From contig JAFAZB010000078.1 of the NCBI GenBank assembly GCA_019240015.1, forward strand, positions 1-40,749: 40,749 bases of DNA, read 5' to 3'. This DNA is from Solirubrobacterales bacterium (GTDB taxonomy: Bacteria > Actinomycetota > Thermoleophilia > Solirubrobacterales > Solirubrobacteraceae). The notes below the pieces were generated by a model, which had not been told where the DNA came from, searched no databases, and was given only the letters and a program-made list of their open reading frames with translations. A program made the translations under genes and the position numbers. How positions within the stretch are numbered: position 1 is the stretch's first letter; the number at the start of each line of letters is the position of its first letter. Shown piece after piece: positions 1-40,749 of this stretch.

Positions 1-158
1 GCGAGGACGGCACCTACATCGGTTTCGACGAGAACGCCGCGGTGCTGATCGACGCTCAGAACAACCCCCGCGGGACCCGCATCTTCGGTCCCGTCGCACG
101 CGAGCTGCGCGAGCGGAACTTCATGAAGATCGTCTCGCTGGCGCCCGAGGTTCTCTAA
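1..158 (+). CDS. rplN: 50S ribosomal protein L14 (C-terminal part, truncated by window start)
   Basis: In-frame C-terminus ...[28 protein letters not shown], typical uL14 end; TAATG overlap with rplX. Confidence 0.93.
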
Positions 159-490
159 TGCCGCGACGCATCAAGGCAGATGACCAGGTGGTCGTGATCG
201 GCGGCAAGGATCGCGGCAAGCGTGGCAAGGTGCTTCGCGTGGAACCCAAGCAGCATCGCTGCTACGTGGAGGGCCTGAACATCGTCAAGCGCCACCAGCG
301 CCCCCGGCAGGTCGCCGGCGCTCAGCGCGCCGAGCAGGTCGGCGGCGTGATCGAGAAGGAGGGCCCGATCCACCTCTCGAACGTGATGCTGCTCGATCCC
401 AAGGACGGCAAGCCGACGCGCCTCGGGGTGGAGATCGCAGACGGCAAGCGCTACCGGACCGCGAAGCGCAGCGGCCAGCGGGTGGACTGA
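158..490 (+). CDS. rplX: 50S ribosomal protein L24
   Basis: [26 protein letters not shown] motif; operon position. Confidence 0.97.
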
Positions 491-1068
491 TGGCGGACGC
501 AAGGCTGAAGACCCGCTACCTGGAGGAGATCAGGCCGCGACTGGTGGAGCGGTTCGGCTACTCGACCCCGATGCAGGCGCCACGGATCGCGAAGGTCACG
601 GTCAACATGGGGGTCGGCGACGCCAAGCAGGACGCCAAGGTGCTGGAGGCCGCGACCGACCAGCTCGCGACGATCACCGGCCAGCGCCCCAACGTGCGGC
701 GGGCCCGCAAGTCGATCGCGCAGTTCAAGATCCGCGACGGGATGCCGGTGGGGGTCGCGGTGACGCTCCGCGGCGAGCGCTCCTACGAGTTCCTCGATCG
801 CCTGATGTCGGTCGCGATCCCCCGCATCCGCGACTTCCGGGGGCTGAACCCGCGCGCGTTCGATGGCCGCGGAAACTACTCATTGGGGGTCCGCGAGCAG
901 ATCATCTTTCCCGAGGTCGACTACGACGCGATCGACCAGATCCGCGGCCTGGACATCACGATCACCACCACCGCCGAGACCGACGAGGAGTCGTTCGCGC
1001 TGCTGGAGGCGCTGGGGATGCCGTTCTCCAGGGAAGGCCGCCCCCAGCAAGTCGCGAGCGTTAGCTAG
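490..1068 (+). CDS. rplE: 50S ribosomal protein L5
   Basis: [41 protein letters not shown]; operon position. Confidence 0.97.
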
Positions 1069-1076
1069 AGGAGCCG

Positions 1077-1262
1077 ATGGCAAAAGTCTCACAACGAGTC
1101 CGCCAACGGCGGACGCCCAAGTACAAGACCAGGGGCTACACCCGGTGTCGCCGCTGCGGCCGCGCCCGCGCCGTGTACCGCAAGTTCGGGGTGTGTCGGA
1201 TCTGCCTGCGTGAGCTGGCCCACAACGGCTACGTGCCCGGGATGACCAAGTCGAGCTGGTGA
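1077..1262 (+). CDS. rpsN: 30S ribosomal protein S14 type Z (zinc-binding)
   Basis: 61 aa, CxxC...CxxC (CRRC...CRIC). Confidence 0.96.
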
Positions 1263-1281
1263 GCGAGCCAGGGAGCACCCC

Positions 1282-1689
1282 ATGTCGATGACAGACCCAG
1301 TAGCGGATTTCCTGACTCGTCTACGCAACGCCGCCAAGGCGCAGCACCACGACGTCACGATCCCCTCCTCCAAGCTCAAGCGCGAGCTCGCGCGGATCCT
1401 CGCCGAGCAGGGCTACATCGAGGGCTGGGAGGTGCGGCCGCCCGAGCCCGGCCGCCCCGGCGAGCGGTTGACGGTGACGCTCAAGTACACCAGCGAGCGC
1501 CGGCCGGTGATCACCGGCATGCAGCGGGTCTCGCGCCCCGGACAGCGCACCTACGTCGACCATGCCCACATCCCCCGCATCCAGGGGGGGATGGGGACCG
1601 CGATCATCTCCACCTCCAAGGGCGTGATGACCGGCCACGAAGCTCGCCGCCAGGGGATCGGCGGCGAAGTGGTGGCCAGGGTCTGGTAA
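1282..1689 (+). CDS. rpsH: 30S ribosomal protein S8 (start possibly ATG at 1288)
   Basis: [46 protein letters not shown]. Confidence 0.96.
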
Positions 1690-1705
1690 TCCTGGGAAGC
1701 CCGCC

Positions 1706-2239
1706 ATGTCCCGCATTGGAAAGCAACCGATCCCCGTCCCGTCCGGTGTGACAATCGCCATCGAGCCCGAACGGGTCACGGTCAACGGCCCCAAGGGCGA
1801 GCTGACCGAGCGCGTGCCGCGCGAGATCGAGGTCGAGCACGTCGGCGAGGAGCTGCTGGTCAGGCGGCCGACCGACCGCGGCGAGCACCGCGCGCTGCAC
1901 GGCCTCACGCGGACGCTGGTCGCGAACATGGTCCAGGGGGTCACCGACGGGTTCGAGAAGCGGCTCGAGATCCAGGGCGTCGGCTACCGCGCGCAGCTCC
2001 GCGGCCGGGACCTGGAGCTGGCGCTCGGCTATTCCCACCCGGTGGCGGTCAAGGCGCCCGACGGAATCGAGTTCGAAGTGCCCCAGCCGACCCGGATCGT
2101 GGTCAGGGGCGCCTCCAAGCAGCAGGTCGGCGAGATGGCCGCCTTGATCCGCAAGCAGCGCAAGCCTGAGCCATACAAGGGCAAGGGGATTCGCTACGAG
2201 GGCGAGTACGTGGCCCGGAAGGTCGGCAAGCGGGCATGA
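1706..2239 (+). CDS. rplF: 50S ribosomal protein L6
   Basis: [15 protein letters not shown]...GPKGEL...[14 protein letters not shown]. Confidence 0.97.
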
Positions 2240-2328
2240 GCGAGCCGAAGGCGAGCGTTCAACGGCGGCTGGAGGCCGGCGAAAGACATCAACAGCGCCG
2301 ACTGGAAGGAGGCAAGGGGTGCTATTGA
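2236..2328 (+). other. Candidate bridge smORF between rplF and rplR (30 aa [30 protein letters not shown])
   Basis: ATG overlaps rplF stop (ATGA) and TGA lies just inside the rplR start region; read directly from sequence; expression unproven. Confidence 0.45.
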
Positions 2329-2669
2329 CCAAGCCCGAGCGGCGACTGCGTCGCCGCCGCCGGGTGCGCGCCAAGGTGCAAGGCACGGCACAGCGCCCGC
2401 GGATCTCGGTGTTCCGCTCCAACCGCGGCATCTTCGCGCAGCTGGTCGACGACGAGGCCGGCCGCACGCTGGCCGCGGCGAGCTGGACCGAGCCCGAGCT
2501 GCGCAAGCTGGCGCCGATGGATCAGGCCAAGCGCGTGGGCGAGCTGATCGCGCAGCGCGGCCAGCAGGCGGGCGTGCAGCGCGCGGTCTTCGACCGCGGC
2601 GGTTACAAGTACCACGGGCGGGTGAGGGCGCTCGCGGACGGCGCCCGCGAGGCCGGGCTGAGCCTGTAG
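2319..2669 (+). CDS. rplR: 50S ribosomal protein L18
   Basis: [33 protein letters not shown] start (or TTG 2325); AAGGAGG upstream. Confidence 0.95.
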
Positions 2670-2691
2670 CCCGCTACCCTGGAGCACTTCG

Positions 2692-3276
2692 ATGGCGACA
2701 CGCGACCGATCAGTTTCATCAACCGGGCTCGACCTCCAGGAGCGGGTGGTCGAGATCAACCGTGTCGCCAAGGTGGTCAAGGGCGGGCGGCGCTTCTCGT
2801 TCACCGCGCTGGTCGTGGTCGGCGACGAGCGCGAGGTGGTTGGAATCGGCTACGGCAAGGCCAACGAGGTCCCGGTGGCGATCCAGAAGGGGGTCGAGCG
2901 GGCCAAGAAGAACCTCTACCGCGTGCCCAAGCACGGCTCGACGATCACCCACCAGACGACCGGCGTGTTCGGCTCCGGCCGAGTGTTCCTGAAGCCCGCC
3001 GCCCCCGGCACCGGGGTGATCGCGGGCGGTGGCGTGCGCGCGGTGCTCGAGCTGGCGGGGATCCACGACATCCTCTCCAAGAGCCTCGGCTCCCAGAACC
3101 CGATCAACCTCGTCAAGGCGACGATGGCCGGGCTGGAATCGCTGCGCACCCCCGACGAGGTGGCCGAGCTGCGCGGGCTGTCGATCAACCAGGTGCTGGG
3201 GCTGAGCTCGGAGAACGGGGAGGCCGCGGCGGACGCGCCGGCGGAGCAGCCGGAGGCGGCGCAGGAGCGCTCGTGA
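2692..3276 (+). CDS. rpsE: 30S ribosomal protein S5
   Basis: [29 protein letters not shown]...[15 protein letters not shown]. Confidence 0.97.
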
Positions 3277-3455
3277 GTGCGCTGCGCGTCACCCAGCGGC
3301 GGTCCCGCAACGGCGCCGACAAGCGCCAGCTCGACACGCTGCGCTCGCTCGGCCTGCGCCGGATCGGGCACACCGTGGAGCACCCAGACTCTCCCCAGCT
3401 CCGGGGCATGATCCACAAGGTCAGGCACCTGGTCGAGGTCTCCGAGGAGTCCTGA
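3273..3455 (+). CDS. rpmD: 50S ribosomal protein L30
   Basis: 60 aa, [36 protein letters not shown] overlap with rpsE. Confidence 0.95.
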
Positions 3456-3946
3456 TGCCCGACTCGGAGCGGATCGGACTACACAACCTGAAGCCCGCCC
3501 CGGGAAGCCGTCGCCCGCGCAAGCGGGTCGGGCGGGGCGAGGGCTCGGGGACCGGCAAGACCGCGGGCCGCGGCCAGAAGGGCTGGGGCTCGCGCTCGGG
3601 CGCCAAGCGGCGCGCCCGCTTCGAGGGCGGCCAGAACCCGATCCACATGAGGATGCGCAAGCTGCGCGGGCCGCACATGAAGAAGTCGATGCCCTTCGAG
3701 CCGTTCCGGACCCACACCCAGCCGGTCAACCTGCTCGACCTCGAGGCGCGCTTTGACTCCGGCGAGGCGGTCACGCTCGAGGCGCTGCGCGCCAAGGGAC
3801 TGGCGACCCGCAAGCAGGTGCCGGTCAAAGTGCTCGCCAAGGGCGAGCTGAGCAAGCCGCTGACGGTCCACGCGCACACGTTCAGCGCCGCCGCGCGCGA
3901 GCGGATCGAAGCGGCGGGCGGAACCTGTCAGCTGATCGAAGCGTGA
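3455..3946 (+). CDS. rplO: 50S ribosomal protein L15
   Basis: LHNLKPAPGSRRPRKRVGRGEGSGTGKTAGRGQKG. Confidence 0.97.
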   Translation: MPDSERIGLHNLKPAPGSRRPRKRVGRGEGSGTGKTAGRGQKGWGSRSGAKRRARFEGGQNPIHMRMRKLRGPHMKKSMPFEPFRTHTQPVNLLDLEARFDSGEAVTLEALRAKGLATRKQVPVKVLAKGELSKPLTVHAHTFSAAARERIEAAGGTCQLIEA

Positions 3947-3956
3947 GCGCGGCGCG

Positions 3957-5237
3957 ATGATCTCCACGATCCTCGGAGCCTTCAGGGTCGGCGAGATCCG
4001 CAACAAGGTCCTGTTCACGGCCGCGATCCTGGCGCTCTACAGGCTGGGAACCCACATCCCCGCGCCGGGGATCACCGCCGGGGCCGCCAACGCGATCGAG
4101 AAGAGCCTCGGCTCGAGCGGGATCTTCGGGCTGCTGAACCTGTTCTCCGGCGGCGGCCTGGGGCGGATCGCGATCTTCGCGCTGGGGATCATGCCCTACA
4201 TCACCGCCTCGATCATCCTCCAGCTGCTGCAAGTGGTGGTCCCCTCGCTCGAGAAGCTCCAGAAGGAGGGCGAGGTCGGGCAGGCCAGGATCACCCAGTA
4301 CACCCGCTACCTGACCGTGGGACTGGCGTTCGCCCAGTCGATCGGCTACGTGTTCCTGTTCCGCAGCTTCGAGAAGCAGGCCGGCACGACGCTGATCGCC
4401 AACTTCACGCTGCTGAAGGTGTTCCTGATCGTGATCTCGCTGACCGCGGGGACGGTGCTGCTGATGTGGATGGGCGAGCTGATCACCCAGCGGGGGATCG
4501 GCAACGGAATCTCGCTGCTGATCTTCGCGAGCATCGTCTCGCGGATCCCCACCGGCGTGAACTCGTGGTGGACCAACCCGGATCAGGTGTTCCGGGTGAT
4601 CATGCCGTTCATCGCGATCGGCGTCGTGGCCGCGGTGGTGTTCGTCCAGGAGGGCCAGCGCCGGATCCCGATCCAGTACGCCAAGCGGGTGATCGGCCGG
4701 CGGATGACCCAGGGCGGTCAGACCTACCTGCCGCTGCGGGTCAACATGGCGGGCGTGATCCCGGTCATCTTCGCCGCCAGCGTGATGGCGATCCCGCCCA
4801 CGATCGGCCAGCTGGTGGGGCAGAACCGCAACAACTTCGCGACCCACCTGGCGAGCTTCTTCAGCCCCCAGGGGTGGCACTACGTGCTCGGAGAGAGCAT
4901 CTTCATCATCTTGTTCACCTACTTCTACACGGCCGTCACGTTCAACCCCGTGGATCAGGCCGACAACCTCAAGAAGTACGGTGGCTTCATCCCGGGGGTA
5001 CGACCAGGGCGGCCCACGGCCGAGTTCCTCGACCGCATCCTCGCGCGGCTCACGTTCCCGGGGGCTTTGTTCCTCGCTGCGATCGCGGCCCTGCCGACGA
5101 TCCTCATCAACCAGACCAACGCGAACTTCTTCTTCGGCGGCACCTCGATCCTGATCGTGATCGGCGTCGCGCTCGACACGATGAAGCAGCTCGAGGCGCA
5201 GTTGATGATGCGCAACTACGAGGGCTTCCTGAAGTAA
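3957..5237 (+). CDS. secY: Protein translocase subunit SecY
   Basis: Multi-TM protein; NKLLFT-like start, LGTHIPAPGI, FPGALFLAAIAALP, QLEAQLMMRNYEGFLK end. Confidence 0.97.
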   Translation: MISTILGAFRVGEIRNKVLFTAAILALYRLGTHIPAPGITAGAANAIEKSLGSSGIFGLLNLFSGGGLGRIAIFALGIMPYITASIILQLLQVVVPSLEKLQKEGEVGQARITQYTRYLTVGLAFAQSIGYVFLFRSFEKQAGTTLIANFTLLKVFLIVISLTAGTVLLMWMGELITQRGIGNGISLLIFASIVSRIPTGVNSWWTNPDQVFRVIMPFIAIGVVAAVVFVQEGQRRIPIQYAKRVIGRRMTQGGQTYLPLRVNMAGVIPVIFAASVMAIPPTIGQLVGQNRNNFATHLASFFSPQGWHYVLGESIFIILFTYFYTAVTFNPVDQADNLKKYGGFIPGVRPGRPTAEFLDRILARLTFPGALFLAAIAALPTILINQTNANFFFGGTSILIVIGVALDTMKQLEAQLMMRNYEGFLK

Positions 5238-5249
5238 CGTGCAGCGGCG

Positions 5250-5924
5250 GTGGCGGAGCTAAACCTTCTCCTGTTCGGCCCGCCTGGAGCGGGCAAGGGC
5301 ACCCAGGCCGACCGCCTGCAGGCCGACTTCAGCCTGCCGTTCATCTCCACCGGCGACATGCTGCGCGCCAACGTCAAGGACGGCACCGAGCTCGGCCAGC
5401 AGGCCAAGCAGTACATGGACGCCGGCGATCTGGTCCCCGACGAGCTGATCGTGGCGATGGCGGCCGAGCGGCTGCGCGAGCAGGATGCCCGCGATGGGTT
5501 CATCCTGGACGGCTTCCCGCGCAACCTCGAGCAGGCCAAGGCGCTCGACGAGCAGCTCTCCGAGCTGCGCCGCCACGTGACCGCCGCGTTGCTGATCGAC
5601 GTCTCCGACGATGAGGTGGTGCGGCGGATCTCCGGCCGGCGGGTGTGCGTCAAGGCCGGCCACAACTACCACGTCGAGTTCGACCCTCCCAAGCGCGAGG
5701 GCGTCTGCGATCAGGACGGCTCGCGGCTGGTGCAGCGGGACGACGACAAGGACGAGGTGGTACGCAAGCGGCTGGAGGTCTACCACGAGCAGACCGAGCC
5801 GCTGGTCGAGTACTACGACGAGCAGGGCGTGATGCGCCGGATCGACGGGACCCGTAGCCCCGCCGACGTGCACGATCACATCCGGGCGGTGATCGCCACG
5901 CTGCGGCTCGAAGAGGACGTCTGA
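5250..5924 (+). CDS. adk: Adenylate kinase
   Basis: LLLFGPPGAGKGTQA P-loop, FISTGDMLR, DGFPRNLEQA. Confidence 0.97.
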   Translation: MAELNLLLFGPPGAGKGTQADRLQADFSLPFISTGDMLRANVKDGTELGQQAKQYMDAGDLVPDELIVAMAAERLREQDARDGFILDGFPRNLEQAKALDEQLSELRRHVTAALLIDVSDDEVVRRISGRRVCVKAGHNYHVEFDPPKREGVCDQDGSRLVQRDDDKDEVVRKRLEVYHEQTEPLVEYYDEQGVMRRIDGTRSPADVHDHIRAVIATLRLEEDV

Positions 5925-5928
5925 CCCG

Positions 5929-6705
5929 GTGATCATCAAGAAGAGCCCCGCGGAGATCGAGCGAATGGCCGCGGCGGGGGCGATCCTGGTCAAGACGATG
6001 AACCTGCTGGCCGCCAAGATCCGCCCCGGCGTGAGCACGCACGAGCTCGATCAGGCCGCCGAGCGCTTCATCCGTTCCCAGGGCGCGGAGCCGGCGTTCA
6101 AGGGCTACCGGGGCTTCCCGGGCTCGATCTGCACCTCCCCGAACTCGATGATCGTGCACGGCATCCCCGGCCCCTACAAGCTCGCACGGGGCGACATCCT
6201 GTCGGTCGATGTGGGGGTGGTCCTCGAGGGCTGGGTCGCGGACGGCGCCCGCACGTTCCCGGTCGGCCCGGTCACCCCGATCGCCCACCGGCTGCTGGCG
6301 AGAACCGAGGAGGCGCTCCACATCGCGGTCGGGCAGTGCCGGGCCGGCAACCGCCTGGGGGACGTCTCGCACGCGATCCAGAAACACGTCGAAGCCGCCG
6401 GGCTGGCGATCGTCCGCACGCTGGTGGGCCACGGGATCGGGCGCAGCATGCACGAGGATCCCCAGATCCCCAACTACGGCCGCCCGGGCAGCGGGCCCTG
6501 GCTCGAGGAGGGGATGGTGCTGGCGGTCGAGCCGATGGTGACCGCCGGCCGCCACGCGGTCCGGGTCGGCGAGGACCACTGGGCGATCTACTCCCAGGAC
6601 GGCTCGCTGGCGGCCCACTTCGAGTTCACGATCGCGATCACCGGCGCCGGCCCACGGATCCTGACGCCCTGGCACGAGGCGGGCAACGGGCGCGCCGCGG
6701 CTTAG
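5929..6705 (+). CDS. map: Type I methionine aminopeptidase
   Basis: [61 protein letters not shown]. Confidence 0.97.
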
Positions 6706-6720
6706 TCCGGGGAGCATGCC

Positions 6721-6792
6721 CGCCGGCGCGCATGCGCGCCGGCGCCGGGCCGCGCATGCGCGGCCCGGGGGGTCGGCGCATGCGCCGACCCC
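6721..6792. repeat. Array of three contiguous perfect 24-bp palindromes, each centred on GCGCATGCGC
   Basis: 6721-6744 CGCCGGCGCGCATGCGCGCCGGCG; 6745-6768 CCGGGCCGCGCATGCGCGGCCCGG; 6769-6792 GGGGTCGGCGCATGCGCCGACCCC; each verified base by base. Confidence 0.95.
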
Positions 6793-6795
6793 TGC

Positions 6796-6801
6796 TAATA
6801 T
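6796..6801 (+). promoter_or_regulatory. Putative -10 element (TAATAT) of an internal promoter upstream of rpmJ
   Basis: AT-rich hexamer TAATAT in very GC-rich context, directly after the palindrome array; -35 would fall inside the third palindrome. Confidence 0.5.
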
Positions 6802-6807
6802 GAGCCG

Positions 6808-6937
6808 TTGCGCTTGCAGCGCAAACCCCACCTTGCGCTGCAGGCTAATCCTCGGCGCGGTAGCGGCGACTGCACCGGTCGCCAGAGCCGCGCCGAAGGA
6901 ACCACTGAAGATAACTCACGACGAGAGCGAAGCGAGC
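6808..6937 (+). promoter_or_regulatory. Structured 5' leader of rpmJ-rpsM-rpsK-rpsD-rpoA with competing hairpins
   Basis: TTGCGCT-TGC-AGCGCAA (6808-6824) versus TGCAGCGCAA-loop8-TTGCGCTGCA (6815-6842); then TCGGCGCGG/CCGCGCCGA outer stem (6852-6896) enclosing GGCGAC-N7-GTCGCC. Confidence 0.5.
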
Positions 6938-7051
6938 GTGAAAGTAAGACCGTCGGTCAAGCCGATGTGCGAGAAGTGCAAGATCATCCGCCGCCACGGG
7001 CGGGTGCTGGTGATCTGCTCGAACCCCCGTCACAAGCAGCGGCAGGGGTAG
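6938..7051 (+). CDS. rpmJ: 50S ribosomal protein L36 (zinc form)
   Basis: GTG start; (M)[36 protein letters not shown]. Confidence 0.96.
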
Positions 7052-7056
7052 CGGCG

Positions 7057-7440
7057 GTGGCGCGCATCTCGGGCGTGAACATCCCCCTCAACAAGCGGGT
7101 TGAGGTTGGTCTCACGTACATCTACGGAATTGGGCGCTCGCGCTCGTGCGAGCTGCTGGCCAGGGTGGGAATCGAGCCGGACCGCAAGGTTCGCGACCTC
7201 ACCGAGGAAGAGGTCGTCAAGCTGCGCGACCTGATCGACGGCTCGCTGATGGTCGAGGGCGACCTGCGCCGGGAGCGCTCGCAGAACGTCAAGCGCCTCC
7301 AGGAGATCGGCTCCTACCGCGGCCTGCGCCACCGTCGCGGCCTGCCAGTGCGCGGTCAGAACACCAAGACCAACGCGCGCACGCGCAAGGGACCGAAGCG
7401 GATGCAGGTGGCGGGCAAGAAGAAGGCCGCCAAGAAGTGA
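7057..7440 (+). CDS. rpsM: 30S ribosomal protein S13
   Basis: GTG start; (M)[29 protein letters not shown]...[27 protein letters not shown]. Confidence 0.97.
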
Positions 7441-7523
7441 GCGCAAGCGAACGGTTGAGAGAGGCCGGAGGCCGAACAGCCCCATCAGACCGCGGGTCCG
7501 GACGACCCGCGGAGGACTCCTGA
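7437..7523 (+). other. Candidate bridge smORF between rpsM and rpsK (28 aa (M)[27 protein letters not shown])
   Basis: GTG overlaps rpsM TGA (GTGA); TGA overlaps rpsK ATG (TGATG). Confidence 0.45.
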
Positions 7524-7918
7524 TGCCGGCTCCCCGACGTCCCCAGCGCGGCCGCCGTCGCGTCCGCAAGAACATCCCGGTCGGCCAGGCCCACATCAAG
7601 ACCTCGTTCAACAACACGATCGTGTCGCTGACCGACCGCGAGGGCAACGTGATCGCGTGGGAGTCGGCCGGCGGCGCCGGCTTCAAGGGCTCGCGCAAGT
7701 CGACGCCGTTCGCCGCCCAGGTGACCGCCGATGCCGCGGCCCGCAAGGGGCTCGAGCACGGGCTCCAGAAGGTCGAGGTGTTCGTCAAGGGCCCCGGCTC
7801 GGGCCGCGAGACCGCGATTCGCTCGCTGCAGGCCGCCGGGCTCGAGGTGACAGGCGTCAAGGACGTCACGCCCCAGGCCCACAACGGCTGCCGGCCACGT
7901 AAGCGGCGGAGGGTCTGA
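7523..7918 (+). CDS. rpsK: 30S ribosomal protein S11
   Basis: [43 protein letters not shown]. Confidence 0.97.
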
Positions 7919-7950
7919 TGGCGGCCATGACCTCGCGGAGGCACCGCTGA
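7918..7950 (+). other. Candidate bridge smORF between rpsK and rpsD (10 aa [10 protein letters not shown])
   Basis: TGATG overlap at both ends with rpsK stop and rpsD start. Confidence 0.35.
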
Positions 7951-8570
7951 TGGCGCGCGACACCGGAGCCCAGTGCAAGCAGTGCCGGAGGGAGGGCCAG
8001 AAGTTGTTCCTCAAGGGCGAGCGCTGCCTGACCGACAAGTGCGGCGTCGAGCGCCGCTCCTACCCTCCGGGCGAGCATGGCCGGGGGCGCCAGAAGCAGA
8101 GCGAGTACCGCGTCCAGCTACGCGAGAAGCAGAAGGCCAGGCGCTATTACGGCGTGCTCGAGAAGCAGTTCCGGATCTACTACGAGAAGGCCTCGCGCCA
8201 GACCGGCGTGACCGGCGAGAACCTGTTGCGAATGCTCGAGTGCCGGTTCGACAACGTGCTGGTCAGGCTGGGCTTCGCGGCTTCGCGCCGGCAGGCGCGG
8301 CAGCTGATCCTGCACGGCCACTGGACGGTCAACGGGCGCCGCGTCAACATCCCCAGCTACCAGCTGCGCGACAACGACGTGATCGCGATCCACTCGCGCT
8401 CCAGCGCGACGCAGGTGATCCGCGACGCGACCGAGTTGACCGGACAGGTGCCGGCCTGGCTCCAGGCGGACCACGACTCGCTGACTGCGAAAGTGCTGCG
8501 CAAGCCCGAGCGGCGCGAGATCGCCGCCCCGGTGCAGGAGCAGCTGATCGTCGAGCTGTACTCGAAGTAG
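7950..8570 (+). CDS. rpsD: 30S ribosomal protein S4 (zinc/Cys-containing form)
   Basis: [44 protein letters not shown]4 domain [27 protein letters not shown]. Confidence 0.97.
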
Positions 8571-8666
8571 ATGACCTTTCGCCGCGCCGGCGTTCAGGGT
8601 GGGCGCGGCCTGACAGCCGTCCGGGCGGCGGCAGGAACCCACGACGTTAGGACCCCCGATGCTTGA
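8571..8666 (+). other. Candidate bridge smORF between rpsD and rpoA (31 aa MTFRRAGVQGGRGLTAVRAAAGTHDVRTPDA)
   Basis: ATG directly follows rpsD stop (TAGATG); TGA lies 8 nt inside rpoA. Confidence 0.4.
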
Positions 8667-9627
8667 TTTCCAAGTCCCCCGAATCTCCACCGAGTCCGTC
8701 GACGACAACCGTGGCTCGTTCACGATCGAGCCGCTCGATCGGGGCTTCGGCTACACCTTCGGCAACTCGCTGCGCAGGGTGCTGCTCTCCTCGCTGGCCG
8801 GCGCGGCGGTGACGAGCGTGCGGATCGAAGGCGTCGCGCACGAGTTCTCGACGATTCGCGGCGTCAAGGAGGACGTCACCGACATCGTGCTGAACCTGAA
8901 GGGGATCGTCTGCCGGATGCACTCCGACGCGACCGAGATCGAAGCCCCGCTGGTGGTCACCGGGCCGGGGGAGATCACCGCCAAGGACATCGACCTCCCG
9001 TCCGGGGTGGAGATCCTCAACCCCGACGCCCACGTCGCGACGCTCGAGAAGAAGACCAAGCTCGAGGTGTACTTGACGGTCGGGCGGGGCCGCGGCTACC
9101 GCCCGGCCGAGGAGAACAAGTCGCCCGATCAGCCGATCGGCGTGATCCCGATCGACTCGATCTTCTCGCCCGTGCGCCGCGTCGCCTACAACGTCGAGCA
9201 GGCCCGCGTCGGGCAGAAGACCGACTTCGACAAGCTCACGCTCGACATCGAGACCGACGGCTCGATCGACCCGCAGGCGGCGTTGCGGGAGGCAGCCGAG
9301 ATCCTGATCTCCCAGCTCGCGATCTTCACCGACGCCGATCGTGTGGTGGAGCTGCGCGAGGGGAGCGGACCGGGGCTCGAGCCGCTGGGCGCCGGGCCGA
9401 TCGCACCGGCGCGTCCGCCGAACGCGATGGACGAGATCCTGATCGAGGAGCTCGAGCTCGGCGTGCGGTCCTACAACTGCCTCAAGCGGGCGGGGATCCA
9501 GACCGTCGGTGACCTGGTGTCGAAGACCGAGGGCGAGCTCAACGCGATCCCCAACTTCGGCAAGAAGTCGATCGACGAGGTGATCGAGACCCTGCACGCG
9601 CGGGGGCTCTCGCTGCGCAACGAGTAG
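8659..9627 (+). CDS. rpoA: DNA-directed RNA polymerase subunit alpha
   Basis: GFGYTFGNSLRRVLLSSL; alpha-CTD IEELELGVRSYNCLKRAGIQTVGDL. Confidence 0.98.
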   Translation: MLDFQVPRISTESVDDNRGSFTIEPLDRGFGYTFGNSLRRVLLSSLAGAAVTSVRIEGVAHEFSTIRGVKEDVTDIVLNLKGIVCRMHSDATEIEAPLVVTGPGEITAKDIDLPSGVEILNPDAHVATLEKKTKLEVYLTVGRGRGYRPAEENKSPDQPIGVIPIDSIFSPVRRVAYNVEQARVGQKTDFDKLTLDIETDGSIDPQAALREAAEILISQLAIFTDADRVVELREGSGPGLEPLGAGPIAPARPPNAMDEILIEELELGVRSYNCLKRAGIQTVGDLVSKTEGELNAIPNFGKKSIDEVIETLHARGLSLRNE

Positions 9628-9639
9628 GGTCCGGCGGCG

Positions 9640-9993
9640 ATGCGTCACCAGCGTCAGCGATACCAGCTCAGCCGCAGCGCCTCGCACCGCAAGGCGCTGT
9701 TGATCAACCTGTCAAAGCAGGTGATCGCGCACGAGCGGATCGAGACCACCGAAGCGAAGGCGAAGGCGGTCAAGCCCGAGCTCGAGAAGCTGATTACGCT
9801 GGCCAAGCGAGGCGACCTGCACGCCCGGCGTCAGGCGCTGTCGGCGCTGGGCCAGGACAAGTTCGCGGTCTACAAGCTGTTCGAGGAGATCGCCCCGCGC
9901 TACAGCGAGCGAGCAGGGGGATATACCCGGATCCTGAAGCTGGGCCCCCGGCGCTCTGACTCCAGCGAGATGGTGCTGCTGGAGCTGGTCTGA
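9640..9993 (+). CDS. rplQ: 50S ribosomal protein L17
   Basis: [42 protein letters not shown]. Confidence 0.97.
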
Positions 9994-10769
9994 GCGGAGC
10001 TCGAGCCAGCCCCCAGCCGGACGCGGTCTCCCGACTCCTGCTCGAATACGACGGGGGCGCGTTCGCCGGCTGGGCGCGGCAGCCGGGCGCTCGAACCGTG
10101 CAGGGGGAGCTCGAGCGGGCGCTGGCCGTGGTGCTGCGAGCGCAGCGCGTGCCGGTCACCGTCGCGGGGCGCACCGACGCCGGCGTGCACGCCTGGGGAC
10201 AGGTCGCGAGCTACGGCGGCGAGCACGCCCCGGTCGAGGGTCTGAACGCCGTCCTGCCGGATGACGTCGCCGTGCTCGAGTGTGAGCCGGCGCCGGAAGG
10301 GTTCGACGCCCGGCGCGATGCCACCAGTCGCGCCTACTGCTATCGGGTGCTGGCTCGCCGCGCACGCAGCGCGCACCAGCGTGGACGGGCGCTTCACTGG
10401 CCGCACGGGCTCGAGCCAGAGGCGCTCCAGGCGTGTGCGACGGCGCTGTCCGGCAGCCATGACTTCACGGCGTTTACGCCGACGGAGACCGAGCACGTCC
10501 ACTTCGCGCGCGAGGTCTACGCGGCGTACTGGCGGCGGGCCGGCGAGCTGCTAGAGTTCTGGATCGAGGCCGACGCATTCATGCGGCACATGAACCGGGT
10601 GCTGGTGGGGACGATGCTGGAGGTGGCCGCTGGGCGCCGCTCGCTGGATCAGTTCGTCGCGCTGCTCGCGGGCCGCCCGCGCGCCGACGCGGGCCCGACC
10701 GCGGCCGCGCACGGCCTGTACCTGGCCGGCGTGGGCTACGGCGGGGAGCGAGTCCTCTCCCGCGGCTGA
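9990..10769 (+). CDS. truA: tRNA pseudouridine synthase A (start codon uncertain; CTG at 9990 is a candidate)
   Basis: [29 protein letters not shown]...[18 protein letters not shown] at 10098 would remove the conserved YDG...GW motif. Confidence 0.9.
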
Positions 10770-10781
10770 GACGCTGCGCCG

Positions 10782-12596
10782 TCAGGCGACGAGCTGCCGT
10801 CGAGAGCTGGGCAGTATCAGGCTCAGGAGCTCCTCGGCCGGCATCGGCCTAGCCAGATGGAAGCCCTGCGCCCGCGGGCAGTCGAGCTCGGCCAGGCAGG
10901 TTTGCTGGGCCTCGGTCTCGACCCCTTCGGCGACTACGTCGAGCTCCAGTACACGCGCGAGGTTCAGCAGCGCGGCGACGATCTCGCGGTCGCGGCCTGG
11001 CTCGCCGATCCCGGCCACGAACGTGCGGTCGAGCTTCAGCGCGTCCAGCGGGAGCCGCTGCAGATAGCTGAGCGACGAGTAGCCGGTGCCGAAGTCGTCG
11101 AGAATCAGCCGCACGCCCAGCCGCCGGAGCCCCTCTAGGACCGCCATCGGCGAGTCCGTGTGCTGGATCAGGACACTCTCGGTGATCTCCAGTCCAAGCG
11201 AGCGGGGATCGGCACCGGACTCTTCGAGCACAACCGCCAGCCGCTCGAGGAAGCCAGCGTCCTCGACCTGCCGAGCCGACAGGTTGACGGAGACCGTCAG
11301 GTCCCGATGCGTCACGCCGGCCTGCCGCCAGGCCGCGAGCTGGCGGCAGGCGTCGGCCACGACCCACTCGTCGATCTGGGTGATCAGCCCCGTCTCCTCG
11401 GCCAGCGGGATGAACTCGCCGGCGGAGAGCAGGCTGTTGTCTGGTTGGCGCCAGCGGATCAGCGCCTCCGCCCCCACGATCGCGCGCTCGGCGACCGCGA
11501 AGATCGGCTGGTAGTGGAGCACCAGCTCGTCGCGCTCGATCGCTTGGCGCAGCGCCTTCTCGCGCCCGAGCCGGTGCAGCAGGCGTCCCCGCAAGGCCTC
11601 GTCGAACACTTCCACCCGCGCGCGTCCACGGGACTTGGCGTGGTACATGGCTGCGTCCGCGTCCCGAATCATTGCTTCGGGCGTGCTGTGGCCGTCGGTG
11701 ACCGCGACGCCCGTGCTGGCGGTGATGAACAGCTGCTCGCCGCCGATCGTGAATGGCTGTGCGAACCGGGCCGCGATCCGCTCCGCGATCCCGTTGGCGT
11801 CCTCGAGACGCTCGAGCCCCTCGCCGATCAACACGAACTCGTCACCGCCGAACCTGGCGACCGTGTCGGTCGCCAGCCGCGCCCCCTCGTCGGCCACCCG
11901 GACGCTGTCGCGCAGCCGGTCGGCGACCAGCCGCAGCAGGTAGTCGCCCGTGTGATGGCCAAGCGTGTCGTTGATCAGCTTGAAGTTGTCCAGGTCGACG
12001 AACAGCACCGCGACCGCGATCCCCTCCCGGCGGGCGTGGAGCAGCGCCCGGTCGAGCCGGTCGAGCAGCAGCGTGCGGTTGGGCAGGCCGGTGAGGGCAT
12101 CGTGGACCGCCTGGTGGGCCAGCTCTCGCTGGGCCGCGCGCCGCCCATCCACCTCGCGCTGGCTGCGCTCGCGCAGCGCACGCTCGCTCTCGATCAGCCG
12201 CAGCTGGCGGATCGTGAGCGCCAGCACGCGCGCCATCCCGCGGAACACGCTGATGTCCTCGTGGTCGAACGGCTCGCCCGCGCCACGGGCGACGATCAGG
12301 CACCCTTCTCCCTCGTGGTCCAGCGCGACGGACAGCCCGTCGCACGAGCCGATCCCGGGAACCGTCACCGTCCCGGCCTCGCCGCGGGCGATCGAGGCGA
12401 GCTCCTGCTCCGGTACCACGCCGGCGGCGAAGCCGGTGGAGGCCACCACGGCACCGTCCCGCACGAGCGCCGCGACCTCGGCGTCGAGCGCCTCGGCAGC
12501 GCGCTCTACCGCATCTCGGATCGCCGAAGGTTCATCGACGCAGGCCGAGATACCGGCAAGGAACTCAACCAGTTGCTGAGTCGACCAACTCGCCAC
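10782..12596 (-). CDS. GGDEF-EAL dual-domain c-di-GMP protein, possible GAF-like N-terminus
   Basis: RFGGDEFVLIGEG; GAEALIRW (EAL) and DDFGTGYSSLSYLQRLPLDALKLD. Confidence 0.92.
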   Translation of the reverse strand: MASWSTQQLVEFLAGISACVDEPSAIRDAVERAAEALDAEVAALVRDGAVVASTGFAAGVVPEQELASIARGEAGTVTVPGIGSCDGLSVALDHEGEGCLIVARGAGEPFDHEDISVFRGMARVLALTIRQLRLIESERALRERSQREVDGRRAAQRELAHQAVHDALTGLPNRTLLLDRLDRALLHARREGIAVAVLFVDLDNFKLINDTLGHHTGDYLLRLVADRLRDSVRVADEGARLATDTVARFGGDEFVLIGEGLERLEDANGIAERIAARFAQPFTIGGEQLFITASTGVAVTDGHSTPEAMIRDADAAMYHAKSRGRARVEVFDEALRGRLLHRLGREKALRQAIERDELVLHYQPIFAVAERAIVGAEALIRWRQPDNSLLSAGEFIPLAEETGLITQIDEWVVADACRQLAAWRQAGVTHRDLTVSVNLSARQVEDAGFLERLAVVLEESGADPRSLGLEITESVLIQHTDSPMAVLEGLRRLGVRLILDDFGTGYSSLSYLQRLPLDALKLDRTFVAGIGEPGRDREIVAALLNLARVLELDVVAEGVETEAQQTCLAELDCPRAQGFHLARPMPAEELLSLILPSSRRQLVA

Positions 12597-12602
12597 GGCG
12601 CT

Positions 12603-13778
12603 CTAGCTGAAGGCCAAGACGACCAGAGTTTGGTTGTGGAACCCGCCCGCGCCCCGCGTTCGGGCGATCTCCCCGTATGTGTAGAACCCGGCCACGGGCG
12701 CCCCGCCCGACACGGTTCCGAGCCGGCCGATCTCCTCGCGGATGCCGTCCTCGCCGAGCACGCCGCGGCGGGCGATGCAGTCGAACGCGATCAGGCCCAG
12801 CGGCGAGCGGCCATCGAGTGGTGCGAGCGCGTCGTGACAGGCCGATTCGGTAGCGGCCATCACCGACTCCCCGTCGCCCTCCATGAACCAGGCGGTCGCT
12901 GCCGGCGGGACCGCGGCGATGCAGCTGAGCGAGCGATCCTCGAAGTCCGCCCCGCCGATGAAGCGAACGTGATCCTCGCCGCTGCGACGGCCGAGCCCGA
13001 GCGGATGGGTGAGGGCGTAGCGCGTGAACGCTGAAGGATCGAGGCGAGCCGGCTCGGGCGCCTCGAGGCGCTCGAGGTAGACGTCGAGCGCGGGCTGCTC
13101 GTCGAGCTCGAACACCCGATTGCCATCGCTGCGAGTGACGAGCACCGGCTCGCCGACCCGGCGCCAGCCGTGCCGCACGCCGATCCCGAGCGGGGCGTCG
13201 GAGCCGACCGCCGCGGCGACGACCGCGTTGCTCAGCACCTCCCGATCGGCGAACTGGAAGGTCTTGGACATCTGCAGGTCGTCGCCGGCGCAGCCGCCCA
13301 CCAGCGGGACGCCGGCGCCGACCACGCCGTGGGCCCCGCGCACGATCTCCTGCTGGTTGCCGGCCAGGCCATCGGTGAGGATGATCAGGGCGCGGTGCTC
13401 GCGGGGCTCGAGGTCGTAGATGCACGCTGCCGCGCGCTCGCCCGCGCCGCGCAGGTCGGTGGAGGCCTCAGCCGCGCTGGCGGTCGCGACCGAGAATCCC
13501 TCGCCGCCCAGCGCGGCGACCGCCACGCCCGCGTCCGTCGGGCCTTCGGTCGCAATCTCTCCGGCGGTCGAGCACCCGATCAGCGCAACGTCGCCGGCGC
13601 GCTCCCTGACACCGTCCAGCAGCGCCTCCAGGTCGTAGGCGCCCGAGCAGAAGACGATCAGCAGCTTGGCGCGATCCCCCGCGAGGGCGCCATCGACCGC
13701 CTCGGCGCCTGCCTGGCGGGCGTCGGGGAGGCGGGACGAGCCGGTCCTGAACCATCGCTGCGCTTTTGGCCTGCCCAC
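12603..13778 (-). CDS. FIST N/C domain sensor protein
   Basis: LIVFCSGAYDLEALLDGVRERAGDVALIGCSTAGEI; GGAPVAGFYTYGEIARTRGAGGFHNQTLVVLAFS. Confidence 0.88.
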   Translation of the reverse strand: MGRPKAQRWFRTGSSRLPDARQAGAEAVDGALAGDRAKLLIVFCSGAYDLEALLDGVRERAGDVALIGCSTAGEIATEGPTDAGVAVAALGGEGFSVATASAAEASTDLRGAGERAAACIYDLEPREHRALIILTDGLAGNQQEIVRGAHGVVGAGVPLVGGCAGDDLQMSKTFQFADREVLSNAVVAAAVGSDAPLGIGVRHGWRRVGEPVLVTRSDGNRVFELDEQPALDVYLERLEAPEPARLDPSAFTRYALTHPLGLGRRSGEDHVRFIGGADFEDRSLSCIAAVPPAATAWFMEGDGESVMAATESACHDALAPLDGRSPLGLIAFDCIARRGVLGEDGIREEIGRLGTVSGGAPVAGFYTYGEIARTRGAGGFHNQTLVVLAFS

Positions 13779-13866
13779 GACGTCTTTATCGTCCGCCGCA
13801 AGCGGCTACATGAGTCTGCTGGACGTGCTCTAGGCGCTGCCGCGAGCCTGGCTAGGATCACGAGAG

Positions 13867-16715
<2,849 letters not shown>

Positions 16716-16719
16716 GGGG

Positions 16720-16741
16720 GCGGGGGGCGATCGCCCCCCGC
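16720..16741. terminator. 22-bp perfect palindrome just after ligA stop (GCGGGGGGCGATCGCCCCCCGC), possible terminator-like stem
   Basis: Perfect self-complementarity 5 nt after ligA TAG; no U-tract. Confidence 0.5.
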
Positions 16742-16744
16742 GCG

Positions 16745-16862
16745 CGCGACCGGCCCCGGCGCGTACGAACAGCCCCGGCGCGCACGACCGGCCCCGCGCG
16801 CGCGCGCGCGATCGCCCCCGCGCCGCGACCGCCCCCGCCCCGCGACCGGCCCCCGCGATCGC
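16745..16862. repeat. Degenerate ~15-24 bp tandem GC-rich repeat (CGACCGGCCCCGGCGCG-like unit), with a (CG)8 tract
   Basis: CGACCGGCCCCGGCGCGTA / CGAACAGCCCCGGCGCGCA / CGACCGGCCCCGCGCG(CG)n / CGATCGCCCCCGCGC / CGCGACCGCCCCCGCCC / CGCGACCGGCCCCCG. Confidence 0.75.
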
Positions 16863-16980
16863 CAAAATGTCCCACAGGTCGGCGCCCCCAGCAGGGTGTG
16901 GGCGATAGTGATCACCAGCTAGATGCTTGCGGACGAACCCCTCGGAAGGGCGGGGGGTGTGCGCACTTTTGGCGATTCGC
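16855..16980. repeat. ~125-bp element bounded by inverted repeats (GCGATCGCCAAAATGT ... ACTTTTGGCGATTCGC)
   Basis: ATCGCCAAAA at 16858-16867 is the exact reverse complement of TTTTGGCGAT at 16967-16976. Confidence 0.55.
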
Positions 16981-17016
16981 GTACGCGCGTGCGCCGACCG
17001 CACCCGCCCCCGCGCC

Positions 17017-18282
17017 CTACCCGTTGTATTTCGCCAGCGCCACCGCCATCTGGTCCTGGATCGGGTGGGCGTAGTTGGGGTCGATCGAGTTCATCAGGAA
17101 GGCGAACGCGAGCGTGTGGCCGTCGCGGGCGTGGCAGTAGCCGACGAGGTTCGAGACGTCGTGGAGGGTGCCGGTCTTGCCGCGGCAGCGGCCCTGCGCG
17201 ACCGTACCCTGCATCTCGTACTGGAGGGTGCCGGTCTCGCCCGCCACCGCGAGTGAGGAGGTGAAGGCGGGATTGGTCGCCATCCGCGCGAGCACGGTAA
17301 CCACCTCGCGCGGGCTGGTCGAGTCGCGGCGTGAGAGCCCCGAGCCGTCCTGCACCACGGGGCGGATGCCGAACGAGTGGTTGAGCTGCGAGCGGACTAC
17401 GGCGGCGCCCGCCGCCGTAGTGCCGCTCGCGGCGAACCTGGCCCCCAGCCCTTTCAGCAGCATCTCGGCGAAGAAGTTGTCCGACGGCGCGTTGGTCAAC
17501 GCAGTCAGCGTGGCGATGTTCGGCGAGTGCACGGCGGCGAGCTGCACGGCGTTGCGGGGCGTCACGCCCGAGCTGACCGTGGTGCCGCGCGGAACCCTGA
17601 CGCCGGCGGCGCGGAGCGCATCGAGCAGTCGCTGGGCCGCGAACAAGGCGGGCCTGATCTGGAACGCGGAGCCTTGCTCGTTGGCGAGTCCGCGGTCGTA
17701 GGCGAGCGCGCTCAACAGGCCCTCGAGGTAATAGGAGACGTGAAAGCCGGTCGGTGCGGTGCCGCGGAGCGAGTCGAAGTAGGTCTCATCGCCAACCACC
17801 CGGCCGTACACGGCTCTGATGCCTGTCCGCTTGATCAGGTTCGAGACCAGCCGCTGCATCGTCGCGCCGGTGCCGTAGGCATAGCGGTCGTAGCTGGCGG
17901 AGCCGAACGTGGGATCGCCCCCGCCGCGCAGGAAGAGGGTTCCGTGCCAGCCGCCATGACGGTCGAGCGAGCCCCGGCCCAGCACCGCGGTGCTCAGCGT
18001 CGCGGTCGGTCCGAAGCGAAGCAACGCGGTCGAGGTCGTGTAGACCTTCTCCACCGAGGCGGGCAGCCGGGCGGTGTCCGCGCCGGCCGAGAACAGGCTC
18101 TGGCCGGTGCCCAGGTCGAGCACGTACGCGCTGCTCGCGCTTCCCGCCGACTGCATGCCATTGGCGAGTGCGGCGTCGAGCGTGCTCAGAGCCGGCGAAG
18201 GGCCCTGAGCCGCTGCCCCGCCCACCGCGAACGCGAGCAGCGAAATGAGCGTCGCGATCGTCGCCAGGGAGCCTCGCACCAC
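17017..18282 (-). CDS. dacB: D-alanyl-D-alanine carboxypeptidase / PBP4-type endopeptidase
   Basis: Signal-like N-terminus; SVEK (SxxK), SDN (SxN), KTG motifs; S13-type architecture; GTG start chosen. Confidence 0.88.
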   Translation of the reverse strand: MVRGSLATIATLISLLAFAVGGAAAQGPSPALSTLDAALANGMQSAGSASSAYVLDLGTGQSLFSAGADTARLPASVEKVYTTSTALLRFGPTATLSTAVLGRGSLDRHGGWHGTLFLRGGGDPTFGSASYDRYAYGTGATMQRLVSNLIKRTGIRAVYGRVVGDETYFDSLRGTAPTGFHVSYYLEGLLSALAYDRGLANEQGSAFQIRPALFAAQRLLDALRAAGVRVPRGTTVSSGVTPRNAVQLAAVHSPNIATLTALTNAPSDNFFAEMLLKGLGARFAASGTTAAGAAVVRSQLNHSFGIRPVVQDGSGLSRRDSTSPREVVTVLARMATNPAFTSSLAVAGETGTLQYEMQGTVAQGRCRGKTGTLHDVSNLVGYCHARDGHTLAFAFLMNSIDPNYAHPIQDQMAVALAKYNG

Positions 18283-18399
18283 CGTATGTAACCGTCCAGA
18301 CGGCCAAAAGCTGCGGTCGCCGGCCGCCGCGAGATCGCCGCGGGCCCCGGGCGAGCGGTGCCGCTCGCGGGAAGGGCCCACCGTACAATCGGCCCGAGG

Positions 18400-19683
18400 A
18401 TGGGCAAGGTTGTCAAGCTCGACGCGGCGGCGACGGATCGCCCCGGGCCGGGGTCGGCTCAGGCCGGCGCCCGGCGGCGCCCCAAGCGCGCGAAGCGCTC
18501 GAAGTCCGCCCTCGTGCTCGGCGGAGGCGGGTTCACCGCTGGGGTCTATGAGATCGGGGCGCTGCGGGCCCTCGACCTCCTCTCGGTGAACCGGACCGTC
18601 AACGAGTTCGACGTCTACGTGGGCACGAGCGCCGGCGCGTTCGTGGCCGCGGCGCTCGCCAACGGCGTCACGCCCGAGGAGATGATGCGCGTGATCGTGC
18701 GGCAGGTCCCGACGCCGTTTCCCGACGCCCGGGTCAGCGCCCTGCTGAAGCCCAACTACGGGGAGTTCATCGCCAAGGGGCTGCTGATCCCGGTGCGGCT
18801 GGCGCAAGTGGTCCGGCGACTGCTCCGGGACTTGGGGCAGGTATCGGCGGTGGACGTGGCGGTGGGGCTCGCGGAGGCGCTGCCCTCCGGGCTGTACTCC
18901 GGCGAGGGCATCGAGCGCTACGTGCGGACCGTGCTGTCCGATCCCGACCGGACCGACGACTTCCGGCGGCTCTCGAGCGAGCTGTACCTCGCCGCCACGG
19001 ACCTCGACACCTGCGAGCGGATCGTGTTCGGTTCCGAGGACTGGGACGACGTTCCGATCTCCCGTGCCGTCAGCGCCTCGGGTGCGTTGCCCATGATCTA
19101 CAAGCCGGTCAGGGTCAAGGACCGGGAGCTGATCGACGGCGGGATCCTGTCCACCAGCAACCTCGACATCGCGGTCGAGGCAGGCGCCAAGTTCATTATC
19201 GTCGTCAACCCCCTCGTTCCCTACGTCAACGACTTCGAGAAGCAGATTCCCACGATCACCGGGTCGCGCGCCCGCCGTGTCTCGGACATGGGCTTCCCGC
19301 AAATCGGCTATCAGGCGTTCAAGCTACTGGCCTACCAGCGGCTGCACGAGCTGGCCCGGCAGTGGGAGGCGCGGTACCCGGGCGTGGACATCATCCTGAT
19401 CGAGCCCGAGTCCAACGACGAGCTGATGTTCCAGACCAGCATCATGAACTACACCTCGCGCGTCGACATCGCCCGGCACGGTTTTCAATCGGTGACGCTC
19501 AAGCTCGCCCACGACTACGCGGAGTTCAAGCGGATCTGCTCGCGCCATGGGATCGAGATCTCAGCCACCCGGGTGCGAAACGTCGTCAAGCACTTCGAGG
19601 CCGAGCGCGAGAAGACGCGCGCATGGCGCAAGATCCTCGAGCAGACGACCTCTACGCTGCTGCGACAGTCGGCGCAGGAGTAG
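18400..19683 (+). CDS. Patatin-like phospholipase
   Basis: LVLGGGGFTAGVYEIGALRAL, GTSAGAF (GxSxG), DGGILSTSN (Asp-Gly-Gly). Confidence 0.88.
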   Translation: MGKVVKLDAAATDRPGPGSAQAGARRRPKRAKRSKSALVLGGGGFTAGVYEIGALRALDLLSVNRTVNEFDVYVGTSAGAFVAAALANGVTPEEMMRVIVRQVPTPFPDARVSALLKPNYGEFIAKGLLIPVRLAQVVRRLLRDLGQVSAVDVAVGLAEALPSGLYSGEGIERYVRTVLSDPDRTDDFRRLSSELYLAATDLDTCERIVFGSEDWDDVPISRAVSASGALPMIYKPVRVKDRELIDGGILSTSNLDIAVEAGAKFIIVVNPLVPYVNDFEKQIPTITGSRARRVSDMGFPQIGYQAFKLLAYQRLHELARQWEARYPGVDIILIEPESNDELMFQTSIMNYTSRVDIARHGFQSVTLKLAHDYAEFKRICSRHGIEISATRVRNVVKHFEAEREKTRAWRKILEQTTSTLLRQSAQE

Positions 19684-19798
19684 GGCAACAAGCCTGCGCC
19701 CACGGGGCCCGGCGGAAGGCGGGGCAGCGGGGCAGCGGCTGGATCAGCGGCCGCGTGGGTCTAGCGGCGGCTGGACGGGGCGTTGGGACTGCGAGGCC

Positions 19799-19984
19799 TT
19801 AGGCCCCAGCCACCTGCGGCTGTTGCTGCGAGCTCGGGAGCTCGCGCAGGCTCGAGAGGAACAGCGTCTTGTCGATCCGGCCGTTGAAGATCGGGACCCC
19901 CAGCTCAATGCATTTGACGATTACGTCTCGACGCTCCAGACCAGACTCGCGCGCGAGCTCGGTGGGCGTCAGGTGATTGGCCAT
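19799..19984 (-). CDS. Small helix-turn-helix-like protein (61 aa)
   Basis: MANHLTPTELARESGLERRDVIVKCIELGVPIFNGRIDKTLFLSSLRELP; RBS-like GGAGAGGA upstream of ATG. Confidence 0.65.
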   Translation of the reverse strand: MANHLTPTELARESGLERRDVIVKCIELGVPIFNGRIDKTLFLSSLRELPSSQQQPQVAGA

Positions 19985-20200
19985 CGGTCCTCTCCTTCTG
20001 TTCGCCGGTCACTACATAGTCATAAGTATTGCGTGGCCGCCGGACGCTCTCAACACAGCGCGCGGGAAAGTGTTCGCTCTGAGGACGGTTTAAGGTGCTA
20101 GTGGGGCACTTTTTGTCAACTGCTGGAAAAATGGAGCTCAAGCGATACTGTTCATCCGCCCTTGCGGGTAACAGAGATTCCGGACTCCCCCGGATCGGTC

Positions 20201-21775
20201 ATGGCTCTGACCCTAAGCGCGACCCAAGCACCATCCTCGTGCTCGGAGCACGAGCTGGTCGCCGCGGTCAGACGAGGGGACGACCGAGCGTTCGAGGAGC
20301 TCTACTGCCGCTACGTCTCGCGCGTTGGCGCCTATGTGCGCGGCATGGTGCCGGACCACGCGCGGGCAGAGGACATCGTCCAGGAGGTGTTCATCTCGGC
20401 GCTGCGCCGGCTGCGGAAGACCGAGCGGTCGATCGTGTTCAAGCCGTGGATCTATGAGATCGCCAAGAACGCCTGCATCGACGAGTTCCGCCGCAGCAAG
20501 CGCGCCCGCGAGGTGCCGCTGGAAACGGACGACGAGCTGGCGGGGACCGACCGGCTGAAGCTCTCCAGCGCCGCGACGCCGGAGACGGCGATCGAGGGCA
20601 AGCAACGACTCGCTGATCTTCGCGGCGCGTTCGGCGTGCTCTCCGAGAGTCATCACAAGGTACTCGTGCTCCGGGAGCTGGAGGGGCTCTCCTATGGGGA
20701 GATCGGGCAGCGCCTCGGCATGTCCCGGCCGATGGTCGAGAGCACCCTGTTCCGGGCCCGCCGCCGCCTGAGCGAAGAGTACGAGGAGCTCGTCAGCGGG
20801 CGGCGCTGCGAGCAGGTGCAGGCGGTGATCGAAGACGGCGACGCGAGCTCCCCGCGAGCGCTCGGGATCAAGCAGCGCCGCCAGCTGGCCCGCCATCTCG
20901 CCCACTGCCAGGCGTGCCGGCGCGAGGCCCGGCTGGCGGGCTTCGACGAGTCGATCCTCAAGCCGCGCAGCCTCGCCGCCAAGATCGCCGCGCTGCTGCC
21001 GTTCCCTCTACTGCGACTGCGTCGCGGCGGCGGGCACGGCTCGGGCGGGGCCGCGGCGGGCTCTCACAAGCTGGCGGCGATCCAGGCGCTGCAGAACGCC
21101 ACGCGATTTGCGGATCCGTCCGCATCGCCGATCTCCGCGGGGCGCGCGGCCGCCGCGTTGGCTGCGCTGGCGGTCGCGGGGGCGGGTGGCGGGATCGTCA
21201 CAGGTCTCGCCCACCACGCAGGCCGATCCCATGGTCGCACGGGCGCCCTCGACGGCCGGGTCGTGCGGGCAGATGCGAGCTCCGCCGGCGCGAGCGGCGG
21301 CGCGGCGGCAACTGGATCGGCGTCGGGCGGGGCGCTGTTCTATGACTCGCTGCATGGACGAGGAGTTGGCCCCGGATCCTCAACGGCTTACGGGCCGATA
21401 CGCCTGGCGACGTTTGCGCCCCAGCGGGCCGTCGGCTCCGGGCCCTTCGTGACGAGCGGCCCCGCGACCCCGGGCGCGCCCGCCTCGTCAGCCGGCGGCG
21501 CGAATGCGGCCGCCACGAGCTCGGGCTCCGGCAACGCCGCGTCTGGCCTGCCGGGGGCGCCCGGGCCTAGCGCGCCTGGGGTCCACGGCTCCTCCCCACT
21601 TAGCTCGATCGGCTCCGTGCTGAGTCCACAGCAGCCAACTGGCGGCGCGGCCGCCAATGCACCGGCGGCATCTGGGTCGAGCGCCGGTGGCAGCGGCTCC
21701 ACCGAGAGCAACGGGTCAGCCGGCGGATCACAAGGACTCCCGCTACCCCAGCTGCATCTGCCCGGGATCGGCTAG
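20201..21775 (+). CDS. ECF sigma factor fused to a zinc-binding anti-sigma-like motif, TM helix and long Gly/Ala/Ser-rich tail
   Basis: Region 2 (FEELYCRYVSRVGAYVRG...AEDIVQEVFISALRRL), region 4 (LSYGEIGQRLGMSRPMVESTLFRARRRL), HLAHCQAC (Hx3Cx2C), TM AAAALAALAVAGAGGGIVTGL. Confidence 0.85.
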   Translation: MALTLSATQAPSSCSEHELVAAVRRGDDRAFEELYCRYVSRVGAYVRGMVPDHARAEDIVQEVFISALRRLRKTERSIVFKPWIYEIAKNACIDEFRRSKRAREVPLETDDELAGTDRLKLSSAATPETAIEGKQRLADLRGAFGVLSESHHKVLVLRELEGLSYGEIGQRLGMSRPMVESTLFRARRRLSEEYEELVSGRRCEQVQAVIEDGDASSPRALGIKQRRQLARHLAHCQACRREARLAGFDESILKPRSLAAKIAALLPFPLLRLRRGGGHGSGGAAAGSHKLAAIQALQNATRFADPSASPISAGRAAAALAALAVAGAGGGIVTGLAHHAGRSHGRTGALDGRVVRADASSAGASGGAAATGSASGGALFYDSLHGRGVGPGSSTAYGPIRLATFAPQRAVGSGPFVTSGPATPGAPASSAGGANAAATSSGSGNAASGLPGAPGPSAPGVHGSSPLSSIGSVLSPQQPTGGAAANAPAASGSSAGGSGSTESNGSAGGSQGLPLPQLHLPGIG

Positions 21776-21833
21776 GGCGGGCGGCCATCCGCGGGATCGG
21801 CTAGGGCGGGGGGCCATCCGCGGGATCGGCTAG
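21764..21833. repeat. 29-bp tandem repeat, ~2.4 copies (GGGATCGGCTAGGGCGGGSGGCCATCCGC)
   Basis: Unit starts at 21764, 21793, 21822; first copy contains the sigma-factor stop codon. Confidence 0.9.
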
Positions 21834-21856
21834 CCGGCGGCGCCCCCGGGCTCCGA

Positions 21857-22507
21857 CTAGTCCACGGCCTGTAGCCACGCCAGCACCGCCAGCACGCGGC
21901 GGTGATCCTTGCTGGTCGCGGGAAGGTCGAGCTTCCAGAAGATGTTCGAGACGTGTTTCTCGATCGCGCGCTCGGTGACCACCAGCTCCGCTGCGATAGC
22001 GCTGTTGGAGCGACCCTCGGCCATCCGCGAGAGCACCTCTCGCTCCCGGGGTGTCAGCAACTCGAGCCGACCCTGCCGGTCTGGTCGCCCCAGAAGCCGC
22101 GCGACGGCTTCCGGATCGAGCGCCGTACCGCCGCCGGCGACTCTGCGCACGGCCTCGACGAACTGCTTGGGATCCGCGACGCGGTCCTTGAGCAGGTACC
22201 CGACGCCGCCCTCACCCGCGCTCAGCAGCTCGCGGGCATAGGTCTGCTCGACGTACTGGGAGAGGATCAGGATCGGGAGCCCCGGGATTTGCCGGCGCGC
22301 CTCGATCGCCATCTGAACCCCCTCGTCGCTGAAACTCGGCGGCAGTCGTACGTCCACTACGCACACGTCGGGCCGTTCACGGGCGATCGCGGCCAGAAAG
22401 GCGGCCGGATTGTCGACCGAGGCCGCCACCTCGAAGCCGTGATTGCCGAGCAAGCGCTCGAGCCCGTCGCGGACCAAGGCGTGGTCCTCGCAGAGGATCA
22501 CCCGCAC
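21857..22507 (-). CDS. NarL/LuxR-family response regulator
   Basis: MRVILCEDHALVRDGLERLL, DVRLP, LTPREREVLSRMAEGRSNSAIAAELVVTERAIEKHVSNIFWKLDL. Confidence 0.93.
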   Translation of the reverse strand: MRVILCEDHALVRDGLERLLGNHGFEVAASVDNPAAFLAAIARERPDVCVVDVRLPPSFSDEGVQMAIEARRQIPGLPILILSQYVEQTYARELLSAGEGGVGYLLKDRVADPKQFVEAVRRVAGGGTALDPEAVARLLGRPDRQGRLELLTPREREVLSRMAEGRSNSAIAAELVVTERAIEKHVSNIFWKLDLPATSKDHRRVLAVLAWLQAVD

Positions 22508-23814
22508 GGGATCTCGGCCTTGACCGACGTCGGACCGCCGGGAGGGCTGCTCAGCTCGAGCCGTCCATCGAGCGCCCGAACGCGCTTGCGCAGCCCCGCC
22601 AGGCCGGCCCCCTGCGCGTTCGCGCCGCCCTTTCCGTCGTCGACGATCGTCGCGTCGAGCGCCGTTTCGGTGCGCTGGACCGAGACTCGTACGCTGGCCG
22701 CACCGCTGTGCTTGGCCGCATTGGTCAGCGCCTCGGCGACGACGAAGTACGCGGCAGTCTGGATCGTGTCGGGCGTGTTCTCGATGTCGCCGCGGAAAGT
22801 GAGCGTCACCGGGAGCGGAGCTCGATGCGCGAGGTCCTCGATCGCCGTCGCAAGCCCCCGGTCCTCGAGCAGCGCCGGCCGCAGCCCGCGCGATAGGTCG
22901 CGCAGCTCGCCGAGCGCGCTGAGCGCCTGATGGCGCGCCTTGCGGACCGTCTCGCGGGCGGCGTCGGGGTCCTTGGAGAGCTCTTCCTCGGCCATCCCGA
23001 GCTCCATCGCCAGTGCCACCAGGCGCGCCTGGGCGCCATCGTGGAGGTCACGTTCGATCCGCTCGAGCTGCTCGGTTCCCGCTTCGACGACGTCCGCCCG
23101 GCTGCTCGCCAGCTCCTGCACCCGGGCGTTCAACCGCTGACGCTCGGAGGGACCGAGGATCGAAGCGGCGAGTGCCGCATGACCCTTTGCAGCTCCGTGG
23201 TTGATCACCAGCGCCAGGGGCGTCAGCGCCAGACCGAGCGCGGTCGTCAGGAACGCCCAGCCAGTCGACGTCACCGTGTAGATACCGAGATTGAGCGTCG
23301 CGTACTGATGGTGAGGATCGGGGATCGCCCACCACCAGAGCGGCATCACGATATAGGCGAAGACCAGCGCCGTGAACGTCATCGTGGCGGTTGCAAGCAC
23401 GAATCCGAGGACCGAATCGAGCACGAGCCAGCCGCAGTCCTTCCACGTCTGGAGATCGCGCGTGATCGTCTCCACGCGCGCCCACAGACCACCGTTCGGC
23501 GGCTGGCGATAGAGCCCCGGGATCGGCCTGCGCAGCAGCCAGCCGGCCAGCCGCCGGTCCACCATCGCAGTTGTGCGAACCGCGTAGGCCGTGCCCACCC
23601 ATACCAGGAAGCCGACGATCAGGATCAGCAGCGGTGCGGTCACCGACACGCCGGCGATCCACACGACGAACGCCACGATGCTCATGCAGAACACCGCAAG
23701 CAGGTAGAGGAGGTCGCGAGCGACTGCCGTGAGGAGCGCGACTATGCGTCGAGGGAGGTCGGTGGTCGGTTCGCGGACGGAGATGTGGAGAGCCTCTGTG
23801 TTGTTCATGGCCAT
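22498..23814 (-). CDS. Sensor histidine kinase (HisKA_3/HATPase) with N-terminal membrane sensor domain
   Basis: IERDLHDGAQARLVALAMELG, TNAAKHSGAASVRV, DDGKGGA..GAGLAGLRKRVRALDG; several TM segments; overlaps the RR. Confidence 0.9.
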   Translation of the reverse strand: MAMNNTEALHISVREPTTDLPRRIVALLTAVARDLLYLLAVFCMSIVAFVVWIAGVSVTAPLLILIVGFLVWVGTAYAVRTTAMVDRRLAGWLLRRPIPGLYRQPPNGGLWARVETITRDLQTWKDCGWLVLDSVLGFVLATATMTFTALVFAYIVMPLWWWAIPDPHHQYATLNLGIYTVTSTGWAFLTTALGLALTPLALVINHGAAKGHAALAASILGPSERQRLNARVQELASSRADVVEAGTEQLERIERDLHDGAQARLVALAMELGMAEEELSKDPDAARETVRKARHQALSALGELRDLSRGLRPALLEDRGLATAIEDLAHRAPLPVTLTFRGDIENTPDTIQTAAYFVVAEALTNAAKHSGAASVRVSVQRTETALDATIVDDGKGGANAQGAGLAGLRKRVRALDGRLELSSPPGGPTSVKAEIPCG

Positions 23815-23990
23815 GATGATCGACACCACGATCGCATGCCGGAATACGGATGGCGCGTGGGATGGGGGTGGGGCTACCCCCACCACTTCCTCACCGGTGT
23901 GCGCCTTGACTCGGGGTAATGCCCGTGATATTCCCTCCGCCCCGGACGCTGCCCGGAGGCGGGAGGCCGACCGATCCAGCGCCGACCCCC

Positions 23991-24446
23991 GTGACTGAGC
24001 CGCTCTACTTCGATGATCTCGACGTCGGTATGCAGTGGACGAGCGCCCGGCGCACGCTCACCGAAGCCGACATCGCCTCGTTCGCCGGCCTGTCGGGCGA
24101 CTACAACCCGTTGCACACCGATGAGGTGTTCGCGGCCGGCACGGGCTATGGCGGCCGCATCGCGCACGGCGCGCTGGTGCTCTCGATCGCGACCGGGCTT
24201 CGCCAACAGATGGGCCTCTTCAACGGCACGCTTCGTGGGCTGCTCGAGGTGCGCTCGTGGCGGTTCCTGGCCCCAGTGCGCGCCGGGGACACGCTCGAGG
24301 CGGTGACGACGATCACCGAGCTGCGGCCTACCAGCAAACCCGATCGTGGCGTGGTCGTCCAGGGTGTGGAGGTCAACAATCACAAAGGCGAGACGGTGCA
24401 GGCGGGCGAGCTCGTGACGCTGGTGCAGATACGGGACGGCGGGTGA
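23991..24446 (+). CDS. MaoC-like (R)-specific enoyl-CoA hydratase/dehydratase
   Basis: TEADIASFAGLSGDYNPLHTDEVFAAGTGYGGRIAHGAL hot-dog motif. Confidence 0.9.
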   Translation: MTEPLYFDDLDVGMQWTSARRTLTEADIASFAGLSGDYNPLHTDEVFAAGTGYGGRIAHGALVLSIATGLRQQMGLFNGTLRGLLEVRSWRFLAPVRAGDTLEAVTTITELRPTSKPDRGVVVQGVEVNNHKGETVQAGELVTLVQIRDGG

Positions 24447-24823
24447 CGGCGCCGTTCGTGCACGCGGCGCCGCGTGGGGTCGGGATAGAGGGTCTCGAGG
24501 CAGCGCTGCTGGAAGCGTTCCAGCGACTGAGGGAGGCCCTGACCGCGGGTCGGCCGGCGGTCGTGATCGTGCGCGACGCCGATCTTCTCGGACACGGCGA
24601 TCCCGCTGACGCGGCGCTCGCCAACGGTCTGCTCGGATTGGTGCGGGCACTGGCGACCGAGGGAGCTCGCGAGCAATGGATCGTCAACGCGCTGGCGGTC
24701 GACGGCGAGGAGACCGACGAGGCCGCGCAGGACGTCTGGGTGCAGCGGCTGTCGGAGCCAGTTGGCGTCACCGGGGTGCTGATCAGACTTGGAGATCTGC
24801 ACCTCGGGCGGGTGCCCGTGTGA
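24443..24823 (+). CDS. Small protein resembling the C-terminal half of an SDR, lacking the catalytic Tyr/Lys
   Basis: GTG start overlapping upstream TGA; AALANGLLGLVRALATEGAREQWIVNALAV resembles SDR YxxxK..l.gltralA...VNaiaP. Confidence 0.65.
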   Translation: MTAPFVHAAPRGVGIEGLEAALLEAFQRLREALTAGRPAVVIVRDADLLGHGDPADAALANGLLGLVRALATEGAREQWIVNALAVDGEETDEAAQDVWVQRLSEPVGVTGVLIRLGDLHLGRVPV

Positions 24824-25530
24824 GCGGCGCTGCGATCGTGACCGGCGCCGCAGGAGCGCTCGGCAAGAGCATCGCGTCCCGGCTCCGCCGTGACCTCGGC
24901 GCGGTCCTGCTCGTCGACCTCGACGAGCAGAGCCTTGCGGGGGTCGCGGATTCGATCGGGGCACACTACGTGGCGACCGACCTGACCTCCGAGCAGGCAC
25001 CCGCGGCAGTTTGCGATGCGCTCGATCAGCAGGGGTGGGGCGTACAAGTGCTCGTCAACAACGCGGGGATCAACCGTGACGCGCGGGCCGGGTCGATGAC
25101 CGACGAGAACTTCACCACGGTGCTCCGGGTCGACCTGGTCGCGCCGGCGCGGCTCGCGCTCTCATTGCGTGGGCGCATGGGCGCTGGCGCTTCGGTCGTG
25201 AACATCGTCTCGCGCGCGGCGTTCGGGAACTTCGGCCAGAGCAACTATGTTGCTGCGAAATCAGGGCTGATCGGCCTGACGCGTGCGCTGGCGATCGACT
25301 GGGCACCGGATGTGCGCGTCAACGCGATCGCACCGGGGCTGGTGGACACGCCGATGACGGCGGGCATGCCGGAGAAGGTCCTCACGCGGATGGTCGAGCG
25401 AGTGCCCGCGGGGCGGATGGGCCAACCGGAGGAGATCGCGGAGGTCGTGGCGTTTCTGGCCTCGCCGGCCGCGTCCTACGTCACCGGCCAGACGGTGGTG
25501 GCATGTGGAGGCCGAAGCATCGGGCCATGA
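24820..25530 (+). CDS. Short-chain dehydrogenase/reductase (FabG-like)
   Basis: IVTGAAGALGKSIA, NNAGINRD, YVAAKSGLIGLTRALA, VNAIAPGLVDTPM; GTGTGA overlap with upstream ORF. Confidence 0.92.
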   Translation: MSGAAIVTGAAGALGKSIASRLRRDLGAVLLVDLDEQSLAGVADSIGAHYVATDLTSEQAPAAVCDALDQQGWGVQVLVNNAGINRDARAGSMTDENFTTVLRVDLVAPARLALSLRGRMGAGASVVNIVSRAAFGNFGQSNYVAAKSGLIGLTRALAIDWAPDVRVNAIAPGLVDTPMTAGMPEKVLTRMVERVPAGRMGQPEEIAEVVAFLASPAASYVTGQTVVACGGRSIGP

Positions 25531-25967
25531 CGGATCGCCTCTGGGACTCACTCGACCTGCCCGCTCCGTTGGTTCCGTTCGAGCAGACCTTCGAGGGGTT
25601 CCTGGGCCTCGAATGGCTCGAGTTGAGTCCACGCTCGGCGCACGTCCGATTCGAGGTTCGGGACGATCTAAAGCAGCCGCTGGGTCTGCTTCACGGCGGG
25701 ATCTACTGCTCGGTGGCGGAAACGGTCGCCTCGGTCGCGACGGTGCGCGCCGTGTGGCGAGAGGACCGCACGGGCTCGGGCATGAGCAACTCGGCAAGCT
25801 TCCTGCGGCCGATCACCGAGGGCCTCGTCGACGTTCGTGCACGGGCACGCCATTGTGGCGAACGCGAGTGGTTCTGGGGCATCGAGTTCTGTGACGAGGC
25901 GCAGCGCAGATGCGCGCTCGTCGACGTGACGATCGCGGTGCGCCCGTTTCGCTGGCCGCCGCGATGA
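25527..25967 (+). CDS. PaaI-like hot-dog thioesterase
   Basis: QPLGLLHGGIYCSVAETVASVA; position in aromatic catabolic cluster. Confidence 0.82.
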   Translation: MTDRLWDSLDLPAPLVPFEQTFEGFLGLEWLELSPRSAHVRFEVRDDLKQPLGLLHGGIYCSVAETVASVATVRAVWREDRTGSGMSNSASFLRPITEGLVDVRARARHCGEREWFWGIEFCDEAQRRCALVDVTIAVRPFRWPPR

Positions 25968-26041
25968 CGTCCTTCCAGCGGTCTGCATCCAAGCGCGATC
26001 AGGTCCACGATCGGTCTGGCACAGCGAACGTCCCGATAGTG

Positions 26042-26069
26042 GGTTTCGAAACCATACTCTAGGGTATGG
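26042..26069. promoter_or_regulatory. Overlapping palindromes upstream of ALDH operon (candidate operator)
   Basis: GGTTTCGAAACC (26042-26053, perfect) and CCATACTCTAGGGTATGG (26052-26069, one mismatched pair). Confidence 0.6.
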
Positions 26070-26090
26070 CCAAATAAAAAAGGAGCGAGC

Positions 26091-27536
26091 ATGGTGCAGA
26101 TGCTGATCGCCGGTGAGCGCGAGGCAGCGCGCTCCGGCGAGGAGATCGAGGTCCTGAATCCGGCCACCGAGGAGGTCCTCGAATCGGTCCCCAGCGCCGG
26201 ATCCGCAGATGTCGATCGGGCGGTGCAGGCGGCCGATCGAGCGTTCAAGGAGTGGCGCGAGACAGACGCCGAGGAACGCGCCGCGAAGCTGCGTGCGTTC
26301 GCCGAGTTGGTGAAGGCGAATCGCAAGGAGCTCAGCGAGACGATCACGCAGGAGCAGGGCAAGCCGGCGATGGAGGCGGGAGGCGAGGTCCAGCACTTCG
26401 TGCACGGGCTCGAGTACTACGCAGATCTCGCGACCAAGGTCCGCGGGGTCTATCAGCCGCTGCCCTCGACCCTCGGTCGGAGCTACGGCATGGTCGTCCG
26501 CCGACCGGTCGGCGTCTGCGTCGGCATCGTGCCGTCGAACTTCCCCCTGACCCTGACCGGAACCAAGCTCGGGCCTGCCCTGGCCGCGGGCAACACGATC
26601 GTGTTGAAGCCGTCTGAGGACACCCCGCTCGCGATGCTGCGGCTCGCGGAGTTGCTGATCGAGGCGGAGATTCCGGCCGGGGTCGTAAACGTCGTGACGG
26701 GCGGCGCCGAGACGGGCGAGGCGCTCATCAAGCATCCGCTGGTGCGCCGGATCGCGTTCACCGGCTCGACCGCTACGGGGAAGAAGATCATGCAGCTCGC
26801 CGCGCCAGAGATGAAGCGCGTGACCCTCGAGCTCGGTGGATCTGATCCGGTGATCGTGTGCCCCGACGCCGATCTGAAGGGCGCTGTCAAAACAGCGTTG
26901 ATCGCGCGATTCTGGAACGCCGGGCAAGGCTGTCTTGCCGGCAAGCGGCTGCTCGTGTTCGACGAGGTCTACGACGATTTCATGAGCGCCCTGCTCGAGG
27001 GCGTCAAGCGCTACGAACCGGGCGTAGGCTGGGAGAAGCCCGAGAAGCCGAAGATCCGCATCGGGCCGCTTACCACCGACCGTCAGCGCCAGCTCGTGAT
27101 GGATCAGCTCCAGGACGCCCTCGATGGGGGCGGCGAGCTGCTCTACGGGGGCGACCCCCCCGAGGAGCCCGACCGAGGCTACTTCCTCACCCCGACCGTG
27201 ATCCAGAACCCACCGACCGACTCGCGCGTCGCCACCGAAGAGGTGTTCGGTCCCGTGTTGCCGGTGTGGCGCGTGGGCTCGCTGGACGAGGCGCTCGAAC
27301 GCGCCAACGACACGGAGTACGGGCTCGGATCATCGGTCTGGACGCACGACGTCCGGATCATCAACCGAGTCTCACAGGAGCTCGATGCCGGGATGACGTG
27401 GGTCAACCAGAACCATTTCGGTTACGACGAGCTCCCCTTCGGCGGCGTCAAGCAGAGCGGGTACGGCAAGGAGCACGGCATCGAGGCGATGGACTACTAC
27501 TTCGAGGACAAGTCCGTCGTTGTCGGCGGCCTCTAG
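26091..27536 (+). CDS. NAD(P)-dependent aldehyde dehydrogenase
   Basis: VTLELGGSDPVIV, GQGCLAGKR; AAAAAAGGAGCGAGC RBS. Confidence 0.92.
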   Translation: MVQMLIAGEREAARSGEEIEVLNPATEEVLESVPSAGSADVDRAVQAADRAFKEWRETDAEERAAKLRAFAELVKANRKELSETITQEQGKPAMEAGGEVQHFVHGLEYYADLATKVRGVYQPLPSTLGRSYGMVVRRPVGVCVGIVPSNFPLTLTGTKLGPALAAGNTIVLKPSEDTPLAMLRLAELLIEAEIPAGVVNVVTGGAETGEALIKHPLVRRIAFTGSTATGKKIMQLAAPEMKRVTLELGGSDPVIVCPDADLKGAVKTALIARFWNAGQGCLAGKRLLVFDEVYDDFMSALLEGVKRYEPGVGWEKPEKPKIRIGPLTTDRQRQLVMDQLQDALDGGGELLYGGDPPEEPDRGYFLTPTVIQNPPTDSRVATEEVFGPVLPVWRVGSLDEALERANDTEYGLGSSVWTHDVRIINRVSQELDAGMTWVNQNHFGYDELPFGGVKQSGYGKEHGIEAMDYYFEDKSVVVGGL

Positions 27537-27548
27537 AGAGGAGGGACG

Positions 27549-28319
27549 ATGGTCAACTACCACGCTGAGGACGGGATCGGCTTCATCACGCTCGACAAGC
27601 CGCCGGCGAACTCTTACGACCAATCGTTCATGGAGGAGCTGGGCGAAGCGATCGTCAACGCCGCCGACGACGATGACGGCAACGTGGTCGTAGTCCGTTC
27701 CGCAAGCCCGAAGTTCTTCTCAGCCGGCGCCGACGTGAAAGCGTTCGCGGAGCAGGATGCCGACGACAGCGCCGCGATGATCGAGGTCGCCCACCGGGCG
27801 CTGGGCCGGATCGGATCGATTCCCAAGGTGTTCATCGCCCTGATCCAGGGTCATGCCCTGGGGGGTGGACTGGAGATGGCACTCGCCTGCGACCTGCGCT
27901 TCGGCGCACGTGGTTCCTACAAGCTGGGCACCCCGGAGGTCACGCTGGGGTTGCTCCCTGGCAACGGCGGGACCCAGCGGCTGCCGCGCCTGATCGGGCT
28001 CAGTCGTGCCTTGGACCTGATGATCACGGGGCGGCGGATCAGCCCCGGTCAGGCTCACGCTGCTGGCATCCTCGATCGACTCCTCCCGGCCGCCGAGGCC
28101 GAGGCGATGACGCTCGACTACGCGCGTGCGCTGGCGGCGGGAGCGACGGAGGCGATCGGCGCGATCAAGCAGGCGGCTGTCGGGGGAATCGGGCTCTCGC
28201 TCGAGGATGGACTGGCCCGGGAGCGCGAGCTCGTCGGCCAGCTGTTCCGCTCACGCGATGCTCGGGAAGGCCTGACTGCGTTCATGGAGAAGCGCGAGCC
28301 GGCATTCGGACAGGCGTAG
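27549..28319 (+). CDS. Enoyl-CoA hydratase/isomerase (crotonase family)
   Basis: [50 protein letters not shown]. Confidence 0.92.
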
Positions 28320-28326
28320 CTGGATC

Positions 28327-29553
28327 GTGTCCGACCGGGAAGTCGACTTCCTGATCGTCGGCGGCGGCCACGCCGGCTATGCGTGCGCGCGGGCGTTGCG
28401 CGATGACGGCGCCGAGGGCTCGATTCTGCTCGTCTCACGTGAGCCGGATCCGCCTTATGACCGAACGGCTTGCTCGAAGGGCTACCTCGCCGGCGGCGCC
28501 TCGCGGGACGAGGTGTTGCTCTCCCCCCCCGGCTGGTGGGAGGAGCAGGAGATCGAGCTCGCGACCCGGACGAGTGTGCTCAAGCTGGCTCCCGGCGAGC
28601 ATCGCGCGGCGCTGTCGAACAAGGACGTCGTCAAGTTCGGTTCCGCGCTGATCGCGACAGGGGCGATGGTCCGGCGATTGCGGGTGGACGGCGGCAAGCT
28701 CGGAGGGATTCATTACCTGCGCACGCTCGGTAACTCCGACGGGATCCGCAACGACGTCGAGCAGGCGGACGAAGTCGTCCTGATCGGAGGCTCATACATC
28801 GGCACCGAAGTCGCCGCAACCCTCGCCGCGCTCGACAAACGCTGCACGATCGTCATGCAAGAGGATGTTGTCCTCGAGCGGACCTTCGGACCCGAGGTCG
28901 GCCGCGCAGTCCAAGACCTGCTCGAGTCCAAAGGCATCACGGTCCACGGCGGCGAGGACCTCGAGGCGTTCACCGGCGAAGACAGGGTCGGCGGCGTCAG
29001 GACGAAGGGCGGGCTCGAGCTGCCGGCGCAGGCCGTGGTGGTGGGAGCCGGGGTGCTGCCGGACGTGCAGCTGGCGCGCGGCGCAGAGCTCGAACTCGGG
29101 GAGTCCGGCGGGATCAAGGTCGATGCACGGCTCGAGTCCTCGGCCGCCGGGATCTTCGCGGCGGGGGACGTAGCGGAGTTCGAGTCGGCGGTACACCCGG
29201 CCGGACGGCTGCGAGTGGAGCACTGGGAGGTGGCCTCCGCCCAGGGACGACGCGCGGCAGCGGCGATGCGTGGCGCAGACCTGCCCGAAGAGGAGATCCC
29301 CTACTTCTTCTCAGATCTGCACGACTGGCTGTCCTACGAGTACATCGGTCCGGCCAAGCAATGGGACCGGGTCCTAACCGGCGGCTCACTCGAGAAGGGT
29401 GAGTTCAGTGCCTGGTACCTCGATGGCAACACGGTCGTCGCCGTGCTGGCTGCCGGGCGCCCCGATGAGCTCGAACGCGGGCGCGGGCTGTTCGGAAAGA
29501 AGGTCGACCCGGATCAGCTGATCGATCAGCCCGAGCGACCCACGGTGGCATGA
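28327..29553 (+). CDS. FAD-dependent ferredoxin/rubredoxin reductase-type oxidoreductase
   Basis: FLIVGGGHAGYACARAL, VVLIGGSYIGTEVAATL, GIFAAGDVAEF, C-terminal reductase domain PYFFSDLHDWLSYEYIGP. Confidence 0.88.
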   Translation: MSDREVDFLIVGGGHAGYACARALRDDGAEGSILLVSREPDPPYDRTACSKGYLAGGASRDEVLLSPPGWWEEQEIELATRTSVLKLAPGEHRAALSNKDVVKFGSALIATGAMVRRLRVDGGKLGGIHYLRTLGNSDGIRNDVEQADEVVLIGGSYIGTEVAATLAALDKRCTIVMQEDVVLERTFGPEVGRAVQDLLESKGITVHGGEDLEAFTGEDRVGGVRTKGGLELPAQAVVVGAGVLPDVQLARGAELELGESGGIKVDARLESSAAGIFAAGDVAEFESAVHPAGRLRVEHWEVASAQGRRAAAAMRGADLPEEEIPYFFSDLHDWLSYEYIGPAKQWDRVLTGGSLEKGEFSAWYLDGNTVVAVLAAGRPDELERGRGLFGKKVDPDQLIDQPERPTVA

Positions 29554-30314
29554 GCGCGCGCCTCGGGGATCAACCCGATCGCCGCCAGTCGACGACGATG
29601 CTGGGCCAGCACGCGCGATCGAATCTCCGCCGAGACGGCTGGACCCCAGGCACCGATTGCGGCCTGCCCTTCCTCGAGCAGCGTGAGGACCGATGCGGAC
29701 CCTGGATCGCGGGCGAGCATGCACCGCAGGCCGAATCCGACGTGCCAGCGCTCGTCCCGCTCGACCAGCTCGACGCCGCGCCGCACGCCGGGCAAAGCGC
29801 CATCGCCGAGCTCCGCGAGCAACGCGTGCTGGCCGGCGCTCAGCACCACGCCCTCGAGGATCAGGTGGTACAGCGCAACCGCATCTACGAGCTCAGCGCG
29901 TCCGCCCGACAACGCGGACGCTGTCTCCGGCAATCGGCGCTCGAACAGGTCGAGCAGCGGAGGGGGCACCAGCGCACGTACGAACCTGCGTCGGGAGCCG
30001 GGGTCTCCCGGTGGCGCCCCGAGCATGAGCGCGGCGATCCGGTCGAACAACCGGTAGTGCCGGCGCTCGTCGGCCCGCTGTGCAGCGAACACCGCCGCCA
30101 TGGCCGGGTCCTTCGCGGCAGGCTCAAACGGCGCCAGCTCGTCGGCGACGCGGGATTCAGCGATGCAAAAGCCCGCGAGCAACACGGTCAGCCGACTGCG
30201 GCGCGCAGGATCGAGCGCGGACCACGATTCAGCGTCGGCGGTGAGGTCGAGCGTATCGGCGTCCCAACGCAGTCGCGCGGCGAGCGCGGCGAAGTAACGC
30301 GGTCCGGCGATCAT
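29526..30314 (-). CDS. Ribonucleotide-reductase R2-like/ferritin-like di-iron protein
   Basis: AESRVADEL, ADERRHYRLFDR (ExxH), YHLILEGVVLS, ERDERWHVGFG (ExxH). Confidence 0.72.
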   Translation of the reverse strand: MIAGPRYFAALAARLRWDADTLDLTADAESWSALDPARRSRLTVLLAGFCIAESRVADELAPFEPAAKDPAMAAVFAAQRADERRHYRLFDRIAALMLGAPPGDPGSRRRFVRALVPPPLLDLFERRLPETASALSGGRAELVDAVALYHLILEGVVLSAGQHALLAELGDGALPGVRRGVELVERDERWHVGFGLRCMLARDPGSASVLTLLEEGQAAIGAWGPAVSAEIRSRVLAQHRRRLAAIGLIPEARAHATVGRSG

Positions 30315-30497
30315 CTACAGGGAGGCTTCGTCCTGCTGGGAGAAGTCGTCCTTGTTCGCGCCGCAGACCGGGCACGTCCAGTCATCGGGAATGTCCTCGA
30401 ACTTCATTCCCGCCTTGACGTCCCCGTCGGGGTCGCCCTCGGCAGGGTCATAGACATAGCCGCACAGCTCGCAGATCCACAGCTGTGTCTCCGCCAC
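30315..30497 (-). CDS. Rubredoxin
   Basis: [46 protein letters not shown]; stop abuts ATG of the R2-like gene. Confidence 0.95.
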
Positions 30498-30610
30498 CGG
30501 GCGGAGCGTATCAAAGGAATACCAAGCTGGTGGCGTTAGCCCGACGGCCACATGTGACACAATCGTGGCGATAGGCACGCAAACGTCAAATGTAAGGGAG
30601 AACAGCGAGG

Positions 30611-31546
30611 ATGACCGAGGAAGAACTGCTCGAGCGGATCAAGGCGGGAAAGTTGATCGAGGGGCCCGAATACGCAACCGAGAAGTACGTCGAGGGCCTG
30701 AAGCGCACGCTGGTCGTCTCCGGCGATACGGAGCTGATCTCGGCGCCCGCTTACATGCGGGCCGCGCGCAACGCGCCCAAGATCAACTCCTACATATCGG
30801 TAGCTGGGATCGCCCAGGACGAGCTCGGACACGCCCACATCGCGTACCGGCTCCTTCGAGACCTCGGAGTCGACATCGAGGAGCTCGTCTATGAACGGGA
30901 TCCGAAGGACTTCCGGCATCCGTATGCGTTCGACGTCCCGCTCGATACGTGGGCGGAGATGGTCGTCGCCAATGGCTTCTACGACCGGGCCGGGTTCTGC
31001 CTGCTCGACGACATCTTCCAAAACTCGAGCTACGGGCCATGGAAGCGCGCGCTCGTCAAGGTCGAGCGCGAGGAGAACTTCCACCTGCGCCACGGCGAGC
31101 GCTGGATGTCCACGATGGCCGCCGATCCGGAGCAGAAGCAGGAGCTACAGGCGGCCGTCGACTGGATGTTCATGATGACGCTCGAGTGGTTCGGTCTGCC
31201 CGACTCGATGAAGCGTCACGGTGAGCAGATCTCCTACGGTATGAAAGGCTCGACCAACGACGAGCTGCGACAGACCTGGCTGTCCACCGCGGTGCCACTA
31301 TGCGAGCAACACGGGATCGACGTGCCCGCCCACTACGACGAGGAGTCTGAGACCTGGGTGATCGATGCGCCCTTCCCTTGCGAGTTCGACGAGCAAGAGA
31401 AGCGCTGGGACTTCGATGGCGGTGAGATCTCCTGGGATCAGGTGATGGAGCGGTGGAAGCGCCGTGGCCCGGCCAACGAAGAGCTGGTCGAGCAGATCCA
31501 GCGGGGCTACAAGCAGCTCGCCCAATCTCTGGAGGTGGCCGCGTGA
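30611..31546 (+). CDS. Phenylacetyl-CoA epoxidase-like catalytic subunit (PaaA family)
   Basis: [20 protein letters not shown] and [15 protein letters not shown] di-iron ligands; cluster context. Confidence 0.85.
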
Positions 31547-31851
31547 GCGCATCTGTGGAGGCGCTCGAGGCAGCGCTGCGCAACGTGCACGATCCCGAGT
31601 ATCCCGTGTCGGTGATCGACATGGGGTTGATCCGCGGCCTCGTGGTGCAAGGCGAGACGGCTCGGGTGCGGATCACCTACACGTCGATGGGATGTCCCTG
31701 CAAGGAGATGATCGTGGACGACGTCCGTGACGCTCTGCTGCGGGTCGAGGGCATCGAAACCGTCGAGGTCGAAGAAGTGTTCGAGCCTTGGACCCACCGC
31801 AATCTCAGTCGCCGCGCGCGACGGACGATGAACGAGCTGGGGGTGACGTGA
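31543..31851 (+). CDS. PaaD-like N-terminal (MIP18/DUF59) domain, standalone
   Basis: VHDPEYPVSVIDMGLIRGL...VRITYTSMGCPCKEMIVDDVRDAL. Confidence 0.85.
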   Translation: MSASVEALEAALRNVHDPEYPVSVIDMGLIRGLVVQGETARVRITYTSMGCPCKEMIVDDVRDALLRVEGIETVEVEEVFEPWTHRNLSRRARRTMNELGVT

Positions 31852-32054
31852 TGAAGGCCGAGCGCGAGCAGGAGTACTACGACGTGTTTGCCCGTCGTAA
31901 GGCCGACGAGCCGCTTGAACACGTCGGCACGGTGGGGGCCAGCGAACCCTCAGACGCCGAGGTGTTCGCATTCAAGCTCTACGACCAGTGGAAGTGGACA
32001 GAGCTGTTCGTGGCCCGCCAGGCCGAGATCACCGAGGTGATACGCACGCCATGA
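31851..32054 (+). CDS. PaaB-like small subunit, copy 1
   Basis: YYDVFARRKADEPLEHVGTVGASEPSDAEVFAFKLYDQ. Confidence 0.75.
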   Translation: MKAEREQEYYDVFARRKADEPLEHVGTVGASEPSDAEVFAFKLYDQWKWTELFVARQAEITEVIRTP

Positions 32055-32272
32055 GGTACTTCGTCTTCGCCCGCCAGGAGTACGACAAGCCGGTCGCCCG
32101 ACAAGGTGTGATCGCCGCCGATGATGCGGATGCAGCCGGCGCGAAGGCGCGCGAGCGCTTCGAGGACTGGCTCGAGGTCCGTCTCGTCCCCGAGGAGAGC
32201 GTCCAGTGGATCGTCGGTCCGCTGCCTGCCGAAGAGCTGCCCGAGTCCGAACGTGAGGAGGTGACGGCATGA
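32051..32272 (+). CDS. PaaB-like small subunit, copy 2
   Basis: MRYFVFARQEYDKPVARQGVIAADDADAAGAKARERFEDW. Confidence 0.65.
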   Translation: MRYFVFARQEYDKPVARQGVIAADDADAAGAKARERFEDWLEVRLVPEESVQWIVGPLPAEELPESEREEVTA

Positions 32273-33033
32273 GCTCGTCCGAGTCAGAGCTCGACCGGGT
32301 CGTACCGGAAGAGTGGTCGGTCACCGACGACGACGAGGCGCTGGCGGCGCTGGTCAACATGATCGTCGTGCTGGCCGACAACAAGTTCTTCCTCGGCCGG
32401 CGCTTCTCGGAGTGGCTCTCCGGCGGCCCCTCGCTCGAGAGCGCCGTCGCGCTGGCTGCGATCGCGCAGGAGGAGCTCGGTCATGCGCGCGCGCTGTATC
32501 CGTTGCTCGAGGAGATGCCGGTAGTCGACGTCCCCGGCTCCTTGCAGCGCGGGGCCGAGCGCGAGCGCAAGTACTGCATGACCGCGCTGAGCGAGCCCTG
32601 GGAATGGTGGGCGGATGTCGTCGCCGCGCTGATCCTGGTCGACCCGGCGATGACCGTTCTGTTCAGGGCGCTCGAGGAGTCACGCTACGACGACCTCCGT
32701 CAGCGTGCCGCGCGGGTGCCATCGGAGGAGCTCTTTCATCGCAAGTACGCCGACGGCCGGGTGCGAGATCTCGCGCGCACCGACCAGGGACGCGAGACGC
32801 TGCAACGCAGAATCGACGTGATGTTGCCCGAGGTGCTGATGTGGTTCGGGCCCTCAGACGAGCCAGGCGTGGCGGCGTTGAAGAGCCAGGGGCTGGTCAA
32901 GCTCGACAACAACGAGCTGCGCGAAGCATTCAGGAGCGACGTGTTTCCGATCCTCGAGGAGAACGGCTTGCGGGTCGGGGTCGACGACTTCGCCTGGGAC
33001 CGATGGAACAGCCTTCAGCGACGACTCGGGTGA
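32269..33033 (+). CDS. PaaC-like subunit of ring epoxidase
   Basis: LADNKFFLGRRFSEWLSGGPSLESAVALAAIAQEELGHARAL; cluster position. Confidence 0.8.
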   Translation: MSSSESELDRVVPEEWSVTDDDEALAALVNMIVVLADNKFFLGRRFSEWLSGGPSLESAVALAAIAQEELGHARALYPLLEEMPVVDVPGSLQRGAERERKYCMTALSEPWEWWADVVAALILVDPAMTVLFRALEESRYDDLRQRAARVPSEELFHRKYADGRVRDLARTDQGRETLQRRIDVMLPEVLMWFGPSDEPGVAALKSQGLVKLDNNELREAFRSDVFPILEENGLRVGVDDFAWDRWNSLQRRLG

Positions 33034-33176
33034 ACCACGACGACGGCCGAGCCTGCCCGTGGTGCGGGTCGCTGGAGACCGAGCAGATCGGGGACTGGGG
33101 CCCGCAGCTGCTCACCGAGCAGTGGATCTGTCGAGCCTGTCATACGCCGTTCGAGCGGATCCGCAGAGACCCGTGA
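33030..33176 (+). CDS. Standalone zinc ribbon equivalent to PaaD C-terminal domain (48 aa)
   Basis: (M)NHDDGRACPWCGSLETEQIGDWGPQLLTEQWICRACHTPFERIRRDP*; CxxC...CxxC; GTG overlaps paaC-like stop and TGA overlaps next GTG; absent from supplied ORF track. Confidence 0.8.
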   Translation: MNHDDGRACPWCGSLETEQIGDWGPQLLTEQWICRACHTPFERIRRDP

Positions 33177-33946
33177 GCGACGATCCGCTTCGTCGCGAGC
33201 TTGACGAGACGGGCGTCCTGCTGTTGAGCCTGGCCCGGCCGGAGGCTCGCAACGCGCTCGACGACGAGCTGACGCGCGCACTCGGCGAGGCGCTCGAGGA
33301 GGCGGCCGGCGATCCGCAAACGCGGGCGATCATCCTCACCGGCGCAGGTGAGTCGTTCTGCGCCGGGGGAGATCTGGCTCGCTTCGAGCGGGAGTGGACG
33401 CCGAGCGCATTCCGCCTCTATTCGCACCAACTCACGGCGCTGATCGCGAGCATCGAAGAGCTGGAGAAGCCGGTGATCGCTGCCATCAACGGGGCCGTCA
33501 CCGGCGCAGGCACGCAGCTGGCCCTCGCCTGTGACGTCAGGTTGGCCGCGCCGAGCGTACGAATCGTCTTCCGTGAAGGGCGGCTCGGGATCATCCCGAG
33601 CCACGGCGGCGTGACCCGGCTGGTGAAGCTGATCGGCCTCGCGCGCGCGCGCGACGTGCTGCTCGGCGGCGAGGAGCTCGACGCAGCCGGGGCCGAGCGC
33701 GTGGGGCTGCTCACGGCGGTGGTGCCCGACGGGGACGTGGTGCGGGCGGCGCGGGAACGAGCCAGTCTCGCGCTGAGTCGCTCAGCCGAAGCCTATGCCG
33801 CGGCCAAGCGGCTGCTGGCGGTCGCGGCCGACGCCTCCTTACAAGCGGGGCTCGCCGCCGAAGCGCTCACGCAGACCTCGCTGATCGCCACGACCGAGCA
33901 TCGCGAGGCGGTGACCCGGGCCAGGGCCCGGCGGAGCCGGGGCTGA
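33173..33946 (+). CDS. Enoyl-CoA hydratase/isomerase
   Basis: ESFCAGGDLARFE, INGAVTGAGTQLALACDVRLAAPS, LGIIPSHGGVTRLVKLIG. Confidence 0.92.
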   Translation: MSDDPLRRELDETGVLLLSLARPEARNALDDELTRALGEALEEAAGDPQTRAIILTGAGESFCAGGDLARFEREWTPSAFRLYSHQLTALIASIEELEKPVIAAINGAVTGAGTQLALACDVRLAAPSVRIVFREGRLGIIPSHGGVTRLVKLIGLARARDVLLGGEELDAAGAERVGLLTAVVPDGDVVRAARERASLALSRSAEAYAAAKRLLAVAADASLQAGLAAEALTQTSLIATTEHREAVTRARARRSRG

Positions 33947-33947
33947 G

Positions 33948-34478
33948 ATGGCCATCCTGGTCGAGCTCGACGGTCGCCGGCCGAGCGTCGCGGCCGCCGC
34001 CTGGTTGGCGCCCACCGCTACGCTGATCGGCGAGGTCGAGGTCGCCGAGGGCGCCAGCGTTTGGTTTGGCACCGTGCTGCGGGGAGATTTCGAAAGCATC
34101 CGCGTCGGGCGCGGAGCGTGTGTCCAGGACAACGCGGTCGTGCACTGCGCCGCGGGTCTGCCGACGCTGGTGGGGGAGAACGTCACCGTCGGACACATGG
34201 CGATGCTCGAGGGCTGTGTGATCGAGGACGGTGCCTTGGTGGGGATGGGCGCGATCGTGCTCCAGCGCGCTCGCGTCGGGCGGGGCGCGATGGTCGCGGC
34301 GGGCTCCGTCGTAGCCGAGGGCGCCGAGATTCCGGCGGGAACCCTCGCGGCCGGCGCGCCCGCCAAGGTCAAGAAGGAGCTGGCCGGCTCCTCCGCGGGA
34401 TGGGTGCAGAGCGCGGCGCGCGAGTATCAAGCACTGGTGGAGCGCTACCGGACCGGCGCGCGCCGCGTGGAGCCATGA
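33948..34478 (+). CDS. Gamma-carbonic anhydrase-like/PaaY-like hexapeptide-repeat protein
   Basis: ASVWFGTVLRGDFESIRVGRGACVQDNAVVH, VTVGHMAMLEGC, GMGAIV left-handed beta-helix repeats. Confidence 0.88.
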   Translation: MAILVELDGRRPSVAAAAWLAPTATLIGEVEVAEGASVWFGTVLRGDFESIRVGRGACVQDNAVVHCAAGLPTLVGENVTVGHMAMLEGCVIEDGALVGMGAIVLQRARVGRGAMVAAGSVVAEGAEIPAGTLAAGAPAKVKKELAGSSAGWVQSAAREYQALVERYRTGARRVEP

Positions 34479-35218
34479 TCAGCCACGAACTGCGTGATCG
34501 CCGCCAAGGTCGCCTCGGCTGCCTGCACGTGCGGCGCGTGGCGACACGCCAGCACGACTCGCTCGACCGGGCCCTGAACGCGGCGGGCCACCGAATCGAT
34601 CTGGGCAAGGCTGCCGTACGGGTCATCGTCCCCCTGGATCAACAGCACGGGGACGTCGATCGCCGACGACATTTCCTCGATGTTCCAGGACGGGAAGTCG
34701 GGATCGAGCCACACGTCGTTCCAGCCATAGAAGGCCGCGTCGACGTCGCGGTGGTGGGCGGCCATTCGCTCGCGTCGTCTGCCTTCCTCGTAGAGCGCCT
34801 TGGCGCGTCTGATCTCGGCGATCGTCTTCTCCTCCACGAACACATGCGGCGCGATGCAGACCAGCGCGGTGACCGGGTGCTCGGCGGCATAGATCAGCGC
34901 GATCGAGGCGCCATCGCTGTGGCCGATCAGTACCGGATCCTCGACGCCCCATGCGTCGAGCAAGGGCGGGAGGAGCTCGCGTGCCTCCTCGTGCATGAAC
35001 GACGGCGTGCGAGGTCTCGGGGGAGGGTCCGAGTCACCGTGCCCGAAGCGGGAGTAGACGAGTACCCGACGGCCGGTGCCCGACGCGAGCAAGGCGGGAA
35101 ACTCCTGCCACAGACCGACCGAGCCGAGCCCTTCGTGGAGCAAGACCAGCGCCGGCTGCGATCGGTCGCCCGCGATCTCCTCGTATTCGATGCGCAGCCC
35201 GTGGAGTTCGGTCAGCAC
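34445..35218 (-). CDS. Alpha/beta hydrolase
   Basis: LVLLHEGLGSVGLW, LIGHSDGASIALIYAAEHP nucleophile elbow. Confidence 0.88.
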   Translation of the reverse strand: MLTELHGLRIEYEEIAGDRSQPALVLLHEGLGSVGLWQEFPALLASGTGRRVLVYSRFGHGDSDPPPRPRTPSFMHEEARELLPPLLDAWGVEDPVLIGHSDGASIALIYAAEHPVTALVCIAPHVFVEEKTIAEIRRAKALYEEGRRRERMAAHHRDVDAAFYGWNDVWLDPDFPSWNIEEMSSAIDVPVLLIQGDDDPYGSLAQIDSVARRVQGPVERVVLACRHAPHVQAAEATLAAITQFVADHGSTRRAPVR

Positions 35219-35286
35219 GAGCTAGCACCTACCCTTAGGCATCAGTTGCAAATCGATACCGTCACCCAAGCAGCAGGGAGGAACCC

Positions 35287-36753
35287 GTGAGCGCAACCGA
35301 GACCGTGGTCGAATTAGGCCCCTTCATCGCAGGCAATGCAGAGCCGCTCGGGGAGTCCAACCAGGAGATCCATGACCCGGCCACGCAGCAGGTGGTCGGC
35401 CGCGTCGGGGTCTGCGGCGGCGAGGACGTGCAGCGCGCGGTGAGCGCCGCGCACGACGCGTTCATCGAGTGGTCGGCACGGGGAGTCGCCGAGCGTGGCG
35501 AGATCGTGGCCCATGGGGCGAGGGCGATCCGGGCCGCCGTGGATGAGCTCGCGCCATTGCTGACCGGAGAGCAGGGCAAGCCGCTGCGTGAGGCGCGGAT
35601 CGAGCTGAACAAGGCGGCCGAGACGCTCGAGCACTACGCGGGTTTGGCCAAGGAGCTACGAGGGATCTTCGTCCTCGGTCTGGATCCCGGCGTCAGCGGT
35701 CAGGTCCTGCGCCGCCCGCTCGGAGTTGTGGCTGCGATCGTCCCGTGGAATTTCCCCACCACGCTGCTGTCCAACAAGCTGGGGCCCGCCTTGGTGGCCG
35801 GAAACACGGTGGTCGCAAAGCCCGCGGACACGACGCCGCTGACCACGCTGCGGCTGGCGGCGATCATGCACGAGGCCGGTCTCCCCGCAGGTGTGTTCAA
35901 CGTCCTGCCCGGCCGCGGGTCTGAGATCGGCGAGTTGCTTGTGACGCACCCGCTGGTGCGCAAGGTCGCATTCACCGGCTCGACGCCAACCGGCCAACGG
36001 ATCATGGCGGCGGCCGCCGAGGGGATGAAACGGCTCACGCTCGAACTGGGTGGCTCTGACCCGATGATCATCCTCGGCGATGCCGACCCCGCCAAGGCGG
36101 CGAGCGCCGCGTCGATGGGGCGCTTCTTCAACTGCGGCCAGGCCTGCCTCGCGGTCAAGCGTCTGTACGTGGACGAATCGGTGGCGGACGAGGTCGTCGC
36201 GGCGATCGTCGAGAAGGCTCGCCGGCTCACCGTCGGTCACGGAACCGAGAAAGGCGTGCAGCTGGGGCCGCTGCACAGCGAGCGCCAGCGCGACTCCCTA
36301 GAGGATCAGCTCCGGCGCACGCTCGAGCAGGGGGGCGAGGTGCTGACCGGCGGAGGGCGCCCCGACGGTGCGGAGTTCAGCGACGGCTGGTTCCACGAGC
36401 CAACGATCGTGCTGGAGCCGCCGCACGACTCGCCGATGTCGACCGAGGAAGTGTTCGGGCCCGCGCTGCCGATCTGGCGCGTGCGCGACCTCGATCAGGC
36501 GATCGAGTACGCCAACGCCTCGCCGTTCGGCCTCGGATCCTCCGTCTGGACGTCAGACCTCGATGCGGCGACGGAGGCTGCCGAGCGCCTGGAGTGCGGG
36601 TACACGTGGATCAACTCACCGACCAAGGTCTATGACGAGCTTCCGTTTGGTGGCATCAAGGCCAGCGGATTCGGCAAGGAGCACGGCTCCGAGGCATTCG
36701 ACTACTACACCGATCAGAAGGCGGTGGTCGTGCGCCGGCGCGAACGCAAGTAG
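35287..36753 (+). CDS. Aldehyde dehydrogenase family protein
   Basis: LTLELGGSDPMIIL, FNCGQACLAVKR; GGAGGAACCC RBS. Confidence 0.92.
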   Translation: MSATETVVELGPFIAGNAEPLGESNQEIHDPATQQVVGRVGVCGGEDVQRAVSAAHDAFIEWSARGVAERGEIVAHGARAIRAAVDELAPLLTGEQGKPLREARIELNKAAETLEHYAGLAKELRGIFVLGLDPGVSGQVLRRPLGVVAAIVPWNFPTTLLSNKLGPALVAGNTVVAKPADTTPLTTLRLAAIMHEAGLPAGVFNVLPGRGSEIGELLVTHPLVRKVAFTGSTPTGQRIMAAAAEGMKRLTLELGGSDPMIILGDADPAKAASAASMGRFFNCGQACLAVKRLYVDESVADEVVAAIVEKARRLTVGHGTEKGVQLGPLHSERQRDSLEDQLRRTLEQGGEVLTGGGRPDGAEFSDGWFHEPTIVLEPPHDSPMSTEEVFGPALPIWRVRDLDQAIEYANASPFGLGSSVWTSDLDAATEAAERLECGYTWINSPTKVYDELPFGGIKASGFGKEHGSEAFDYYTDQKAVVVRRRERK

Positions 36754-36855
36754 GCACTGAGCACGCCGGGCTTCGCTCCACTTGCCGGGGTGCCGACATG
36801 TTTTCCGGTGGCATGCCGATACGCTCACGGGAGGTAGTCGTCCGATCCTCCCGCC

Positions 36856-37371
36856 ATGAGTCCTCCGCAACACCCCAGAGACGCCGCAGCGACGCAAGCC
36901 GAGCCTCGTGCGCGGGGCTGGACGATGAAGCACGGAGAGCTCAGTGAGGTCTACTGCTCACTGGCGCGCACATGGTCGGTGATCGGCGAGCGGTGGACGA
37001 TGCTGATCATTCGTGAGGCGTTTCGCGGAACCCGTCGCTTCGACACCTTCCAACAACGCCTCGGGGTTGGGCGCAACGTGCTCTCCAACCGCCTCGGGCG
37101 TCTGACAGCCGAAGGCATCTTTGATCGCGTCCGCTATCAGCAGGCCCCCGACCGCTACGAGTATCGGCTGACCGAGAAGGGAACGGACCTTTACCCGGTG
37201 CTGCTGATGCTGATGCGCTGGGGCGATCGCTACAAGGTGGACGAGCCGCCCGTGCGCCTGTATCACAAGGGCTGCGGAGGGCTCGCCTCTCCCGAGCTGA
37301 GGTGCGCCCACTGTGGCGATCTGGTCGACTTCCACTCGATGCGGGCTGAATACGCGCCCGGAGCGTGGTGA
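36856..37371 (+). CDS. HxlR-family transcriptional regulator with C-terminal Cys-rich extension
   Basis: LARTWSVIGERWTMLIIREAFRGTRRFDTFQQRLGVGRNVLSNRLGRL; CGGLASPELRCAHCGDLVDFH. Confidence 0.9.
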   Translation: MSPPQHPRDAAATQAEPRARGWTMKHGELSEVYCSLARTWSVIGERWTMLIIREAFRGTRRFDTFQQRLGVGRNVLSNRLGRLTAEGIFDRVRYQQAPDRYEYRLTEKGTDLYPVLLMLMRWGDRYKVDEPPVRLYHKGCGGLASPELRCAHCGDLVDFHSMRAEYAPGAW

Positions 37372-37449
37372 TCAGGGCCTCGACCGCAGTGTCGGTCACG
37401 AATTGATATCCTCGCTTCCCCGCCCGGGAGGTTGGCAAGGGAGGGTTCT

Positions 37450-38898
37450 GTGGCCGAGATGTTCATTGCCGGCGAGTTCACCCGGTCCGAACGAGAACGA
37501 ACGACGGTAGCCAGTCCCGCGGGCGGCGAGCCTGTAGACACGGTGCCCGAGGCCACCGCCGAGGACGTGGACGCCGCGGTGCAGGCGGCGGCCAGTGCTT
37601 TCGAGCCCTGGTGGAACACGCGCGCCAGTCGCCGAGGCGAGCTGCTGCACCGCGGGGCTCGTCGGGTGCTGGCTCATCGCGACGAGCTGGCTCGGCTGCT
37701 GACCGCCGAGCACGGCAAGACACTGCGCGAAGCGGGACTCGAGATCCACCGCTTCGTGATCACGCTCGAGCACTACGCGGGACTGGCCCGAGACCTCCGC
37801 GGCAGTCACCTTCCCGACCTCGACCACAACACCTATGGCCTCGTCGTCCGTCGCCCAATGGGCGTGGTGGCCGCGATCGTGGCCTGGAACTTTCCGACCC
37901 TGCTACTCGCCAACAAGATCGCGCCAGCGATCGTCGCCGGCAACACAGTGGTGGCCAAGCCCGCCCCGACCACGCCGCTGACCACGCTGCGGATCGCCGA
38001 GCTGCTGCACGAGGGCGGCTTGCCCGCGCGTGTGCTCAACGTCATATGCGGGGATGCGGAGGCCGGGGAGGCACTGGTCCGCCACCCACTCGTGCGCAAG
38101 GTCGCGTTCACGGGCACGACCGCGACCGGCGAGCGCGTCGCCGCGGCAGCGGCCGCGGGTGCAAAGCGGGTCGCGCTCGAGCTCAGCGGGTCGGACCCGT
38201 TCATCGTCTGCGACGACGCGGATCTCGATGGCGCGGCGAGCGCCGCGAGCGTGGGACGCTTTTTCAACGCCGGCCAATCTTGCCTGGCCGTCAAGCGCGT
38301 GTATTGCACCGCGGCAGCGCTCGATACGTTCCTCGAGCGGCTGCTCGCCCGTGTCCGGAAGCTCAAGGTCGGGCCGCCGACAATGGGAGGAACAGTCCTC
38401 GGTCCGCTTCACACGGAAGCCCTGCGCGACCGCCTCGAGGCGCAACTGGCCGATGGGATCGACTCCGGGGGAGAGGTGCTGATCGGCGGCGGGCGTCCGG
38501 CCGATTCTGAGTTGGAGTCCGGCTGGTACTTCGAGCCCACCGTCATCTCAGAGCCCGGCTCCGAGTCCCGGCTGGCGACCGAGGAGGTGCTGGGACCGGT
38601 GCTTCCGGTCTGGTCGGTGGCCGATCTCGACGAGGCGATCGAACGTGCGAACAAGTCACCGTTCGGGCTCGGATCGTCGATCTGGACGCGTGACCTCGCC
38701 GCCGCGACCCACGCGGCCGGCAGGCTGGAGGCCGGCTACACCTGGATCAACTCTCCTCAACGTCTCTACGACGAACTACCGTTTGGAGGCCTCGGTGCCA
38801 GTGGTTATGGCAAGGAGCACGGTCGCGAAGCGATGGACGAGTACACCGAGTCCAAGTCAGTGGTCGTGCGCCATCGCACACCGCGGTCGGCGGCTTAG
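37450..38898 (+). CDS. Aldehyde dehydrogenase family protein
   Basis: VALELSGSDPFIVCDDADL, FNAGQSCLAVKR. Confidence 0.91.
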   Translation: MAEMFIAGEFTRSERERTTVASPAGGEPVDTVPEATAEDVDAAVQAAASAFEPWWNTRASRRGELLHRGARRVLAHRDELARLLTAEHGKTLREAGLEIHRFVITLEHYAGLARDLRGSHLPDLDHNTYGLVVRRPMGVVAAIVAWNFPTLLLANKIAPAIVAGNTVVAKPAPTTPLTTLRIAELLHEGGLPARVLNVICGDAEAGEALVRHPLVRKVAFTGTTATGERVAAAAAAGAKRVALELSGSDPFIVCDDADLDGAASAASVGRFFNAGQSCLAVKRVYCTAAALDTFLERLLARVRKLKVGPPTMGGTVLGPLHTEALRDRLEAQLADGIDSGGEVLIGGGRPADSELESGWYFEPTVISEPGSESRLATEEVLGPVLPVWSVADLDEAIERANKSPFGLGSSIWTRDLAAATHAAGRLEAGYTWINSPQRLYDELPFGGLGASGYGKEHGREAMDEYTESKSVVVRHRTPRSAA

Positions 38899-38940
38899 CC
38901 GCCCCGCTCCGGTCACGCGCGGTATCCGCCCACCCTCGGC

Positions 38941-39948
38941 GTGAGCGCGTCGGTTCAAGCCGTCGCTCCGGGCCTCCACCGGATCGAGGTGCCGACGCCG
39001 TTTCGCGTTGGCCCGGTGAACGCCTATCTGGTCGAGGACGAGCCGCTGACATTGGTGGACAACGGGCCCAATTCCGCGACATCCCTGCTCGCGCTCGAGT
39101 CTGGGCTCAACGAGATCGGATATGCCGTCGCCGACCTGGAGCTGCTCGTCGTCACCCATCAGCACGTCGACCACCACGGCCTGACGTCCGCGCTTCTGAG
39201 CCGCAGCGGTGCGGAGCTTGCGGTGCTCGACGCGCTCGCGGCGCCGCTCGCCGGCTGGCCGGCATATGCCGAGGGCAACGACGCCCTCGCCCAGCGCCTG
39301 ATGTGCCGACACGGCGTGCCAGAGGGTGTCGCGACGGTGCTGCGAGCCGTGGCCCGCGCCCAGCATGGGTGGGGCGGCGCGGCCCAGGCGAGCCGCCTGC
39401 TGGTTTCCGGCGAGCGCCTGGAGCTGCACGCTCACACGTTCGAGATCATCCATGCCCCAGGCCACTCGCCGTCAGACACGCTGCTCTGGGATGCTCGAGA
39501 GCGGATCATGCTGGGTGGTGACCACCTGCTCGAGCACATCTCCTCGAACCCGATCATCGCCCTTCCCCTCGACGAATCCGACGCGCGGCGCGCGCTCGAC
39601 GAGCCGTGTCGGCCCCATCCGCTACCCGCCTATCTCGCGTCGCTGAGAAGGACCCGGAGTCTGCGTCCCGCGATCGTGCTCGGCGGGCACGGACCGCCGG
39701 TGCGCAATGTGCCGGCGCTGATCGATGAGCGCTTGCGATTTCACGCTCGGCGCGCGGAGAAGATCCACTCGATGATCGTGGAGCGCCCCCGAGCCGCCCA
39801 CGAGGTGGCGCGGGCGATGTGGGGAGAACGCGCGCTGACCCAGGCCTTTCTGACGCTCTGCGAAGTGCTCGGACACGTCGATCTGCTCGCCGAACAGCGC
39901 CGGGTGCTAGAGGTCGAGGAAGACGCGATCGTACGCCTCCACGCCTGA
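38941..39948 (+). CDS. Metallo-beta-lactamase fold hydrolase
   Basis: VTHQHVDHHGL, IHAPGHSPSDTLLWD, MLGGDHLLEH. Confidence 0.9.
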   Translation: MSASVQAVAPGLHRIEVPTPFRVGPVNAYLVEDEPLTLVDNGPNSATSLLALESGLNEIGYAVADLELLVVTHQHVDHHGLTSALLSRSGAELAVLDALAAPLAGWPAYAEGNDALAQRLMCRHGVPEGVATVLRAVARAQHGWGGAAQASRLLVSGERLELHAHTFEIIHAPGHSPSDTLLWDARERIMLGGDHLLEHISSNPIIALPLDESDARRALDEPCRPHPLPAYLASLRRTRSLRPAIVLGGHGPPVRNVPALIDERLRFHARRAEKIHSMIVERPRAAHEVARAMWGERALTQAFLTLCEVLGHVDLLAEQRRVLEVEEDAIVRLHA

Positions 39949-39971
39949 GTCGCAGCCCTAAGTATCTTTTC

Positions 39972-40001
39972 TTGACTCACGGCGTCCGGGCGCGCTAACT
40001 T
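39972..40001 (+). promoter_or_regulatory. Putative sigma70-type promoter (TTGACT-18-TAACTT) upstream of the benzoate-CoA-ligase-like gene
   Basis: TTGACT 39972-39977, 18-nt spacer, TAACTT 39996-40001. Confidence 0.5.
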
Positions 40002-40091
40002 GCCCTCATGGGTGGAGGAATCGGGTGATCAGCACGCCGCGTTCGGGGGCACCGCGCACCCGCGCCGCGTCCGAAGGAGTAGGAGAGCGAG

Positions 40092-40749
<658 letters not shown>

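What the first reader, a model, noticed from the sequence alone, without database searches (positions are those of the whole stretch)
6721..6792. Three back-to-back perfect 24-bp palindromes sharing a GCGCATGCGC core
Read base by base, 6721-6744, 6745-6768 and 6769-6792 are each exactly 24 bp, perfectly self-complementary and directly abutting, with a common GCGCATGCGC centre but different outer arms. Because each arm pair differs yet stays complementary, the symmetry seems to be what is maintained, suggesting a multi-site operator for a dimeric DNA-binding protein, cruciform-forming DNA, or a tandem RNA hairpin stack. The array sits between map and rpmJ, directly upstream of TAATAT, so a bound protein would cover the -35 region. 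I know of no described element of this form at this site.
Basis: partly seen in the sequence, partly recalled or inferred. Interest (0 to 1): 0.8.

Follow-up and report, generated by a model that had tools for sequence, protein, structure and literature searches.

The report
Dispersed triple-palindrome repeat, REP-like
The three back-to-back DNA palindromes are real and are one of about 22 copies of a short repeat, apparently undescribed, scattered between genes in one bacterial family; its letters drift, but the two halves of each palindrome change together so that it stays a perfect mirror, which raises the question of what keeps it that way.

Summary
They are not a map-rpmJ-specific operator. 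The same genome holds about 22 such arrays (15 with three GCATGC cores at exactly 24-bp spacing; reversed-pattern control 0). In the order, 18 of 232 genomes carry them, all in one Solirubrobacterales family. At map-rpmJ, 24 other same-genus loci lack the array, so it is a lineage-specific insertion.

Across 215 units, outer arms are 49% alike between units but 98% complementary within a unit. On 59 distinct arrays, 99.0% of stem cells pair; 528 cells carry changes on both sides, against 4 G-U cells. Orthologous arrays in related species show paired changes on both arms. Two loop substitutions and one loop insertion leave arms intact. Units within an array are always dissimilar (0 of 192 close pairs; 12.7 expected).

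Best reading: a dispersed, REP-like, non-coding hairpin-DNA element, probably mobile, whose arms are kept matched at DNA level (template switching in hairpins, or a structure-specific enzyme). The Y1/RAYT transposase is missing from 16 of 18 carriers, so it is not a canonical REP system. Effects on map or rpmJ are untested.

The parts
6721..6744 (.). palindromic unit 1, CGCCGGCGCGCATGCGCGCCGGCG
   Evidence: perfect 24-bp palindrome; folds as 10-bp stem with CATG loop
6745..6768 (.). palindromic unit 2, CCGGGCCGCGCATGCGCGGCCCGG
   Evidence: perfect 24-bp palindrome; folds as 10-bp stem with CATG loop
6769..6792 (.). palindromic unit 3, GGGGTCGGCGCATGCGCCGACCCC
   Evidence: perfect 24-bp palindrome; folds as 10-bp stem with CATG loop
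6707..6726 (.). imperfect extra GCATGC-centred palindrome (two mismatches in ten pairs) overlapping unit 1, centre 16 bp before that of unit 1; possibly a remnant unit
   Evidence: sequence and repeat D2/I4; a similar extra core 16 bp from the last unit in array L020
6793..6801 (+). TGCTAATAT, extended -10-like motif of the rpmJ operon, next to the array
   Evidence: TGCTANNAT is kept in nearly all same-genus loci, which lack the array
5929..6705 (+). map, methionine aminopeptidase; its stop codon ends 15 nt before the array
   Evidence: Pfam PF00557; ORF
6941..7051 (+). rpmJ, ribosomal protein L36
   Evidence: Pfam PF00444

Best explanation
The array is one copy of a short, non-coding, dispersed repeat: usually three abutting 24-bp palindromes with central CATG, between weakly conserved ends (GG[G/T]A on one side, AACAGC on the other). 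It is REP-like and was probably inserted between the map stop codon and the rpmJ promoter in this lineage. Each unit can fold into a 10-bp hairpin with a CATG loop. The arms mutate, but a change in one arm is matched in the other. The near absence of wobble intermediates points to upkeep at DNA level. The most likely cause is template switching or mismatch correction within the single-stranded hairpin during replication, or renewal whenever the element is copied by an enzyme that reads hairpin shape plus CATG. Shown: dispersion, presence or absence at orthologous sites, paired arm changes, freer loops, unlike units within an array, restriction to one family. Inferred: mobility, the correction mechanism, the unknown enzyme. 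Any effect on the map 3' end or the rpmJ promoter is taken as a by-product and is untested.
For: About 22 arrays in this genome and arrays in 17 relatives, all of one family. Array absent from 24 other same-genus map-rpmJ loci; another array shared only by sister species G151 and G152 and absent from 19 orthologous loci. Identical 72-bp array at two unrelated gene pairs (L016, L026). Conserved ends over 71 arrays, score 176 against 26 for outer flanks. 99.0% of stem cells paired, covariation 0.812 against 0.178 shuffled, 528 two-sided changes against 4 G-U cells. Orthologous pairs differ by paired changes (6, 4 and 2, against 0, 1 and 1 other). Loop changes with intact arms. Template switching is a documented route to perfect stems (PMC8794818).
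Against: No mobilising enzyme identified; Y1_Tnp missing from 16 of 18 carriers. No target-site duplication seen. At clpX-valS, arrays lie at the same place in several species and may be inherited or independent. Template switching acts on all inverted repeats and does not by itself explain why these are so perfect. The location next to stop codons (60 of 73 distances at most 20 nt) would also fit a 3'-end RNA function.
Confidence: 0.6

Rival explanations
1. RNA-level function: the three tandem hairpins are 3'-end structures (transcription terminator, RNA stabiliser or insulator between genes) kept by selection on the folded transcript.
For: 60 of 73 distances to gene 3' ends are at most 20 nt, and 22 arrays lie between convergent genes. 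RNA fold is exactly three hairpins, -69.2 kcal/mol, z -4.6.
Against: Only 4 G-U cells against 528 two-sided changes, and G-T is not over-represented among departures. No T-run follows the array on either strand here. 11 arrays lie between divergent genes. Most related genomes lack arrays altogether.
Confidence: 0.2
2. Protein operator: a dimeric regulator binds the palindromes and covers the -35 region of the rpmJ promoter.
For: The array ends 3 nt before TAATAT; a TANNNT box lies within 20 nt of the array in 14 of 33 gene-start-facing sides, 5.7 expected.
Against: Arms are only 49% alike between units, which a fixed half-site would not allow; array absent from the same promoter in 24 other same-genus loci; many copies lie between convergent gene ends.
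Confidence: 0.05
3. Canonical REP / REPtron: GTAG-tagged palindromes moved by a RAYT (Y1) transposase.
For: Intergenic, multicopy, palindromic; perfect-palindrome REPs exist (PMC8266576); GTAG stands at the left junction of 8 of 71 arrays.
Against: Y1_Tnp missing from 16 of 18 carriers; the tag is not fixed; stem sequence is not conserved.
Confidence: 0.05
4. Duplex DNA sites for a shape-reading nucleoid or supercoiling protein, or cruciform-forming sites.
For: Strict Watson-Crick symmetry without wobble; the DNA strand folds into exactly three hairpins; intergenic placement.
Against: Copy number ranges from 0 to about 22 within one genus, unlike a general nucleoid site; short GC stems with a small loop are poor cruciform nucleators (general knowledge).
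Confidence: 0.07

Closest known systems
REP / BIME elements and REPtrons (GTAG-tagged; PMC8266576, PMC3733652)
   Same: Short intergenic palindromic repeats in multiple copies, hairpin-forming, often combined; some REP groups are perfect palindromes.
   Different: No fixed GTAG tag, no Y1 transposase in most carriers, three abutting units without spacers, stem sequence not conserved while symmetry is near perfect.
CGTC-tagged REPs (PMC3733652)
   Same: Palindromic repeats without a dedicated transposase; unlike partners preferred in most dimer families, as here within arrays.
   Different: CGTC tag absent (0 of 142 junctions); CGTC repeats have conserved stem consensus sequences.
MITEs
   Same: Non-coding, dispersed, intergenic, present or absent between relatives.
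   Different: No terminal inverted repeats enclosing a unique core and no target-site duplication seen; made wholly of small palindromes.
Inverted repeats with active maintenance (C. elegans PMC1803023; Nematomorpha mitochondria PMC6649704)
   Same: Symmetry better conserved than sequence; template switching or repeat conversion invoked.
   Different: Those are long inverted repeats at single loci; here they are 24-bp units in a dispersed bacterial repeat family.

Membership tests
REP (GTAG) / REPtron | short palindrome in multiple intergenic copies | tested here: met
   about 22 arrays, intergenic
REP (GTAG) / REPtron | conserved GTAG tetranucleotide before the palindrome | tested here: not met
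   GTAG at the left junction of 8 of 71 arrays; GGAG 9
REP (GTAG) / REPtron | RAYT / Y1 transposase in the genome, flanked by the repeats | tested here: not met
   PF01797 missing from 16 of 18 carriers, with working positive controls
REP (GTAG) / REPtron | conserved stem sequence within a genome | tested here: not met
   outer arms 49% alike between units
CGTC REP | CGTC tag at one end | tested here: not met
   0 of 142 junctions
MITE | terminal inverted repeats and target-site duplication | tested here: inconclusive
   no duplication apparent in aligned flanks; occupied and empty sites too diverged for exact boundaries
Intrinsic terminator | GC-rich hairpin followed by a T-run | tested here: not met
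   hairpins present but no T-run on either strand in the window sequence
Intrinsic terminator | transcript 3' ends at the element | not testable with these tools
   no transcript data
Operator of a dimeric regulator | conserved half-site sequence at a conserved target promoter | tested here: not met
   array absent from 24 other same-genus map-rpmJ loci; arms variable
Known structured RNA family | match above the Rfam gathering score | tested here: not met
   no match reaches its gathering score in 6500-7300

The most novel reading that the evidence does not exclude
A class of bacterial mobile DNA recognised by shape rather than sequence: an unidentified enzyme of this family copies or inserts the three-hairpin element and in doing so rewrites one arm from the other, so arm sequences are free while symmetry, the CATG centre and unlike neighbours are enforced.
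Probability: 0.3. Interest if true: 0.85.

Novelty: new variant of a known kind. Interest (0 to 1): 0.62.

Why it matters
The elements are a natural record of compensatory evolution: many paired substitutions with almost no intermediates, in small replicate units, some at orthologous sites of related species. That makes it directly testable whether hairpin-templated correction, rather than selection on a folded RNA, produces covariation, which matters because covariation is commonly taken as proof of functional RNA structure. They may also point to an unrecognised hairpin-acting mobile system in Solirubrobacterales.

Tried and rejected
(1) Same architecture with another core: the control pattern CGTACG x3 gave 19 hits in G168, but they form one uniform, non-palindromic 24-bp tandem repeat at one place, probably protein-coding. 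A class-wide sample of 399 genomes had the pattern only in family f1. (3) Phage carriage: 23 viral-contig stretches, none of the same form. (4) RAYT association: PF01797 missing from 16 of 18 carriers. (5) Loss of SbcD as a marker of carriers: no genome of 32, carrier or not, reached the curated cut-off, so it does not discriminate. (6) Rfam: nothing above gathering score. (7) Papers describing such repeats in Thermoleophilia or Solirubrobacterales: none found. (8) A fixed type for each unit position: only weak. (9) Isolated GCGCATGCGC sites in this genome: most lack extended symmetry and were left out. (10) My first look at the orthologous map-rpmJ region picked the wrong frame in several loci; redone with rpmJ as anchor.

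Full report
Observation. The window holds three abutting, perfect 24-bp palindromes at 6721-6744, 6745-6768 and 6769-6792. They are the longest palindromes in the window, and the shared GCGCATGCGC core occurs nowhere else in it. Upstream is map, whose stop lies 15 nt away; 3 nt downstream is TAATAT, then rpmJ and rpsM. RNA and DNA folding both give exactly three 10-bp hairpins with CATG loops.

It is a dispersed family. In the same 3.15-Mb draft genome, three GCATGC cores at exact 24-bp spacing occur 15 times; the reversed pattern gives 0. Adding 23-bp spacing, pairs and a unit with a changed loop gives about 22 arrays. Core matches outside arrays mostly lack extended symmetry. Among 232 genomes of the order, 18 carry arrays, all in one family and four genera. 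In a class-wide sample of 399 genomes only this family has them. Viral contigs have none of this form.

An unbiased look. About 735 kb of G152 and G140, chosen as contigs that carry arrays, were scanned for palindromes with any core. They show 10 arrays of three or four units, almost always 24 bp apart and centred on CATG. One unit has ACATGT in place of GCATGC. One unit has a CACG loop (L328), and one has an insertion in the loop while both arms stay complementary (L339). An array in this genome (L215) has a CGTG loop. The arms are kept and the loop is freer.

Covariation. Of 215 units (160 distinct), 184 are perfect, against about 2 expected when arms are shuffled among units. Outer-arm identity is 49% between units and 98% within a unit, and departures concentrate at the outermost base pair. 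The arrays were found by GCATGC cores, so conservation of the core itself is partly by selection of the sample; the arms were not used in the search. On 60 aligned exact triples (59 distinct), 99.0% of stem cells pair, the covariation score is 0.812 against 0.178 for shuffles and at most 0.143 for slid controls, and 528 cells carry changes on both sides against 4 G-U cells. Orthologous arrays show it directly: L017/L243, L215/L237 and L251/L260 differ by 6, 4 and 2 paired changes and by 0, 1 and 1 other. G-T is not over-represented among departures. This is unlike wobble-tolerant RNA evolution and suggests upkeep at DNA level; that last step is inference.

Units within one array are never alike: 0 of 192 pairs share 8 of 9 outer letters, against 12.7 when units are dealt anew within each genome. 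Avoidance of cross-pairing, or deletion of like neighbours, would explain this. Unlike partners are also preferred in most REP dimer families (PMC3733652).

Gain and copying. At map-rpmJ, 24 other loci of the genus lack the array, and nearly all keep TGCTANNAT. In genus g18 one array is shared only by the sister species G151 and G152 and is missing from 19 other orthologous loci. The same 72-bp array stands at two unrelated gene pairs (L016, L026), and one core-to-core stretch of two units stands at three places (C408, C443, C514). Flanks aligned over 71 arrays show GG[G/T]A on one side and AACAGC on the other, score 176 against 26 for flanks further out; the window's own flanks fit this only weakly. 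At the region between clpX and valS (genes named from their translated ends), G126, G120 and G000 carry arrays 3-4 nt from a conserved TANACT box, G127 has a variant palindrome there, the other same-genus loci compared lack it, and G140 of another genus has an array between the same genes. Insertion and spread are the simplest reading. The enzyme is unknown: Y1_Tnp is missing from 16 of 18 carriers.

Context. 60 of 73 distances to gene 3' ends are at most 20 nt. Contexts are 28 tandem, 22 convergent and 11 divergent. On sides that face a gene start a TANNNT box lies within 20 nt in 14 of 33 cases, against 5.7 expected. Gene models come from a simple codon score, so single distances are approximate. 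The pattern fits an element that fills the space between stop codons and -10 boxes.

Mechanism. Template switching between inverted-repeat arms is documented as a way to keep stems perfect (PMC8794818). Inverted repeats better conserved in symmetry than in sequence are known in Caenorhabditis (PMC1803023) and in Nematomorpha mitochondria (PMC6649704). I favour a dispersed hairpin-DNA element with such correction, or with renewal at each copying event. RNA-level 3'-end function is the main rival. An operon-specific operator is unlikely.

Comparison. REP systems are nearest. Perfect-palindrome REPs exist (PMC8266576), but the GTAG tag (8 of 71 left junctions), the CGTC tag (0 of 142 junctions), the Y1 transposase and a conserved stem sequence are not met. 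It therefore works like a REP-type small mobile repeat without passing the membership tests. No paper describing it was found in the searches made; the library is not complete.

Noticed in passing
window 6852-6896: A stem-loop in the rpmJ-operon leader (GGTAGCGGCGAC...GTCGCCAGAGCC) recurs in nearly all same-genus loci; the only Rfam hint is Scr3202, 28 bits against a gathering score of 52. Possibly a ribosomal-protein leader.
   Followed up: partly
window 6705-6941: infA, which often lies between map and rpmJ in other bacteria (general knowledge), is not found between them here or in the same-genus loci read.
   Followed up: no
G000, G120, G126, G127, G140 (loci L215, L236, L237, L378, L248): The clpX-valS intergenic region holds arrays or a variant palindrome in several species, next to a conserved TANACT box: a hot spot or old inheritance.
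   Followed up: partly
32 genomes of the family, carriers and non-carriers: No genome reaches the curated cut-off for SbcD (TIGR00619), a hairpin-cleaving nuclease subunit; weak partial matches only.
   Followed up: partly
L339:3179-3220 (G140:C21): A unit with about 16 extra nt in its loop and both 12-bp arms still complementary.
   Followed up: no
L344, L346, L347 (viral contigs): 24-bp tandem repeats with GCATGC cores, including one 22-bp palindrome (GAGACAACGCATGCGTTGTCTC); a different, uniform repeat in phage-like contigs.
   Followed up: no
window 16720-16741: A lone perfect 22-bp palindrome with a GCGATCGC core, GCGGGGGGCGATCGCCCCCCGC.
   Followed up: no
G168:C3:459735-460532: Uniform 24-bp tandem repeat carrying CGTACG, probably protein-coding; unrelated to the arrays.
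   Followed up: yes
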